DNA of 64,000 nucleotides from Halorhabdus rudnickae (GCF_900880625.1 NZ_CAAHFB010000001.1:1488001-1552000), one strand, 5' to 3'. Counted from the stretch's first letter, positions 1 to 64,000 are shown. Made by a program: numbers and translations. Notes: generated by a model from the letters alone, not told the origin.

Positions 1-163
1 CGTGATTTCGACCGTTTGAGCGATACTGAAACACTCCGCTACCAGAAAGACTTTAAGTAGTATGTGGATTTCGTATTGGAGAGACAATAATATAGATATC
101 TTCCATCCACACTCCCAAGCGCTCTCAGATTATGCGTCTCCACGAAAAACGATCGCCCGGCGC

Positions 164-2557
164 TTACTCGATGGGCGTCCCATTGAGGTACGACGTCACG
201 ACGGTATTGAGCCGTCGATCGGTGAGATCCCCTTCGAGATAGTCCTTGATCGCCGCGTTGATCCCGTTGGCGTCGACCACGTTCTTGTCAGTGACGTAGG
301 GCACGTACCATTGCTCGTTCGTGGTTATCTCTGTGACGGTCGAGATAGACACTGATCCCAACGACGCGTTAACGGTCACAGGATAGGAGCCATTGGCCAC
401 CTCCGGCACGTCGAGACGGAACGTCACGTCGGCCGATTCGCCCGGTCCTGGGACCGGCTCTGAAACGCCCAGCAGAGAGAAGTTACTGCCAATGACCTCA
501 AGGGAATCCGGGATGGACGTGAGCTGAACCGACCCGGAACTCGGCTGGGTAACCCCTTCGTTAACCACTGTGTAAGTCAGGTTCGCGGTCGTCCCCGCTG
601 GGGCATGAACCTGTTTCGGCCCCTCGATCGAAAGCGTCTCGGAGGCACCGACCGTCAACGACCCGACTACCTCGCCGTCGGGGGTGTAGACACCGTATTC
701 GACCGTCCCGACCTCGTTTCCGTCGGTCGAAATCGTGAACGATACCGACTCGCTGGTACCGGCCCCGAGCGAGACCGATTCGCTGTCGACTGTCTCTCCG
801 TCGACGCGTACCTCGGCCGTTTTCGTATCCGAGACGTCACCGGTATTGGTCACAGTCGCCGAGATGTCGACAGATTCACCGGCAGTCACCGTGATGTTTC
901 CGGGTTCGAGGGCCGACAGCTCGAACGTAGCCGGTTCGAGGACCGTCAGCGTGCTCGTCCGCTCGTCGTGGGGACTAGTAACCGAATACGAGTGTGTCCC
1001 CGGATTCAGATTGGTCGTGTGGAACCCAGGAAAGGAGACTGTCGTACTGCCTCCGGGCGCAAGGGAGACGGACTCGCTATCGATCGTCTGCCCATCGAGA
1101 CGGAGTTCGACCGTCTCCGTGCCGGTTTCCGAGCCGGTGTTTGTGACGATCCCGGAAACAGTCACCATCTCACCCTGGACGACAGACGTCCCGCCGGGGG
1201 AAAGACCCTCGATCGAGAACGTAGCACCATCGGCCGGGCTGCCCTCCACCGCCTCAGTCGCGACGACCAGGCCGTGGCCGCTGCGCCTGTCGATCCCGTC
1301 AGCCTCAATGTCGACCGCGGCGTCCTGCAACCGGGTCCGGACCTCGGCCGGTGACAAGTCCTGGCTCCCATCTTCGAGATCCTGTGCGATCACGAGAGCG
1401 GCTACGCCGGACACGTGCGGAGTAGCCAGAGAGGTACCCGAAACGCTGACAAGCCCACCACCTCTCCCGGTCGTGGTGATATCGACCCCGGGCGCAGCCA
1501 GTTCGACCGTATCACCTTCAGCACTGTAGTCCCACGTTTCGTTCAACTGATCGGTGGCTGCGACGGCGATCGCCCCGTCGTACCGAGCTGGATACGTGAC
1601 TTCATCAGTGGACACATCGTCGTCGCCGGAATTGCCCGCCGCGGCGACGACGACAGCGTGATCACTCGCGTCGTTTATCCAGTTTTGGTAGGAGGAATAC
1701 CCACCAAAGGATCCCAGACTGAGCGACAGGACATCGGCGTCGTCGTCGGTCCCGAGCGTCCCGTCTTGGCCCTTCAACGATGCGTCAATACCGTCGATGA
1801 TCCAGCTGAGGCGCCCCACTCCGCTCTCGTTCAGAACTTTCACCGAGTACACGTCGACCCCGGGAGAAACACCTACGACGCCATTCCCGTCGTCAGCAGC
1901 GGCGACAACGCCGGCCACAGCGGTCCCGTGGCCCTGATTGTCCAGTCCAGCGTACCGACCGTACTCTTCAACCCCGTTGGCGAAGTTCGCTCCCCACGCC
2001 ACATCTAGATCATCGTGCCTGAAGTCGATCCCAGTATCGAGTACCGCAACGTCGACCTGTCCCACGGCATCATTCGAGACAGATCCCCATGCTGACGGTG
2101 CCGAGATCCGGTCGATCCCCCATGGGACCAGCTGACTGGCCGTGGTGGCTTCGTCGGATGTCGAGACCGTCGACTCTGTCTCGTTCGGCGGTTCGATCCT
2201 GACGCGACCGTCGTCGAGAACCCGGACGACGCCTGGCCGGCGTTCGAGCGTCTCAAAGGCGGCCGGCGGCCCCTCGGCGAACGCTACTGGAATGAAGTCG
2301 ACATCGGTACCGCCGGTCACTTCGATCCCGTCCGGCATCACCATCGTATCCCGGACAGACTTGTCTTTGAATTCGACGATCTTCGCGACGTGTTCGACCC
2401 CGTTCGTCTCGTTGTCCTGTGAAGCACTCGCGTCCGCTGCCACGGAGGCAGGTCCATCGGCGAGTCCGACTGCTCCGACAGCCGGTGGAACCACCAATGC
2501 GGCGACAATTATAACTATAGCTACCAAGACTGTCGTCCCGATACCCCGGTGTGACAT
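164..2557 (-). CDS. Secreted subtilisin-like serine protease with CARDB-type repeats
   Basis: 797 aa. An N-terminal hydrophobic segment (residues 8-30) acts as a signal peptide. An inhibitor-like propeptide follows (about 50-125), then a peptidase S8 domain with all key residues: Asp174 in AVLDTG, His210 in GHGTAVAG, oxyanion Asn309 in AAGNS, and Ser376 in GTSLATPHV. Downstream come two CARDB-like beta repeats (about 445-640), a further beta-rich segment, and a C-terminal helical stretch (about 755-797) that resembles a halo-type dockerin-like module. It should be an extracellular protease processed after export. The halolysin family is typically shorter and lacks this long tail. The gene is divergent from the surface protein at 2767. 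The protease call is firm; the dockerin-like tail is an inference. Confidence 0.93.
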   Translation of the reverse strand: MSHRGIGTTVLVAIVIIVAALVVPPAVGAVGLADGPASVAADASASQDNETNGVEHVAKIVEFKDKSVRDTMVMPDGIEVTGGTDVDFIPVAFAEGPPAAFETLERRPGVVRVLDDGRVRIEPPNETESTVSTSDEATTASQLVPWGIDRISAPSAWGSVSNDAVGQVDVAVLDTGIDFRHDDLDVAWGANFANGVEEYGRYAGLDNQGHGTAVAGVVAAADDGNGVVGVSPGVDVYSVKVLNESGVGRLSWIIDGIDASLKGQDGTLGTDDDADVLSLSLGSFGGYSSYQNWINDASDHAVVVAAAGNSGDDDVSTDEVTYPARYDGAIAVAATDQLNETWDYSAEGDTVELAAPGVDITTTGRGGGLVSVSGTSLATPHVSGVAALVIAQDLEDGSQDLSPAEVRTRLQDAAVDIEADGIDRRSGHGLVVATEAVEGSPADGATFSIEGLSPGGTSVVQGEMVTVSGIVTNTGSETGTETVELRLDGQTIDSESVSLAPGGSTTVSFPGFHTTNLNPGTHSYSVTSPHDERTSTLTVLEPATFELSALEPGNITVTAGESVDISATVTNTGDVSDTKTAEVRVDGETVDSESVSLGAGTSESVSFTISTDGNEVGTVEYGVYTPDGEVVGSLTVGASETLSIEGPKQVHAPAGTTANLTYTVVNEGVTQPSSGSVQLTSIPDSLEVIGSNFSLLGVSEPVPGPGESADVTFRLDVPEVANGSYPVTVNASLGSVSISTVTEITTNEQWYVPYVTDKNVVDANGINAAIKDYLEGDLTDRRLNTVVTSYLNGTPIE

Positions 2558-2615
2558 TACTCCATCTTATCCCACCGGTATCCTAACCCTTTCCACTCTG
2601 CCAATATACCTGACA

Positions 2616-2640
2616 CATTGTATTGACGTGTCACACAATG
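2616..2640. promoter_or_regulatory. Nested inverted repeat in the divergent protease/surface-protein promoter region
   Basis: Arms CATTGT (2616-2621) and ACAATG (2635-2640) enclose a second pair TGAC (2624-2627) and GTCA (2630-2633). The repeat lies about 60-85 nt upstream of the protease start, next to an AT-rich ATATACC stretch at about 2603 that could be its TATA box. The symmetry suits a dimeric regulator. The function is inferred. Confidence 0.4.
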
Positions 2641-2766
2641 CTGCCCACGCCATGGAATAAAAAAACAGCTGTACTACATTGCGAGAATGGCGGCTGCTGT
2701 CGGAAACCGGACAACAAGTGAGGATGGACACAAAGCCTATACCCCCGTGTATTCCTACCGTTGGAT

Positions 2767-4281
2767 ATGAGCAGATCCAAGCGGATCCTCGTCGTTGTGG
2801 CCGCCGTCACGTGTGTTTTGGCGGGGGCTACACCCGCCCTGGCGGCGCCGGGCGACGGCGAGATTCAGCAGAGCGTTTTCCGGGAGAATATCGATGACGT
2901 CGTCGAGATCCCGATCGACATCTCCGACGGCGGTAAGGCGACACTGACGGCCACGGGTGGGACCTACGAGCGGTCGGTCACCGTCGCCGACACTAACGGG
3001 GACGGAGAAGTCGTGGTCAAACTAAACACGCACGCCGAACGCACCGGTCGCGGAGCCGGTTATACGGCCGTCGCACCCGATAGGGTCCTCACGCGCACCG
3101 AGCGGACCGGTGGGATGACGACCGGCAACCACATGCTCGAACTCTCGATCGACGGCACCCATCGGGATACGTCTCTCCTCCGGATCGTCGAGGCAGAAGC
3201 CCGGAGCGCCCGGACAGTCGCCGCGCCAGGCGACTTCAACGTCACGGACGGCACGCTCTTCGGTTCGCTCCCGACCGTCGAATCCGTCGCGACTGGAGAC
3301 TTGGGCGTCGTGGCCTTCGATGCCGACGGCCTAACGGGTCCGATGAACGTCGAAAACCCGCCGGGCGAAAATCTCGTGTACGCCGACCCGGCCACGCCGA
3401 AAGAACCGACTCGACACACCGCCCGTGTCGAGGCTGGCGACCGAAACGAGACGTTCAAGACTGTCAAAATAACCTACGCGACGGAGAGCGGCGCCGTTCC
3501 CAGGCAGTTGACGGGGATGAATGTCCAGCGCGTGAGTATCGACAGCGACGGTGACGGTCGCCCAGACCGTACCCTGACCGGATCAGTAACCGGTACGACT
3601 GTGGGCGAAGCCGGAACGGCGACCGTCTCGTTCACTGACCGGCACACGCTCGGGGCCAACGAGACGCTGTACCTTGAGTACGACGGGCTCACAAACCCGT
3701 CGACGGACGGGACGTATGCAGTCTCCGTTACAGTCGGTGAGCACACGCACACGGGTGAGGTTGCCTACGGGCCGGCCGGCGACGGCGTCTTCGGCAACGG
3801 CGTCGACGTGACCGTCGCGGACGAGGCCGGGATGTTCGTCGATCCAATGCCGTTCGAGTACGTCCTTGACGGCGAGGTCGACACGCTTTACGTCACGCTG
3901 CCCACGGACGAGCCAGACACGATGGACGTGCGTCTAAGCAAGCCGAACCCGACGGACGGGGCGACTGATTCGCTGTCGACGAGCGTCGAGGTCGTCCCGC
4001 GCTCGATCTCGTTCGACGATCACGACCTCGAAGACGGCAAGTTGACGGTCTTCGGGTCGAGTACGCTCGCACCCGGGAGCGACGTCGAGCTATACATGCA
4101 CGCCGAGAACCAGTTCACGTCCAGGCTATACGACGTGCGTGCGGTCGTCAACGAACAGAGAGGTTTTCAGACGAGCGTCGACGTCAGCGACCTCCGAGAT
4201 GACACGACCGTGCGTGTAACGCCCCAAGCGGACGACCTGCAAGGGACGAGCTATCGATTCACGCTTGCCGAAGCCTCCTGA
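2767..4281 (+). CDS. Secreted surface protein, haloarchaeal BGTF/DUF7827-like
   Basis: 504 aa from the ATG at 2767; a TTG two codons upstream is less likely. A Sec signal peptide with the cleavage region TPALAAPG covers about residues 1-29. The rest is an acidic, Thr/Asp/Gly-rich beta protein. It opens with the pattern of Gln-Ser-Val-Phe-Arg followed by a glycine-bounded beta sandwich seen in haloarchaeal surface glycoproteins (BGTF surface domain). There is no C-terminal PGF-CTERM motif or membrane anchor, so it may be released or held by interactions. It is transcribed divergently from the subtilase. The family assignment is from memory of the pattern, so moderate confidence. Confidence 0.75.
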   Translation: MSRSKRILVVVAAVTCVLAGATPALAAPGDGEIQQSVFRENIDDVVEIPIDISDGGKATLTATGGTYERSVTVADTNGDGEVVVKLNTHAERTGRGAGYTAVAPDRVLTRTERTGGMTTGNHMLELSIDGTHRDTSLLRIVEAEARSARTVAAPGDFNVTDGTLFGSLPTVESVATGDLGVVAFDADGLTGPMNVENPPGENLVYADPATPKEPTRHTARVEAGDRNETFKTVKITYATESGAVPRQLTGMNVQRVSIDSDGDGRPDRTLTGSVTGTTVGEAGTATVSFTDRHTLGANETLYLEYDGLTNPSTDGTYAVSVTVGEHTHTGEVAYGPAGDGVFGNGVDVTVADEAGMFVDPMPFEYVLDGEVDTLYVTLPTDEPDTMDVRLSKPNPTDGATDSLSTSVEVVPRSISFDDHDLEDGKLTVFGSSTLAPGSDVELYMHAENQFTSRLYDVRAVVNEQRGFQTSVDVSDLRDDTTVRVTPQADDLQGTSYRFTLAEAS

Positions 4282-4736
4282 GCGAACAGCGCCAAGACTG
4301 TCGCAGTAGGCGAGTTCGACCACCCCCGGACGACCATCGAATCGAGAGCGGAGCGGATGTCGAACCCGTCGCGAGAACCCTCGGAAGACGAAAAGCACGA
4401 GGACGGTGGGGGAGGGCGAGGCACCGCCACCGATGACGAGGGCACAATCGGTCGGAGCGTATCCTACGAAATGAGAGATGAAACGACGAACATGCGGCCC
4501 TTCAATCCGGTCCACATTCGGCCATTCAATCCGGTCCACCGATCAGTTAGGGGGGGAGAGCATGGTTGCCACACGGACGAAACTGGGATGAAGCACTCTG
4601 CTGGCGGTCTGATCCGGCGTCACGTTCTGCCCGACACCGAGACGATTGGAGAGATCGAGATGTCGACACTGACGAGAAATCACCGGAGACGACACAATGC
4701 AGTAGAGACAGACCGAAAGCGGGCGAACGGACGGCG
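4282..4736. other. 455-bp gap without a credible gene
   Basis: This gap lies between the 3' ends of the surface-protein gene and the convergent exporter gene. Open frames here have low-complexity or shadow-like translations and no family resemblance. The only structure I see is a two-unit 24-bp direct repeat at 4495-4542 and a run of seven G at about 4550. Confidence 0.6.
4495..4542. repeat. Two tandem near-identical 24-bp units
   Basis: Units 4495-4518 and 4519-4542 both read CGGCC(C/A)TTCAATCCGGTCCAC plus two bases and differ at about two positions. They sit in a non-coding gap. There are only two copies, so this is not a CRISPR array. Confidence 0.7.
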
Positions 4737-7223
4737 TTAGGGGATGACGATGGCGACGAAGCGCGCGAGACCCGTCCGGTCGGTCGTGTTGAACCGGTCC
4801 CAGAGGAACAGTCCGGGGGGCAACACGAGGATCGACGCGACGAACGAGTAGAACACGCTCAGCGCGATCAGCAGACCGAAGTCCCCGAGGACGGGCGTGA
4901 TCGCGAGTGCGAGTGCCCCCGTCCCGATCGACGTCGTGAGCATGCTGCCGGCGAGCGCTCCGCCGGTTCCCGACAGCGTCGGCATGAGTGCCGACTTCGC
5001 GTCTGCCTTCTGGTTGTACTCGTCGGTGAACCGGTGGGTGATGTGTACCGAGTAGGCAACCCCGAGCCCGATGGCGATCGAGAGGATCATCGTGGTCAGT
5101 CCGTTCAGCGACATGCCGAGTGCACGCATCGTCCCGAGGAGGAACGTGACGGCGACGCCGATCGGGAGCACGTTGACGACGCCGAGCCCGGGTTTGCCCT
5201 CAAGGATGCCGTAGGCGACGACGAGGAAGATCGCCGTCAGTAGCAACGCCAGAATCATCCCCTGGATGGCAGACTGAAAGAGGATGTCCGAGATCGCGGC
5301 GAAGATAACCGTCTGTCCGGTGGCGGTCGCGGTGTACCGGAAGCTCTCGGCGTGTTCAGCGCCATCCGCGGAGACCTCTTCCTGACTCGCGTCAGCTTTC
5401 ACCGAGTACTCGATCTTGGCACCCCGCCGGTCGTCGGCGAGGTACTGGCTCGCACGGTCACCCATCGGCGAGGCGAACAGTTCGTCGTAGATCCGATCGA
5501 GGTTACGGTCGGGGACGCCGTCGCCGTTCCGGTCGTTGCGCTCGACGAGCGCGGCAAACTCGGGGTTCCGATCGGCGTAGGACTGGATCACCGTGACGAT
5601 ACTCTCGGCGTTGGCCTGGCTGCCCTCTCCAACAGCGAGGCTACTCGGCGGGCTATCATCGGGTGCAGTCAGTGCTTCGAGGGCATGGGACTCCTCGAAT
5701 GGACCCTCGACATATATCAGCAAGGACTGGCCGAGGTTCGTCTCGAAGCGATCCTCCAGCAGGTTGAGGGTCTCGGTAACGGTGTAATCGCCGGGCTGGA
5801 GCGCGGCCGGGAAGTACTCGACGTAGCCGGCCTCCTCCTCCGGCGGGAGGAAACTCTTCTGATCGAAGGTCGTGTCGACGCCCGAGCCGTACGCCCCAGC
5901 CCCGGCACTGAGTAAGATAACAGCGACGATCAAGAGGAGCGGTGCGTACTGGCCGACAGTCGCCGACCCTGCGAGTATGCGTCCCAGCACCGATTCCTCG
6001 GAGGAGATCGGGTCGGACCCGAACTCCGGGATGCCGTATTTCTCCCGGAAGCGATCGACCAGGAGCTTTGCGGCCGGCAGGAACCAGCCGAAGATGAAGT
6101 ACGTGAACACGATCCCCACTGACAGGGCGATCCCGAGTTGGCGAATCGGCTGGAGGTCCGAGACCAGATTGGCCCCGAAGCCGATCACCGCGGTCACGGT
6201 GACGATGAGGAACGCGATCGCGAGCTGGTTCGTCGCAGTCTCCATCGCCGGAATCGGTTTGACTCCCTCGATGGTCTCCTCACGGTAGCGGTTGACGACG
6301 TGAATACCGAAGTCGACACCGACTGCGAGCAATAACACCGGGACGATAATCATCTGTTGACTGAACGGGATCCCGGAGTATCCAAGGAATCCGAACGTCC
6401 AGATGATCGTCATGACGAGCCCGACCAGCCCAAGCACCAGATCGAACGGATCCCGGTACGCAACGACGAGGAAGGCGAGCAACAACAGGAGTACGACCGG
6501 CATGACCATCGTCATCGAGTCGCCGATGATGTTGTTCAGCTCGGAGCTCATAATGCCGGTCCCGTATGCCCGGATGTCCCCGCTCGCATCCTCGGTGAGC
6601 GCATCGATCGACACCTGGATGTCCTGCAGTTCGTCGTCACCGAACGACGACGGGACGTCGTGTGAGACGAGGGTTATCGAGGCAGAAGCGGTAGCCTCTC
6701 CACTGTTGAAGTCGTTCGAGAGGGCCCGGGAAAACTGGGGGTTGTTTGCGAGTTTTTGGATCGTCCGTCTGACCTGCCGGTCGGTCGCCCGTTCGATTGC
6801 GCGTCGCTGCTGGGCGATCGTTTCGGCCTCGGGGTCGAGTGCCTGGGCGACACTGGTCGCAGGCCCGTTCGCCGAATCCATCCGGAGGTTATCTCTATCG
6901 TCGATACGTTCCAGCAACCGGAGTTCATCGAGGAGTGCCTGGCGAGTGAGAACGTCAGACCCCGTGTGAATGAGCTGGGTCGTTTCCTCGCCGTTGGAGA
7001 AGGGGTCCTCGAATTCCTCTTGGATCGAGTCGTAGGCTTGCTGTTGGGGGATTCCCTCGGTGAACGTGTCCTCGACGTCCGATGACGTCTGGATCAGCGG
7101 CATCCCAGCGGCCAACACGACCGTCATGACGAGGAAGGCTACCACGACCGGTCCAGGATGGGAGACGATCCGCTCGTTGGTCCACCGGACGGACTCTTCG
7201 ATCCACTCGCCAAGCTGGCTCAT
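4737..7223 (-). CDS. RND superfamily (MMPL-type) exporter
   Basis: 828 aa. The topology is the classic RND duplication. A first membrane helix (about 24-44) is followed by an external domain (about 45-225) and a block of helices (about 228-400). A second isolated helix (about 425-445), another external domain (about 450-645) and a last helix block (about 648-815) complete it. The membrane blocks resemble MMPL/SSD permeases, which move lipids or other hydrophobic compounds outward by proton motive force. The start abuts the stop of the upstream secreted protein (8891 to 7224), so the two are co-transcribed and probably form one export complex. The substrate is unknown. Confidence 0.9.
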   Translation of the reverse strand: MSQLGEWIEESVRWTNERIVSHPGPVVVAFLVMTVVLAAGMPLIQTSSDVEDTFTEGIPQQQAYDSIQEEFEDPFSNGEETTQLIHTGSDVLTRQALLDELRLLERIDDRDNLRMDSANGPATSVAQALDPEAETIAQQRRAIERATDRQVRRTIQKLANNPQFSRALSNDFNSGEATASASITLVSHDVPSSFGDDELQDIQVSIDALTEDASGDIRAYGTGIMSSELNNIIGDSMTMVMPVVLLLLLAFLVVAYRDPFDLVLGLVGLVMTIIWTFGFLGYSGIPFSQQMIIVPVLLLAVGVDFGIHVVNRYREETIEGVKPIPAMETATNQLAIAFLIVTVTAVIGFGANLVSDLQPIRQLGIALSVGIVFTYFIFGWFLPAAKLLVDRFREKYGIPEFGSDPISSEESVLGRILAGSATVGQYAPLLLIVAVILLSAGAGAYGSGVDTTFDQKSFLPPEEEAGYVEYFPAALQPGDYTVTETLNLLEDRFETNLGQSLLIYVEGPFEESHALEALTAPDDSPPSSLAVGEGSQANAESIVTVIQSYADRNPEFAALVERNDRNGDGVPDRNLDRIYDELFASPMGDRASQYLADDRRGAKIEYSVKADASQEEVSADGAEHAESFRYTATATGQTVIFAAISDILFQSAIQGMILALLLTAIFLVVAYGILEGKPGLGVVNVLPIGVAVTFLLGTMRALGMSLNGLTTMILSIAIGLGVAYSVHITHRFTDEYNQKADAKSALMPTLSGTGGALAGSMLTTSIGTGALALAITPVLGDFGLLIALSVFYSFVASILVLPPGLFLWDRFNTTDRTGLARFVAIVIP

Positions 7224-8891
7224 CTATTGATCACGCAGGTAGTAGTAACCGCCTCCGAGCGCGACCAGCAGGACGATACCGCCCCCGATCAGCGGGATCG
7301 GCAGCCCACCGCCATCGTCGGCGGGTTCGACGACCGTCACCGCCACGCGGGTCGTGTCTGAGAGCTTGCTGTCGCCATCAGCGTCGTCATATCGGAAGTC
7401 CAGCGAGATCGGATAGGTCTTCTCCGTCACCGCGGAACTCCCGGCAGTGAGCTCGAAGGTCATCGTTGTTGTCTCACCAGGTTCGATGGACTCGGCGTAG
7501 CCTGTGTCCGTATCCCCGGTATCTAGCGGGTCATCGGCGAACAGTCGCCCCTCGACGTCACTAACCGTCTCGTCGAGGTTGTTCGTGACTTCGACCGACA
7601 GCATGGTCGATCCGCCCGACTCGATCGTCCGCTCGGCCAGCGCGACCTCGAACTGGTCGCGCTCTTCGGCGACATCAGCCTGGACGTCGAGTTTCTCGTA
7701 GAGCCGTTTCTCGTCGTCCGTGTTGCGGTAGCTGACCGCCACGTCGATCGACTTCTGGCCGGGCTCGGCCTCGCTGTTGACCTCGATCGGCAGCGTGAAC
7801 GAGGCCGATTCGCCGGGATCGAGCGATCCGACGGCCGCGGACTGCTCGATCGGGATCACCGTCGGGGCGTCGTCGGCATACTGGACGACCACGCTCCCGG
7901 CCGCTTGAGGACCGGTGTTCTCGATGGTGCCGCTGATCTGGCCGTCTTCACCCACGCGCAGCGTCGATTCGATGTTCGAAAGCGCGAACGACTGTTCGGG
8001 GAGCGTTTCGATCCCAGCCGTCATCGAGGAAGATTGCTGTGGGATACCGTCACCGTCCTCGTAGTTGACGGTGAGGCCCATCGTGTACTCCCGGACGCTG
8101 GCGCCGGGTGCCAGCGACACGTCGTAGGTGACGCTGCGAGTTTCGCCAGGTACCCACTTGCCGATGTGGCTGCTAGCGCTGGGTGAGCCGGAATCGAAGC
8201 CCATCGACCCGCTCTGGGAGTTTGCGACGACAGTGGCGCTGTGGGCGGTCTGGGTGCCGGTGTTGCGTAGGGAGACGGTGACCTCACTGGTGTCGCCGAC
8301 CTGTGCAGTCCCGGTTGTTTTGAGGATTTCGAAGCGGGCGTCCTCTTCGACTCTGACGGTGATTGAGCCGGTTTTCGTGACGGTGTACTCCGTCCGATCA
8401 ACGCTGCCCGAACGGTCGTACGTGATCTGGCGAGTGTAGAGATACTCGTACTCGATGGGGATCTTGTACGTACCGGGATCGGCACTCTCGGCGACCGTGA
8501 TCGGGACGGGCTGGGTCAGACTTCCCACGGGGACCGCTCCGGATTGTCCCGCGGTGACTTCACCCGATTTGACGTCGATCGGCACGTTGCCGTCTTTGAA
8601 CCGGAGCGTCATCGCCCGGGCGGTTGAAACCAGGTCTTCGTAGTCTGGCGGACCGGTCCGGGAGACTTCCCCGCGGTTCGTGATGGAAACGGAGAGTTTA
8701 CTGGCGCTACCAGCGGTGACGGCGCCGCTTGCCGTGCTGAACGTGATGTCGGGTTGGCCAACCACGCTCTGGGTCGGTTGAGCCTGCGCGGAGACAGCCG
8801 CGGGGATCGCTGCAACGCTCGATCCCACCACGAGGGCCGTCACCAGGAGGGTCCAGAAGCGATTCGATCGTGAACGGATACTCGGTATCAT
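7224..8891 (-). CDS. Secreted CARDB/NEW3-type (COG1361-like) protein with C-terminal anchor
   Basis: 555 aa. A signal peptide ends near residue 35 (AAVSA). Four or so beta-sandwich repeats follow, each with the INTGxxxA / LxPGES pattern of CARDB or NEW3 domains. A Gly/Pro-rich linker leads to one C-terminal helix (about 530-551) ending in YYYLRDQ. The protein is therefore an outside-facing domain held in the membrane. Its last codon touches the first codon of the MMPL exporter. In archaea this pairing is usual and suggests an accessory external subunit. Confidence 0.85.
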   Translation of the reverse strand: MIPSIRSRSNRFWTLLVTALVVGSSVAAIPAAVSAQAQPTQSVVGQPDITFSTASGAVTAGSASKLSVSITNRGEVSRTGPPDYEDLVSTARAMTLRFKDGNVPIDVKSGEVTAGQSGAVPVGSLTQPVPITVAESADPGTYKIPIEYEYLYTRQITYDRSGSVDRTEYTVTKTGSITVRVEEDARFEILKTTGTAQVGDTSEVTVSLRNTGTQTAHSATVVANSQSGSMGFDSGSPSASSHIGKWVPGETRSVTYDVSLAPGASVREYTMGLTVNYEDGDGIPQQSSSMTAGIETLPEQSFALSNIESTLRVGEDGQISGTIENTGPQAAGSVVVQYADDAPTVIPIEQSAAVGSLDPGESASFTLPIEVNSEAEPGQKSIDVAVSYRNTDDEKRLYEKLDVQADVAEERDQFEVALAERTIESGGSTMLSVEVTNNLDETVSDVEGRLFADDPLDTGDTDTGYAESIEPGETTTMTFELTAGSSAVTEKTYPISLDFRYDDADGDSKLSDTTRVAVTVVEPADDGGGLPIPLIGGGIVLLVALGGGYYYLRDQ

Positions 8892-9193
8892 TGCTTGAAC
8901 GAGGGTTTATCTGTCAATAAGGATTGGTAGTGCATGGTGTTCGACTTGCTGTTCGCGGTGTTTGACTGAACGTTTAGTGAGCACCGGTCCTGGATTAAGA
9001 ATCTTTTGATCCAGCGACCCCACGGCTGCTCAGTTCGGTCCGGCGACTGTTCGAAACGGGGAACGGTATCACGCCGGTGAACTGAATCCGTCCATCCGTG
9101 GAATGCCATCAGGCAGGGGTAAACGCTGAACGAAGGAGTACTTCCCGCAGGATATAGTCGGGGTTTTAAGAGGCGCTGGCGTGCTCGCCCCGC
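8892..9193. other. 302-bp divergent intergenic region
   Basis: This region holds promoters for the CARDB-type protein (leftward) and the broken bat-type regulator (rightward). A TATA-like GGTTTTAAG lies at about 9163-9171, some 25-30 nt before the ATG at 9194, which fits leaderless haloarchaeal transcription. I see no gene or RNA in it. Confidence 0.5.
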
Positions 9194-9870
9194 ATGAAAC
9201 ACACGCGGGTCACGTTGGGTTTCGACAGCGAGACGACGCCGAAGCTACTCACCCGACTCGGCGATCCGTCTGTACTCGGGGAAACAGAGTGATCGGCTGG
9301 AACCGGGCACCACGGGAGATATCGACGTTCCGCTACGCGATCGAAGGAGACACCGAAGCGTTCGTCGCGGCGGCCCAAGCGACGGACGCCATCGAACCGG
9401 TTCGGCTCGTCGGCTCGGAGGAAACAGTGTCGTACGTCTTCTTGACGGCACGCGAACGCCTGATTCCGGTGATGGATCAGATCTTCGAGACGATCGCTCG
9501 CGCCGGGGTGATCGTCCACCGACCAATCGTCTGGCAGGATGGAAAGATACACTGTCACGTCAGCGGCGATCCAGAAGCGCTCCAAGGGGCTCTCGACGCG
9601 TTGCCCGACGAGATCGATTGCCGGATAGACGAGATCGGGCGGTTCCCCTGCGGGCGGACGAATCCCGCCAGCACGTCGGGCGAGCGCCAGCGCGAGGCCG
9701 TCACCGTTACTCTTGACCTGGGATACGACGAGAACTCTCGGGCGGCGACCCAGGGGGATATCGCTGCGGAACTGGAGTGTGTGACCAACACCGCCAGTGA
9801 ACATCTACAGAAGGCGGAGGCGAAACTCGTCCGGGCCGGGATCGAACGTATCGATTCGGGATGCGCATAG
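9194..9870 (+). pseudogene. Bat-type HTH transcriptional regulator, frameshifted
   Basis: The family start is the ATG at 9194, opening MKHTRVTLGFD as bat-type regulators do. That frame hits a stop at 9290-9292 after 32 codons. The remainder of the protein continues in the frame beginning VIGWN at 9289. Inserting one G at about 9285-9291 (reading GETE-VIGWN) restores a protein of about 226 aa. The C-terminus keeps a bacterio-opsin-activator HTH (TQGDIAAELECV then HLQKAEAKL). An intact internal reading frame exists from 9181, but its first 37 residues do not look like protein of this family. This is either a pseudogene or a one-base sequence error. Confidence 0.75.
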
Positions 9871-9901
9871 CGGAGGCGATCCAGTAACCAGGCCATCTGA
9901 C

Positions 9902-10762
9902 TCACTGTTCGCTCATCGCTTCGCTGGCCATGTTTCGACCCTGTGCGTTGAGCGTGACTTCAGTCCGAGTCCGGACCTCGTCGACGGCACCGAGCGTCAG
10001 CAGCCGCTGGTAGATCTCCTCGACCTCATCGACGCTGATACCGACGAAGTCGGCCATCTCGAACGGTGAAACGCCGGAATACAGCGCCATCAGGACCTGG
10101 CTTTCGGTCTCGCTCAGTTCGTACTCGCCGTCGCGCGCGTCGACGATCTGTTCGAAGAGCGTCCCGAGGACGGACGTGTGGCGCTCGGTCCCGGACAGAT
10201 AGGTCTCGACGCTCCGTCCCTCGGGGTCGGTGTGTTCGATCTCGACAACCCGACGCTGGGAATCCATGACCGTCCGAGACTCGACGTCGACGGTCCCGAC
10301 GTCCTCGAACGCACAGGCGACCTGCTGTCCGTCTGGGTACTGCAGGGAGAACGACTCGTCGTCGACCAGAAAGCGGGCCTTCGTCCACTCCGCGTCGTCT
10401 TGGACGACGCCGCCGACGACGGCGGGGTGGCGAACAAGCAATACAGCGCCGGCGAGGTTCGCCCGGCAGTACGCCAGAGTGATGTCCTCGGCGTCGGGCG
10501 TCGAGACGACGATCACGTTCGATCCGATCCGAATCGGGATCTCCCCGGCCGTGTCGTCGACGAACTCCCCCGGATCGTCGGGAATGATGACTTTCCCGTG
10601 CGGGATCGAGCGGTTCGATCCGTCGGCGGCCAGCACCAGGCGCTTGTCGGTCAAGACCACCCGACAGGACTGCCAGTCGCTTTCGGCGACGCGCTCGCCA
10701 TCCCTGACGGCGTAGCGGTAGTCCCCGGCCGCATCCAGCAGTTTCCGTTCCTCCTCGCTCAT
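9902..10762 (-). CDS. cheF: CheF-like taxis adaptor (third paralog)
   Basis: 286 aa from the ATG at 10762; a start 7 codons upstream is possible. The N-terminal part carries the RVVLTDKRLVLA then IPH pattern and repeated beta segments. The C-terminus is a winged-helix-like module (ALYSGVSPFEMADFVG) ending in EVTLNAQGRNMASEAM. The same layout and C-terminal motif occur in the gene at 59767. CheF proteins connect the Che phosphorelay (CheY, CheD, CheC2) to the archaellum in haloarchaea. No che or arl genes adjoin this copy, so its partner is unclear. Confidence 0.88.
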   Translation of the reverse strand: MSEEERKLLDAAGDYRYAVRDGERVAESDWQSCRVVLTDKRLVLAADGSNRSIPHGKVIIPDDPGEFVDDTAGEIPIRIGSNVIVVSTPDAEDITLAYCRANLAGAVLLVRHPAVVGGVVQDDAEWTKARFLVDDESFSLQYPDGQQVACAFEDVGTVDVESRTVMDSQRRVVEIEHTDPEGRSVETYLSGTERHTSVLGTLFEQIVDARDGEYELSETESQVLMALYSGVSPFEMADFVGISVDEVEEIYQRLLTLGAVDEVRTRTEVTLNAQGRNMASEAMSEQ

Positions 10763-10938
10763 ACCCCGTGCGTGCCCGAACATTCGAGAGAGAGGTGCAT
10801 ATATGTTCTCACCGTCCGTCGGCGGGAACCGGGGCGTGCCGGCTTCTCACAGCGGAAGCTCATCGACGATCGCGTCGACTGTCCGGACGCTGTGAGTGAC
10901 TCGAAAGGGAATTACGGCCCCCTCGCCACACGTCGCGT

Positions 10939-12264
10939 ATGAACGTGCTTACGTACGCCCGAGACGCGCTGTCGACCGGCCCGCTGTGTGACGCCTGTCT
11001 CGGTCGTCCCCTTGGCGACCGAAGCTTCGGACTGGGCAACGGCGAGCGTGGTCGCGCACTCCGGACGACAATCGCGCTCGAAGACGACGAGTCCTTCGAG
11101 ACGGCCGACGCCGGGGAGTGCTGGGTCTGTGAGGGGGTCTGTGACGGCTTCGATGCGTGGGCCGAGCGCGTCGTCGAGGCCCTCGCTGGCTACGAGTTCG
11201 ACACCTACCAGGTCGGAACACGAGTGCCGGCCCTACTCGAGGAGAACGGACGGCTACTCCGGGAAGACGCCGGTCTCAATGCAGATGCCGGTGAGCCGCT
11301 CAAGCGGGAACTCAACCGCGAGGTCGGCAAACGCGTGGGTGCCCACGTCGACGCCGACGTGGACTTCGAACGCCCGGACGTCCAGGTCACACTGGATCTC
11401 GACGCCGACGCGGTCGACATCCAGATCAACTCCGCGTTCGTCTACGGTCGCTACCGGAAGTTACAGCGGGACATTCCACAGACTGAGTGGCCCTGTAACG
11501 ACTGCAACGAGACGGGAACGATCGACGGCGAGCCCTGTCCGGGGTGTGACGGGACGGGGTATCGCTACGACGAGAGCGTCGAGGAACTCACTGCGCCGGT
11601 CGTCCGGAAAGCCATGGACGGGACGGAGGCGGTCTTTCACGGCGCCGGCCGCGAGGATGTCGACGCCCTGATGCTCGGAACCGGCCGGCCGTTCGTCATC
11701 GAGGTCAAGGAACCACGGACGCGAGACGTGGACGTCGATCGCCTAGAGACGGACATAAACGACTTCGCCGACGGGAAAGTCGAGGTCGAGGGGCTCCGCC
11801 TGGCGACTCACGACATGGTCGAACGCGTCAAGGAACACGACGCGAGCAAGACCTACCGAATGACCGTCGCCTTCGAGAGCCCGGTCGAAGCCGCCGATCT
11901 GACGGCCGGACTCGAGGAACTCGAAGGCGAGACGATCGAGCAGCGCACGCCAAACCGCGTCGCCCATCGCCGTGGTGACATCGTCCGCACGCGAGAGGTC
12001 TACGAAGCGAGTGGCCAACTCGAGGCCGATGCGGGCGAACAAGCCAACGTCGAGAAGGCGAGCCGAGCCACGATCGAAGTCCACGGCGAGGGCGGGCTCT
12101 ACGTGAAGGAACTCGTCTCGGGCGACGAGGGCCGGACCGAACCCAGCCTCACCGGATTGCTCGGAGTCAGCGCCGAGGTGACAGCCCTGGATGTGCTCGC
12201 GGTCGAGGGCGAGGACGAACCGTTCACGGACGAGGCGTACTTCCGGGACGTAGACGAGACATGA
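10939..12264 (+). CDS. pus10: tRNA pseudouridine(54/55) synthase Pus10
   Basis: 441 aa. The N-terminus has a zinc-binding CDACLGRPLG and a second pair in CWVCEG, then a THUMP-like region. A further four-cysteine zinc knuckle (CNDCN...CPGCDG) lies around residues 192-210. The catalytic domain contains GREDVDALMLGTGRPF with the catalytic Asp, then EVKEPRTR. Archaeal Pus10 makes pseudouridine at positions 54 and 55 of the tRNA T-loop. The stop overlaps the start of rnhB by four bases (ATGA), so the two are co-translated. Confidence 0.95.
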   Translation: MNVLTYARDALSTGPLCDACLGRPLGDRSFGLGNGERGRALRTTIALEDDESFETADAGECWVCEGVCDGFDAWAERVVEALAGYEFDTYQVGTRVPALLEENGRLLREDAGLNADAGEPLKRELNREVGKRVGAHVDADVDFERPDVQVTLDLDADAVDIQINSAFVYGRYRKLQRDIPQTEWPCNDCNETGTIDGEPCPGCDGTGYRYDESVEELTAPVVRKAMDGTEAVFHGAGREDVDALMLGTGRPFVIEVKEPRTRDVDVDRLETDINDFADGKVEVEGLRLATHDMVERVKEHDASKTYRMTVAFESPVEAADLTAGLEELEGETIEQRTPNRVAHRRGDIVRTREVYEASGQLEADAGEQANVEKASRATIEVHGEGGLYVKELVSGDEGRTEPSLTGLLGVSAEVTALDVLAVEGEDEPFTDEAYFRDVDET

Positions 12265-12998
12265 CGAACGATGGAGACGTGGGGAGAGATAGCCTCCGCG
12301 CAGGCGTCGACGAGGCCGGCAAGGGGCCGGTACTGGGGTCGATGTTCGCGGCCTGCGTGGTCGCCGATCCCGCCGATCTCCCCGAAGACGTCGGTGACTC
12401 GAAAGACATCGCCCCGACGCGACGCGAGGAACTGGCGACGGCGATCAGGGAGTGTGCGGCGGCAGTCGCCGTCAGCGAAGTCAGCGTCGAACGGATCGAC
12501 GATCCGGAGACGGACATGAACACACTGACGGTCGTCGCTCATGCGGAGGCCCTCGAGACGGTCGCCCGGGACAGCCTGGCGACGTACCTCGACGCTGGCG
12601 ATACGAACGCCGTCCGGTTCGAGCGTCGGGTCGCCGATCGGATCGATGCCGACCTCGATCTCAGGGCCGAACACGGCGCGGACGAATCCTATCCGATCGT
12701 GGGGGCCGCAAGCATCCTCGCCAAGGTCGCCCGGGACGCTCACGTCGCGGAACTGGCCACCGAGTACGGCGATGTCGGCAGCGGGTATCCGGGCGACGCG
12801 ACGACCAGGGAGTTCTTAGAGGAGTACGTCGCCGAACAGGGCCGCCTTCCCGCCTGTGCCCGTGAGAGCTGGCAGACCAGCCGGGATGTCCGTCGACAAG
12901 CCGACCAGGCTGCACTCGTGGATTTCGAGAACGGAGACGATCGGGATTCTCTCGACGATAACGAAGACGAGGGCCAGGCTGCCCTGGACGACTTCTGA
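12261..12998 (+). CDS. rnhB: Ribonuclease HII
   Basis: 245 aa. The signature GVDEAGKGPVLG lies near residues 14-25 with the catalytic Asp-Glu pair. Asp residues follow in ERIDDPETDMN, and VGAASILAKVARD marks the family helix. RNase HII cleaves RNA in RNA-DNA hybrids and removes misincorporated ribonucleotides. An acidic tail (about 215-245) extends beyond the catalytic domain. It overlaps pus10 at ATGA. Confidence 0.95.
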   Translation: MTNDGDVGRDSLRAGVDEAGKGPVLGSMFAACVVADPADLPEDVGDSKDIAPTRREELATAIRECAAAVAVSEVSVERIDDPETDMNTLTVVAHAEALETVARDSLATYLDAGDTNAVRFERRVADRIDADLDLRAEHGADESYPIVGAASILAKVARDAHVAELATEYGDVGSGYPGDATTREFLEEYVAEQGRLPACARESWQTSRDVRRQADQAALVDFENGDDRDSLDDNEDEGQAALDDF

Positions 12999-13019
12999 TT
13001 ACCTCGGAACGATTCGCGC

Positions 13020-13193
13020 TCACTCCTCACCCACAAAGACCGTCTCCAGACGGTTGCCACAGTCCGGACAGCAGAAAGTCTGCCACTTCTTCGGGTCGAG
13101 CCCGCCAATCGTCTCCGTGCGGATCACGTCCTCGCGGGCGACTGTTTGCTCGCAGGTCTCACAGTAGAACTCATCGCTGTCGCGATCTGCCAT
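13020..13193 (-). CDS. Small zinc-ribbon protein
   Basis: 57 aa. Two cysteine clusters, CETC (residues 11-14) and CCPDC (41-45), can form a single zinc ribbon. A GGLDPKKWQTF loop lies between them. Short zinc-finger proteins of this size are abundant in haloarchaea, and most have no known role. It sits between rnhB and the sec genes on the opposite strand. Confidence 0.75.
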   Translation of the reverse strand: MADRDSDEFYCETCEQTVAREDVIRTETIGGLDPKKWQTFCCPDCGNRLETVFVGEE

Positions 13194-13236
13194 CGGCGGC
13201 CGTTCGTGGCCGTTCGTAAAAAGGTCGCCGGACGGG

Positions 13237-14862
13237 CTATTCTTCGAGAACGAGGCTCCGGAGGATGTCCCCGTAGGCCGGGCGGGTGATGAGCACGCCG
13301 ATCAACACGCCGACGATCGTCACGATGGCGAACCCGGTCAGGTCGCCCAGCGAGAGGACCGTCAGCGGGCTCATCGCGATGATCGTGGTGACGGCAGCGA
13401 CGCCGATCACCCAGAAGGCCTTCCGGAAGCGATCCTGGAAGACCCTGCCGGTGGCGATCTCACCCCGTTGTAAGATCTCGTCGGCGATTATCACGAGGTC
13501 GTCGACCCCGGTCCCGATCACGGCGATGAACCCGGCGATGTGCGAGAGATCGAGCGCCAGCCCGATCGAAGCCGCGAAGCCGAGCAGCAGGTACACCTCG
13601 GCGGTCGCAGTCGCGAGCATCGGGATCGCGACCTCCTTGCGCCGGTAGCGGATGAAGACGACGATACTGACCGCCAGCCAGGTGACGAGGCCGGTCACCA
13701 GCGCGAGTCCCTTGAATCGTTCAGCCAGGCTGGGCTGGAGGTAATACGTCGTCCCCGCGGTGAGGTTCACGTTCGTCGGCATCGTCCCGACCCGGAGGCT
13801 GATCGAGAGCTGGCGGGCGTCGGAGTAGTTGCCCGTCTCCATGACGAAACCCGGATTGTCGGCGAACGTCTCCTGGCGGAACTCCTGGGCGAGTCCGTCA
13901 CCCAGCGGTGCCGTGTAGATCACCTCGCCGTCCAGCTCCGTGACCAGACAGTAACTCCCGTCGCCGCCGGTCGAGGCGCCGTAGTCACAGTTGCCGACCC
14001 CTTGCGTCGAGAAGTCCAGCCGGTTCATGGCGTCGGTGAAGTTCCGTGCCGGGTCAGGTTTGACGTTCGCCGGGACGTTCGGTCGCCGAACACCCTGTGA
14101 GGGGTTCGCCTCCTGGGCGATCCCGATGTTGGTGAAGTCCTCGCCGTACAGCACTGTCTCGTTGGTCGTCTCGTTGCCGACGCGACGCTGGGCGATCACT
14201 TCGACGACGCCCCGTGTGCCGATGAGTTCCTCGACCTCGGACTGGTTTGCGCCCGGCACCTCGACGACGGCGAAGTATTCTTCACCGCCGGCCGTGGAGA
14301 TGACGCTCGCAGTCCCGCCGGTCAGGCCACCTTCGTTGATCTTGTTGTTGAGGACGTCGATGACCTCGCTACGCGTCTGCTCGGTCACGCCCTCCCGGAC
14401 GGTCTCGGGATCGTAGCCGGCGTCCTGAAGAGTCGTCTCGAGTTCGTCAGTCCCCACGTCACCGGCGAACACCTCGACGGTCCCCGATGCGTTCTGGTAG
14501 GCCGTCACGCTGACGTCGATCGGGTCGACATCAAGCGTCGATGCGAGCGACCGTTCGAGCGCGTCGGCCTCTTTAGCGTCGATCGGGATCCCGTCGGCAG
14601 TCACACCAACGAATGGCGCCCGGATACGGGTCCCGCCCGCCAGGTCGAGACCGTAATTGAGGTTCGTGAAGTCACCGCCTGGCTGGGTCCCGTACGTCTC
14701 GTTGGTCGTCGCCACGTCGGTGTCGTTGACGGCCGTGGGTCCGCCATTGCCGCCGTCGCCGCCAGCGAGTAACGACCCGAACGGGAAGATCGCGATCGTA
14801 CTGAGTATCAGCAGGGCGACGAGCATCCAGACCCGCCAGTTCTCTCTGAATTTCAGATCCAT
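13237..14862 (-). CDS. secD: Protein-export membrane protein SecD
   Basis: 541 aa. One N-terminal helix (about 12-33) is followed by a long external domain with NYGLDLAGGTRI (the SecD motif D1). Five helices in the last 170 residues include the AGFIAVIGTGVDDLVIIADE segment, split by FRKAFWVIGVAAVTTI. SecDF uses ion motive force to pull translocating proteins outward; archaea lack SecA. It follows secF with a two-base gap (stop 14865, start 14862), which is the usual archaeal secF-secD order. Confidence 0.95.
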   Translation of the reverse strand: MDLKFRENWRVWMLVALLILSTIAIFPFGSLLAGGDGGNGGPTAVNDTDVATTNETYGTQPGGDFTNLNYGLDLAGGTRIRAPFVGVTADGIPIDAKEADALERSLASTLDVDPIDVSVTAYQNASGTVEVFAGDVGTDELETTLQDAGYDPETVREGVTEQTRSEVIDVLNNKINEGGLTGGTASVISTAGGEEYFAVVEVPGANQSEVEELIGTRGVVEVIAQRRVGNETTNETVLYGEDFTNIGIAQEANPSQGVRRPNVPANVKPDPARNFTDAMNRLDFSTQGVGNCDYGASTGGDGSYCLVTELDGEVIYTAPLGDGLAQEFRQETFADNPGFVMETGNYSDARQLSISLRVGTMPTNVNLTAGTTYYLQPSLAERFKGLALVTGLVTWLAVSIVVFIRYRRKEVAIPMLATATAEVYLLLGFAASIGLALDLSHIAGFIAVIGTGVDDLVIIADEILQRGEIATGRVFQDRFRKAFWVIGVAAVTTIIAMSPLTVLSLGDLTGFAIVTIVGVLIGVLITRPAYGDILRSLVLEE

Positions 14863-14864
14863 GG

Positions 14865-15758
14865 TTATCGGGCCACCCCCTCGTACTTGTACCAGCGTAG
14901 CAGGCTGACGTTCATCATGTAGGTGTTCATCAGGTCGGCCGCAAGCCCGAAGACGAGGATCAACGCGATGTCGGGCAACAGCGGAATGCCGAGGACCGTT
15001 GCGACGATCGTCATCACGATCATCGCCACGAGCGAGGTGAGCGTCATCGTCACACCGGTCCGCATCGCCCGGTAGGTACTCTCGTAGAACCCACCCCGCC
15101 GTCGCAGGATGTGGTTGTTCAACAGGATATCCGAGTCAACGGAGTACCCGATCAACATCAGCAGTGCGGCGACCGCACCCAGGGTGAGGTTGATCCCGAA
15201 GACGTTCATCAACGCGACGGGGATCATGATGTCGGAAAACGCCGAGGCGACGACCGCAATCGACGGTACGAACGATCGAAAGACGATGAAGATGAGGATG
15301 CTCATGCCGACGAACGCAGCGGCAACGCCAAGCAGTGCCGTCTGCTGGGCGCGCTCCCCGAACGCCGCCGAGCGCTCACTGACCGAGCACAGCGACGGTC
15401 CCCCAGCTGCCGAACACGTCTGACTCTCAGTATACCCCTCGTCACGGAGCGCCGATTCGACAGTTTCGGTCCTGTCGGGCTGGACCGTGATGATGTACTC
15501 CTGGCCACCGAGACCGACAGGACGTATCTCCGCCCCCTCGCCGGCGAGTCCTTGAAGCGTGGCCTGCGTGTCTTCAGTTGCGACGTGGAACTCCGTCCCG
15601 CCCGTGAACTCGACCCCCGGCGTCACGGGTGTGCCGGTGAGGAGGTACACACCGGCGATGATCGCCAGTGCGATCCCCAGGACCGCCAGCGGAACCGCGA
15701 GCAGCTGGCGGTTGGAATACCGGGTGTAATCGACTTCCGGGACCTCGAACTCAACCAT
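14865..15758 (-). CDS. secF: Protein-export membrane protein SecF
   Basis: 297 aa. Helix 1 (about 20-42) leads to the external motif PGVEFTGGTEF. Five later helices include GYSVDSDILLNNHI and MTLTSLVAMIVMTI. This is the partner of SecD in protein export and the first gene of a two-gene operon. Confidence 0.95.
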   Translation of the reverse strand: MVEFEVPEVDYTRYSNRQLLAVPLAVLGIALAIIAGVYLLTGTPVTPGVEFTGGTEFHVATEDTQATLQGLAGEGAEIRPVGLGGQEYIITVQPDRTETVESALRDEGYTESQTCSAAGGPSLCSVSERSAAFGERAQQTALLGVAAAFVGMSILIFIVFRSFVPSIAVVASAFSDIMIPVALMNVFGINLTLGAVAALLMLIGYSVDSDILLNNHILRRRGGFYESTYRAMRTGVTMTLTSLVAMIVMTIVATVLGIPLLPDIALILVFGLAADLMNTYMMNVSLLRWYKYEGVAR

Positions 15759-15897
15759 GAACGGGAGTGTGGCACGCCCCTGAATAAGCCTTCCTAAAGC
15801 GTCCCGGCTGTTCGCTCGTGACAGTCCCGTGGGGTCGATTTCTGGCCCGCAGGTAACCCGACGGAGTTAAAGGTCACCGGTCCATGCTTCGCCAGGG

Positions 15898-16962
15898 ATG
15901 AATGACCTCACCACCGGACGTTCGTACGGGGACGTCCTGCTCGTGCCACAGCGCTCGCCTGTCGACAGTCGCGACGACGTCGACCTCTCGACGCGGCTGA
16001 CTCCTGGGATCGAACTGGATCGGCCGCTGCTCTCGGCGCCGATGGACACCGTCACCGAACGCGAGACGGCGATCGCCCTCTCGCAGTCGGGCGGCTTCGG
16101 GACGATCCACCGCTTTCTTTCGATCGACGAACAGGCCGCCGAAATCCGGGCCGTCGTCGAGGCTGGCGAACGCGTCGGTGCGGCCGTCGGGATCAGTGAG
16201 GGGTATCTCGAACGGACCCAGCGTGCGCTCGAAGCGGGTGCCGACGCCATCGTTCTGGACGTGGCCCACGCCCACCTCGAACGCTGTCTCTCCGCCGTAG
16301 AGACCCTCGTCGACGAGTACGACCCCGAGAATCTCGTCGTGGGCAACGTCGCGACCGCCGACGGGGTCGAAGACCTCTACGCCGTCGGTGCCGACGCAGT
16401 AAAGGTCGGCGTCGGTCCGGGATCACACTGCACGACCCGGAAGGTCGCCGGCGCTGGCGTCCCGCAACTGACGGCCGTCGATCAGTGTGCCGACGCCGCC
16501 GATTCCCTCGACGTTCCGGTGATCGCCGACGGCGGGATCCGCAGCTCCGGGGACGCCGTCAAGGCACTGATGGCCGGCGCTGACACGGTCATGATGGGGA
16601 GCCTCTTCGCCGGGACCGCCGAATCCCCCGGTGAGGTCATCGAGGTCGACGGCGAGCGCTACAAACGCTCGCGCGGGATGGCGACGACCGCCGCCGCGGA
16701 GGATCGCACCGACAAGGAGACCGACGGCCCCGCGGCCGACGAAGGCGTCGAGGCGATGACGCCCTACAGCGGACCGGTCACGGACGTTGCCGACGGCTTC
16801 GCCGCCGGGATCCGTTCGGGGCTGAGTTACTGTGGCGGGCACACGATCCCCGAGGCGCGCGAGAACGCCGAGTTCGTCGCCGTCGAAGCCAGCGCCCGCG
16901 AGCGCGAAGGCGCACATTTCGACCACGACTGGGAGAGTGTCGTCGGCGACGGCAACGAGTGA
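15898..16962 (+). CDS. IMP dehydrogenase/GMP reductase family enzyme (short, no CBS domains)
   Basis: 354 aa. The TIM-barrel family motifs are [11 protein letters not shown] (about 44-54), VLDVAHAH, the catalytic loop [11 protein letters not shown] with Cys178, and [17 protein letters not shown]. The flap region YSGPV and a C-terminal SGLSYCGG follow. CBS domains are absent, and the length matches GMP reductase (GMP to IMP with NADPH) better than IMP dehydrogenase (about 490 aa). The residue before the catalytic Cys is His instead of the usual Ile or Val. The exact reaction is not settled by sequence alone. Confidence 0.85.
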
Positions 16963-17017
16963 CGCCGTCTTGCGGCCCCGCAACGATCTCCCGAAGTACC
17001 GAACGCTGACGAGCGCT

Positions 17018-17482
17018 CTACGGTAAGTACCGGACGCTGAGGACCCCCTCTGCGGTCCGGATCTCGACACGATCGACACCCAGCCTGGCGGCCCGACGCA
17101 AGGTGGCGTCGTCATCCTGGACGTCAGCGACCGCCTGCTCGGTCTGTGCTTCGGGGACTGTCAGTACGTGCAGTTCGCCCTCGCCGGCCCGTTCGCGGGT
17201 CGTCACCTCGCCGGTGTCCTGCTCGGCGGCGATCTCCCGGGCCTGTTTCGTCGGCCGCTCGGGGCTGCGCTCGATCGGAATCTCCCGACGGCTCTCGACC
17301 GAGCGTAGTTCCCAGGTCACCTCCAGTGGCGGTTCGGGCGCGATCGTCGCCTCCAGGACCTCGCCGACGGAGAGGTCGGGATGGGCAGCGAGCGTGTGGA
17401 CCTGCGCGTCCGTGGTGTCCGTCAGCACGGCCGACTCCGCGTCGACGTTCGTCACGACGAACGTCCCCGTCTTCTCGCTCAT
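17018..17482 (-). CDS. DUF5812 family protein
   Basis: 154 aa, acidic and soluble. It opens KTGTFVVTNVD and contains VGEVLEATIAPEPPLEVTWEL, which I recognise as the haloarchaeal DUF5812 pattern. The N-terminus looks like an OB-type RNA- or DNA-binding fold. No function is known. Confidence 0.75.
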   Translation of the reverse strand: MSEKTGTFVVTNVDAESAVLTDTTDAQVHTLAAHPDLSVGEVLEATIAPEPPLEVTWELRSVESRREIPIERSPERPTKQAREIAAEQDTGEVTTRERAGEGELHVLTVPEAQTEQAVADVQDDDATLRRAARLGVDRVEIRTAEGVLSVRYLP

Positions 17483-17511
17483 ACCCGTCGAGAGGAGCTC
17501 GACTCCCTTTG

Positions 17512-17566
17512 TTTCACCGGTAGCGGCGGCGATCGTACGTGGTGAGTGCTTTCACCGGTAGCGGCG
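17512..17566. repeat. 17-bp direct repeat at the 3' end of a membrane-protein gene
   Basis: TTTCACCGGTAGCGGCG occurs at 17512-17528 and again at 17550-17566. The second copy contains the last codons and stop of the gene at 17552. The first lies just beyond it in the intergenic gap. It looks like a small duplication of the gene end. Confidence 0.7.
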
Positions 17567-18097
17567 ATGAACGAGTAACATGATCGCCGCGGCGGCGATC
17601 GGGATGATCGGCCAGGCGGGCTCTGGCATCGCGTAGAGTAGTTCGATCGCGGGCGCGAACAGTCCCTCGGCCGCCGGCCGGGTGACGGTCTCGCCGTCCA
17701 GTTTGAAACTGGGTGGCATCGAGGCGACCAATCCAAGGTACAGCGAGAGGACGAACAGGAATCCGGTGGCGGCCATCGCCCGATCGTATCGGGCGTCGTC
17801 ACGACCGTGACGATGCCGGCGGGCCACCGACAGTGTCGGGGCGAGCAGCGGCACAACGGCGAACAACGCAACGACCACGTAGAACGTCCGGGCACTCATC
17901 AGGAGTCCGCCGGGGTTGCCGACACTCCGTCCAATGAGCGTCACGACGCCGAGAGCAAACACCAGCGTCACCAGGGCCGCGACCAGGGTACCGACGACCA
18001 CGTACAGCCGGCAAAGTCTCGAGTCGGTCGCGCCGAACGCGTAGCGGATCGCACCGAAGAACCCGCCGTAGGCGTCGTCGGTCATCGTATCGGTCAC
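17552..18097 (-). CDS. Haloarchaeal membrane protein, unknown function
   Basis: 181 aa. An N-terminal cytoplasmic segment (about 1-28) precedes four hydrophobic stretches (about 30-53, 70-88, 107-127, 158-176), and the protein ends in RRYR. No catalytic motif is visible. A second ATG four codons in (MTDDAYGG) is an equally good start. It stands alone between DUF5812 and a divergent CPBP protease. Confidence 0.7.
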   Translation of the reverse strand: MTDTMTDDAYGGFFGAIRYAFGATDSRLCRLYVVVGTLVAALVTLVFALGVVTLIGRSVGNPGGLLMSARTFYVVVALFAVVPLLAPTLSVARRHRHGRDDARYDRAMAATGFLFVLSLYLGLVASMPPSFKLDGETVTRPAAEGLFAPAIELLYAMPEPAWPIIPIAAAAIMLLVHRRYR

Positions 18098-18194
18098 GCC
18101 GCGGTATAGTGCACGTCGAAGTGATAAACACCAGGATCATCTCAGAAGCGCAAGAAGCGTAGCTCCTTTGGGCGTACCGATCTTCGATCGGCCC

Positions 18195-18959
18195 ATGAGA
18201 GCGATACCTTGGACCGAACGAGCGGACATCTCGGCGATCGGGGAGGCGGGACTGTGGGCGATCGTCGGCCTGTTCGGGAGTCAATTACTTGCGATACCGA
18301 TCGTTTCAGTCGTATTTCTCCTGACCGGGTCGGTGTCCCCCACGTTCGAATATGCCGCCGTGATGGTCGCCAGCGGGATCGGGATGGTCATTCTCGCCGG
18401 TGTCTACTTCCACATTTACGATCGCAGTCGAACATACCTCGACATCAGGATCCCGAGTCTTCGAGATCTGGGATACAGTATTCTCGGATTCATCCTCTTG
18501 CTTGGTGGACTGATGGGGATCAGTCTCGTACTTCAGGCCCTATCCGTACAGACCGCCCAGCATAGCATCTTCGAAACGGTCGATCGGACTGGGAACGCGG
18601 AACTCTACCTGGCACTCATCCCGCTCTCTTTTCTCGTGATCGCACCGACTGAGGAGGTCTTCTACCGGAATATAGTCCAAAAGTCCTTGTATGACCGATT
18701 TGAGCGCAGTCACGCAGTGCTCATCGCCAGCTCACTTTTCGCACTCATTCACATCCCAGCGTACCTCACGAGCGGCCTCGGCCCACTGGTGACGACGATC
18801 CCGATCCTGTTCGTCCTCGCACTGGTTCTGGGAGAAAGCTACCGTCGAACCCGGAACCTCACTGTGCCGATTCTCGTCCACGGCGCGTTCAATGCTTTTC
18901 AGTTTCTCGCCCAGTACCTCGTTGAAACGAGAGACATCGCAGCGATTATATCCCCCTGA
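18195..18959 (+). CDS. CPBP family intramembrane metalloprotease
   Basis: 254 aa from the ATG at 18195; a TTG nine codons upstream is open but unlikely. Six to eight membrane helices are present. The family motifs are TEEVFYRN (the EExxxR motif), SSLFALIHI and VHGAFNAFQF, which supply the metal ligands. CPBP (Abi/CAAX-like) proteases cut substrates within the membrane. In prokaryotes some process small peptides or give bacteriocin immunity. No substrate is evident nearby. Confidence 0.9.
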   Translation: MRAIPWTERADISAIGEAGLWAIVGLFGSQLLAIPIVSVVFLLTGSVSPTFEYAAVMVASGIGMVILAGVYFHIYDRSRTYLDIRIPSLRDLGYSILGFILLLGGLMGISLVLQALSVQTAQHSIFETVDRTGNAELYLALIPLSFLVIAPTEEVFYRNIVQKSLYDRFERSHAVLIASSLFALIHIPAYLTSGLGPLVTTIPILFVLALVLGESYRRTRNLTVPILVHGAFNAFQFLAQYLVETRDIAAIISP

Positions 18960-19050
18960 GTGAGCAGCTCGCCCCATCGCTACGCAAGCGCGATCCTGTC
19001 CGACGAAAGTCTGACGTGGTTTTATGAACTGATAAGAGCATCCATAACGC

Positions 19051-19227
19051 ATGCCGACTCGTTTCTCGGTCGTTTTCGACGACGACCGGGCGCGCGAGAT
19101 TGAGGACCTCGCCCGGCAGTACGAGTTGACCGAAGAGGAGGTACTCCGGCAGTTGCTGGATCTGGGCTTAGACGTGCTCGAAGACGGCGAGGGCCAAACA
19201 CCGCGGAGCGACGAGACCCAGATCTAG
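19051..19227 (+). CDS. Small ribbon-helix-helix-like protein
   Basis: 58 aa. A short beta strand (RFSVVFDD) is followed by two helices (AREIEDLARQY and EEEVLRQLLDLGLDVL), matching the RHH/CopG fold, and an acidic tail. Such proteins bind DNA as dimers. TTTATGAA lies about 25-30 nt upstream and fits a TATA box. The target is unknown. Confidence 0.7.
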   Translation: MPTRFSVVFDDDRAREIEDLARQYELTEEEVLRQLLDLGLDVLEDGEGQTPRSDETQI

Positions 19228-19294
19228 GCGTCGAAGTTCAGCCATCGAAGCGTCGGTATTGTCCGATGGCGAAGAGAGGGGCCGCAGCTCGGCC

Positions 19295-19759
19295 CTACGC
19301 ACTCGAGGGGTTCTTTTTCGAGAGTGGACTGCCACAGATCGGACAGCGATCGTGGTTCTCGTCGAACTCCCGGCCACAGCCCTGACACTGGAAGTGCCAC
19401 TCGCGCTGTTCTTCGATGCCCTCTCTGGCGATCACCTCGACCTCGATGTCGAGTTTCTCGGCGACGTTCTGCATCGCGTAGTCGTCAGTGACCAGCCGCC
19501 CATCGAGTTCGAAGGCCGCAGCCACGAGCCTGATATCCGTCGTCGAAAGCCCGTCGAGATCGCCGGTCTCCCCGGCGGCCCGGCGGATCTGTTCGACGGT
19601 CTCCTCGTCGGGGATGTGCAGGTGCATCCCCGACCCCTCGAGGGCGTCGAAGCGATAGGCGCTCTCGTCTTCGAGTTCTTCGCGGACGAGCGGGATCGTC
19701 GAGATCTTCTCGTCGGTGTGATACTCGTTGATGAAAGCCGAAGCGTCGAGAACGTTCAT
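19295..19759 (-). CDS. nob1: Ribosome-maturation endonuclease Nob1
   Basis: 154 aa. The PIN domain begins VLDASAFI with the first catalytic Asp and ends with LVTDDYAMQNVA. The zinc ribbon CQGCGREF then CPICGSPL sits at about 124-147. Nob1 trims the 3' end of 16S rRNA during small-subunit maturation. The start touches the stop of the PRC-barrel gene upstream. Confidence 0.93.
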   Translation of the reverse strand: MNVLDASAFINEYHTDEKISTIPLVREELEDESAYRFDALEGSGMHLHIPDEETVEQIRRAAGETGDLDGLSTTDIRLVAAAFELDGRLVTDDYAMQNVAEKLDIEVEVIAREGIEEQREWHFQCQGCGREFDENHDRCPICGSPLSKKNPSSA

Positions 19760-19999
19760 TTAACGCTGAATGATCATGTGGTCTTTGACGGCCTGTACGC
19801 GACCGACGGGGACGTGGACACGTCCAGCGTCGTCGACATCGAAGGACGTCTCCCCGAGGGTCTCGTCGGGTTCGATGACGAGATCGTCGAGTTTGCCCGA
19901 TTCGATGTCCATCGTGATATTGTACAGCATGCCAATCTCGGCCCCATCCGATCCCATGACGGCTTTCCCGGAGAGGTTCTCGGCGAGTATTTCGGCCAT
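19760..19999 (-). CDS. PRC-barrel domain protein
   Basis: 79 aa, a single PRC barrel (SGKAVMGSDGAEIGMLYNI, then LVIEPDETL and VPVGRVQAVKDHMII). Stand-alone PRC barrels in archaea are linked by context to RNA or ribosome processing. This one is directly upstream of nob1 with no gap, which supports that role. Confidence 0.88.
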   Translation of the reverse strand: MAEILAENLSGKAVMGSDGAEIGMLYNITMDIESGKLDDLVIEPDETLGETSFDVDDAGRVHVPVGRVQAVKDHMIIQR

Positions 20000-20092
20000 A
20001 TCGCCGTGTACCCGGTCCTGTTACATAAACTCCACGGGGCTGTCTGACACGTGACCGTCGTTTTCACCTGCAATCAACGATGGAGGGGTCCC

Positions 20093-20203
20093 TGCTCATT
20101 GCGCTGGCGACATTCGCCACCTCGCGCTTACGGCGAGCAGTCCACCGAAACAGGACCGAGACGCCGAGAGAAGAGGCGCTGGCCGGCCAAAAGTGAATGA
20201 CAA
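20093..20203 (-). pseudogene. Relic of the 3' end of a membrane-protein gene
   Basis: Read on the minus strand, this stretch aligns with the last 110 or so bases of the gene at 20547-21218. Shared runs include GGCGAC, GCCACC and GTGGCG. Correcting a frameshift near 20130 would give a peptide like GGLLAV-SARWR-SPA, against GGLLAVNTRWRRSPAA in the intact gene. Homology stops abruptly near 20203. It is best read as a decayed, truncated paralog. Confidence 0.6.
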
Positions 20204-20248
20204 ATATACAATCCAAAGATTCATGTATATGATATTAGATTAGACAGC

Positions 20249-20500
20249 ATGGCTGATCTAATCTTGGTCGTTGCGGCCCTTTCTCTTGTGGTGATCAATC
20301 TCGTGAGAGCGTTTCGATCGGAAGAGCGAATCGGATATCACCTCATTGGGGCCACAGGATTCGGATTCTTGGCGCTTGGAGCGTTTTTTGACGGCGAATT
20401 GGCGATTGTCACGTTAAGCATGTCAGTAGTCGTACTCGGAACCGCATTACTTCTGCAGCGGACAGACGAGGGCGAAGCCATCAGCGACAACGCCATCTGA
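20249..20500 (+). CDS. Small three-helix membrane protein
   Basis: 83 aa, with hydrophobic segments at about 3-20, 30-46 and 51-69 and a charged C-terminus. An AT-rich stretch (ATGTATATGATATTAG, about 20223-20238) supplies a promoter. I recognise no family. It lies between a relic of, and an intact copy of, a larger membrane protein. Confidence 0.6.
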   Translation: MADLILVVAALSLVVINLVRAFRSEERIGYHLIGATGFGFLALGAFFDGELAIVTLSMSVVVLGTALLLQRTDEGEAISDNAI

Positions 20501-20546
20501 CGTTCGATTTCCGTCCTCATCCCTGATTGCCGCGGTGACCCCGTAC

Positions 20547-21218
20547 TCATGCCGCTGGCGACCTACGCCACCGCGTGTTCACTGCGAGGAGACCGCCCAA
20601 TAATAGGGTCGGAACGCCGATCGAAAGCAGTAGCCAGCCAAGCGAGAACGGACTGACGATCGTCACCGTCCTAGACAACCCAAGCACGTTCGACAGCACC
20701 AGCGAGGCAATCCCGAGAAGGACCATGACGGTGCTTGCCCGGAGGAGGGTCCGTCCTGGCGACGCGTATCCGTCTCTTCGCGTCGATACCGCGACCAGAA
20801 TGAGGCCGTCAACGGTGAGAATGAATCCGACCGGCTGGACTACCTCCGCGATGTTTACCAGCACCGATCCGAGCTGCATCCAGAGAGACCCATACGGAGT
20901 GTACCACAGAACCAAGAGACCGATATTGGCGGCCACGAGACCGCCAGCCAGTAACCCTGCACCGCCAGCGAGGAATTTTCGCTCCGTACTGGACGGTGAA
21001 AGGAATCGTTCGACTGCGAGCAGTGAAGTCCCGGACCCGACAGTAACGATGCCCGAAATGATGCCGAACATCGCGAACATGATCCGCATCCCTGCGGCGA
21101 ATCCTGCACCTTCGGCCCATGGCGTCGAAAGTACGAATATCCACCCTGCCACGGTCGCGACGCCGACCAGGAGGGCACCGATTCCAATCGCGAGGGAGGA
21201 GAGACGTGTTGACCTCAT
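20547..21218 (-). CDS. Polytopic membrane protein, unknown function
   Basis: 223 aa, with about six helices (7-29, 43-66, 82-105, 118-140, 160-180, 188-212). It ends WRRSPAA. An AT-rich promoter (AAATTATATATGAAAAATTT) lies just upstream at about 21231-21250. Its 3' end is duplicated as a relic at 20093. No functional motif is visible. Confidence 0.65.
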   Translation of the reverse strand: MRSTRLSSLAIGIGALLVGVATVAGWIFVLSTPWAEGAGFAAGMRIMFAMFGIISGIVTVGSGTSLLAVERFLSPSSTERKFLAGGAGLLAGGLVAANIGLLVLWYTPYGSLWMQLGSVLVNIAEVVQPVGFILTVDGLILVAVSTRRDGYASPGRTLLRASTVMVLLGIASLVLSNVLGLSRTVTIVSPFSLGWLLLSIGVPTLLLGGLLAVNTRWRRSPAA

Positions 21219-21422
21219 ATGATTCTAAATTGAAATTATATATGAAAAATTTTCTGGTAAACGGACATCAATCGAAAGGTCTAGCACGAAGAGAACCGGC
21301 GAACGACCGGGCTCTACAGAGTTCCAAGGCAAGGCATTGGCAAGCCGGGATGGGACGACCAACCGGAGTGTAGTCGAACGCAACGAAGTGACGGAAATAC
21401 CGACCGGACCGTGCCCAGTGGC

Positions 21423-22103
21423 TCAAGACGACTGATCGGACCCCACGGCGTCCCAGTCGGTCACGTCCGTGACGGTCCCGTTTTCGAGATCCACTCGGAC
21501 CCAGTACCTAGCCCGCTCCCGGTCAGAGCGACCGACGTGGACGACCGCCACGCCCTCAAGGTAGGACGGCTCTCGGTCTATGGTCACGGAGTCGGCCGAC
21601 TCCTCGACCGTGGCGTTCGTAAATTCCAGCACCTGAGCGTCCTCGCCCGACACATCGAGGTCGTCCCTGTCGCTCGCGTTGAACGAGACCGTCTGCATCT
21701 CAGTCGTATTCAGTATCTCGACGGGCTGGACCGTCAACGCCGGATCCGGGATCGTCTCAAGGTATGACTCGATCGTCTCGTCGTTCCGGGCGATTTCGAT
21801 GGCACGCTCACGTTCGCTCCGGGTGAACGGGTCGGCCGTCTCGATCTGCTCCACAACCGAGATCTCGCCACTGTCCTCGGAGACTTCGAGGTCGTGCGTC
21901 TTTGGGACCGTCTCTGTCAGCACGACGTCGCCGTCGCTGCCGGCGACCGTCACGTTGGTGCCGGCAATGCTGACCTCTCCCATCCGGTCGTTGCTCGCGA
22001 GGGGATCTGCACTCCCGAGCGCGACGCCTGCCCCGGCGAGGGTGACGCCGACCGCCGCCAGCACGACCAGAACAGCGAGACGGGTTCGGGCGTCAGGGTT
22101 CAT
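21423..22103 (-). CDS. Secreted or anchored PepSY-like protein A
   Basis: 226 aa from the ATG at 22103. An N-terminal hydrophobic segment (about 8-28) acts as signal or anchor. The mature part is acidic. It contains RAIEIARNDETIESYLE and later YWVRVDLENGTVTDV, a PepSY-like helix plus strand pattern. The same two elements recur in the protein at 22927. It is divergent from the HTH gene at 22248, so the two share a promoter region. Confidence 0.7.
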   Translation of the reverse strand: MNPDARTRLAVLVVLAAVGVTLAGAGVALGSADPLASNDRMGEVSIAGTNVTVAGSDGDVVLTETVPKTHDLEVSEDSGEISVVEQIETADPFTRSERERAIEIARNDETIESYLETIPDPALTVQPVEILNTTEMQTVSFNASDRDDLDVSGEDAQVLEFTNATVEESADSVTIDREPSYLEGVAVVHVGRSDRERARYWVRVDLENGTVTDVTDWDAVGSDQSS

Positions 22104-22247
22104 GGGTCTCCCTTGGGTGAAAGCCTTCATTAGCTCTGCGCTGAAATTCGTTCGGAACGCATTTCACGGGCGTTTCACACCCGTTTCACGCCGGTTTTGC
22201 TCGGTGATATCGACGCACATTAGGGAGTGGCTTCGGTAGGTCGGCCC

Positions 22248-22823
22248 ATGGATCTGCGGGCCCTCCACGGCAAGCAACTCCTCGCCGCAGTCGCGTTCGT
22301 CGCCGCCACGGTGGTCCTCGCGGTGCAGTTGATAACCCCGACGCCCGTTGTGGTCTCGATCGGCGGGAACGGGGCCGAAGTGGCGGAACTCGGCGGATAC
22401 TTCCAGTACAGAGACGTGGCAATCATCGGCGTCGCTGCGGCGCTGCTGGGTGCGAGCGGGACGTACCTCGTGACCCGCGACTGGTCACGAGCGACCGCTG
22501 GATCGCCGACGACCGACCGGCGGTCGCCGACGCCGACGGGTGATCCCGTTCGCGACGACGGGAATGACGACCTCCCGCCCAGCGACGATCTACTCGAATC
22601 GCGTCGTGCCGAATGGGAGGAAACGGCCGATCGGCTGGCGAACAACGAACGAGAGATCTACGAGACAGTTCTGGAGGCCGACGGCGTCATGGCCCAAAGC
22701 GACATCGTCGAGGCGACTGACCTCTCGAAGGCGACGGTCAGCCGGACGCTCGACAGTCTGGAGACCAAGAATCTGCTCGAGCGCAAGCGCCGGGGGATGG
22801 GGAACATGATCCTATTACTGTAG
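22248..22823 (+). CDS. Membrane-anchored winged-helix transcriptional regulator
   Basis: 191 aa from the ATG at 22248. Two hydrophobic segments (about 10-27 and 50-68) enclose a short external loop. A linker leads to a C-terminal winged helix (about 125-191) with QSDIVEATDLSKATVSRTLDSLE and a wing of basic residues (ERKRRG). The layout is a membrane-bound DNA-binding protein sensing something outside the cell. Secreted proteins on both sides are obvious candidates for its targets or signals. Confidence 0.8.
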   Translation: MDLRALHGKQLLAAVAFVAATVVLAVQLITPTPVVVSIGGNGAEVAELGGYFQYRDVAIIGVAAALLGASGTYLVTRDWSRATAGSPTTDRRSPTPTGDPVRDDGNDDLPPSDDLLESRRAEWEETADRLANNEREIYETVLEADGVMAQSDIVEATDLSKATVSRTLDSLETKNLLERKRRGMGNMILLL

Positions 22824-22926
22824 GCCGAAACGCGTTTCGAATGGCGCCTCAACGGATATCTAAGTGGGTTTTCGAATATTGATCGGACGGAGCGATCGGG
22901 GATTGCCCCGACGCTCCGGAACGGCT

Positions 22927-23550
22927 ATGCGAAGCAAGCTACTCGCGCTCGCACTCGCGGCGGCCCTGGCAGTCACTGCCGGCGGCGTCGTCGCCGCGGA
23001 TGCGGGCTCCGGCGAGCAGTCAGCGGCACAGTATCCCGACGATTACGGGGTCGAAGTGACCGACCCTGAAGATGTCCTGAGTGACGGGGACGTCGACCGC
23101 GCTATCGAGATGGCCTGGGGCAACGAGACATTCCACAGTCACTTCGAGACGGATGAATACGTCCACTTTGACGTGTGGGTGCTGGGACCGGACGAGCCAG
23201 TCCACGTCTCGGCCGGCCCCTCGTCCAATGCGAGTGACGATCGGGTAGACGCCACCGTTGACCTGGATAGCGGCGTCGTAAAGGACATCGAGGAACCGAT
23301 CACGGTCACCGCTTCCGAGATGAAAACCGTCGAACTCGACGGCTACGAGATCGAAGTCGTCGACGCGACAGACGAAGGCGACGACGGAACAGCCGAGTTT
23401 GAAGCGACGGGAAACCGGACTGATGCAGACAACGACCACGACCGGAAACTCACCGCCGCAGGGTCGTTCACCGTCGAACTGGACCTGATCGAAGACGCCG
23501 TCGGTCCGGACGGGGTCGCCCTCTACGAGATGGTCGGTATCGACGAGTGA
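22927..23550 (+). CDS. Secreted PepSY-like protein B
   Basis: 207 aa from the ATG at 22927. A signal peptide (about 5-24, ending VVAADA) is followed by an acidic mature part with RAIEMAWGNETFHSHFE and ATVDLDSGVVKDIEEP. These match the two elements of protein A at 21423, followed by an extra beta domain here. It starts 104 nt after the HTH gene on the same strand. The function is unknown. Confidence 0.7.
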   Translation: MRSKLLALALAAALAVTAGGVVAADAGSGEQSAAQYPDDYGVEVTDPEDVLSDGDVDRAIEMAWGNETFHSHFETDEYVHFDVWVLGPDEPVHVSAGPSSNASDDRVDATVDLDSGVVKDIEEPITVTASEMKTVELDGYEIEVVDATDEGDDGTAEFEATGNRTDADNDHDRKLTAAGSFTVELDLIEDAVGPDGVALYEMVGIDE

Positions 23551-23688
23551 CGTGATCGGGTAACTCCGTCTCGTCACGCCCCCGAGTTCCCAGCCTCCTG
23601 TTTTCCCGGATCTGCCCCGCAGCCGATACGAACTTCTTAAATGGCGAGAACGCCCAAATCCGGCAACCACTTCTCAGGGTGAGACGGG

Positions 23689-25497
23689 ATGGCCGAAGAT
23701 ACACCACACGATACCGAGGAGTCGCCGTCGCTCCGGACCCCCATCGTGGCGGTCCTGGGCCACGTCGACCACGGCAAGACGACGCTACTGGACACGATCC
23801 GCGGCTCGGCGGTCACCGAGGGCGAAGCCGGCGCGATCACCCAGCACATCGGATCGACCGCGGTGCCGCTGTCCGTGATCGGCGAGATGGCCGGCGATCT
23901 GGTCGATCCCGACGATTTCGATCTGCCTGGCCTGCTGTTCATCGACACGCCAGGCCATCACTCCTTCTCGACGCTCCGGTCGCGCGGGGGGGCACTCGCG
24001 GACATCGCAATCGTCGTCGTCGACGTCACCGACGGCTTCCAGCCACAGACGGAAGAGGCGCTAAACATCCTCAAGCGGACGCAGACGCCGTTCATCGTCG
24101 CGGCCAATAAGGTCGACACGATTCCGGGCTGGAACCCCAACGACGACCAGCCCATCCAGGTGACCAAGGAACGCCAGCCCGACCGCGTCCAGTCGGATCT
24201 CGACGAACGGCTCTACGAACTTATCGGCCAGTTGAGCGACGAGGGCTTCTCGGCGGACTTCTACTGGCGCGTCCAGGACTTCCAGAACAACATCGGCGTC
24301 GTCCCGCTATCGGCGCTGACCGGCGAGGGCGTCCCCGACCTGTTGACGGTGCTGATGGGCCTCTCTCAGCGCTACCTCAAAGAGGAGATGGCCATCGACG
24401 TAACGGGACCGGGCGCGGGGACCGTCCTCGAAGTCACTGACGAACGCGGGTTCGGGGCGACTATCGACGCCGTCGTCTACGACGGGACGATCCGGGCGGA
24501 CGATCAGATCGTCGTCGGTGGGCTGGAGGAGTCGATCGTCACCGACGTCCGTGCGCTGCTCCAGCCCCGCCCGCTCGCTGAGATCCGGACCGAAAAGGAG
24601 TTCGAGAAGGTCGACTCCGTGGCGGCCGCTGCGGGCGTGAAGATCGCCGCGCCAGATCTTGACGACGCGATGGCCGGCGCGCCGGTCCGCGTCGTGCGCG
24701 ACCGGCCGGTCGGGGAAGTCATCGCCGAGGTCGAGGCCGAACTCGCCGAGATCGAGGTCGGGACCGAAGAGGAAGGCGTGGTCGTCAAAGCCGACACGCT
24801 GGGCAGTCTCGAAGCGCTCTCGGGGACGCTCGAGGAAGAAGAGATCCCAATCATGCGCGCAGAAGTCGGCGATGTCGCGCCGCGGGACATCCGAGTTGCC
24901 GAGACCGCCAACGAATCGATCCATCAGGCGATCCTGGCGTTCGGCGTCGACATCCTGGACGACGCCGTCAGGCTGGCCGAACAAGAAGAGGTCCGGATCT
25001 TCGAACACGACGTGATCTACCAGCTCGTTGAGGACTACCAAGAGCACGTCACGGCGATCGAGGAGTCCCAGCAGGAGCAGATCCTCGAAAACATCACCCG
25101 CCCGGCGCGCTTCCGTATCCTCAAGGACCACACGTTCCGCCAGTCCGACCCGGCAGTCGTCGGCGTCGAGATCCTCTCGGGGACGATTACCCGCAATTCC
25201 AATGCCGTCCGCTTCGAGGGATCCGAACCCGAGCGCGTCGGGGGGCTCAAAGGCATTCAGGATGAGGGCGAGGATGTCGACGAGGCGCGGGCGGGCGATC
25301 GCGTCGCCGTCTCGATCGACGGCCCGACGGTCGGGCGGGATATCGAGGAGGGAGACGAACTCTGGACGGAACTTCCGGAGAAACACGCCAAAATTCTCGA
25401 ACAGGAACTCCTCGAGGAGATCCCTGCCGACGAGCGCGAGGCGCTATCGATGTACCTGGATAAGCATCGCAAGCGCGATCCCTTCTGGGGCAAGTAG
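23689..25497 (+). CDS. infB: Translation initiation factor IF-2 (aIF5B)
   Basis: 602 aa. The GTPase motifs are GHVDHGKT (24-31), DTPGH (86-90) and NKVD (140-143). Domain 2 and the C-terminal domains follow with the archaeal/eukaryal eIF5B length, not the long bacterial form. It promotes ribosomal subunit joining. TTCTTAAATGG, about 55 nt upstream, resembles a TATA box. Confidence 0.96.
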
Positions 25498-25530
25498 ACG
25501 TTTTGATCGGTGTTTCGGGACAGCCAACGG

Positions 25531-25941
25531 TCAGTTGCTCGAACTGTCGTACATCGCGTCGAACTCTCTTTCACCGAGGATCAACGCCTCGACCCCATCA
25601 GTGAGCGTGACCTCGCCGAAGACGGTCGCCTGATAGTACGTGTACAGCCCGTCCTGGCCCCGTTCGGTACGCTGTCGTTTCTCGACGAGGTCGACATCGA
25701 GCAGTTCATTGAGGTGGTAATGGAGCGTACTGTCGTCAACGTCGAGTGCCGCGTCGAGTTCTTTCGGACTCATCTCCCCGCCGTGAACGAGCCGATAGAG
25801 GATCTCGTAGCGGGTTCGGTGGCCGACGGCGGCGTGCATGTCGAGGTACTCCTCGAGCGTGAGGACGCTATCCTCGGGCAGCAAGTCCCCCGGATCGTCC
25901 GGGACATCACTGCCGGCCATCCGCGTCTGATCCGTTGCCAT
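25531..25941 (-). CDS. ArsR-like winged-helix transcriptional regulator
   Basis: 136 aa from the ATG at 25941. A helix bundle (TRYEILYRLVHGGEMSPKEL) and recognition helix (DSTLHYHLNELLDVDLVEK) form a winged helix. A C-terminal strand region follows. There are no cysteine metal sites. The target is unknown; it is convergent with infB. Confidence 0.85.
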   Translation of the reverse strand: MATDQTRMAGSDVPDDPGDLLPEDSVLTLEEYLDMHAAVGHRTRYEILYRLVHGGEMSPKELDAALDVDDSTLHYHLNELLDVDLVEKRQRTERGQDGLYTYYQATVFGEVTLTDGVEALILGEREFDAMYDSSSN

Positions 25942-26038
25942 CGTAGCGCCGACTACGACCTGGGGATGCTTAGCCGTTGTCGAGCCAGGTTCTCTCAAAA
26001 ACACTGTTCTTTAAATACCTATCCGCGGAGGAGACGCG

Positions 26039-26395
26039 TTACTGCGCGGCTGGCGAGTTGTTGTCGCCCATCGCCTGTTTGACCTGCAGAGCGGCGCTTG
26101 CGGCAAGCCCCTGTGCGAGTTCCGTACACTCGCCCTCGTCGATACGGAGTTCCGCCGCGGAGTCGGGCGTATAGCCGGCGCTGACGGGCGATCCGATCGG
26201 AGGCTGGACGGCGATCATCGCCTGCGGGCCGTCGTTGCCGGTCGTGAGTTCCGAGCCGACTACGAAGTCCGCGGGGAGGAGTTCGCGCGTTCTGGCAGCT
26301 ACACGGGTGAGGTCGCTCCGGAGTGCCCGACGTTCGTCCGGCGAGAGATCGACTTCATTTCCCGACTGTCCCGCGAACGACGTGTTTCCGTACAT
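26039..26395 (-). CDS. DUF5811 family protein
   Basis: 118 aa from the ATG at 26395. It opens MYGNTSFAG and has an ADFVVGSELTTGNDGPQAMIAVQP stretch typical of the haloarchaeal DUF5811 family. Soluble, function unknown. It lies about 100 nt downstream of the arginine decarboxylase gene on the same strand. Confidence 0.78.
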   Translation of the reverse strand: MYGNTSFAGQSGNEVDLSPDERRALRSDLTRVAARTRELLPADFVVGSELTTGNDGPQAMIAVQPPIGSPVSAGYTPDSAAELRIDEGECTELAQGLAASAALQVKQAMGDNNSPAAQ

Positions 26396-26497
26396 GCGAT
26401 GTCTCCGGAGATAGGCGATAGACCCTAATAAAGGCGCTGCCCGCGACATGAGTATGTGAAACACACTCGGTGGAGGTCCCGCTGAACGGTCACACAC

Positions 26498-26974
26498 TCA
26501 GACCAGAACCTGACTCCGACCGAAGACCGCCAGGACGACCGCACAGGCGTACTCCGCCTCGTCTTCGTCCGCGTCCGCGGTCGCGACCTCGAGATGTTCG
26601 TCGCCGAAATCCCATTCCCGGAGGTCCCGGCCGGCCGCCAGTCCCGCCCGGACGTCCGCCCTGACGCGTTCGTCGTTCGCACCGGAGACTTCATAGAAGA
26701 TACCTGGGCCGTCGGACTCGCGCGTCCAGCCGATCGCTGCTGCCGCCTCGCCGGCATCGGTCGTCTCCGCAGCCTCGACGACGTACAGGCCCTGTCCAGC
26801 CGGACCGAGATCCGGAGCCGTCCCGACGCGTTCGATCTTCGCGTCGGCAGGAATAACCGACGACAGCGTCACAAGGTTGTAGTTGTGGACGCCGGCCGCG
26901 GCCAGGGCCGCGTCGTAGGCGGCCGTCGGCGTCGGGCCGCGTCCCGAACCCGTGACAATCCGTATTGTTCCCAT
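26498..26974 (-). CDS. pdaD: Pyruvoyl-dependent arginine decarboxylase
   Basis: 158 aa. The self-cleavage site is LSSVIP, with Ser39 becoming the pyruvoyl group after cleavage at Ser38-Ser39. GPAGQGLYVVEA and the end AVVLAVFGRS also match the family. The enzyme makes agmatine from arginine. In archaea agmatine feeds polyamines and the agmatidine of tRNA-Ile2. The length fits the family. Confidence 0.92.
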   Translation of the reverse strand: MGTIRIVTGSGRGPTPTAAYDAALAAAGVHNYNLVTLSSVIPADAKIERVGTAPDLGPAGQGLYVVEAAETTDAGEAAAAIGWTRESDGPGIFYEVSGANDERVRADVRAGLAAGRDLREWDFGDEHLEVATADADEDEAEYACAVVLAVFGRSQVLV

Positions 26975-27052
26975 CGCCCGGAAATCGGGCGAGCGGCAAG
27001 TAAAGTCCGTCGTTCGGGGCCGGCGACCACCTGCAATTCCAAATCAACGACC

Positions 27053-27083
27053 ATTATAATGATAGATTCTCATATATTGAGAA
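27053..27083 (+). promoter_or_regulatory. TATA-like box and perfect inverted repeat upstream of the hydrogenase operon
   Basis: TTATAATGAT (27053-27062) is followed by the perfect repeat TTCTCA-TATAT-TGAGAA (27067-27083), about 90-105 nt before hydB. A repeat just downstream of the TATA element is placed to block polymerase recruitment, so it may be a repressor operator. The function is inferred. Confidence 0.5.
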
Positions 27084-27171
27084 CGGCCGGGAGACTTACT
27101 CCGCTGGTTGGTGTCTTGACAGCCAAGAGACGAGTGAGCGACGACCTCACCCCGTCTCGGGACGTACGAGC

Positions 27172-28218
27172 ATGAAAGTAATCGATCGACCACACTTCAC
27201 AGCCCTGATCGAGGAGTTGGTCGCGGCCGATCCGCGGGACGTGGTTGGGGTACAGGAAGATGGCGAACAGTATGTCTTCGACCACTTGGAATCGGCCGAG
27301 GACCTCGCCCTGGAGTATGATCTGACGGCACTCTCGCCGAAGAAGTACGTCATGCCACAGCGAGAGACGCTATTGACCTACGACCGGACAGACGACGACC
27401 ACGAGATGCGGGCAAAAGCGGATCCGACGGGCCACATCGTCGTCGGCGTTCATCCCTACGATCTAGAGGCCATCAGACAACTCGACAAGATTTTCATCGA
27501 CACCCTACAGGACGAACCGTACCGCCGCAAACGCGAGAACACCGTCCTCATCGGGCTAACGATGCAAGACGTGGCCGACACCTGCTTTGCCGCGAGTATG
27601 GGCACGGCGACAGTTGAGAGTGGGTACGACCTCATGCTCACCGAGCTGGGTGACTCCTTTGCCGTGGACATCGGGACCTTCGAGGGCGATCAGTTGCTGG
27701 AGTCGGTCCCGACCAGGAACGCAACCGCCCGAGAGATCGAGCGCGTCGCGGAGATCGAGGCAGACCTTCAGGAAGCGTTCGACCGAGAACTGGAGTTCCC
27801 CCCGGCGGAACTCCCGACGCTGCTCGAAGACAGCTACGACGACATGGATTTCTGGGAAGACTACGCTGAACAGTGTCTCTCATGTGGCACCTGCAACGTG
27901 GTCTGTCCGACCTGCTTTTGTTTCAGTGTAGACATGGTTCGGGACCTCAAGGGCGATAGCGGTCGACAGGAGCGCCGCTGGGATGGGTGTCTCCTCGAAG
28001 ACTTCGCGACGGTCGCCCAGGGTGAGAACTTCCGGGAAGAGATCGCCCAGCGCCACCGCCATCGATTCATGCGCAAAGGATGGTACATATACGAACGCTA
28101 CGGCGACATCGCCTGCGTTGGCTGTGGGCGATGTACCCGCCACTGCGTCGCCGACGTGGCCGATCCCTGTGAGGTCTACAACGAGCTCTACCAGGAGGCC
28201 CAGGCCCATGCACAGTAG
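27172..28218 (+). CDS. hydB: NiFe hydrogenase (group 3b-like), iron-sulfur subunit beta
   Basis: 348 aa. The N-terminal 230 residues match the beta subunit of sulfhydrogenases and the A subunit of anaerobic sulfite reductase. Two [4Fe-4S] sites follow: Cys235, 238, 241 and 245 in CLSCGTCNVVC, and Cys315, 318, 321 and 325 in CVGCGRCTRHC. It carries electrons between the NAD(P)H-binding gamma subunit and the delta/alpha hydrogenase core. It is the first gene of the operon and overlaps hydG by 11 bases. Hydrogenase context with a full hydGDA set makes sulfite reductase unlikely. Confidence 0.93.
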   Translation: MKVIDRPHFTALIEELVAADPRDVVGVQEDGEQYVFDHLESAEDLALEYDLTALSPKKYVMPQRETLLTYDRTDDDHEMRAKADPTGHIVVGVHPYDLEAIRQLDKIFIDTLQDEPYRRKRENTVLIGLTMQDVADTCFAASMGTATVESGYDLMLTELGDSFAVDIGTFEGDQLLESVPTRNATAREIERVAEIEADLQEAFDRELEFPPAELPTLLEDSYDDMDFWEDYAEQCLSCGTCNVVCPTCFCFSVDMVRDLKGDSGRQERRWDGCLLEDFATVAQGENFREEIAQRHRHRFMRKGWYIYERYGDIACVGCGRCTRHCVADVADPCEVYNELYQEAQAHAQ

Positions 28219-29068
28219 TACGCAACCGAGCTTCGAAATCGGCCGCAACGAATTCCAGCCGATCGAGGGACGGATCGTCTGGATCGACGAGGTTACTGAC
28301 GACGATAAACTGTTTGTCATCGACCTCCCCGAGGGCCAGGAACTCGGGCATCAGCCTGGACAGTTCGTCCAGGTATTCGTCCCCGGCGTCGGCGAAGCGC
28401 CGTTCTCGATCACGTCCTCGCCGACCAAGGGCGGTCCCTTCGAGTTGTGTATCCGTGCTGTGGGGAACGTGACCAACGCGCTGCACGCGATGGAGACCGG
28501 CGACATGGTCGGAATACGCGGGCCATACGGCTCGGGTTTTGATCCTGAGGAACTCAAGGGCTCGGATCTGCTCTTTATCGCCGGAGGGATCGGCCTCGCG
28601 CCGCTCCGGTCGATGATCAACTACGCGCTGGACGAACGCGATAAGTTCGGCGAGTTGACAACAGTCTACGGCTGCAAGGAGCCGACCGAACAGCTCTATC
28701 CGAACGAATTACAGAAGTGGGCTGAGTCCGACAACATGGCGTACCTCGAGACCGTCGATCAGTGTCCCGATGACGTAGAGTGGGACGGCAACACTGGCGT
28801 CATCACGACAGTCATCCCCGACGTGGACATCGATGTCGAGTCCACGAACGTACTAGTCTGTGGGCCGCCGGTCATGTACCAGTTCGTCCTCGAGGAACTC
28901 GACGACATGGGCGTCCCCGACGAGAACGTCTATCTTTCGCTGGAGCGCAATATGCACTGTGGTCGTGGACTCTGTGGTCACTGCCAGATCAACGAACTGT
29001 ATGTCTGTCTGGACGGCCCGGTGTTCAACTACCCGGAAGTTCGCGACAAGGAGGAGGCAGGCCTATGA
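28208..29068 (+). CDS. hydG: NiFe hydrogenase (group 3b-like), FAD/NAD(P)-binding subunit gamma
   Basis: 286 aa from the ATG at 28208. The ferredoxin-reductase fold begins with a FAD-binding barrel (PGQFVQVFVPGVGEAPFSI). A nucleotide-binding region follows (LLFIAGGIGLAPLRSMI). The C-terminal CGRGLCGHCQ plus a later Cys bind a [2Fe-2S] cluster. It exchanges electrons with NAD(P)H. It overlaps hydB, and its stop overlaps the hydD start (ATGA). Confidence 0.94.
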   Translation: MHSSTQPSFEIGRNEFQPIEGRIVWIDEVTDDDKLFVIDLPEGQELGHQPGQFVQVFVPGVGEAPFSITSSPTKGGPFELCIRAVGNVTNALHAMETGDMVGIRGPYGSGFDPEELKGSDLLFIAGGIGLAPLRSMINYALDERDKFGELTTVYGCKEPTEQLYPNELQKWAESDNMAYLETVDQCPDDVEWDGNTGVITTVIPDVDIDVESTNVLVCGPPVMYQFVLEELDDMGVPDENVYLSLERNMHCGRGLCGHCQINELYVCLDGPVFNYPEVRDKEEAGL

Positions 29069-29865
29069 GCGAGAAGCCACGCGTCGCCTTCTTCGACTTC
29101 GCGGGCTGTGAGGGCGACCAGTTACAGGTCATCAACCTCGAAGAACGACTGCTGGACCTGGTCGATGTCGTCGAGGTCGTCAGCTTCCGTGAAGCGATGT
29201 CCGAACACTCCGATGATTACGACATCGCGTTCGTCGAAGGCTCGATCACGACACCTCACGACGCCGAGCGCCTGCGCGACGTGCGCGAGAACGCCGACAT
29301 CCTCATCGCGATCGGATCGTGTGCTGCCTTCGGAGGGATCAACGCGCTGCGGAACCACCAGGAACTCGAGACGGCCAAAGAGCGTGTCTACGGCGATGAT
29401 GCGACGTTGTTCGACGACCCCGATGCCGAGCTGTTCGACTCATTTGAGGCGGCCCAACCGGCTAGTGCGTTCGTCGACATCGAGTACGAAATCCCGGGCT
29501 GTCCGATCGACGGCGAGGAATTCATCCAGGCGGTCACGGCGCTGTTGAACGGGGCCGAGCCGACGCTGCCGAACCACCCCGTTTGCGTCGAGTGCAAGTT
29601 CGAGGAGAACACCTGTGCCTTCGAGCGCGGCGACACTTGTCTCGGCCCGATCACGCGCGGCGGGTGTGGTGCGACCTGTGTCTCACAGGGAACTCACTGC
29701 TGGGGATGCCGCGGCATGGTCGCCGACCCGAGCAAGGACGCCTACACGAAGGTCCTCGAAGAGCACGGCCTGACGGCCGAGGACATCGTCGAGGACTACC
29801 AGCTCTACTGGGGCTGGCAACGCGAGCAGACCGGCAAACCGGTGGCCCAGGAGGTCGAACAATGA
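29065..29865 (+). CDS. hydD: NiFe hydrogenase (group 3b-like), small subunit delta
   Basis: 266 aa from the ATG at 29065. The small-subunit start RVAFFDFAGCEGDQLQ supplies the first cluster Cys. GSCAAFGGINALRN and GCPIDGEEF supply others. The C-terminal half has further cysteines (CVECKFEENTC, CLGPITRGGCGATC) that should bind distal clusters. There is no Tat signal, so the enzyme is cytoplasmic. It overlaps both neighbours at ATGA. Confidence 0.94.
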   Translation: MSEKPRVAFFDFAGCEGDQLQVINLEERLLDLVDVVEVVSFREAMSEHSDDYDIAFVEGSITTPHDAERLRDVRENADILIAIGSCAAFGGINALRNHQELETAKERVYGDDATLFDDPDAELFDSFEAAQPASAFVDIEYEIPGCPIDGEEFIQAVTALLNGAEPTLPNHPVCVECKFEENTCAFERGDTCLGPITRGGCGATCVSQGTHCWGCRGMVADPSKDAYTKVLEEHGLTAEDIVEDYQLYWGWQREQTGKPVAQEVEQ

Positions 29866-31181
29866 GCAAGAACGTCTCGATCGACGGTGATCTGGTGACT
29901 CGCGTCGAAGGCCACGGCAAGATCGTCGTCGATGCAACCGACGGTGACGTACAAGATTGCGAGTGGCAGGTCGTCGAATCACCACGCTTCTTCGAGTCGA
30001 TGGTGGTCGACCGAAGCTACGAGGAGACCCACCACATCGTCTCGCGGATCTGTGCGATCTGCTCGGTCAGTCACACGCTGACCGCGCTGAAAGCGACCGA
30101 GGACGCGATGGACATCGAAGTCTCCGAACAGGACGTCAAACTCCGGAAGCTCGGCCTCTACGGCGAGATGCTCCAGAGCCACGTGCTGCACCTCGGCTAT
30201 CTCGCACTGCCCGATCTGGTGGGCCAGAAGTCGGTCGTTCCCATGGCCGAGACCCACGAAGAGGAAGTCGAGACAGTCGTCCGGCTCCACCGGCTGGGCA
30301 ACGACCTGACCGAAGTCGTTGGCGGACGGTCGGTCCACGCCCAGCGACCGATCCCGGGCGGGTTCTCGAAACTCCCGACCGAGACCGAACTCGAAACGGT
30401 CAGGAACGGCCTGGAAGCGTCCTGGGAGGACGTCGAGGCGGTCACGGACCTGCTGGTCAGCCTGGCCGACGAACTGCCCGACTTCACTCGCGAGACGGAG
30501 TTCATCTCGCTGACCCATCCCGACGAGTACGCCTTCTACGACGGCGTGCCCTACTCCTCGGACGAGGGCGAACTCGCGCTCGCCGAGTACGAGTCGATCG
30601 TCAACGAGCACGTCTCCAAGCAATCGACGGCGAAGTTCACCAGCCACGCCCGTGATTCCTACATGGTCGGAGCGCTGGCCCGGGTGAACAATAACTACGA
30701 GCAGCTCTCGCCGAAAGCCACGGCTGTCGCCGAGTCCGTCGGGCTAGAACCGGGTTGCCACAACCCCTACATGAACAACGTGGCCCAGCTGGTCGAGACG
30801 GCCCACCTCGTCGAGGAGTCGATCCGGCTACTCGACGAACTGCTTGCCGATGGGCTCGCCCCGCAGTCGGATTACCATACGCCCGATATCGATGTGAAAG
30901 CGGGTCGCGGCATCGGCGCCGTCGAGGTGCCGCGTGGCATCCTCTTCCACGATTACACTTACGACGACGCAGGTGACGTCACGGAGGCCAACTGCGTCAT
31001 CCCCACCAACCAGAACCACGCCAACATCCAGAAAGACATGGAGAAACTCGTACCGGAGATCATCGATCAGCCCGACGACGACATCGAACTGACCCTGGAG
31101 ATGCTCGTTCGGGCCTACGATCCGTGTATCTCCTGCTCGACGCACTACCTCGACGTCGAGTTCGTCGGTGACGAGACATGA
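29862..31181 (+). CDS. hydA: NiFe hydrogenase (group 3b-like), large catalytic subunit alpha
   Basis: 439 aa from the ATG at 29862. The nickel site is complete: RICAICSVSH with Cys64 and Cys67, and DPCISCSTH with Cys422 and Cys425. His428 is followed by an 11-residue tail that the maturation protease should remove. PIPGGF and NYEQLSPKA also match group 3 enzymes. It catalyses reversible H2 oxidation coupled to NAD(P). Base composition and codon use look like the neighbours, so any transfer is old. Confidence 0.95.
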   Translation: MSKNVSIDGDLVTRVEGHGKIVVDATDGDVQDCEWQVVESPRFFESMVVDRSYEETHHIVSRICAICSVSHTLTALKATEDAMDIEVSEQDVKLRKLGLYGEMLQSHVLHLGYLALPDLVGQKSVVPMAETHEEEVETVVRLHRLGNDLTEVVGGRSVHAQRPIPGGFSKLPTETELETVRNGLEASWEDVEAVTDLLVSLADELPDFTRETEFISLTHPDEYAFYDGVPYSSDEGELALAEYESIVNEHVSKQSTAKFTSHARDSYMVGALARVNNNYEQLSPKATAVAESVGLEPGCHNPYMNNVAQLVETAHLVEESIRLLDELLADGLAPQSDYHTPDIDVKAGRGIGAVEVPRGILFHDYTYDDAGDVTEANCVIPTNQNHANIQKDMEKLVPEIIDQPDDDIELTLEMLVRAYDPCISCSTHYLDVEFVGDET

Positions 31182-31215
31182 GGGCTGTCGTAGTCCAGAC
31201 GCGACACGATCGACC

Positions 31216-31668
31216 ATGAGTGCCGATCGCGCTGTCGTCGCGCTGGGGAACCCGTACCGCCGTGACGACGGCGTTGGTCCCGCGCTCCTCGCGCGCCTCC
31301 GCGATCGCGATCTCCCGTCGGTGGACTGTCTCGACCTCGGGGACGCGGGGTTCGATCTGGTCCACGTTGTGATGGACTACGAGGGCGTCGTGATCGTCGA
31401 CGCCGTGGACTTCGGCGGTGACGCGGGTGAGATTGACGTGTTCGATCCCGCAGACGCGACGGAGATGGTCGATCGACGGGGCACACACGCCACGGATCTC
31501 TTCGAACTCTTCGAACTCGGTGACGGGCTGGCGGAGACGGAGACGGCGATCCGCGTCGTCGGTATCCAGCCGGCTGAGACGGGGTTCGGGGAAGGGTTGT
31601 CCCCCGCGATCGCTGAGCGGGCCCCCGCGGCATTAGACGCACTCGAGAGGGCACTCCAGTGTGTCTGA
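31216..31668 (+). CDS. Hydrogenase maturation endopeptidase
   Basis: 150 aa from the ATG at 31216. The family motif GNPYRRDDGVGP carries the first nickel-sensing acid. VVIVDAVDFGG supplies the second and GTHATDLFEL the His. These proteases cut the large-subunit C-terminus after nickel insertion. It starts 34 nt after hydA, so it should serve that subunit. No hypABCDEF genes are in the window. Confidence 0.92.
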   Translation: MSADRAVVALGNPYRRDDGVGPALLARLRDRDLPSVDCLDLGDAGFDLVHVVMDYEGVVIVDAVDFGGDAGEIDVFDPADATEMVDRRGTHATDLFELFELGDGLAETETAIRVVGIQPAETGFGEGLSPAIAERAPAALDALERALQCV

Positions 31669-31827
31669 TGGAACAGGGCCGCGCGATCCGGTGGCCGATG
31701 AGATGTCCCCGAGATCCAGAAGACGCTCGCCCTGCCGTCGTGGGCACACCGCAATCGGGCCGGGGACATCTGGGACGAAAGAAACCGAGACCCAGGTTTG
31801 AATATAGATTGTCCCAACCATGCTCCT

Positions 31828-32901
31828 ATGAAGGTCGTCCCGATTGGTCTCGGGCAGGCCGGGGGGAAGATTACCCAGGCGCTCGCAACCCACGATTACG
31901 AACTGGACTTCGGTGCTGTCCAGGACGCAATGGCAGTCAACACGGCCAACGCTGACCTCCAGTCTCTCGACATCGACACGATGATGATCGGACAGGATCG
32001 CGTGAAAGGCCACGGCGTTGGCGGCGACAACGAACTCGGCGCCGAGATAATGCAGTCGGAAGCCAACGAAGTTCTCGACGGTCTCGACGGCCGGGTCACG
32101 TCCCAGGCTGAGGCGATCATGATCGTCGCCGGCCTCGGCGGGGGGACGGGCAGTGGCGGCGCGCCGGTCCTGGCGAAGGAACTCAAGCGTATCTACGACG
32201 TCCCGGTCTACGTCCTCGGTGTGCTCCCAGGTCGCGGCGAAGGAGCCATCTACCAGGCCAACGCCGGTCGGTCGCTGAAGACCGTCGCACGAGAGGCCGA
32301 CGCGACGCTGCTGATCGACAACGACGCCTGGAAAAGCTCCGGAGAGAGTATCGGCGAAGGCTTCGAGACGATCAACGATCACATCGCCCAGCGTGTGGGG
32401 CTGTTGCTCGCCTCGGGAGAGGTCGTCGAAGGGGTCGGCGAGAGCGTCGTCGACTCCAGCGAGATAATCAACACCCTCAAACCGGGCGGAGTCGCGGCGC
32501 TTGGCTACGCCAGCGCCGAGGCGAGCACGGACGGCGCCAACAACGTCAACACGATCACGAGCCTGACGCGCAACGCCCTGCTGACGGGAACGAGCTTACC
32601 CAACGCCGTCAAAGCCGAGACGGCACTGCTAGTCATCGCCGGGGAACCGGATCGGATCTCCCGGAAGGGCGTCGAGCGAGCCCGTCGGTGGATCGAGGAC
32701 GAGACCGGCAGCCTGGAGGTCCGTGGCGGGGACTTTCCGCTCGAGACCGATCGACTGGCGGCACTCGTACTACTTGGCGGCGTCGAACGATCCGAGCGAA
32801 TGCAACAGTTCATGGACCGCGCGGCGGAGGCTGCCAAAGCGTCACAGGAACCACAGGAGGAGACCGACTTCCGCAACGAAGAACTCGAGGACCTCTTCTG
32901 A
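31828..32901 (+). CDS. cetZ: CetZ tubulin/FtsZ-family cytoskeletal protein
   Basis: 357 aa from the ATG at 31828. GTP-binding elements are GLGQAGGKIT at the N-terminus and the tubulin signature GGGTGSGG (about residues 105-112). It ends ELEDLF. CetZ proteins control cell shape and motility in haloarchaea and form GTP-dependent filaments. TTTGAATATAG about 25-30 nt upstream serves as promoter. Confidence 0.93.
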   Translation: MKVVPIGLGQAGGKITQALATHDYELDFGAVQDAMAVNTANADLQSLDIDTMMIGQDRVKGHGVGGDNELGAEIMQSEANEVLDGLDGRVTSQAEAIMIVAGLGGGTGSGGAPVLAKELKRIYDVPVYVLGVLPGRGEGAIYQANAGRSLKTVAREADATLLIDNDAWKSSGESIGEGFETINDHIAQRVGLLLASGEVVEGVGESVVDSSEIINTLKPGGVAALGYASAEASTDGANNVNTITSLTRNALLTGTSLPNAVKAETALLVIAGEPDRISRKGVERARRWIEDETGSLEVRGGDFPLETDRLAALVLLGGVERSERMQQFMDRAAEAAKASQEPQEETDFRNEELEDLF

Positions 32902-32908
32902 CCGACGC

Positions 32909-33580
32909 TCACGCGTCGGATCTGCTATCGCTCCCGTCTTCGCCGCCCTCACCCGGTTCCTCCCCAGAGGCCTGCTCCTCGTCCTCGAGTTCGACCTCCG
33001 CGAGCGCCTCTGCAATCTCGTCGTCGTCGGCCGCGTCTTCGGGTTCTTCCTCGACCGACGCCTCCGCCGCCGGCTCGTCGGCTGGCGGCTCCAGCTGGTC
33101 CGAGTACGCGAACTCCGAGACGGACCCGTCCGCCGCGTCATCGGACTCGTCGGCGGGGTCCTCGGCAGGTGTCTCACCGAATTCAGCAGGAGAATCCTCG
33201 GCAGACGTCTCACCGAATTCAACAGGGGAATCCTCGGCAGACGTCTCACCGAACTCGTCGGCGGACGCCTGACTACTCTCATCTCCGGCCGTGCGTCCCT
33301 CGTCGAACCACTCGCCCTCCTCAGTGGTATCCGAGAGGCCGTTCGTACCGGACTCGACCGTTATCTCGGACGCAAAGCCGTCCTCGAGTGTCCGGCGCAT
33401 TCGTTCGAGTTCGCCCTCGACGCGCTGGAGTCGGGACTCCAGCTGTTCGCCGGGCGGCCGGAGGATAGACTGCCGATGTTCCAGCAACCACCTGGCGTAG
33501 GCCTCGGGTGACTCGAACCCGCGTTCGGCGGCTTCCTCGGCCAGCGAGTCGACCGTCTCGGGGTCCAGATCGATCTCCAT
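32909..33580 (-). CDS. Acidic protein with RHH-like N-terminus and 12-residue repeats
   Basis: 223 aa from the ATG at 33580. Residues 1-45 (MEIDLDPETVDSLAEEA then EAYARWLLEHR) suggest a ribbon-helix-helix or similar short helical domain. A coiled-coil-like segment follows (ESRLQRVEGELERMRRTLEDG). The rest is very acidic and low in complexity, with three near-identical EFGETSAEDSPV-type units. It is convergent with cetZ, with a 7-bp gap. The function is unknown. Confidence 0.7.
   Translation of the reverse strand: MEIDLDPETVDSLAEEAAERGFESPEAYARWLLEHRQSILRPPGEQLESRLQRVEGELERMRRTLEDGFASEITVESGTNGLSDTTEEGEWFDEGRTAGDESSQASADEFGETSAEDSPVEFGETSAEDSPAEFGETPAEDPADESDDAADGSVSEFAYSDQLEPPADEPAAEASVEEEPEDAADDDEIAEALAEVELEDEEQASGEEPGEGGEDGSDSRSDA
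33161..33268. repeat. Three 36-bp tandem units inside an acidic coding region
   Basis: Units at 33161-33196, 33197-33232 and 33233-33268 begin CTCGGCAG(G/A)(T/C)GTCTCACCGAA. They encode the 12-residue repeat with small differences (EFGETSAEDSPV, EFGETSAEDSPA and a more diverged third). The first two are the most alike. Such repeats are prone to copy-number change. Confidence 0.8.
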
Positions 33581-33742
33581 CTTGGCCCTGATAGGACGCC
33601 TCACTGCAAAAAACTGCCCCCCGTGATCGGGATCGACCGTCTCTCGGCAGCCGCCGCCCTCGTAGTGATTACTGTAGATCAGTTCCACATCGACCGCACG
33701 CATTCGCACTGTCGAAGCGGTACAGAGCGTCAGTACTCACTC

Positions 33743-35086
33743 TCAGACGAGGCTGGCCCCGTCGAACTCCGTCCGGTCGTACTCGACCTCGAGTAGCGAG
33801 AGGATGGTCGGCGCGACATCGTACAGATCCACGTCGTTGATCCGGACGTCATCGTCGTCGACGAACAAGCAGGCGTTGTCGAAGCTGTGCATCCCGTTCC
33901 GCGGGCCGACGTCGAAGACCGCCTCGCTCCCCTTGAACCCAGCTTTCAGGTCGAAACCGTGATTCGGGATCACGACGAGGTCAGGTGCGATGTCGGCGTG
34001 ATCGCCACGGAAGGCGTCCTCCTTGGTGACGACGCGATCGGCGACGGGGGTCCCGTCGGGCCCTTCCCAGGCCTCGAGTTTCGCCTTGAGTTCGTTCCGG
34101 ACCTCGTCGTACTCCTCCTCGGCGACGCCGCCGTTGGCCTCCCGGCCCTCGAGATTTACGTAGAACCGCCCCGGAATCAGCGAGTAAGCCTTCGTCGACT
34201 CGTCCAGGTCGGCCAGTTCCTCGGGGTCGTCGGCATCGAACTCGAGCCAGCCCTCCTCTCGGAGCCACTCGTTGCAGTGGACCTCGTGTTCGAGCGTGGT
34301 GAACCCGTGGTCGCTCGCAACGATCAGCGTCACGTCGTCGGACAACTGCTCGCGCAGGCGACCGATGTAGTCGTCGACCGTCTCGTAGAACGCTAGGAAC
34401 TCCTCGTAGTACTCGTCTTCCGTCTCGTAGTCTTCGAACAAGAAGTGGTTGACCCGGTCGGTCGTCATGAAGACGCCGAAAAAGAGGTCCCAATCGTCGG
34501 CGTCGATATACTGCTCGAAGGCCTCGTAGCGCTTCTCGATCGTCTCGTAAGCGTCATCGAGAAAGTCCGTCTTGTCGTCGTCGTGGCCGAGTTTGGCGTT
34601 GACGTCGATTCGGTAGTCGTTGTCTTTGAGAGTATCCCGGAGTTCGTCGGGGTAAGCCGCTTTCTCGACGCCGGGGGAGAGAAAGCCCGAGACCATCCGC
34701 TGGACGTCCCGCTGGGGCGGGAACGTGACCGGGACGTTCAGCACTGTCGCGTCGCGGCCGGCCGACTGGACACGGTCCCACAACCGGGTCGCCTGCACGT
34801 CTTGCCCCATGGGGACGTACGTCTCGGCGGACCCGATCTCGCGATCCTGGAAGCCGTAGACGCCGGTCTGACCGGGGTTGACGCCGGTCGTCAGCGACGG
34901 CCAGCAGGCGGACGATTCCGGTGGGACGATGCTGTCGATGGCCCCCCCGGCGCCCTCCTGGGCGATCGCAGTAAGGTTCTCGAAGCGCTCCTCGTTGTCG
35001 GCGATCAGACTGTAGGGGACGCCGTCGATACCGATAAAGGCGACCCGGGGATCGTCGTCGCCGCGTATCCGATCGAACAGACCCAT
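33743..35086 (-). CDS. Alkaline-phosphatase-superfamily phosphodiesterase/pyrophosphatase-like enzyme
   Basis: 447 aa from the ATG at 35086; an upstream in-frame start adds 18 unlikely residues. Metal-binding motifs are AFIGIDGVPYSLI near residue 15, the nucleophile region SSACWPSLTTGVNPG, and VASDHGFTTLEHE. These mark the type I phosphodiesterase/nucleotide pyrophosphatase group. The substrate cannot be told; many haloarchaeal members are annotated only as phosphodiesterases. No signal peptide, so cytoplasmic. Confidence 0.88.
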   Translation of the reverse strand: MGLFDRIRGDDDPRVAFIGIDGVPYSLIADNEERFENLTAIAQEGAGGAIDSIVPPESSACWPSLTTGVNPGQTGVYGFQDREIGSAETYVPMGQDVQATRLWDRVQSAGRDATVLNVPVTFPPQRDVQRMVSGFLSPGVEKAAYPDELRDTLKDNDYRIDVNAKLGHDDDKTDFLDDAYETIEKRYEAFEQYIDADDWDLFFGVFMTTDRVNHFLFEDYETEDEYYEEFLAFYETVDDYIGRLREQLSDDVTLIVASDHGFTTLEHEVHCNEWLREEGWLEFDADDPEELADLDESTKAYSLIPGRFYVNLEGREANGGVAEEEYDEVRNELKAKLEAWEGPDGTPVADRVVTKEDAFRGDHADIAPDLVVIPNHGFDLKAGFKGSEAVFDVGPRNGMHSFDNACLFVDDDDVRINDVDLYDVAPTILSLLEVEYDRTEFDGASLV

Positions 35087-35173
35087 ACCCCGCGGTACAC
35101 GAGAGTGACACAAGAAGGTTCTTCTAGGGGACGAAGGCAACGGCTCACCGCGACACCGGCAAATATCGCGCGA

Positions 35174-35299
35174 TCAGTCGTCTCGGTCCGTTCGCTCGCC
35201 GTCCGAGGTGGGCGCCGGTTCGGCCGGTCTGAAGTTTTCCGGGACGACGGTGAAGTGGGCGATCCCGACCGTGGGGCGTTCTGCTGCCATCACACTCAT
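35174..35299 (-). CDS. Small protein, 41 aa
   Basis: From the ATG at 35299 the peptide reads MSVMAAERPTVGIAHFTVV and continues with a short Pro/Glu/Asp-rich tail. An AT-rich AAATAATTA upstream (about 35320) is placed like a promoter, and codon use is plausible. I do not recognise a family. Confidence 0.4.
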   Translation of the reverse strand: MSVMAAERPTVGIAHFTVVPENFRPAEPAPTSDGERTDRDD

Positions 35300-35420
35300 A
35301 CCCACGGTCGCACTACCCAAATAATTACCCATAATCATACCGCATGCGTAGAGCGGGAAGCAATAACCGGGGAACATCACGGGCCGGAAAAAACACTGCG
35401 ACGACCGTACAGCGTTCGCG

Positions 35421-35954
35421 TTAGGCGAAGTTGTCCTCGTAAAGGTCCTGGGCGTGTTCGATCGCGTCCATCGCAGCCTGCTTGTCCTCGAAGCCCTGCG
35501 TCTCGACTTCTTTGCCTTCCTCTAGGTTCTTGTAGGTCGCGAAGAACTCGTCGATTTCGTCCAGCGTCTGCTGGGGGATGTCTTCGAGGTCCTCGATGTG
35601 GTCGTACCGTGGATCCTCGGTCGGGACAGCGATGACCTTATCGTCTTGTTCGCCGTCGTCGTCCATCTTCATCAGTGCGACTGGGCGAGCCTCGATGACA
35701 CAGCCCGGGAACGTCTGGTCTTCGACGAGGACGAGCACGTCGAAGGGGTCCTCGTCGTCGTAATACGACTGGGGAATGAACCCGTAGTCGCTGGGATAAT
35801 GGACGTTGCTGTGCAGGACACGGTCCAACACGACGCCAGGCACGTCTTTGTCGTACTCGTACTTGTTGCGCTCGCCTTTCAGGCACTCAACGACTGCGTA
35901 AATCTCCTCTGGCGGGTTCGGTCCGGTCTCGAGATCGGTCCAAAGATTCGTCAT
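35421..35954 (-). CDS. ppa: Inorganic pyrophosphatase (family I)
   Basis: 177 aa from the ATG at 35954. Motifs are NKYEYDKDVPGVVLDRVLHS, DYGFIPQSYYDDEDPFDVLVL and RPVALMKMDDDGEQDDKVIAV with the metal-binding Asp and Glu residues. It splits pyrophosphate and pulls biosynthetic reactions forward. A divergent PadR regulator lies upstream. Confidence 0.95.
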   Translation of the reverse strand: MTNLWTDLETGPNPPEEIYAVVECLKGERNKYEYDKDVPGVVLDRVLHSNVHYPSDYGFIPQSYYDDEDPFDVLVLVEDQTFPGCVIEARPVALMKMDDDGEQDDKVIAVPTEDPRYDHIEDLEDIPQQTLDEIDEFFATYKNLEEGKEVETQGFEDKQAAMDAIEHAQDLYEDNFA

Positions 35955-36109
35955 CACATCCCCCTCCGGCAGGCCGAAAAAAATGCCTTTCGAGTCCCGA
36001 AATGGGGCCCAGCCACCGAGGTCATAACGACAAAATACCAGAAGAGAAATTTCGCGTACTGTCGGTACAGTTGACAAAGGTTAAATGTCGTGATGACATT
36101 CATCCAACC

Positions 36110-36469
36110 ATGTCAGAGGCGCAAAGCGAAATAGAAGCTCCGAGTATCGCACGAGAACTGACCGCGTTCCAGCAGAATATCTTGGTCATCCTGGCCGAAG
36201 AGGCCCGCTACGGGCTCGCGGTCAAGCGTGAACTCGAGACCTACTACGATTCGGACGTCAACCACGGGCGGCTCTATCCCAACCTCGACGACCTCGTCGA
36301 GATGGATCTGGTGGAGAAAAGCGAACTTGACAAGCGGACCAACGAGTACGGTCTCACCGAGAAGGGCTACGAGGTCCTCCTCGAGCAGATCGAGTGGGAA
36401 CTTGCGAAGATTATCCAGACTGAAGATCGAGCCGAAGACTTCGAAGACCTTCTCGAAGCGGCCCGATAA
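36110..36469 (+). CDS. PadR-family winged-helix regulator (RosR-like)
   Basis: 119 aa from the ATG at 36110. The PadR core FQQNILVILAEEARYGLAVKREL leads to the wing motif HGRLYPNLDDLVEMDLVEK, then a C-terminal helix for dimerisation. It resembles the haloarchaeal oxidative-stress regulator RosR, but that is a recollection of the pattern. TTAAATG at 36081-36087 is a probable TATA element. It is divergent from ppa. Confidence 0.85.
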   Translation: MSEAQSEIEAPSIARELTAFQQNILVILAEEARYGLAVKRELETYYDSDVNHGRLYPNLDDLVEMDLVEKSELDKRTNEYGLTEKGYEVLLEQIEWELAKIIQTEDRAEDFEDLLEAAR

Positions 36470-36571
36470 GACGTTCTGACAACGGTTTGAGTGGCGTTTT
36501 CGCCATCAGACCGTGGTAATGATTTCGCACGACCAGCCGTCGGTACGACTTCATCTCCCCACGACCCAGCA

Positions 36572-37147
36572 TCACTCGATCGGTGGCCGATCGACGCCCG
36601 CTACATCGAAGGCCAACCGGAGCGACTCCACCAGGACGGTGCGCTGCTGGTCGCTCGGCCAGACGTTACGTGGGTAATACTCCGTGCGGAACTCCACGAC
36701 GTGTTCGGGGGTTGCACGGGCGATCCGGGTGGCGTGGTGGTTTCCCATGAAGTCGGCAAACGCACGGACGTTGGCCCCGTGGACGGGACCGTGCTGGTCA
36801 GCGACTTGCTCGACGAGGGCGCTGTTGTCCCGTTCGACGGCTTCCCAGTCATCGTCACCGCCTTCCAGCGGGCGCTCGATTGCGCGCGAACGGTCGTCGA
36901 TCCGCTCGAGGACGACCTCGCCGTCCGCGAGCCACTCGGCGGGGTAGCAGACGAGGACATCCCCGTCCACACCGTCACGGACACGCGCCTCGAAACCGTA
37001 CCGTGTGAGGGTCTCGTCACGGCGCTTGCGGTAGGCTTCGGCTCGCTCGGCGTCGGCCCGCCGAGCCTGGCGCGTGAGTCGCTCTGCCGTCTCGACCACG
37101 TTGACTGGGAGTTCGTCCGTACTCGAGTGTTCACCCGGTTCAGTCAT
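36572..37147 (-). CDS. RnhA-operon protein (DUF7108-like)
   Basis: 191 aa from the ATG at 37147. It has a helical N-terminus rich in Arg and Glu (ETAERLTRQARRADAERAEAYRKRRD), then the strand region VLVCYPAEWLADGEVV. A C-terminal half ends RLAFDVAGVDRPPIE. It overlaps the end of rnhA by eight bases, so it is translationally coupled. The function is unknown. Confidence 0.78.
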   Translation of the reverse strand: MTEPGEHSSTDELPVNVVETAERLTRQARRADAERAEAYRKRRDETLTRYGFEARVRDGVDGDVLVCYPAEWLADGEVVLERIDDRSRAIERPLEGGDDDWEAVERDNSALVEQVADQHGPVHGANVRAFADFMGNHHATRIARATPEHVVEFRTEYYPRNVWPSDQQRTVLVESLRLAFDVAGVDRPPIE

Positions 37148-37736
37148 CCTCGAACGCCTCGTTGGCCAACCGATCGGCCCGTTCGTTGACCTCCCGCGGG
37201 ACGTGCTCGAGCGACCAGGACTCGAAGCCATCGAGCAACTCCCGGACGCGAACCCGCCGTTCGCGCAAGTCGGGGTCGTTCGTGTTCCACTCGCCGCGAA
37301 CCTGTCGGACGACGAGTTCGGAGTCGCTACGGACCTCGACGGCGTCGAAGCCGTACTCGGCGGCCACTTCCAGGGCGTGGATCAGCGCCGCGTACTCCGC
37401 CCGGTTGTTGGTGGCGCGGCCGATCCGCTTGCCCCCTTCGGTGACGATCCCCCCCTCGCCGGTGAGGACCACCCAGCCGATCGCCGCGGGGCCAGGGTTG
37501 CCCCGGGATGCGCCGTCGACGTAGACGTGGGCGCGTCCCCCGTCGTCGGACAGCAGTCCCACGAGACGTTCGGGATCGCCACCCTGGACGACGACCTTCC
37601 CGTCGTAGGCGACGGCAGTCGCACCCGCGTGACTCGCGCGCCAGCGCTCGTGATCAGTGTTGCCTGGTTCGATCTCGACCCCCCCGTCCCGGAGGCGATC
37701 GCGGGCGGCCGATGGGTCGCACTCGATGACCGGCAT
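37140..37736 (-). CDS. rnhA: Ribonuclease HI
   Basis: 198 aa. The catalytic domain (about 68-195) contains YVDGASRGNPGPA, NNRAEYAAL, RSDSELVVRQ and ERADRLAN, which hold the four acidic residues. A small N-terminal domain (1-65) of the kind seen in haloarchaeal RNase HI precedes it. It degrades RNA in RNA-DNA hybrids. It forms an operon with the downstream gene. Confidence 0.93.
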   Translation of the reverse strand: MPVIECDPSAARDRLRDGGVEIEPGNTDHERWRASHAGATAVAYDGKVVVQGGDPERLVGLLSDDGGRAHVYVDGASRGNPGPAAIGWVVLTGEGGIVTEGGKRIGRATNNRAEYAALIHALEVAAEYGFDAVEVRSDSELVVRQVRGEWNTNDPDLRERRVRVRELLDGFESWSLEHVPREVNERADRLANEAFEDD

Positions 37737-37883
37737 CGGCCGGGCTTATTCTGTCGACGGGTTAGACGTTTCCGGTCGGGACGCCCGATAAGATCGCCGC
37801 ATGCATCCTTGCATCCAAGCCGGTGGCCCGGTCGCCCCCTCCGACCAGCAGTATATGACAAGTGGCGACAAAAACACCAAGCA

Positions 37884-37893
37884 TTTAAGTTAG
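37884..37893 (+). promoter_or_regulatory. Promoter (TATA box) of the tfb gene
   Basis: CATTTAAGTT lies 26-35 nt before the ATG at 37919, the expected place for the TATA element of a leaderless or short-leader transcript. Confidence 0.55.
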
Positions 37894-37918
37894 GTGAAGA
37901 TGCTACTATAAAAGTGCG

Positions 37919-38884
37919 ATGACACGGTCCACCCGCCAGCGGGAGCGCGAGCGTGAATCCGAGACCGAGCAAGACGAACAAGAGGGGGTGCGGGAATGTC
38001 CGGAGTGTAACTCTGAGAACCTGGTGAAAGACGGGGATCGGGGCGAGATCATCTGCGAGGACTGCGGGCTGGTCGTCGAGGAGGAGAGCATCGACCCGGG
38101 ACCGGAGTGGCGGGCGTTCAACCACCAAGAGCGCCAAGAGAAGTCCCGCGTGGGCGCGCCGACGACCCAGACGATGCACGACAAGGGACTGACGACGACC
38201 ATCGACTGGAAAGACAAAGACGCCTACGGCCGTTCTATCTCCTCGAAGAAGCGCAGCCAGATGCACCGACTGCGAAAGTGGCAGGAACGCATCCGGACCA
38301 AGGACGCGGGCGAGCGCAATCTCCAGTTCGCTCTGAGTGAGATCGACCGGATGGCTTCCGCGCTGGGCGTCCCCCGATCTGTCCGGGAGGTCGCATCCGT
38401 CATCTACCGCCGGGCGCTGGACGAAGACCTCATCCGCGGGCGCTCGATCGAGGGCGTCGCCACCTCTGCGCTGTACGCGGCCTGTCGGAAGGAAGGTATC
38501 CCGCGGAGTCTAGAGGAGATCAGCGAGGTTTCCCGCGTCGAGCGCAAGGAGATCGGCCGAACCTATCGATACATCTCACAGGAACTCGGCCTCGAGATGG
38601 AACCAGTCGATCCCAAGAAGTACGTCCCCCGCTTTTGCTCCGAACTCGAACTGAGCGAGGAAGTCCAGTCGAAAGCCAACGAGATCATCGAGACGACCGC
38701 CGAGAAGGGCCTGCTCTCGGGGAAGTCCCCGACGGGCTACGCCGCCGCCGCGATCTACGCCGCCTCTCTGTTGTGCAACGAGAAGAAAACTCAGCGTGAA
38801 GTCGCCGACGTCGCTCAGGTGACGGAAGTCACGATCCGTAACCGCTACCAGGAGCAGATCGAGGCGATGGGCATCCACAGCTAG
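37919..38884 (+). CDS. tfb: Transcription initiation factor TFB
   Basis: 321 aa. A zinc ribbon with Cys27, Cys30, Cys46 and Cys49 (CPECNSENL and [10 protein letters not shown]) is followed by the B-finger region around [18 protein letters not shown]. Two cyclin-like repeats (about 120-215 and 218-315) complete it, with the typical [20 protein letters not shown] bridges TBP and RNA polymerase. Haloarchaea carry several copies, so this may be one of a set. Confidence 0.96.
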
Positions 38885-39170
38885 GCCCGTCCGGGGTTGC
38901 CTGATTGTCCGACCCCTGTTTCGAATGCTGACGCTGCTGCCCGTATTCGGTTGTATCTGTCGTCACCGATCTCGTGGGTCGGCCAACTACCGCCCGGTCA
39001 CTCCCGCTCGCGATCGCCGTATCGACTGTCTCACCGACACCGGTCCTCGAACCACATCGTTCCGGAGATGCCCTCGTCGGCTCAAGACATGTCTGGCGTG
39101 ACGCCACTGTCCGATCGCGGACTGCGCTCTCCTGGGTAGGTATCCGATGCCGGACGGAGCGCAAGAAAAA

Positions 39171-39326
39171 TTACTCCAGGGATTTCGCCCGGTTTTGATA
39201 GTCGCCACCGCAGTCACAGGCTCCAGGATGGGTCTTGGCTTCGACGATGTCACCACACTGGAGGCACTCGTAGGTAGAACTACTCGTCGGGTCGTTTTCC
39301 GCTTCGACGTCTTGGCCATGTGGCAT
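39171..39326 (-). CDS. Small rubrerythrin-like zinc protein
   Basis: 51 aa. YECLQCGDIVEA and GACDCGGDYQNRAKS give two cysteine pairs in a rubredoxin-like zinc or iron site. This matches the haloarchaeal rubrerythrin-like (DUF7129) family. The upstream AT-rich CCTTAAATATTAATCG is a good promoter. Confidence 0.78.
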   Translation of the reverse strand: MPHGQDVEAENDPTSSSTYECLQCGDIVEAKTHPGACDCGGDYQNRAKSLE

Positions 39327-39572
39327 GGTCGAATGCTCATCGTCTATCCTTAAATATTAATCGTAAGAAGAATACAAGGACAACAAAATGTGATTGTATG
39401 TCAAAAAGAAACGGAGTGATCAGGACTCTCTCAGGCCGGGATGAAACGATCAGTAGCCGTCATCGTATCAGAGAACATTGAGTTACGATAAGCCGACTCA
39501 ATCGTCCTCGGCGGGAACACCGTCTAGATCTGTCTCGCTATCGGGAACACTCACAGTTTCGCGGTCGGGACC

Positions 39573-39901
39573 TTACTCCGCGAGGTCGTCGATCCAGGTG
39601 AGGGCAGCCATGGCCTTCGGGAAGCCGATCGTCGGGATCGCGAGGATCGCAACCTGTCGAAGGGTCTCGGGATCGACATCTTCCTCGAGGCCCCGCCGGA
39701 CGTGTGAGTGAACGGCGCCCTCCGATTGGGTGCCGACCGCCAGGGCGAGTTTTACGAGCCGTTTGGTCTCCCCGTCGATCCCGCCGGCCGCAGAACAGGT
39801 TTCCCCGAGGTCGGCGTAGGCGTCCCACACGTCGGGGTAGTCCTGGCCAGTGCCGCGGGCGCATCCGGTAATTCGTCGATGTCGTCGATCTCGTCCGCCA
39901 T
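39573..39901 (-). pseudogene. Carboxymuconolactone decarboxylase-like protein, frameshifted
   Basis: The start region MADEIDDIDELPDAP (from 39901) and the core WDAYADLGETC onward (from about 39840) are in different frames. Adding one G near 39841-39846 restores a single reading frame of about 109 aa. The core contains RLVKLALAVGTQSEGAVHSHV and AILAIPTIGFPKAMAALTWI, the AhpD/CMD pattern. These proteins are small oxidoreductase-like enzymes. One missing base may be a sequencing error, as at 9.2 kb. Confidence 0.8.
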
Positions 39902-39963
39902 GGGAGCCCCTTCAGACGGTGGTAGATTAACTGTTGGGCCGTGAGGTGACCGAAAACGGACGC

Positions 39964-40737
39964 TTATTCCCCTTCCAGCCGATCGAGGACTGCCTCGGTC
40001 AGCGCTTCGAAGTCAGCCGTGTGGGGAACCACGTCGACGTCGATCCCGTGGTCGGTCGCCGTCTCGCGGGTCGGCTCGCCGATGGTTCCCACGACCGCCG
40101 CACGCAACCCCTCGATCGCGGCCTCACGTTGACCGCGCTCGTCGGCGATCGCCAGGAAGTGCTCGACGGTCAGCGAGGAGGTGAACAGCGCCGCGTCGAG
40201 ATCGCCCTCGGCGGCCAGCCGCACGGACTCGCCCGCGTCGTCCGGCCGGACCAGTCGGTAGAGGACCGTCTCGTGTACGTAGGCACCTGCGTCCCACAGC
40301 CCCTCGGGAAGCACGTCGCTGCCGTGATCGCTCCGGGCGATCTCGACCCGCGATCCGTCGACGCTGTCACCCAGCGCGTCGACCAGCCCCGTCGAGGAGA
40401 ACGTTTCTGGGACGACATCGACGCTGATCCCGTGCTCCCGGAGCGCTGCGGCCGTCGGCTCACCGATCGCACACACCGTCTCCTCGCCGGCCGTCCACTC
40501 CTCGGCGACGAGTTCGGCCCCGGTCTTGCTCGTGAACACGACGAACGCCGCGTCGTCTCTGGGCAGTGCCCCGGTCGGCTCGACGGCCAGCATGGAGTCG
40601 GCGACCGGCTTGACACCGAGCGAGTCCAGCAGCGCGACTGCGTCCCGGAGCCGGTCGTCGTCGGGCCGGAAGACGGCGACGCGCGGTCGGTGAGTCGAAC
40701 CGTCGTTTGCGCCCGCTCCAGATCGTTGGGCAGTCAC
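39964..40737 (-). CDS. hemD: Uroporphyrinogen-III synthase
   Basis: 257 aa from the GTG at 40737. The fold is two similar halves with FTSKTGAELVAEE and VVGTIGEPTRETA, the weakly conserved HemD pattern. It closes and inverts hydroxymethylbilane to uroporphyrinogen III. The start overlaps the cobA stop (GTGA), and it follows hemC-cobA in one operon, which supports the call. Confidence 0.9.
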   Translation of the reverse strand: MTAQRSGAGANDGSTHRPRVAVFRPDDDRLRDAVALLDSLGVKPVADSMLAVEPTGALPRDDAAFVVFTSKTGAELVAEEWTAGEETVCAIGEPTAAALREHGISVDVVPETFSSTGLVDALGDSVDGSRVEIARSDHGSDVLPEGLWDAGAYVHETVLYRLVRPDDAGESVRLAAEGDLDAALFTSSLTVEHFLAIADERGQREAAIEGLRAAVVGTIGEPTRETATDHGIDVDVVPHTADFEALTEAVLDRLEGE

Positions 40738-41495
40738 TCGTATCCCCCCAGCCACTCCAGGACGTCCTCGCGGACGCCCGCCACTTCGCCGATGACCGTC
40801 ACAGCCGGCGGTTCGATCCCGACCAAATCGCGGGCATCGACGATGGTCTCGACGGTCCCGGTGGCGACCTGCTGGCCGTCCCAGGTCGCGCGCTCGACCA
40901 GCGCCGCGGGCGTGTCGGGATCCATCCCGGCGTCGATCAGCGCGCGGGTGTACTCGGGCAGCCGGGTGACACCCATCAATACGACGATCGTCCCGCCGGT
41001 CGCGGCCAGCGCCTCCCAGTCGACAGCCGACTCCGCCTTGGTCGGGTCCTCGTGACCGGTGACGACCGTGACGCTGGAAGCGAACTCGCGGTGGGTCAGC
41101 GGGATGCCCGCGACTGCGGGGCCGCCGGTCGCCGAGGTGACACCGGGCACGACCTCGAAGGGGACGTCGTGGTCGGCGAGATAGGCCATCTCTTCGCCAC
41201 CGCGGGCGAAGACAGTCGGGTCGCCGCCCTTCAGTCGGACGACCGTCTTGCCCTCCCGGGCGCGTTCGACCAGCCGGCGGTTGATCTCGGACTGGGGCGT
41301 CCGGTCGCCGTGGGCGCGCTTGCCCACGTCGACGCGGGCCTCGGCGGGGACGAGTTCGATGATGTCCTCGCCGGGCAACTTATCGTGCATGACGAGGTCG
41401 GCCTCTTCGAGCAACCGGCGGGCCTTGACCGTCAACAGTTCGGGGTCGCCGGGGCCGCTGCCGACCAGGTAGACCGTCCCGACGTCGCCAGTCAC
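40734..41495 (-). CDS. cobA: Uroporphyrinogen-III C-methyltransferase
   Basis: 253 aa. Motifs are VYLVGSGPGDPELLTVKA, VVRLKGGDPTVFARGGEE, VTSATGGPAVAGIPLTHR and TGTIVV-type SAM-binding strands. It makes precorrin-2 for siroheme and cobalamin. It overlaps hemC by four bases and hemD by four bases. Confidence 0.94.
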   Translation of the reverse strand: MTGDVGTVYLVGSGPGDPELLTVKARRLLEEADLVMHDKLPGEDIIELVPAEARVDVGKRAHGDRTPQSEINRRLVERAREGKTVVRLKGGDPTVFARGGEEMAYLADHDVPFEVVPGVTSATGGPAVAGIPLTHREFASSVTVVTGHEDPTKAESAVDWEALAATGGTIVVLMGVTRLPEYTRALIDAGMDPDTPAALVERATWDGQQVATGTVETIVDARDLVGIEPPAVTVIGEVAGVREDVLEWLGGYE

Positions 41496-42613
41496 GTCGA
41501 ATCCCCCGCCGCGTCCTCACGGGCACGTTCGATCAACTCGGCTGCGCCGCGGTCGGCGAGGTCCGCCGCCATCTCGCGGGCCGCCTCCGGATGATTCTCG
41601 ACTGGCAGCGTCCGGCGATCGGCCACTTCCTCCTCGCCGTCCGGCGAAAGGATCCGAGCGGTCGTCGTGACGACTCGGCCCTGGAAGAGAGCCCGGACGC
41701 CGATCGGGGCGACACAGCCCCCGCCCAGTTCCTCGAGGATGGTCCGCTCGACGGTCGCCTCGACGCGCGTTCGGGGGTCGTCGAGCGTCTCGTGAATCCG
41801 CTCGACGACTGCCTCGTCGCTCGCGACGACGGCGAGAGTCCCCTGTCCCGGCGCGGGAACGAACTGTTCGGGCGGGAGCCGCTCGTACTCGACGTGATGG
41901 ATCAGCCCAAGCCGTTCCATCCCGGCCTCGGCGAGGACGATCGCGTCGTACTCGGTGTCGACATCGCGTTCCAGTGCCCGGCGTTCGACCTCGGCGAGAT
42001 CGGAGAACCACTCCTCGACGGTCCGTTCGAACTGAGGTTCTTCGTCCGCGTCGCCTTCGTCGTCTGTGTCGTCCCCGTTCTCGGCTTCTTCGGCCTCGAC
42101 GCGGGCCTCGTGCTCCGCGTGGAGGGTCGGCGCGAGGAGTTTCTCGACGCGGGTGTCCACATTACCCCGGAGCGGCTGGACGTCCAGGTCGGGCCGTTCG
42201 GCCAGCAACTGGGCGCGCCGGCGCAGGCTTGACGTGCCAACAGTCGCGCCCTCCGAGAGGTCGGATAGCGAGACTCCATCCGGAGAGACCAGGAGGTCGC
42301 CGGCGGGACCGCGTTCGGGAACCGCGGCGACGATCAGGCCCTCGCGGTCCTCGGTGGGCACGTCCTTCAGGGAGTGGACGGCCGCATCAGCTTCACCTGC
42401 GAGGACGCGCTCGTCGAGACTGTGGACGAACGCGCCCGTCTTGCCCAGGCGGTGGATGAGTTCGTCGTCGATCCGGTCGCCGGCGGTCTCGACCTCGTGG
42501 AGTTCGACCTCGCGCCGGCGACCGGCGAGGGCGTCCCGGACGGTCGCGGCCTGCCGGAGCGCGAGATCCGATCCCCGTGTCGCCAGAGTCAGCGTGCTGG
42601 CTCGGCTACTCAT
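41492..42613 (-). CDS. hemC: Porphobilinogen deaminase (hydroxymethylbilane synthase)
   Basis: 373 aa from the ATG at 42613. The N-terminus TLATRGSDLALRQA and the cofactor-binding Cys in LEELGGGCVAPIG are present. A strongly acidic insertion (about 185-205, EAENGDDTDDEGDADEE) explains the extra length over the usual 310 residues. It builds the linear tetrapyrrole from four porphobilinogens and is first in hemC-cobA-hemD. Confidence 0.93.
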   Translation of the reverse strand: MSSRASTLTLATRGSDLALRQAATVRDALAGRRREVELHEVETAGDRIDDELIHRLGKTGAFVHSLDERVLAGEADAAVHSLKDVPTEDREGLIVAAVPERGPAGDLLVSPDGVSLSDLSEGATVGTSSLRRRAQLLAERPDLDVQPLRGNVDTRVEKLLAPTLHAEHEARVEAEEAENGDDTDDEGDADEEPQFERTVEEWFSDLAEVERRALERDVDTEYDAIVLAEAGMERLGLIHHVEYERLPPEQFVPAPGQGTLAVVASDEAVVERIHETLDDPRTRVEATVERTILEELGGGCVAPIGVRALFQGRVVTTTARILSPDGEEEVADRRTLPVENHPEAAREMAADLADRGAAELIERAREDAAGDST

Positions 42614-42698
42614 TGGATCGGTCTCCACGGTCGAGCGGGATAACCCCACCGCTCGACCCTCAGAGGTGTAGGCGGCAGAACACTCCCCTGCCAGCTAC

Positions 42699-43244
42699 TC
42701 AATACGGCTCGTCCTTCAGTCCGAGACCGTAGGCGATGGCATTCGTCCCGACGTGCAACAGCGGCGTCGCGACGATCACGACGGCAATCACCGGGAACGT
42801 GAACGTATCGGCGAACCAGCCGGGGGTGGCGAGCGCCGCGGCCACCAGCGCACCGACGACGAAGTCGAGCTGGTCAAGTCCGGGGACCGGCGCGCCGCGG
42901 TCCCTGTCCAGGCGGCGTTTGATGAACGAGGCGGCGACGTCGCCGAGCATGGCGCCCAGCGCCAGGGCGACGGCCGCTGAGAGGGGAAATCCCGGGAGGG
43001 GCATTCCCAGTGCATCGCTCGCAGCCGGGGCAAGCGCGTCGAGGGCGAGCGCCAGGACGGTCCCCGCACCCGTCCCTGCGGCCGTCCCGCGCCAGGTCTT
43101 GCCGTCGCCGAGTACCCGCCGCCCGCCCCAGGATCGACCACCGTCGATGGGCCGGCCGCCGCCAGCCAGCACTGCGGCGTTGTTCGGGACGTAGGCAGGC
43201 AACATCGCCCAGAGTGCCGTCGCGATCACAGCGAGCCAAGACAT
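42699..43244 (-). CDS. carS: CDP-archaeol synthase
   Basis: 181 aa integral membrane protein with five hydrophobic segments. [27 protein letters not shown] and [12 protein letters not shown] are CarS signatures. It activates the archaeal ether lipid with CTP to make CDP-archaeol, the branch point to polar lipids. Confidence 0.93.
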
Positions 43245-43390
43245 TCTGTCGATGGCTTCGCGTGGCGACGCTTAAGCGATGGCTATTCGATCCGTGAGTG
43301 ATCGTCGAAGACGGTTGTGCACGGACGATACCGGGAGAATACCCCAGCTATATACGTGATTGGCGAGAACGCCGGTCAATAACAGGACCA

Positions 43391-43819
43391 ATGTCACAGA
43401 CACGAACGAATTCCAGATTCCAGTTTTCGCGTGGCGAACAGCTTTCGATCGGGAGCGCGGTCGTCGTCGTGATCGCGGCCTTTCTGCCCTGGATTACTGC
43501 GTCGATCCTGGGGACGAGCGTGACTGTCAGCGGGATCGACGGCGACGGGGTCTTCACCCTGGCGTTTGCGATCATCGCGGCCGCGCTCGTGGTGGCACGG
43601 CCCTGGGATCGGATCAACAAGATTGCCGTGGGCATTCTGGGCGGCCTCACTGCGGCCGTAGCGCTGTACTACATCGTCGATCCGGCGATGGGAGTCAAGG
43701 GTGGCGGCGCGGGGGCCGAACTCGCACGACAGGCACTGTCGCCGGGTATTGGTCTCTATCTCACCGCGCTCGGCGGGGTCGGGCTTGTGCTCGGTGCCGC
43801 ACTGGAGACCGTGTCGTAA
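43391..43819 (+). CDS. Four-helix membrane protein, unknown function
   Basis: 142 aa from the ATG at 43391. Hydrophobic segments at about 17-35, 52-69, 78-96 and 119-138 are present. Glycine-rich, with the polar segment GVKGGGAGAELARQ between helices 3 and 4. No family motif is visible. Confidence 0.7.
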   Translation: MSQTRTNSRFQFSRGEQLSIGSAVVVVIAAFLPWITASILGTSVTVSGIDGDGVFTLAFAIIAAALVVARPWDRINKIAVGILGGLTAAVALYYIVDPAMGVKGGGAGAELARQALSPGIGLYLTALGGVGLVLGAALETVS

Positions 43820-43858
43820 GCCCCGAGTATTGAAACGTCCCGGTGTCGAACACCCAAT

Positions 43859-44056
43859 ATGAGCGCCACCGGCCTCTGTGCGGTCTGTGGAGAGGGAAAC
43901 GCCGAGTACACCTGCGATCGGTGTGGCTCACTCGTCTGTGAGCGCCACTATGAGCCCTCACTCGGGTACTGCGTCGAGTGTGCCGGCGAAGTCGGCGGTG
44001 GCAGACAGACGAACGGAAACGACCAGCCGGAAAACGGCGACACATACCAGTTCTGA
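43859..44056 (+). CDS. HIT-type zinc-finger protein
   Basis: 65 aa. CAVCGEGNAEYTCDRCGSLVC, then His30 and CVECAG, give an eight-ligand pattern for two interleaved zinc ions, as in HIT or treble-clef fingers. The C-terminus is a polar tail. It lies 39 nt after the four-helix membrane protein. Confidence 0.78.
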   Translation: MSATGLCAVCGEGNAEYTCDRCGSLVCERHYEPSLGYCVECAGEVGGGRQTNGNDQPENGDTYQF

Positions 44057-44078
44057 TCGTGTCTGAAGACGGTCACAC

Positions 44079-44789
44079 CTACTGGCCCTGATCGACAGAG
44101 TCGAAGAGCACGACCGTGAGCCGCCCCAACAGGCGGGCGAGGGCGTTGAACAGGTGCAGCGCGACCAGCAAGACCAGCGCGCCGACGACCGACGCGATGA
44201 GTGCTTCCGGCAACGTGTCAATGACCACCATATCGAACCCGCCGGATCCGACGGATGTCTCCATCGACATCGGACCGAGCGTGACCATGGAACCGTCGCC
44301 GCCCAGCAACTGGTAACGCACGCCCGGCAGCCAGTAGACCAGGGGCGCGACCAGCAACGCCAGCGGAAGCACCAGTCCCGTCGTGAGCGCGATGAACGCG
44401 ACCATGCCGACGAGGAACTGCGCCAGGAAGTACACCACGAGGGCGTAGTTTCGGGGCGTCGTCGCGACCGTCTTAGCGTACTTGACGACTGATAATTCAC
44501 CGACGTCGGTCGGCTCCCAGGTCGCCTCAACCTCCAGCAGTGCCGTGGCAATCTGCGCCTCGATCACGCCCGCGTAATCGGCGGCCCCGAGGACGCCGAT
44601 CAGTATCGGAATCCCGACGAGCAGCGGGAGCAAGACGATCCCGAGAACGATCCCAGTGAGGAACAGCGAGAAGTACGCGATCCCCAGTGGAAACCGCAAG
44701 AACAGATACGCCAGGTTGCGATACGTTCGCTCCGTCGCCACGACGCCGACGATCCGTCGCGGCACCGACCGAGTGGAGACGGTTGTCAT
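44079..44789 (-). CDS. Sensor-domain membrane protein
   Basis: 236 aa from the ATG at 44789. Four helices (about 26-50, 52-70, 112-150, 195-218) surround a short external loop with LGPMSMETSVGSGG. The layout resembles the putative sensor domain placed before kinase or HTH modules in other proteins, here standing alone. No output domain is encoded, so its partner is unknown. Confidence 0.72.
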   Translation of the reverse strand: MTTVSTRSVPRRIVGVVATERTYRNLAYLFLRFPLGIAYFSLFLTGIVLGIVLLPLLVGIPILIGVLGAADYAGVIEAQIATALLEVEATWEPTDVGELSVVKYAKTVATTPRNYALVVYFLAQFLVGMVAFIALTTGLVLPLALLVAPLVYWLPGVRYQLLGGDGSMVTLGPMSMETSVGSGGFDMVVIDTLPEALIASVVGALVLLVALHLFNALARLLGRLTVVLFDSVDQGQ

Positions 44790-44863
44790 CGACCAGTCCA
44801 ATGACCCTCCAGAACACCGATGGGTGTGATAGACTGCAATATCGGCAACTCGTCGTGACGCTT

Positions 44864-45718
44864 TTAGGTGTCCCGGTGGCGGTTCAGCCGGCGTTTGAGA
44901 CGCTTGGCAGCGTCTCCCGCGGCCCGATAGTAGGCGTCCGGATCTGTCTCACCCGGCCCGCCCGCTTCCTCGCCGGCGAAGATGATCCCACGGGAAGAAT
45001 TGACCAGTCCGACGCGCGTGGCGAGGTCCGGTCGCTCGGCGAGTCCGTGTTCGACCGCCGCCTCGCTGTCACCGCCCTGGGCGCCGACGCCGGGCACCAG
45101 GAACGGCAGGTCGGGAACCTGCTCGCGGAGTGCTTCGAGTTCTTCGGGCGCGGTCGCGCCGACGACCAGCCCGACGTTGTCGTTGCGGTTCCAGAGATCG
45201 GCCAGCGCGGCCACCCGCTCGTAGAGCGCTTCACCGTCGGCGAGTTCGAGGTCCTGAAGGTCAGAGCCACCGGGGTTCGAGGTCCGACAGAGGACGAACA
45301 CGCCCGCGTCCTCGCGCTGCAAGAAGGGCTCAAGAGAGTCCCGACCGAGGTAGGGGTTGACCGTGATCGCGTCGGCGTCGAGTCCGTCCTCGTCCAGTGC
45401 CGTGGCGTACTGGCGGGCCGTATTACCGATGTCCGCGCGTTTGGCGTCCAGCAGAACGGGCACGCCCTTGCCGTGGGCGTAGGCGATCGTCTCTTGGAGG
45501 GCACGCCAGCCGTCCGGTCCCTCGTAGAAGGCAGCGTTGGGCTTGTAGGCGGCGGCGTGTTCGTGGGTCGCGTCGATGACCCGGCGGTTGAACGCCCACC
45601 GCGGGAGGTCCTTCTCGGAGAGATGCTCGGGCAGGCGGTCGGGATCGGGGTCCAGTCCGACCGAGACGACGCTTTCGGTCGCGTCGATCCGGGCGGCCAA
45701 TCGCTCGAAGAAGTCCAT
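44864..45718 (-). CDS. pyrF: Orotidine 5'-phosphate decarboxylase
   Basis: 284 aa from the ATG at 45718. The catalytic motif VLLDAKRADIGNTA gives the Asp-Lys-Asp set. SVGLDPDPDRLP near the start and GVGAQGGD near the end bind phosphate. It is the longer type-2 form. It makes UMP in pyrimidine synthesis. Confidence 0.95.
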   Translation of the reverse strand: MDFFERLAARIDATESVVSVGLDPDPDRLPEHLSEKDLPRWAFNRRVIDATHEHAAAYKPNAAFYEGPDGWRALQETIAYAHGKGVPVLLDAKRADIGNTARQYATALDEDGLDADAITVNPYLGRDSLEPFLQREDAGVFVLCRTSNPGGSDLQDLELADGEALYERVAALADLWNRNDNVGLVVGATAPEELEALREQVPDLPFLVPGVGAQGGDSEAAVEHGLAERPDLATRVGLVNSSRGIIFAGEEAGGPGETDPDAYYRAAGDAAKRLKRRLNRHRDT

Positions 45719-45888
45719 ACCTGGGGCCACCGGCGCGGTCGACTCAAGTATTTCCATCGGTCCCGAGGGGCGCACTCCCGTCGGTCGCGAGGCAGGGAGC
45801 CCATCGGTCGTGTGGACCGCTAGCGAACAGTTGGCCGATCGCCACGAACGGGAAGACTCAATTAGGCCCGTCGGGTTAGGAACACCTG

Positions 45889-46548
45889 ATGACACTCGCG
45901 GCGGTGGTGTTCGACCTCGACGAGACGCTTGCCGTGACCGCGCGCGATCGCCAGACACTGCTTGCGGACACGGTCGGCGAGGCCGGACTAGAACCGATCG
46001 AGTACGGGACCTACGAAGACGCCCACCGCGAGGCCGTAACGGGCGAGACACGCGCGCGCATTTTCGAGACAATATACGAGGACGAACCCGTCGACCCCCA
46101 CGACCTGGCCGAGACCTACCGTGGCATCGTCAACGAACACTTAGAACCTGTCGAGGGGGCCGAGAAACTGCTGTCGACCCTCGCGAACGGTGCCGGCTAC
46201 CGCGTCGGCGTCCTGACCGACGGCCCCGAACGCGCCCAGTGCTCGAAACTCGACGCGCTGGGGTGGACCGACCTCGTCGACGCGACCGTCGTGACCGGAA
46301 CGATGGAGACCCGCAAGCCGGACCCGGCGACCTTCGAAGCGGTCCTCGCGGCGCTGGGCGTCGAATCTGGAGAGGCAGTCTACGTCGGCGACAAACCGGA
46401 GGCGGATATCGAGGGTGCGCTCGCGGCCGGTATGCGCGCCGTCCAGATCCTCTACCCGGGCGGTCCGGATCCACACCCACGTGCAGACGCACACATCGAG
46501 CGGGATCGACTCCACGAAGAACTCCTCGACGTACTCGAAACGTTGTAG
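45889..46548 (+). CDS. HAD-superfamily hydrolase
   Basis: 219 aa. Motif I is VVFDLDETLAV (Asp9 and Asp11), motif II VLTDGPERAQ, and motif III-IV around TRKPDPATFEAVL then YVGDKPEADIEGA. A helical cap lies at about 25-90. It is a phosphatase of the phosphoglycolate-phosphatase-like type. The substrate is unknown. Confidence 0.9.
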   Translation: MTLAAVVFDLDETLAVTARDRQTLLADTVGEAGLEPIEYGTYEDAHREAVTGETRARIFETIYEDEPVDPHDLAETYRGIVNEHLEPVEGAEKLLSTLANGAGYRVGVLTDGPERAQCSKLDALGWTDLVDATVVTGTMETRKPDPATFEAVLAALGVESGEAVYVGDKPEADIEGALAAGMRAVQILYPGGPDPHPRADAHIERDRLHEELLDVLETL

Positions 46549-46568
46549 CTCTCAGTCGCCCGCGGCGG

Positions 46569-46907
46569 CTACTCGATCCGCTCGGCGATCGTCGCAAGCA
46601 GATCCGTCGCGCGTTTGGTCGCCGCCGCGGATTCGACGACGATCGTAACCGGCCCATTCTCCGACCGCGTTTCGAGTCCCGCGTCCCCGGCAGTCGTTCG
46701 GACCATCTCCTTTGCCCGCTGGAACCGAATCTCGAGACCGTTTTCCCCCGGTTCGACCGTCGCCAGCGGTGCCCCATCGAGGAGGACAGTCGTCGTGCCG
46801 TCCTCGGTGATCGACAGTCGATCCAGTCCGCCCGTCTCACGGCCCGCGATCTCCGCACGAAACACCTCTGCGATCCGCTCCCCGTCAGTGATGCGATCCT
46901 CGACCAT
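46569..46907 (-). CDS. Archaeal conserved protein next to DUF2240
   Basis: 112 aa from the ATG at 46907. It has an N-terminal helix (DGERIAEVFRAEIAGR), a beta sheet (GLDRLSITEDGTTTVLLDG), and a C-terminal helix (AAATKRATDLLATIAERI). The stop of the DUF2240 gene lies two bases upstream of this start. I recognise no function. Confidence 0.68.
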   Translation of the reverse strand: MVEDRITDGERIAEVFRAEIAGRETGGLDRLSITEDGTTTVLLDGAPLATVEPGENGLEIRFQRAKEMVRTTAGDAGLETRSENGPVTIVVESAAATKRATDLLATIAERIE

Positions 46908-46908
46908 C

Positions 46909-47349
46909 TCAAATCTCCTCGATTGCCCGTTCGGTAGCCGATCCCACGTCAATTCCGCGCCGCCGGGCGTAGAGGACGGCCGCGGCCTCCAGGGTGATCG
47001 CTAGTTCGGATTGGAGGGCGTTGATCGCGGCGACCGCTTCCTGTTTGTCGACCCCTTCGGCGACGACCGAATCAAGCACGCGCTCGAAGGTCGAACGCTC
47101 CCGCAGGATCGACTCGTCGGGGGCGTATTCCGGAGGGACCGTCACCGAAGCGTGGTCGAACTGGAGTTCGAGCGTGTCTTCCTCGATGGCGAGCAATCCC
47201 TCGCTGGCGGCGACGTCGATCAGCCGTTTGGCCTGTTCGGGGGAAAACCAGTCTCGATCGAGCGAGAGGTCGACGACGAAGTCGCTACGCGGCAACGTAT
47301 CGGTCCCGTCCCCGACGAACGGGGCTGCGACGGCTGTCCGGAGACTCAT
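46909..47349 (-). CDS. DUF2240 family protein
   Basis: 146 aa from the ATG at 47349. The N-terminal part SLRTAVAAPFVG and the winged-helix-like region DWFSPEQAKRLIDVA match DUF2240. A C-terminal helical end (AVAAINALQSELAITLEAAAVLYAR) follows. The family is archaeal, of unknown function and likely DNA-binding. It forms a pair with the downstream gene. Confidence 0.78.
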   Translation of the reverse strand: MSLRTAVAAPFVGDGTDTLPRSDFVVDLSLDRDWFSPEQAKRLIDVAASEGLLAIEEDTLELQFDHASVTVPPEYAPDESILRERSTFERVLDSVVAEGVDKQEAVAAINALQSELAITLEAAAVLYARRRGIDVGSATERAIEEI

Positions 47350-47439
47350 CGCCCGGAGATGGGCCGCTTTCGCTCCTAAACCTGGCGATCGCGGCCTGGA
47401 TTCGAGGGGTTGAAGTATATCCTGGCACTTCTCTTGGGT

Positions 47440-47811
47440 ATGAAATTCCAGGGACGCTCGACGCGCAAGCGAACCGGCGGTCGACGCCGACACTCCCGAA
47501 ACAAGCGCAAGTACGAACTCGGTGACGAACCGACGGAAACCCAGGTCGGCGAGCGGAAACTCAAGGTCGTCGACGCACGCGGCGGCACCGAGAAGGTCCG
47601 GGCCGTCGCAACCGACGTCGCCAGCGTCGCCACGGACGAGGGCACTGTCGCCGCCGAGATCGAGAACGTCGTCGAGAACCCCGCCAATCCAAATTACGTC
47701 CGGCGAAACATCATCACCAAAGGCGCAGTCATCGAGACGAGCGAGGGCGAGGCCCGCGTGACCTCCCGTCCCGGACAGGACGGGCAGGTCAACGCCGAAC
47801 GCCTCGAGTAA
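47440..47811 (+). CDS. rps8e: 30S ribosomal protein S8e
   Basis: 123 aa from the ATG at 47440. The basic N-terminus GRSTRKRTGGRRRHSRNKRKYELG and NPANPNYVRRNIITKGAVIE are diagnostic of S8e. A start ten codons upstream gives a hydrophobic lead that does not fit. Divergent from the DUF2240 gene. Confidence 0.96.
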   Translation: MKFQGRSTRKRTGGRRRHSRNKRKYELGDEPTETQVGERKLKVVDARGGTEKVRAVATDVASVATDEGTVAAEIENVVENPANPNYVRRNIITKGAVIETSEGEARVTSRPGQDGQVNAERLE

Positions 47812-47892
47812 CCCGATTTCGACATTTTCGAGACGATCGAGCCGGATAGCGATAGGTCCGACAGGCGGGTCGAGGGCAGCATGGTCCTGGCG

Positions 47893-48654
47893 TCACGTAT
47901 CGAGGAAGGAAGCGACAGCATCGCCGACCCGTTCAGGTGCCGATTCGAGGCCCATGTGCCCGACGCCGTCGAGTGTCGTCGTTCGAGCGTCGGGTAGTCG
48001 ATCGGCGAGTGTCGACACCGCGTTCCGGAGGTGTTCCGGGCCACGGTCCCCCCTCAAGAGCAGAGTCGGCATCTCAATCCCATGGTCTTCAGCCAGTCGG
48101 TAGTCCTCGACAGCTCGACTCTCCCGGACGATGGTCTCGACACGATCGAACGGTGCGTCCTCCGGCCACCACGGGAGGAGAGTCGCGTCGGGAACTCCAC
48201 TACCTGCCTCGATAAACAGCTTGAGTGCGTCGCGGCGTTCGCCCGCGTCGACGTGGGCCTGCAGGCGATCAGCCAGATCGTCGTCGCGATACTCTCCGAC
48301 GAGGAGGGCCGGTTCATACAGAACGAGCCGACGGATGTCGAGTTTCGGTGCGGCCGCCAGCGCGACAAGCCCGCCGAATGAATGGCCGAAGACGGCAGGG
48401 GCTTCGTCGAGATCGGCAACGATGGCCTGGAGATCCGCAACCTCACGGTCGAGACTGTAGTCGTCTCCATCGCCGCTGTCGCCCCGGCCACGGCGGTCGG
48501 GAACGACGAGTGTGTGTTCGTCGGCGAGATGTGGGAGCAGCGGTCGGAAACTGTGGCGGTCGGCGCTTGATCCGTGCAGGAGGATGAGCGGCGACCCCTC
48601 GCCGTGTCGTTCGTATGCAATGGGTGTGCCGTCTGCGGATCTGACAGTCTGCAT
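47893..48654 (-). CDS. Alpha/beta hydrolase
   Basis: 253 aa. The nucleophile elbow GHSFGG contains Ser92. Oxyanion region LLHGSSADRHS precedes it. Asp near 204 in LLLRGDRGPEH and His in GVGHMGLE complete the triad. A small cap lies between. It is an esterase or haloperoxidase-type hydrolase; the substrate is unknown. Confidence 0.9.
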   Translation of the reverse strand: MQTVRSADGTPIAYERHGEGSPLILLHGSSADRHSFRPLLPHLADEHTLVVPDRRGRGDSGDGDDYSLDREVADLQAIVADLDEAPAVFGHSFGGLVALAAAPKLDIRRLVLYEPALLVGEYRDDDLADRLQAHVDAGERRDALKLFIEAGSGVPDATLLPWWPEDAPFDRVETIVRESRAVEDYRLAEDHGIEMPTLLLRGDRGPEHLRNAVSTLADRLPDARTTTLDGVGHMGLESAPERVGDAVASFLDT

Positions 48655-48740
48655 GGATCGACCAGTCAGGGGCGAGCAGAGTAACCGTTAACTCTCAGTC
48701 ATGCGGCCGTTCAAGTCGGGGACGGAAGCTGCGCCGACGA

Positions 48741-49409
48741 TCACCCGTCCGGGTCGTCGAGAGACGCCGCGATCAACGAGCGGTGCCCACGGCGGAGCCG
48801 TTCGGAGAGTGAGGACGCGCTGATGTCGAGTTTGGCTGCGACATCAGCCAATGCTGCGTCTCGTGGCACGTCGAAGTACCCCATCTCCCGTGCCGCCAGC
48901 AGCGCCTCGCGCTGGCGCTCGGTCACGGCATCAGCTGCTCGGTCGTCGGACACCCTCTCCAGCTTCCGTAACTCGAAGGCACCGTTGTGCTCCCAGAAAT
49001 CACGAATCTCGGTGACAGTCTCCCGGCTCGCGAACCGACCGGACTGGATCCAGCCGGTCGAAGTCACGCGATTGCAGTCGATCACGGAACCGTTGTCCGC
49101 CAGCGCTTGCAGGCCGCCAACGTCGAACGCCGCTGGGAACTGCTCGCTCATGCTCACAGCCGGGAGCACCTTGTACCGTGGCCGATCTTCGGCGTGGTCG
49201 ATTCGCGTATACCCGGCAACGAAGGAGCTACTGTCGAAGGCTGCCTCGACGGCCGACGCCGCCCCCGCCGTCACCGTGACGACGAACGGCGTGTACTCGT
49301 CCTGGCTGGCGACCAGCTGTACCTGGAGTGTCGTCTCAGGAACGCTGGCTGCGACCGAGACGAACGGCAAGTGCTCACAGGTGATTTCGTAGACAGCACG
49401 CAACGCCAT
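48741..49409 (-). CDS. Bat-type HTH transcriptional regulator
   Basis: 222 aa. The C-terminal module TERQREALLAAREMGYFDVPRDA, then VAAKLDISASSLSERLRRG, is the bacterio-opsin-activator HTH. The N-terminal 150 residues form a GAF-like sensory part common in haloarchaeal bat regulators. The signal and targets are unknown. The IS element at 49514 lies about 100 nt upstream. Confidence 0.9.
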   Translation of the reverse strand: MALRAVYEITCEHLPFVSVAASVPETTLQVQLVASQDEYTPFVVTVTAGAASAVEAAFDSSSFVAGYTRIDHAEDRPRYKVLPAVSMSEQFPAAFDVGGLQALADNGSVIDCNRVTSTGWIQSGRFASRETVTEIRDFWEHNGAFELRKLERVSDDRAADAVTERQREALLAAREMGYFDVPRDAALADVAAKLDISASSLSERLRRGHRSLIAASLDDPDG

Positions 49410-49524
49410 GACACTGGCAATAACGGGACGCTCTAATGGGTATCGGAACGCGCCAGTCGGATCAACTCCACTACATATCGGTCCGGCGTTGCATACTTCC
49501 GGGTGCAGGAGGGTTTGACATCCT

Positions 49525-49568
49525 CCCCGCCCTGCTCGCGCCCATTCGGGCGCTCGCTGAGGACGGGG
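49525..49568 (-). ncRNA. Right-end hairpin, likely scaffold of an omega-type guide RNA
   Basis: CCCCGCCCTGCTCG and TGAGGACGGGG form the outer stem around an inner GCGCCC-ATTC-GGGCGC. The position just 3' of tnpB matches the right-end RNA that TnpB proteins bind. The guide would then be the flank just past 49514 (towards 49494). The RNA is inferred. Confidence 0.5.
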
Positions 49569-49590
49569 ATTCCCGACCGCAGTTGGGATA

Positions 49591-50865
49591 TTACGGTTCG
49601 CGGTTCATGACCTGTTCTCGCGGGGCGAAACGACCCTCGCTACGGTCGAACAGGCGAACCGCTGGCTGTGCCAACCAGCCGTTATCCCTATCCTGTTGAG
49701 GATTCGGGAGTACCTTTTGTCGGATATTCTCTGCCCCGTTACTATCAGCATTGGCGACCAGCCCACATTCCTCACAGACGTACAGCCCACGCTCGACGCG
49801 CTGGCTGTCGGCGCTTCGACCGCACGCCGAACACGACTTCGACGTGTCTCGCTCGGAGACAAGTTCGACCTCAATGCCCCGTTCTTCGGCCTTGTAGGTG
49901 AGCATCGACGTGAAGCGGTCGAACGCCCAGCCGTGCAAATCGAGATTGCCGTGGTCGCCCCAGTTGCGAGGCTCGCCGTTCTCGTCGTCTTCGCGGATGC
50001 TCGCGAGGTCGCCCACGACAATCATTTCAACGCCACGCTCGATGCACTCCTCGACGATTGCTTTCGAAAGCGTGTGCAAGAAGTGCGTCCGGCGACCCGT
50101 TCGTTTGCGGTCAAGACGGGTAGCTTCACGGGACGAAGAATCGTCGCATTTGGCTTTCTTCTTGGCGAAATAGTATTCGTTCTCTTTGAGCGCCCCACCG
50201 GGGTACAGCAGGGATTCATCGCCAAACGATACGGCGGCGACGTTACAGATGCCGAGATCGATCCCGGCCACATCGTCACCGGGTGCGTCTGGGGAGTCAA
50301 TTTCGACCTGGCAAACGACGTGCAATCGCCACTCGCCGTGCTCGTACACGGCACGAACCTGCTGGACGTTCTCGATGGCCGTCTCGGGCGGTCCAATGAC
50401 CTCGTACTCACAGAGGACGAAGTCTGACCACCCGTCCTTCAGGTTCTTGCCCTTCGAGAGCCTGAGACGGTTGTTCGCGGCGTCGTGTTTGAAGCCCGCC
50501 TGCTTGAACGTGACCGTCGAGCGTGGGTGGTCGCCGTTGCGTTTGCGGTATCCGGGCGGGTTCGCTTTCGTGTCCCCGTTTTCGCGCTTGCCGACCCAAC
50601 TGGTGAACGCCTCACCGAGTTCCTGGAGAACTCGTTGACTGGATTGTGAATGCAAGTCCGCATAGCGTTCGTGCTTTTTGAGGTAGGCCGTGAGCGCGTT
50701 AGCGCCGGGAATCTGGCCGCAAGCGTCCCAGACACGTTGGGCGGTCCAGCGACCAACGTTCCAGAGCTTGCTGGCGGCGAACCCGAGCGAATCGAGATCG
50801 TCACGCACTTGCGAGTGATTGAGAATCCTCGCCCGAAAGGTGCGTGTGGCGACCTTATTCGCCAT
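49591..50865 (-). CDS. tnpB: RNA-guided endonuclease TnpB (IS1341-type)
   Basis: 424 aa. An N-terminal HTH-like region is followed by a split RuvC fold. Asp203 lies in GIDLGICN and Asp374 in NADSNGAEN. The zinc knuckle has Cys345, Cys348, Cys364 and Cys367. The usual RuvC-II Glu is replaced by Gly285 in IVVGDLASI; Glu292 and Glu295 follow closely. TnpB proteins cut DNA guided by the element's right-end RNA and favour its retention. Activity here depends on whether another acid takes over. Confidence 0.93.
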   Translation of the reverse strand: MANKVATRTFRARILNHSQVRDDLDSLGFAASKLWNVGRWTAQRVWDACGQIPGANALTAYLKKHERYADLHSQSSQRVLQELGEAFTSWVGKRENGDTKANPPGYRKRNGDHPRSTVTFKQAGFKHDAANNRLRLSKGKNLKDGWSDFVLCEYEVIGPPETAIENVQQVRAVYEHGEWRLHVVCQVEIDSPDAPGDDVAGIDLGICNVAAVSFGDESLLYPGGALKENEYYFAKKKAKCDDSSSREATRLDRKRTGRRTHFLHTLSKAIVEECIERGVEMIVVGDLASIREDDENGEPRNWGDHGNLDLHGWAFDRFTSMLTYKAEERGIEVELVSERDTSKSCSACGRSADSQRVERGLYVCEECGLVANADSNGAENIRQKVLPNPQQDRDNGWLAQPAVRLFDRSEGRFAPREQVMNREP

Positions 50866-50966
50866 GCGTAATCTATGTTATCTCACAAACAAAAGTATTT
50901 CCATCTCGGTGGAATATCCGGCCAGGCACAGTCCGGTGAAAGCCAAAGTAAGCTTACGGCGCGTAT

Positions 50967-51027
50967 CCCCACCCTACTCGCTTGTGCGTCCGATGCATCG
51001 GACGCCCGGCGCTCGTTGAGGGTGGGG
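50967..51027 (-). repeat. Left-end hairpin of the IS with an inner 20-bp perfect palindrome
   Basis: CCCCACCCTACTCG (from 50967) pairs with TTGAGGGTGGGG (to 51027). Inside, 50986-51005 is a perfect palindrome centred on ATGCAT. The stem shares the CTCG...GCGCTCG core with the right-end hairpin. TnpA of IS605 elements recognises such hairpins. Confidence 0.7.
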
Positions 51028-51070
51028 CTTTACGCCTGATTTTCCGGTAATAGAGAACCGATATGGGCGC

Positions 51071-52075
51071 TTACGATGGTTTCGGTGCGGCCTTTTGAAG
51101 GGCGCTCTCGGCGATATTGCTCCCATAATCGGCGGTCCGGGTCAACGAGTCGACGACGAGCCCGAGCCGCTGGGCACGCTGTGGGTCGTCGAACTCCAGA
51201 ATGAGGTTGTCCACCTCACGGGCCTTTCGATCGACCTCGTCGATGCGCCCTCGCGCCTCGTTGGCGAGTTCGACTGCCTCATCTGGGTCCTCGCTCAACA
51301 GGGCGTCCATGGCAGTCTCGGGGACAGAGATCGCGATCTCCTGGAGTTCTCGAAGGGCCGCCGCCTCTTCTTTGGGGACTGAGCCGACCTCGCTCGCGAT
51401 ACCGGCGATCTTGTTCGCGTGGTCGGCGATGCGTTCGAGTTGCCGGGCACCGGACTGGTAGTCAAAGACCGTCTCCCGCGGGAACCCGATCTCGGTAGCC
51501 GTGGTCGGGTCCCGGAGCACGGTTCGAAATACCCGCGAGACCATGTACCAAAGCCGGTCGACATCGTCGTCGCGTTCCATGACGTCCTGGGCGAGGTCGG
51601 CGTCGTTCTCGACGAGCGCCGTCACCGCGTCGGCAGACATGGTCAGCGAAACCAGCCGCATCCGCGTGATAGCGTTGTGGACCGACAGTTCCGAAGAGTC
51701 CAGCAGATCCTGGAGGACGACGCGCTCGCCCGTCTCCTCGATTACTTCCAGACCGACGAGCCCCTGCGTGGCGTCCCGGATGACGCGACGCTGGGCCGCC
51801 GTGATCCGACTCGCCTCTAGTTCGATGATGTCGAACCCGCTGACGTACATCGTCATCACCGCGCGGGTCAACTCCGTCTCCTCGGTCAGCCCGCTCACGT
51901 CGAGGGTCCCCTGTGTCCGCTCCTCCTCGTCCTTCGGTGAGAGTAACAAGAAATCCTCCTCGGAGTGGAACTCGACGATACTGCCTGCGCTTACTTCGTT
52001 GTCTGTCGCCCAGTTTTTCGGTAGTGACACCGTGTACGTGGAGCCACCCGTGACCTGGACCTTGCGGGTCTCCAT
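51071..52075 (-). CDS. AbrB-PhoU fusion, likely phosphate-response regulator
   Basis: 334 aa from the ATG at 52075. Residues 1-45 form an AbrB/SpoVT swapped-hairpin domain (RKVQVTGGSTYTVSLPKNW). Two PhoU-type helical repeats fill the rest (EIGFPRETVFDYQSGARQLERIADHANKIA and later). It is divergent from the pst operon. The likely role is DNA binding coupled to a PhoU sensor. ATTTATT at 52101-52107 on the coding strand fits its TATA box. Confidence 0.88.
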   Translation of the reverse strand: METRKVQVTGGSTYTVSLPKNWATDNEVSAGSIVEFHSEEDFLLLSPKDEEERTQGTLDVSGLTEETELTRAVMTMYVSGFDIIELEASRITAAQRRVIRDATQGLVGLEVIEETGERVVLQDLLDSSELSVHNAITRMRLVSLTMSADAVTALVENDADLAQDVMERDDDVDRLWYMVSRVFRTVLRDPTTATEIGFPRETVFDYQSGARQLERIADHANKIAGIASEVGSVPKEEAAALRELQEIAISVPETAMDALLSEDPDEAVELANEARGRIDEVDRKAREVDNLILEFDDPQRAQRLGLVVDSLTRTADYGSNIAESALQKAAPKPS

Positions 52076-52100
52076 ACGCTGTAGTGAACCGGAGGAGAGC

Positions 52101-52160
52101 AATAAATCATTCCATATCTATATATTTTTGCTATTAACTACTATATATCAATATATGCTG
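52101..52160. promoter_or_regulatory. AT-rich promoter region of the AbrB-PhoU gene
   Basis: This 60-bp tract is almost free of G and C and contains ATATCTATATATTTTT and ACTATATATCAATATAT. It holds the TATA element of the leftward gene and possibly one for a rightward small ORF. Similar ACTATATAT runs recur at 52436, upstream of pstS, suggesting shared control. Confidence 0.5.
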
Positions 52161-52162
52161 CT

Positions 52163-52267
52163 ATGAGTCGTGTGACGACCGGCCGAATGCGAACGGCCAT
52201 GGCTGCTGGAGACTTCGGTTACCGTTCCGCCGACATCTACAACGGAACCGCGCCGGAAGTACAATGA
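52163..52267 (+). CDS. Possible 34-aa small ORF in the pst control region
   Basis: The frame reads MSRVTTGRMRTAMAAGDFG and continues for 15 residues to a TGA at 52265. An AT-rich tract lies directly upstream. No family is recognised and 34 codons can be open by chance in GC-rich DNA. Confidence 0.25.
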   Translation: MSRVTTGRMRTAMAAGDFGYRSADIYNGTAPEVQ

Positions 52268-52433
52268 GTGCTGCCAAAGTACAAAAACACTGTCTGTTGG
52301 CCCGTTTCCCGATCCGATCCGGCGTCAGTCCGAGCGGGGGCTAGGGGCCGAAGGTCCGGGACAGCTGTCGATCAAATCCGGAAGAGGGCTGCTGTTGACC
52401 CGTCGACCAGTGCGTAGCGTACCAGACGCCATT

Positions 52434-52486
52434 GGACTATATATACCTATATATAGATCATAGCGATAATAGTAGCATATTTATCT
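52434..52486 (+). promoter_or_regulatory. pstS promoter and candidate Pho box
   Basis: CATATTTATCT (52476-52486) lies 23-33 nt before the ATG at 52509, the right place for a TATA box with a leaderless transcript. Further upstream, ACTATATATACCTATATATAG (52436-52456) has internal symmetry and could be a phosphate-response site. The rest of the interval from 52268 to 52433 shows nothing else. Confidence 0.6.
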
Positions 52487-52508
52487 ACTCCGGAGCCTTC
52501 GACTAATA

Positions 52509-53471
52509 ATGGCACGCGATGTCGCGTGTACGGTTTCTCGACGGGATTTCCTCCTCGGAGCCGGTGGAGTAGGCGTCGCGTCCCTCTCCGGTTGCGTGGA
52601 GAACGTCCGTTCGGAACCCGACAGTGGCGGTGGCCAAGTGATAGTCAAGGGCTCGAGTACGGTCTATCTGATCTCGGACCTGATGGCCCAGGAATTCATG
52701 ATCGAACACGACGTCAACGTCACCGTCGACCCGACAGGGACTGGCGGCGGGTTCAAGAACCACTTCTGCCCGGGAGCCTCGGACATCAACGGTGCCTCCC
52801 GGCCGATCACTGACGAAGAGAGGACCTCGTGTGGGAACAACGACGTCGAGCCGATCGAGTTCCAGGTCGGTCGGGACGCCCTGACCGTCGCGGTCAACAA
52901 CGATGCCGACTGGGTCGACTGCCTGACCTACGAGGAACTGTCCCAAATCTGGCGGGACGGCGGTGTCGAACAATGGTCGGACGTGCGCGAGGAATGGCCG
53001 AGCGAGCCGATCAAACTGTTCGGCCCAGCCCCGACCTCGGGAACGTACGACTGGTTTAACAACCACGTCGTGGGCGAGGAATACAACCACACGCCGGACC
53101 ACGAGCAGACCGAGGAGGACAACATCATCATCCAGGGCATCGAGAACGATCCCTACGCGATGGGATACTTCGGATACGCCTACTACAGCGAGAACAGCGA
53201 CCGGGTGAAGGCGGTCCCGGTCGACGATGGATCGAACGAGGGGTGCGTGGCGCCGACCTTGGAAAATGCCACGACCGGGTCATATCCGATGACTCGGCCG
53301 CTGTTCATCTACGTTAACCGGGACGCCCTCGCGCGGGACGAAGTGTTTGATTTCGTTTCCTTCTATCTGAAAAACGCCGCGACCGACCTCGTGAGTGAGG
53401 TCGGCTACGTCCCGATCGGCGAAGCAACCAGAGACGACAACCTCGCGAAACTCGTTCTCCAGACACCATGA
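52509..53471 (+). CDS. pstS: Phosphate-binding lipoprotein PstS
   Basis: 320 aa. A Tat signal SRRDFLLGAG is followed by a lipobox LSGC with Cys29 as the lipid anchor. The binding-protein fold has IVKGSSTVYLISDLMAQEF, GASDINGASRPI and PAPTSGTYDWFNN, the phosphate contacts. It delivers phosphate to PstC-PstA-PstB outside the cell. First gene of the operon. Confidence 0.95.
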   Translation: MARDVACTVSRRDFLLGAGGVGVASLSGCVENVRSEPDSGGGQVIVKGSSTVYLISDLMAQEFMIEHDVNVTVDPTGTGGGFKNHFCPGASDINGASRPITDEERTSCGNNDVEPIEFQVGRDALTVAVNNDADWVDCLTYEELSQIWRDGGVEQWSDVREEWPSEPIKLFGPAPTSGTYDWFNNHVVGEEYNHTPDHEQTEEDNIIIQGIENDPYAMGYFGYAYYSENSDRVKAVPVDDGSNEGCVAPTLENATTGSYPMTRPLFIYVNRDALARDEVFDFVSFYLKNAATDLVSEVGYVPIGEATRDDNLAKLVLQTP

Positions 53472-53508
53472 TCGCCGTCCATCGCCCACCCACGGGAGGT
53501 GTGGATCG

Positions 53509-54462
53509 ATGAGCACGGACGTGACGACGGGGACGGGCAATACCGACACCGCGACGGCGATCACGACGCCACCCGACGAGGCAAGTCGTGAACGGATCTA
53601 CCGCTATCTCCTCTTTGCCTGTGCGTCAGTCTCGATTCTTGTGACCATCGGAATCGTCGTCGTGCTGACGAGTGGGGCCCTGGAGTTCTTCGCCGGCTAC
53701 GATCCCGCCGCGTTCTTCTTCGGGACAGAATGGATTATCGACCAGGAAAAACTCGGTGTGTTGCCGCTGCTCACCGGGACGCTCCTCGTGACGGTCCTCT
53801 CGGCGATGGTGGCGATCCCGATCGGCCTGGCCGCAGCGACCTACCTCTCTGAATACGCCAGCTCGCGGATGCGATCTGTTCTCAAACCCGCCCTGGAGAT
53901 ACTGGCCGGGATTCCGACGGTGGTTTACGGGTACTTCGCGCTGGTGTACGTGACTCCCTTCCTCGCCGCGTTTGGCCTCCCAGTCGGCACGTTTAACGTG
54001 CTCAGCGCCTCGATCATGGTCGGGATCATGATCGTCCCGATGGTCTCGAGTCTGAGCGAGGACGCGATGAGCGCTGTCCCGGATTCGCTTCGGCAAGCAG
54101 GTTACGGCCTGGGAGCGACGAAGTACGAGGTCTCGACGGGGATCGTGATTCCGGCGGCCGTCTCGGGTATCTTCTCGTCGTTCATCCTCGCGCTCTCGCG
54201 GGCCATCGGCGAAACCATGATCGTCGCCGTTGCGATGGGTCAGAGCCCACAACTGCTCGATCTCGCCGATCCGCTGGCGAACCTCTTTGAGTCCAACCAA
54301 CCGATGACGGCCGCGATGATCCATCTTGTCAACGCCGAGAACGCCGCGGGGCCGATCTACCGGAGCATGTTCGCCATCGGCCTGACGCTGTTCGTTATCA
54401 CGTTCGCAATGAACCTCGTGAGCAACCGTATCGCCGCACACTATCGGGAGGAATACGAATGA
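53509..54462 (+). CDS. pstC: Phosphate ABC transporter permease PstC
   Basis: 317 aa from the ATG at 53509. Six helices are present. The motif EDAMSAVPDSLRQAGYGLGATKYEVSTGIVIPAA and SRAIGETMIVAVAMG are the PstC coupling loop and signature. It forms the channel with PstA. It lies 37 nt after pstS. Confidence 0.95.
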   Translation: MSTDVTTGTGNTDTATAITTPPDEASRERIYRYLLFACASVSILVTIGIVVVLTSGALEFFAGYDPAAFFFGTEWIIDQEKLGVLPLLTGTLLVTVLSAMVAIPIGLAAATYLSEYASSRMRSVLKPALEILAGIPTVVYGYFALVYVTPFLAAFGLPVGTFNVLSASIMVGIMIVPMVSSLSEDAMSAVPDSLRQAGYGLGATKYEVSTGIVIPAAVSGIFSSFILALSRAIGETMIVAVAMGQSPQLLDLADPLANLFESNQPMTAAMIHLVNAENAAGPIYRSMFAIGLTLFVITFAMNLVSNRIAAHYREEYE

Positions 54463-54499
54463 TCGGACACCGGAAGGCACCCGTGGAGGTGATCGTCTG

Positions 54500-56161
54500 A
54501 TGGCGACCACCGATGTCGGCTGGTACGGTGAAGACAGTGAAGTGAGCCAGACTCGCGGCCGAGTCTTCGAAGCGCTGTGTCTGACAGCGACCTCGATCGG
54601 GCTCCTCTCGGTGTTCGTTCTCCTGCTGTACGTCGCCAACGACGCGTTTAGACCGCTGTCGGCCGACCCGGGCTGGCATCTCGTCTTCCTCGCGACGGTC
54701 GGTCTCCCGGCGGTCGCGCTCGGCGCGTACTATTATTTTCGGGCAGAGGGCCCGGCGGGCGAGGTCGCTTATACGACGACCGGGCTCCCGATTGTCGGGC
54801 TGCTACTCGCCGGCGGACTAGGCGTCGTCTTCGCGGAACTGCTGACGATCAAGGAGTACTTCGCGCTCGCGATCGGGGTCGCCGCGCTGGTCGTCGCCCT
54901 TGTCGCACACACCAGAGTGCGACCGAACGCCGGCCTCGAACGACTACTCCTCGCGCCGCTGCTCGGGGTCGCCATCCTGTTCGGGACGCCGCCGACGCAG
55001 GTCGCCCGGCTGGTCGGTCTCACCCGGCGAGTTGTCAGCCTTCCCGAATTGATTCTGAAGTCGCCCCTGCTCCCGCTGCCGTCGCTGCAGCTGCTCGGGA
55101 CACTGACGCTGCCAGTCGCTGCCCTGGCGGGGTGGTTCGTCGGCCGCCGACGTGAGAGCCGGCGGGACGGGGCGTTCGCCGGGGGACTGATCCTCGCTGG
55201 CGGGCTAGGCACGCTCACGCTCGAACTGCTGACCGGGATCGCAGCCACGACCTGGGTCATCGTCTACACGACGACGGCTGTCCCGGTCGGGGTCTACGTC
55301 GAAGGGATCTATCGCCGGGGTCGAGGAGTATCCGGCCTCGTATTCCCGGTCGTCCTGATTGCCGGGGCACTGTTGGGCGTGGTCCTCACTGACGCGCTGA
55401 GTTTCGCCGGGCCGGAAGTATGGCTCGACTGGGCATATCTCACCAGTGTGCCCAACACCGAGCCGACACTCGCGGGGATCTACCCGGCCCTGGTCGGGTC
55501 GATCATGCTGTTGCTCGTCGTCATCGTGGCGACGTTCCCCATCGGCGTGGGGGCGGCAATCTACCTGGAGGAGTATGCCCCTTCGAGTGGGCCGATGGGG
55601 AAGTTCGTGACCGTGATCGAGATCAACATCGCGAATCTCGCGGGCGTTCCATCTGTCGTCTACGGCCTGCTCGGGTTGGCCGTGTTCGTCCGCTACGTGC
55701 ACTTGCCGAATGGCTCGATCATCGTCGGTGGGTTGACAGTTGGGCTGCTCATCCTGCCGATCGTGATCATCTCTGCTCAGGAAGCCATCGAGGCGGTCCC
55801 GGATTCACAGCGCCAGGCCGCCTACGGAATGGGGTCGACCCGCTGGCAGACAGTCCGAAACGTCGTCTTGCCCGAGGCGATCCCCGGTATCCTCACGGGG
55901 ACGATCCTGGCGCTCGGCCGGGCGATCGGCGAAACAGCTCCGCTCCTCCTGGTCGGGATCGCGGCCTCTGTTCGGATAGCCCCGAACAGTTTCTTCGACC
56001 TCGGGAGTGCGATGCCCCGGCAGATCTACACCTGGGCGTTCGAGCCGAAAGCTGACTTCCGCTACGGTGTAGTAGCCGCCGGCGTCGTGACGTTGCTGGT
56101 CGTGTTGCTGGTGATGAACGCGACCGCGATCATCTTGCGAAACAAGTTCGAGCGAGCGTGA
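54500..56161 (+). CDS. pstA: Phosphate ABC transporter permease PstA with long N-terminal extension
   Basis: 553 aa. The C-terminal 260 residues hold the permease fold with [21 protein letters not shown] and [15 protein letters not shown]. The first 290 or so residues add about seven extra helices (from residue 30 to 270). This length is about twice that of bacterial PstA; it is seen in other haloarchaea. Downstream pstB starts four bases after the stop. Confidence 0.94.
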
Positions 56162-56165
56162 ATCC

Positions 56166-57086
56166 ATGACACAAAACAATGTGAGCGACGCGGACGATCG
56201 CACCGATCAATCGACGATCGTCGGTTCCGGCGACGGGACCGGCGATTTCGCGGAGAGTGAAACGGCCGACCCGACCAGCGACGATCACCTCTCTCGCTCG
56301 ATCGCGACTGAGGCGACGACCACTGCCGGCACTGCCGAGACTGTCCTCGAATCGCGGCACCTCGACGTCTATTACAACGATGTCCAGGCCCTCGACGACA
56401 TCAGTTTCGAGATCGCGGAGAACCGCGTCACGGCTCTGATCGGACCCTCGGGCTGTGGCAAGTCGACCTTCCTCCGGTGTATCAACCGGATGAACGACCT
56501 CATCGACGCCGCCCGCGTCGAGGGTGAGTTGCGCTTCCGGGGGAAAAACGTCTACGACGACGACGTCGACTCCGTCGCGCTCCGCCGAAAGATCGGGATG
56601 GTCTTCCAGCACCCCAACCCGTTCCCAAAGTCGATCTACGATAACGTCGCCTACGGGCTTCGTATCCAGGACGACACCGAAAACCTGGACGAGCGAGTCG
56701 AGACAGCACTGAAACGGGCCGCGCTGTGGGATGAGGTCGAAGGCCAACTCGACGAATCGGCGCTGGATCTCTCCGGCGGGCAACAACAGCGTCTGTGCAT
56801 CGCGCGCGCCATCGCCGTCGATCCCGAAGTGATTCTGATGGACGAGCCCGCCAGTGCCCTCGATCCGATCGCCACCTCGAAAATCGAAGACCTCATCGAA
56901 GAACTTGCCGAGTCTTACACCGTCGTCATCGTCACCCACAACATGCAGCAGGCCGCCCGGATTTCCGATCGAACCGCCGTGTTCCTCACCGGCGGCGAAC
57001 TCGTCGAGTACGACGATACCGAGAAGATCTTCGAGAATCCCGACAGCCAGCGCGTCGAAGACTACATTACCGGCAAGTTTGGGTAA
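56166..57086 (+). CDS. pstB: Phosphate ABC transporter ATP-binding protein PstB
   Basis: 306 aa. Walker A is GPSGCGKST (93-101), the signature LSGGQQQRL, and Walker [14 protein letters not shown]. An acidic, low-complexity N-terminal 55 residues is extra to the family. It drives phosphate uptake. Confidence 0.96.
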
Positions 57087-57173
57087 CATGCGTTCTCGTC
57101 GGCTGTGACCGACCCGGCGCGAATCGTTTAAAAAAGAACAACATATTTAGGATCGACTCACACAACTCAAAGC

Positions 57174-57854
57174 ATGCCACGTGAAGGATATCAGGAACAA
57201 CTCGACGAACTGCGGGAAGACGTCCTCTACATGAGTGAGGTCGTTTGCGACCGTCTGCAGACGGGCCTGGATGCCTTAGAGAAGAAAGACGACGACCTCG
57301 CTCGCAACGTCATCGACGGTGACGACGAAATCAATCAGCTCTATCTCGATCTCGAACGCGAGTGTGTTAACTTGCTCGCACTCCAGCAGCCGGTTGCCGG
57401 CGACCTCCGCTTTATTGCCGCCAGCTTCAAGATCATCACTGATCTGGAGCGTGTCGGTGACCTCGCCGTCAATCTCGGCGAGTACGCTATCGAGGCCGAA
57501 CAGGATCTCGCTCCTGACGTCGACGTGCAATCGATCGGTGACAGCGTCGTCGAGATGAACAAACAGGCCATCGAGGCCTACGCCGAGGAGGACACCGAGC
57601 TCTGTTATACGATCGGTGAGCGTGACGACGAGGTCGACATGATGTGTCAAGACGCCTCCGACACGGTCATGCGGAACCTCATCGAACGCGAGATCGACGA
57701 CGAGACCAGCGAGGCCGAGATCGAGGGTCTGATGCGCGACGTCTCCCGACTTCTGTTGACGATCCGGGACCTCGAACGCGTCGGCGACCACGCCGTCAAC
57801 ATCGCCGCCCGGACGCTGTACATGGTCGACAACGACGATGCCCTGATCTACTAG
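57174..57854 (+). CDS. phoU: Phosphate-uptake regulator PhoU
   Basis: 226 aa. Two three-helix repeats share ITDLERVGDLAVNL and IRDLERVGDHAVNIA, the metal-binding E/D-x-x-D pattern. It restrains pst activity when phosphate is plentiful. CATATTTAGG about 25 nt upstream allows its own promoter besides read-through from pstB. Confidence 0.95.
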   Translation: MPREGYQEQLDELREDVLYMSEVVCDRLQTGLDALEKKDDDLARNVIDGDDEINQLYLDLERECVNLLALQQPVAGDLRFIAASFKIITDLERVGDLAVNLGEYAIEAEQDLAPDVDVQSIGDSVVEMNKQAIEAYAEEDTELCYTIGERDDEVDMMCQDASDTVMRNLIEREIDDETSEAEIEGLMRDVSRLLLTIRDLERVGDHAVNIAARTLYMVDNDDALIY

Positions 57855-57872
57855 AGACGACCTTTTTACGTC

Positions 57873-57991
57873 GGCGGGTTTCCTCGGCTCGCAAAGCGAG
57901 CCTGCGGGAACCCGCCTCGCAAAAAGCTCGGCCAAAAACATCCGAGCGCCACAGGCGCTCGGCGAAACGCGGCGCGGCACGGAGCGCCGCG
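57873..57991. terminator. Three consecutive hairpins after phoU
   Basis: Hairpin 1: GGCGGGTTTCC with GGGAACCCGCC (57873-57916), enclosing GGCTCGC-AAA-GCGAGCC. Hairpin 2: CCGAGCGCC-ACA-GGCGCTCGG (57942-57962). Hairpin 3: CGCGGCGC with GCGCCGCG (57968-57991). A CTTTTTA run right after the phoU stop (57862-57868) can end transcription. The region lies between converging genes. Confidence 0.6.
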
Positions 57992-58003
57992 TATGCCCTC
58001 CCG

Positions 58004-58738
58004 TTACTTCTCTTTCTCCAGCATCGCAGTGTACAGCCCGCCTTCGCCCTGCCAGGTCTCCGTCCGCGCCCAATCGGTCTCCGCGAGAACCCTGTCCATC
58101 TCTGTCGGCGAGACGAGCAGGTAGTCGAACCACGGCGTCGCATAGGTTTTGTAGCGCGCTCGTATCCTGAGCGCACCAGGGAGTCGACCGCGATCCCGGT
58201 TGAACGCGTGATACTCCTGATACTGTGGCTCGTCGGTGTCGTGTGGATCCCGGCTCTGTGCGAGGATCCAGCCGTCGGGCGTTGTCACCGTCGCGAGAGC
58301 GGACAGAACCGTTGGTGCAGTCTCCCCCGTCCCAACCAGTCCAAAATTGACTCCGAGCATGAGTACTGTCTCGAAGGCGTCAGAATCGAACGCTTCGTCG
58401 ACGTCGCTCACGTCACATTGCTCGACACGGTCGAGGCCGCGGTCACGACTTACCGCGACGGCGCCAGGCGAAACGTCGATGCCGGCTACTTCGTGGCCTT
58501 GCTGCTTTGCGTAGAGGGTGTGTCGTCCCGCACCGCAACCGACGTCGAGGACTGACTCCCGGAGGTGGCCGAGGGCAGTTTGTTCGTCCGTACCCCAGTC
58601 ATCGTAGTCACCGAAGTACATCGCCGGTCCCCGCGACGGCGCGATATGCCCGTCGTCGCGCTCGATGATTTCGAACCCCGTTCCGTGCTCGTGGTAGTCA
58701 CGGATTGACTGTCCATAGGCATCCTCGTGGGGATCCAT
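58004..58738 (-). CDS. Class I SAM-dependent methyltransferase
   Basis: 244 aa. SAM motif I is VLDVGCGAGRHTLYA (about 64-78), followed by VAGIDVSPGAVAVS (motif II) and a motif IV like VLMLGVNFGLVG. The target is unknown. The start ATG at 58738 is followed by DPHEDAYGQSIRDYHEHGTG. Confidence 0.9.
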   Translation of the reverse strand: MDPHEDAYGQSIRDYHEHGTGFEIIERDDGHIAPSRGPAMYFGDYDDWGTDEQTALGHLRESVLDVGCGAGRHTLYAKQQGHEVAGIDVSPGAVAVSRDRGLDRVEQCDVSDVDEAFDSDAFETVLMLGVNFGLVGTGETAPTVLSALATVTTPDGWILAQSRDPHDTDEPQYQEYHAFNRDRGRLPGALRIRARYKTYATPWFDYLLVSPTEMDRVLAETDWARTETWQGEGGLYTAMLEKEK

Positions 58739-58788
58739 GCACTGTTCTCAGGCGGTTCACACAAAAATCCGATGGGAGACGGACGCGA

Positions 58789-59472
58789 TTAGCCGTCCTC
58801 GACGCCGGCCATCCCCGTGTCCGTGATCTGAAAGCGTGCGGTGTCGCCAGTGGCCTTCGCGTGGTGTTTCTCCAGCGTGGCGCGACGCTTGCCCCCACGG
58901 AACCGATCCAGTCGGAGGACGACCGACGACCAGTGGTTGAGCGTGTGGCCGCCGAGGGGGCGCGCCCGGTCGCCGTCGGGATCGCTGAACACCTGGTTGG
59001 TAAAGGCGACGGCGAGGTCGTGCTTGCGGGCCAAGCTGAGGAGGTGCGTGATCTGGCGGGCGACCGCCCGCAAGGCCTCGCCGTCTTCCTGTTCAGTGCG
59101 TTCCAGCCGATAGAATCCCGTCGCACTGTCCAGGACGATCAGATCGACCTGTGTGGCGAGTTCCTCGGCGTCCCGGACGGCCTCCTGCTGTTCTTCGAAG
59201 GTATGGGCCTCGGTGAGAATGATCCGCGAAGCGAGGTCCTCAACATCGCCGCGGGCGTCGGCGAGTTGTTCCAGGCGATCGATCGAGACGCCCTCGGTGT
59301 CGAGATACAGCGACGACGCACCTGCCACAGCGGTCTCGACGGCCCCACTCAGTGCCAAGTTCGTCTTCCCGGCAGCGGGTTGGCCGTAGATCTGCGTGAC
59401 GGCACCGCGTTCGAGTCCACCGCCGAGCAGGTCGTCGACAGCGTCACAGCCGGTCGAGATCGGGTCGCTCAC
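58789..59472 (-). CDS. radB: DNA repair protein RadB
   Basis: 227 aa from the GTG at 59472; an upstream in-frame ATG would add 46 residues that do not resemble the family. Walker A is GQPAAGKT (30-37), Walker B LIVLDSATG, and LAVAFTNQVFSDPD follows. The N-terminal domain of RadA is absent, as usual for RadB. It assists RadA in recombination. Confidence 0.94.
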   Translation of the reverse strand: MSDPISTGCDAVDDLLGGGLERGAVTQIYGQPAAGKTNLALSGAVETAVAGASSLYLDTEGVSIDRLEQLADARGDVEDLASRIILTEAHTFEEQQEAVRDAEELATQVDLIVLDSATGFYRLERTEQEDGEALRAVARQITHLLSLARKHDLAVAFTNQVFSDPDGDRARPLGGHTLNHWSSVVLRLDRFRGGKRRATLEKHHAKATGDTARFQITDTGMAGVEDG

Positions 59473-59766
59473 TGTTCGCAGATTCGCCCGGTCCGTGCAA
59501 AAACCCCGCGGATCCCTAGCCCGACGGTCGCTTTCACTCACACTCCGGCTGGATGTTGTCGAGTTTGGGCCAAACGTCAACGCGTCGTCGATCTCCGCCA
59601 TCGTCTCCACGCCGAAGCGGCCAGATATAGATCGAATCCGCTCTCGTCGGAACGACGCTGATCTGATCGCCCCGGATCGAGGTATCCGTATCAGATAGAA
59701 ACTCCGTCGCCGGCCGAGAGGTTAATACGGCAGGGTGCCAACGATCGGGAAAGGGCCGGGAGATCG

Positions 59767-60630
59767 ATGAGCGAAGGCGAACACACGCTCGCCGACACGA
59801 AGGGCCGGTTCGTCCAGGTCGTCAAAGACGGGCGGAAACGCAACGACGTTGAGTGGATCCCTGGACGATTGGTCCTCTCGAATAAGCGACTCGTCTTGGC
59901 GAGCAACGAAGGCAAGCAGACCATCCCCGTCTCGGACATCCAGAGCATCAGGACTCGCCAGAACGTCACCGAGGCGATCGCACAGGTTTCGGGCTACATC
60001 TCGATCCAGGCGGGCCGGAACGTCCTGTTGCTCGCGCCGGCCGACGAGGAGGCCTTTGCGGAGGCACTGTTCGGTGCGCGTCTGGACCAGCAAGTAGTAC
60101 TGGCGAAACACCCCGCGGTAAAAGGTGGCGTCGTACAGGACACCGACTGGGAGAAGGCCCGGATCAAAGTGGGCGAGGACGCCGTCGAACTGGCGATCTC
60201 CAGCGGCGAGTTCGTCGAGATCGAACTCGACGACGTCGGGACTGTCGACGAAACTGAGCGGACAGTCAGGGGGAACGAACGGTCCGTCCTCGAGGCCGAA
60301 CACGCAATCGAGGGGACCAGTGTGAAGACCTACCTCTCGGGGTCCCCAACTGACTGTTCGGTCCTGGCGTCGCTGTTGCGGTCGGGTGACCAGCACGTCG
60401 AGTCGGACATCGATCTCTCCGAGGCAGAACGCGAGGTGCTGATGGCGCTTTATACAGGTGTCTCGCCGTTCGAGATCCCGGACTTCGTCGGGCTCGAGGT
60501 GGGGGAAGTCGAGAACGTCTTCGAACGGCTCGCCGAGCAAGGCGTCGTCGAGAAAGTACGAACGCGCCGAGAAGTCGATCTCAAACCACGCGGGCGCTCG
60601 ATCGCCAGCGAGGCCAGCGCCGATCAGTAA
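59767..60630 (+). CDS. cheF: CheF taxis protein
   Basis: 287 aa. RLVLSNKRLVLASNEGKQTIPVSDI, then AGRNVLLLAPADEE and KHPAVKGGVVQD form the N-terminal beta part. The C-terminal winged-helix-like module reads ALYTGVSPFEIPDFVGL. It links CheY to the archaellum machinery. It is convergent with a second CheF-like gene, the arrangement reported for cheF1 and cheF2 in Halobacterium. Confidence 0.92.
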   Translation: MSEGEHTLADTKGRFVQVVKDGRKRNDVEWIPGRLVLSNKRLVLASNEGKQTIPVSDIQSIRTRQNVTEAIAQVSGYISIQAGRNVLLLAPADEEAFAEALFGARLDQQVVLAKHPAVKGGVVQDTDWEKARIKVGEDAVELAISSGEFVEIELDDVGTVDETERTVRGNERSVLEAEHAIEGTSVKTYLSGSPTDCSVLASLLRSGDQHVESDIDLSEAEREVLMALYTGVSPFEIPDFVGLEVGEVENVFERLAEQGVVEKVRTRREVDLKPRGRSIASEASADQ

Positions 60631-60690
60631 GGTTGTCGTCCGGCAGACACGCCTCACCCCCGTCTGAAACGTACCCACTGCGACGTGAGG

Positions 60691-61566
60691 TCAGTCGTTA
60701 ACATCATCGAGGTGCCGGTTGACGACGACCCGCCCTTTCGATGTCAGCACCGGCCCGTCGTCGGTCGTCGTGACCAAGTCATCGGCTTCGAGGTCGTTTA
60801 CGAGCATGGTCACTTCGCTTGCGTCCCGATCGACGACGTTCGCCAGCGAGACGCCCCCCATGTCGCCGGCGGAGTAGACGGCGATCAACAACTCTTTCTC
60901 GGCGTTGGTAAGCTCGATGTCCTTGAGTTCGCCCATCAAGTCCGAATACTCGAGCCGGAGGTACCGACCCAGCAAGGAGAGCTTCCGCGACGAGGGGAGG
61001 GCGGCGACCGTCGTCATCGCCTGCCCGTCGGGCATGTGCCTGACGACGATGGTCGCCCGGCTGGAACCGGCGATTTCCCTGGTATCTCTGCTGAATTCGG
61101 TAACAGCCGACAGCGAGATCGTAAAGGAATCCGACGAGCGGTTGAACCGCACGCCCTTGGGCTCCAAAGCGAGTTTAGCCGGTGTGTACTCCGCGTCGGT
61201 GACGCGCCCGCCGAGTTCGGCGGGATGTTTGACGGTCGTGTCCGTGCCGTTGAGCAGCGCCTTGAACAGTACCGTCGAGAACTTCTCGATTTTCGCGTCG
61301 TCGGATTCGATCACGGCGACGAGCCGCCGGTCGCCCTTCTCGAAGGCGATCGTGACCGTCGAATCGAAGAAATCACCCAGGCCCGGCGGGACGTGCCCGA
61401 CAGCGACATCGAAGACGTTCGAGAGTGGGATCGTCGTCTTGGACTCGTCTGCAGCCAGTACCAGCCGTTTCTGACTCAGAAGGACCCGTCCGGTCGTCGG
61501 TTCAGCCCGCGCAGTCTTCTCCGAGTTGAATTTAGCGACGAAATCGGCGATGACTGACTCCGACAT
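60691..61566 (-). CDS. CheF-like taxis protein (second type)
   Basis: 291 aa. It shares the RVLLSQKRLVLAADESKTTIPLS start and the ending ITTDDGPVLTSKGRVVVNRHL with CheF, but the C-terminal module (AEKELLIAVYSAGDMGGVSL) is diverged. It is likely the CheF2-type partner of the gene at 59767. No other che genes are in view. Confidence 0.85.
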   Translation of the reverse strand: MSESVIADFVAKFNSEKTARAEPTTGRVLLSQKRLVLAADESKTTIPLSNVFDVAVGHVPPGLGDFFDSTVTIAFEKGDRRLVAVIESDDAKIEKFSTVLFKALLNGTDTTVKHPAELGGRVTDAEYTPAKLALEPKGVRFNRSSDSFTISLSAVTEFSRDTREIAGSSRATIVVRHMPDGQAMTTVAALPSSRKLSLLGRYLRLEYSDLMGELKDIELTNAEKELLIAVYSAGDMGGVSLANVVDRDASEVTMLVNDLEADDLVTTTDDGPVLTSKGRVVVNRHLDDVND

Positions 61567-61650
61567 GACTTGGGCCTGTCTGCCCGTCGATACGAACGGC
61601 CAAGTATTGAGGGTTTCGCGCGAATATCAATCGAGAAAACGCCCGCAGGG

Positions 61651-62034
61651 CTATTCCGCGCCGAGGAGTTCGTCGACGTCGCCGTCACCGTACTCGACGA
61701 TCCGGGCGTTGAGCTGGCGGACCGCATCACTGACCTCCCGGCCACGGACAGTGACGCGCTTGCGCTGGCCGTCGCGCTCGGGGTTGAAACCAGTTCCGCC
61801 CTCAAGCAGGATCGACTTGAGATCCGTGCCGCGGACGTCTTCGCGCAGCGGGCGGCCGGCGTCGTCGGAGCCGCCGGTGAGTTCGAGCGTGAACCCGCCG
61901 AGCCCGACCGCGTCGCCCTCGACTTCGTCGCCGAGTTCGCGGCCCACAAATCGGTTGGCGTCCTGTCCCTCAACTTCGACCTGGTAGGTGTCGCCGGCCT
62001 CCGGGTCGGCCACGGCGACGGTGAAATCTGCCAT
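61651..62034 (-). CDS. rps6e: 30S ribosomal protein S6e
   Basis: 127 aa from the ATG at 62034. [20 protein letters not shown] and [31 protein letters not shown] are the S6e pattern, with [22 protein letters not shown] near the end. A short archaeal-type S6e. Confidence 0.95.
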
Positions 62035-62138
62035 ACACGTTCGAAACCGGGCGCGCTTAAAAAGCCCGTCGGAACGCCCCGACACCGGGGTTCGCCGTCG
62101 AACCGAACGGATTTGACCGCGCGCCCCGACCCCCCGGC

Positions 62139-62420
62139 ATGGAACGGACGACTCGCGAGCGGATCACCGACCAGTTGCGCGAGGAGGCGCTATCGGCGAC
62201 CGCGCTGGCCGCGGAATTTGCCCTTTCGACGCCAACCACCCTGGAACACATCGAGCACATCGCCGCATCTCTGGAGGAGACCGACGAGCAGTTGCTGGTC
62301 GCCCCGCCAGAGTGCGCTGACTGTGGGTTCACCGACTTCGACGACCGGTTGAACGTTCCGAGTCGATGTCCGGACTGTCACAGCGAGGACGTGACACCGC
62401 CGGCGTTCCGGATCGAGTAG
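62139..62420 (+). CDS. Small HTH and zinc-ribbon regulator
   Basis: 93 aa. A helix-turn-helix (residues 5-50, with [23 protein letters not shown]) precedes a zinc ribbon with CADCGF and CPDCHS. This is a common small haloarchaeal regulator form. It is divergent from S6e and convergent with pabC. Confidence 0.82.
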
Positions 62421-62435
62421 CGGGGCCGTACGGCG

Positions 62436-63347
62436 TCAGTAACACGTGCGCTCGACGCGTCGGTCGTACAGTCGCCCGAGCAACTCGGTGATCGGGCCAC
62501 CACCGACTGCCTCGCCGTCGATCGTTTCGACGGGACGAACTTCCCAGGTCGTGTTCGTCAGGAACGCCTCGTCGGCCGATCGGAGTCGCTCCGGCCGATA
62601 GAACCCTTCTTCGACTGGCAGACCCTCTGTGCGGGCGAGTTCGAGAACGATCGAGCGGGTCACGCCAGGGAGGATGGGCAGGTCGGTACTGGGCGTGTGG
62701 AGAACGCCGTCCGCGACGAAAAAGAGGTTGCTCGTCGCGCCTTCCGTTAGCGAGCCCCCTTCGTCCAGCAAGAGTGCCTCGTCCGCCGTTGGCTCGTCAG
62801 CCGGTCCACTGTCGGCCCCCTCGCCGCCACGGCGAAGATCCAGCCGCGCGAGGATCCCGTTCAGGTAGTTGTGGGTCTTGGCGTCGGCCGGGATCGCGGC
62901 GTCGGGAACCCGTCGCCGATCGACGGTGACAACAGTCGCCGGACCGTCGTGGACGGGTGTCCCGTCGACGCCGCCCCGGGGAAGTTCCGACACCGTGACG
63001 ACGATCGTGGGGTCGACCCGTGGCTCGGGTGTCAGTTTCCCGGGCTGGACTCCCCTGGTTATCGAGAGCTTCACGTAGGCATCCGCGAGGTCGTTGGCCG
63101 CAAGCGTCTCTTCGATCCGCTCGCGGAGGTCCTCCCTGGGCGGGATCGCCTCCGCGAAGCCCAAGGTTTCGCAGGTCTGTTCGAGTCGATCGGCGTGGGC
63201 GTCCCAGGCGAAGACCTCGCCGCCGTACGCCCGCAGCGTCTCGAAGGCCGCGTCGCCGTAGGCGAACCCGCGATCGCGCACGTTGACGGTCGCCTCCTCG
63301 GCCGGGACGATCTCGCCGTCGACGTGGGAGTACCAGTCGTCGGTCAC
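62436..63347 (-). CDS. pabC: Class IV aminotransferase, likely aminodeoxychorismate lyase
   Basis: 303 aa. The PLP lysine lies in IPADAKTHNYLNGILARLDL, and LTEGATSNLFFVADG and PGVTRSIVLELA are family motifs. The branched-chain aminotransferase fold is shared, so the reaction is inferred from context. The start overlaps the pabA stop (ATGA), and the pabB end lies upstream. This fits p-aminobenzoate for folate synthesis. Confidence 0.87.
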   Translation of the reverse strand: MTDDWYSHVDGEIVPAEEATVNVRDRGFAYGDAAFETLRAYGGEVFAWDAHADRLEQTCETLGFAEAIPPREDLRERIEETLAANDLADAYVKLSITRGVQPGKLTPEPRVDPTIVVTVSELPRGGVDGTPVHDGPATVVTVDRRRVPDAAIPADAKTHNYLNGILARLDLRRGGEGADSGPADEPTADEALLLDEGGSLTEGATSNLFFVADGVLHTPSTDLPILPGVTRSIVLELARTEGLPVEEGFYRPERLRSADEAFLTNTTWEVRPVETIDGEAVGGGPITELLGRLYDRRVERTCY

Positions 63348-63976
63348 GCCAAGTCACCTCGCAGTGACCGCTCGCAAAACGACGTGACGAGTCGCTTGCC
63401 GGCGTCGGTCAGGATGCTCTCGGGGTGGAACTGCACGCCGACGTGAGGGTGCTCGCGGTGGCGGACGCCCATGACGACGCGGGCCTCGTCGTCGGTCCAA
63501 GCCGTCTCTTCGAGCACTGGCGGCAACGCCTCGTGGTCGATCGCCAGCGAGTGGTACCGACCGACGTCCATCGGATCGGGCAGCGACGCGAACAGTCCCC
63601 GGCCGTCGTGAGTCACCGTCGAGGGCTTGCCGTGGACGACCGACGGTGCGTGGCCGACCGCCGCGCCGTTTGCCGAACACAGCGCCTGGTGGCCGAGACA
63701 GACCCCAAGCGCCGGATAGTCGAGTTCGAAGACCGCCTGCGAGACCCCCGCCTCGGCTGGTGTGCCCGGCCCCGGTGAGACGACGATCCCGGCGGGGTCG
63801 AGATTCCGAATCTCCGGCGCGTCGATCGCGTCGTTTCGCCGGACGACGACTGCCTCTCGGGGGTCAGCCGGTCGCAGTTCGAGATCGATCCGGTCGGACA
63901 GGGCCTCGCCGACGTACTGGACGAGGTTGTACGCGAACGAATCGTAGTTGTCGATTACGAGAATCGGCCCGGTCAC
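63344..63976 (-). CDS. pabA: Aminodeoxychorismate/anthranilate synthase glutaminase subunit
   Basis: 210 aa from the GTG at 63976. The type 1 amidotransferase start VIDNYDSFAYNLVQYVGE is followed by SPGPGTPAEAG, the nucleophile GVCLGHQAL, and VQFHPESILT with His and Glu. It supplies ammonia to PabB. PabC and PabB in the same operon favour folate over tryptophan. Confidence 0.9.
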   Translation of the reverse strand: MTGPILVIDNYDSFAYNLVQYVGEALSDRIDLELRPADPREAVVVRRNDAIDAPEIRNLDPAGIVVSPGPGTPAEAGVSQAVFELDYPALGVCLGHQALCSANGAAVGHAPSVVHGKPSTVTHDGRGLFASLPDPMDVGRYHSLAIDHEALPPVLEETAWTDDEARVVMGVRHREHPHVGVQFHPESILTDAGKRLVTSFCERSLRGDLA

Positions 63977-64000
63977 GTCCGATCCACCCCGGGACCGTCG
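63973..64000 (-). CDS. 3' end of the upstream synthase gene (probable pabB), cut by the window edge
   Basis: In the frame one base off pabA, the last codons read DGPGVDRT and stop at TGA (63975-63973), overlapping the pabA GTG. This is what the end of a pabB-type gene would look like. Only nine codons are visible, so the identity is inferred from operon order. Confidence 0.4.

Follow-up and report, generated by a model that had tools for sequence, protein, structure and literature searches.

What a hydrogenase operon encodes, and what it does, in a haloarchaeon is the question raised by positions 27172-31668 of a stretch of Halorhabdus rudnickae DNA. Halobacteria are usually regarded as aerobes. 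The whole stretch that was analyzed, here called the window, is 64,000 nucleotides long and corresponds to positions 1488001-1552000 of a 2.29 Mb contig in a Halorhabdus genome of 3.36 Mb.

A group 3b hydrogenase operon

The first-pass annotation had described four overlapping subunit genes and a maturation protease, and both gene coordinates and profile matches bear this out. Five genes with intact reading frames, all on the + strand, fill positions 27172-31668 exactly in the order hydB-hydG-hydD-hydA followed by the protease, and neighboring subunit genes overlap by 4 to 11 bases. Moreover, the NCBIfam and Pfam matches of all five proteins are nearly full length and far beyond chance. The genes are listed below, with Pfu SHI standing for the sulfhydrogenase I of Pyrococcus furiosus.

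hydB, 27172-28218, + strand: beta subunit with two 4Fe-4S clusters (Fer4_22), sulfhydrogenase/AsrA type; NCBIfam ShyB, E 7.4e-57; Pfam Fer4_22; Pfu SHI beta, 9nez_B, 1.9e-48
hydG, 28208-29068, + strand: gamma subunit that binds FAD and NAD(P) and has one 2Fe-2S cluster; Pfam FAD_binding_6, NAD_binding_1, and DHODB_Fe-S_bind; profile E 1.5e-78; Pfu SHI gamma, 9nez_C, 9.9e-63
hydD, 29065-29865, + strand: small subunit with the proximal and further Fe-S clusters; Oxidored_q6; NCBIfam HydD, 6.1e-53; Pfu SHI delta, 9nez_A, 1.4e-47
CEGD motif of HydD (residues 15-18), 29107-29118, + strand: the Asp18 codon, 29116-29118, replaces the second Cys of the proximal-cluster CxxC
hydA, 29862-31181, + strand: large subunit, which holds the NiFe site (RICAIC, DPCISCSTH); PF00374; NCBIfam ShyA, 4.7e-80; Pfu SHI alpha, 9nez_D, 1.2e-68
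maturation protease (HycI/HupD family), from an ATG at 31216 (a GTG at 31168 is also possible) to 31668, + strand: TIGR00072, 5.9e-32, above the curated cut-off; PF01750

The C-terminal extension of HydA that follows its last His, YLDVEFVGDET, is the expected target of the protease. Elsewhere in the window, inspection by eye suggested a TnpB/OrfB-like transposon protein (49591-50865, minus strand) and three related CheF-like taxis proteins of about 290 amino acids (9902-10783, 59767-60630, and 60691-61566).

Several lines of evidence place the enzyme in group 3b. The best solved-structure matches of HydA, HydB, HydG, and HydD are the four chains of Pfu SHI (9nez), over nearly full length, and the four-subunit architecture of group 3b, with large, small, FAD/NAD(P), and Fer4 subunits, is present by Pfam and by the matches to Pfu SHI. 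All nickel cysteines are there, as had been claimed: HydA has four, in two CxxC motifs (RICAIC and DPCISC) that are invariant across all 3b rows of the alignment. Finally, a maximum-likelihood tree was built from concatenated HydA and HydD (52 rows) with the column of the CxxC/CxxD motif omitted. HydA, together with HydD, fell inside group 3b as first proposed, in a set of 47 rows that includes Pfu SHI and bacterial 3b enzymes and that is split at 100/100 from the other group 3 rows and NiFe-Bfu. Within that set, 13 haloarchaeal 3b rows were monophyletic (100/100). The core genes of NiFe-Bfu, BfuABC, are absent from the window operon and are found elsewhere in the genome.

How closely the enzyme resembles its best-known relative is indicated by curated models. 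HydA, HydB, HydG, and HydD all score below the cut-offs of the NCBIfam sulfhydrogenase I/II equivalog models (NF040828-NF040836), with HydA at 256.9 of 880 and 269.5 of 700 bits and HydG at 222 of 650, even though sulfhydrogenase models are among the best matches. By these scores, the enzyme belongs to 3b but does not count as an equivalog of its Thermococcales counterparts, and identical substrate use is not implied. Pfu SHI (also called soluble hydrogenase I, HydBGDA; PDB 9nez and 9e15; group 3b) resembles the window enzyme in its four subunits, its NiFe cysteines, its FAD/NAD(P) subunit, and its C-terminal His cleavage site, but it is distant in sequence, on a long branch, and the host of the window enzyme is a mesophilic halophile.

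An alternative is that the enzyme serves chiefly to reduce sulfur or polysulfide (sulfhydrogenase activity) when the cell metabolizes sulfur anaerobically and that its turnover of H2 is secondary. HydB and HydG resemble the sulfite reductase subunits AsrA and AsrB as well as the sulfhydrogenase families, and a Psr operon is known from Halapricum salinum (PMC6176080). The resemblance, however, is common to 3b enzymes generally and does not discriminate. Moreover, the operon contains no sulfur-specific gene, and its conserved neighbor is another hydrogenase in Halapricum and an arginine decarboxylase-like gene in Halorhabdus. We consider a primary role in sulfur reduction unlikely. We conclude instead that the product of the operon is a heterotetrameric [NiFe]-hydrogenase of group 3b, cytoplasmic and of the Pfu SHI type, and we hold this explanation as a whole, including the mechanism discussed below, with high confidence. 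The enzyme class is already known and is rare among Halobacteria.

An aspartate in the proximal-cluster motif of HydD

The first-pass annotation had also credited the enzyme with all of its cluster cysteines, which is off by one residue. Aligned to the delta subunit of Pfu SHI, HydD has CEGD where the P. furiosus protein has CYGC, such that the second Cys of the proximal CxxC is Asp18. The remaining cluster cysteines, namely, 11 others in HydD and those of HydB and HydG, are present and are common to both enzymes. A proximal cluster with four Cys ligands in the small subunit is usual for group 3b and is not class defining. By phylogeny and architecture, the CEGD enzyme remains a 3b hydrogenase, as a variant.

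The substitution marks a clade. Among 52 aligned HydD rows, CxxD was found in 18 of the 18 members of one clade and Cys in the 34 of 34 rows outside it. The Asp rows comprise the 13 haloarchaeal copies and five metagenome-assembled genomes (MAGs) named Thermoplasmata, Bipolaricaulota, Bathyarchaeota, deltaproteobacterium, and Halarchaeoplasma. On the tree built without the motif column, one step accounts for Cys-to-Asp (support, 68/92; seen in 72% of bootstrap trees), and a second tree likewise gave a single change (SH-aLRT, 94). The 11 other HydD cysteines are kept in 46 or 47 of the 47 group 3b rows. No compensating cysteine for Asp18 was found in the 3b alignment, in which the other clade-specific columns are not cysteines.

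Whether Asp18 takes the place of the lost ligand was considered by analogy. An AlphaFold model of HydD (26 sequences) had a mean pLDDT of 59.7, too poor to place Asp18 relative to the cluster. In FrhG of the group 3a F420-reducing hydrogenase of Methanothermobacter marburgensis, however, Asp replaces a proximal-cluster Cys (PMC3591093), and for groups 1h, 1f, and 2a, one of the ligand positions of this cluster is reported to be occupied by Asp or Asn (PMC5364354). FrhG and the actinobacterial-type group 1h enzyme, as known from their descriptions, thus resemble HydD in having Asp for one proximal-cluster Cys, likely at the same position. Asp18 probably ligates the proximal cluster, and the cluster nearest the NiFe site would then most likely have three Cys ligands and one Asp ligand. 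An Asp ligand might shift the potential of the cluster, its handling of O2, or the catalytic bias of the enzyme. A literature search of incomplete coverage found no description of Asp at a proximal-cluster ligand position in group 3b, and the clade-specific Asp is new here.

Alternatively, the substitution might leave a labile or 3Fe proximal cluster, and a slow or partly disabled enzyme might be retained for some other purpose, for instance, to sense H2. One canonical cluster ligand is indeed missing. The Asp, however, is fixed in every member of the clade across phyla, conservation extends to the remaining catalytic and cluster cysteines, and the reading frames are intact. Other hydrogenases, moreover, can function with Asp at such a site (PMC3591093, PMC5364354). 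A disabled enzyme is therefore improbable, and we favor a working group 3b hydrogenase with a variant proximal cluster.

Distribution and history of the locus

How widespread the enzyme is was determined with HydD as the query. Operons of this kind had been called uncommon in the class, and indeed, a 3b enzyme was found in 12 of 392 Halobacteria genomes and in 3 of 86 genera. The carriers are all seven Halorhabdus genomes sampled, four genomes of the sister genus Halapricum, and one genome of another family (G373). Further 3b-like matches in the phylum sample were much more distant. Outside Halobacteria, the closest relatives are the five MAGs already listed, 57 to 64% identical in HydA; their contigs are partly under 10 kb, and misbinning is possible for relatives in other phyla. 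Viral contigs contained no relative of the operon. Plasmids encoded just distant 3b enzymes (Rhodococcus, Streptomyces, Burkholderiales, and a few others), and the three inspected have CxxC. We note that Halapricum hydrolyticum (G273; loci L123 and L124, the latter being contig 33) has two 3b operons, the second of which is the deepest haloarchaeal branch.

The operon adjoins the same PvlArgDC-like (arginine decarboxylase-like) gene in all seven Halorhabdus genomes. That gene is divergent from hydB, and parts of the promoter region between them, including two palindromes, are conserved in the same seven genomes.

PvlArgDC-like gene, 26498-26974, minus strand: arginine decarboxylase-like
intergenic region, 26975-27171: divergent promoter region between hydB and the PvlArgDC-like gene
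palindrome CATTATAATG, 27052-27061, + strand: occurs once in the window, against 0 expected from shuffled sequence; ATTATAAT in 7 of 7 Halorhabdus genomes, in the same intergenic region
inverted repeat TTCTCA-N5-TGAGAA, 27067-27083, + strand: upstream of hydB; candidate regulator-binding site

The palindrome CATTATAATG is possibly the core promoter element of hydB. The inverted repeat takes the form TTCYC-N7-GRGAA at this place in 7 of 7 Halorhabdus genomes and also occurs upstream of hydB in G373; a stricter form has just two sites genome-wide.

The history of the genes is mosaic. Compared to the syntenic Halorhabdus genome G001, the flanks and hydB are mostly 80 to 90% identical, whereas from about position 28,450, within hydG, to the end of hydA, identity drops to mostly 71 to 80%. 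Identity of hydG-D-A to genome G003 and to Halapricum is similar to or above that to G001. At the protein level, HydB is 84 to 88% identical to that of five other Halorhabdus genomes but HydG, HydD, and HydA are just 68 to 75% identical. Trees tell the two parts apart: the window copy lies inside Halorhabdus for HydB (93/96) and with G003, Halapricum, and G373 for HydA (88/94). G003 itself has a Halapricum-like version of all four subunit genes at the same locus.

One explanation is that the operon is a recent foreign import that has no settled role in its host, since hydG-D-A has only about 72 to 79% DNA identity to the syntenic Halorhabdus copies and groups elsewhere in the tree. The PvlArgDC-like neighbor, however, is the same in seven of seven Halorhabdus genomes, and none of the six sister genomes checked lacks the operon at the site. 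Moreover, hydB is of the native type, as are the palindromes that precede it and the flanks, and the hyp genes and codon use fit the host. Codon use had been said to resemble that of the neighbors, and the four subunit genes do lie inside the neighbors' range, with GC3 inside or slightly below it. An allele swap in an old locus accounts for all of these observations, and recent import of the operon is very improbable. The simplest reading is that divergent hydG-D-A alleles replaced older ones in an old locus. Thus, the earlier view that the operon is no fresh arrival holds for the locus, which is syntenic across Halorhabdus, but not for hydG-D-A, whose alleles appear to have been swapped for a divergent version beside native hydB and flanks. 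The mosaic history of the locus is new here.

Maturation genes and other hydrogenases of the cell

A hydrogenase of this type was expected to be accompanied by hyp genes, and all six, HypA-F, were found in the genome, with hypC-D-E-A-B in one cluster and hypF nearby (E values to 1e-250). HypA, HypB, HypE, and HypF were identified by NCBIfam, HypF has its zinc fingers, HypD was matched, and HypC was recognized by eye (it starts with MCLGIPG, and its gene adjoins hypD).

The genome also encodes NiFe-Bfu, an enzyme already known in Halorhabdus (PMC9304861). A complete operon of the HydABCSL type with its own protease lies on the minus strand about 350 kb from the window operon (L011, 7510-14346; about 1863.5-1870.3 kb of contig C1), and its products best match the Acetomicrobium mobile enzyme (BfuB, 7t2r_B, 1.4e-206; BfuA, 7t2r_A, 6.3e-78; BfuL, 7t2r_D, 2.1e-157). 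An assignment of this second hydrogenase as HoxEFUYH (group 3d) was rejected on account of the length of its A and B subunits, which have 7t2r as their best match. The A. mobile NiFe-Bfu HydABCSL (PDB 7t2r) resembles the window enzyme in being cytoplasmic and NAD linked with a group 3-type large subunit, but it is bifurcating, with ferredoxin and BfuABC. The window operon is without these, and the two enzymes are 100/100 apart in the tree.

The 3b and Bfu enzymes are linked in genomes. In four Halapricum genomes (G008, G273, G287, and G196; loci L067, L123, L125, and L126), the two operons are head to head, with about 270 to 480 bases between bfuC and hydB. A Bfu small subunit was found in every Halorhabdus and Halapricum genome with a 3b HydD and was not found in G373. 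The genomic link of 3b to NiFe-Bfu is new here.

Two further gene sets were observed in the genome. The first (L010, 7680-10810 of contig C6) is a group 1/NiFeSe-like pair with a protease, in which the small subunit has a Tat signal and a C-terminal third without recognizable medial or distal cluster motifs in any frame. The second (L012, 5659-9304 of contig C4) is a NuoA/B/C/D/H-like set with a D-like subunit that retains RICGIC and DPCISC. No ferredoxin or antiporter subunit adjoins the second set, which we regard as a probable small membrane hydrogenase of group 4 and not as complex I. The group 4-like complex and the group 1-like pair extend the cell's equipment for hydrogen metabolism. 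We note that group 1a uptake hydrogenases of Halodesulfurarchaeum and soda-lake strains are likewise NiFe enzymes in Halobacteria with hyp genes (PMC5437934, PMC6176080). Those enzymes are membrane bound and respiratory with a HydC cytochrome b, whereas the window enzyme is predicted to be a soluble, NAD(P)-linked 3b enzyme.

Discussion

How the enzyme would work can be outlined from its relatives, and its fold, cofactors, and electron chain are derived from homology. HypA-F would assemble the active site, and HydA would be trimmed by the protease encoded in the operon. H2 would be made or oxidized at the NiFe site of HydA; both the reaction and its direction are inferred. The Fe-S clusters of HydD and HydB would relay electrons to the HydG flavin, the site at which NAD(P)+ would be reduced or NAD(P)H oxidized.

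What the cell gains from the enzyme may lie in its other hydrogenases. The head-to-head operons and the genomic co-occurrence suggest that Bfu, which would interconvert H2 with NADH and ferredoxin, and the 3b enzyme, which would interconvert H2 with NAD(P)H, are used jointly. In other anaerobes, Nfn uses NADH and reduced ferredoxin to drive NADP+ reduction, and Bfu plus the 3b enzyme, running in one of the two directions, would have the same net reaction as Nfn. In a Halorhabdus cell that is facultatively anaerobic and ferments sugars, the window enzyme most likely balances NADPH against H2 from other hydrogenases, above all NiFe-Bfu with its NADH and ferredoxin. We note that Halorhabdus utahensis grows anaerobically by glucose fermentation (PMC3035240).

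Perhaps the two themes belong together, and we offer the following only as a tentative proposal. The 3b subclade of Halobacteria, Thermoplasmatota, Bathyarchaeota, Bipolaricaulota, and the deltaproteobacterium may have a 3Cys:1Asp cluster that alters bias or the response to O2, and in Halapricum and Halorhabdus, the enzyme may in addition be coupled to NiFe-Bfu through H2 as an intermediate, such that NADH and reduced ferredoxin drive NADP+ reduction.

The fixed change from Cys to Asp at the cluster next to the NiFe site offers a natural experiment on what a carboxylate ligand would do in a soluble hydrogenase, in a genus that has grown type strains. Soluble and bifurcating NiFe hydrogenases in one cell show how some Halobacteria can ferment.
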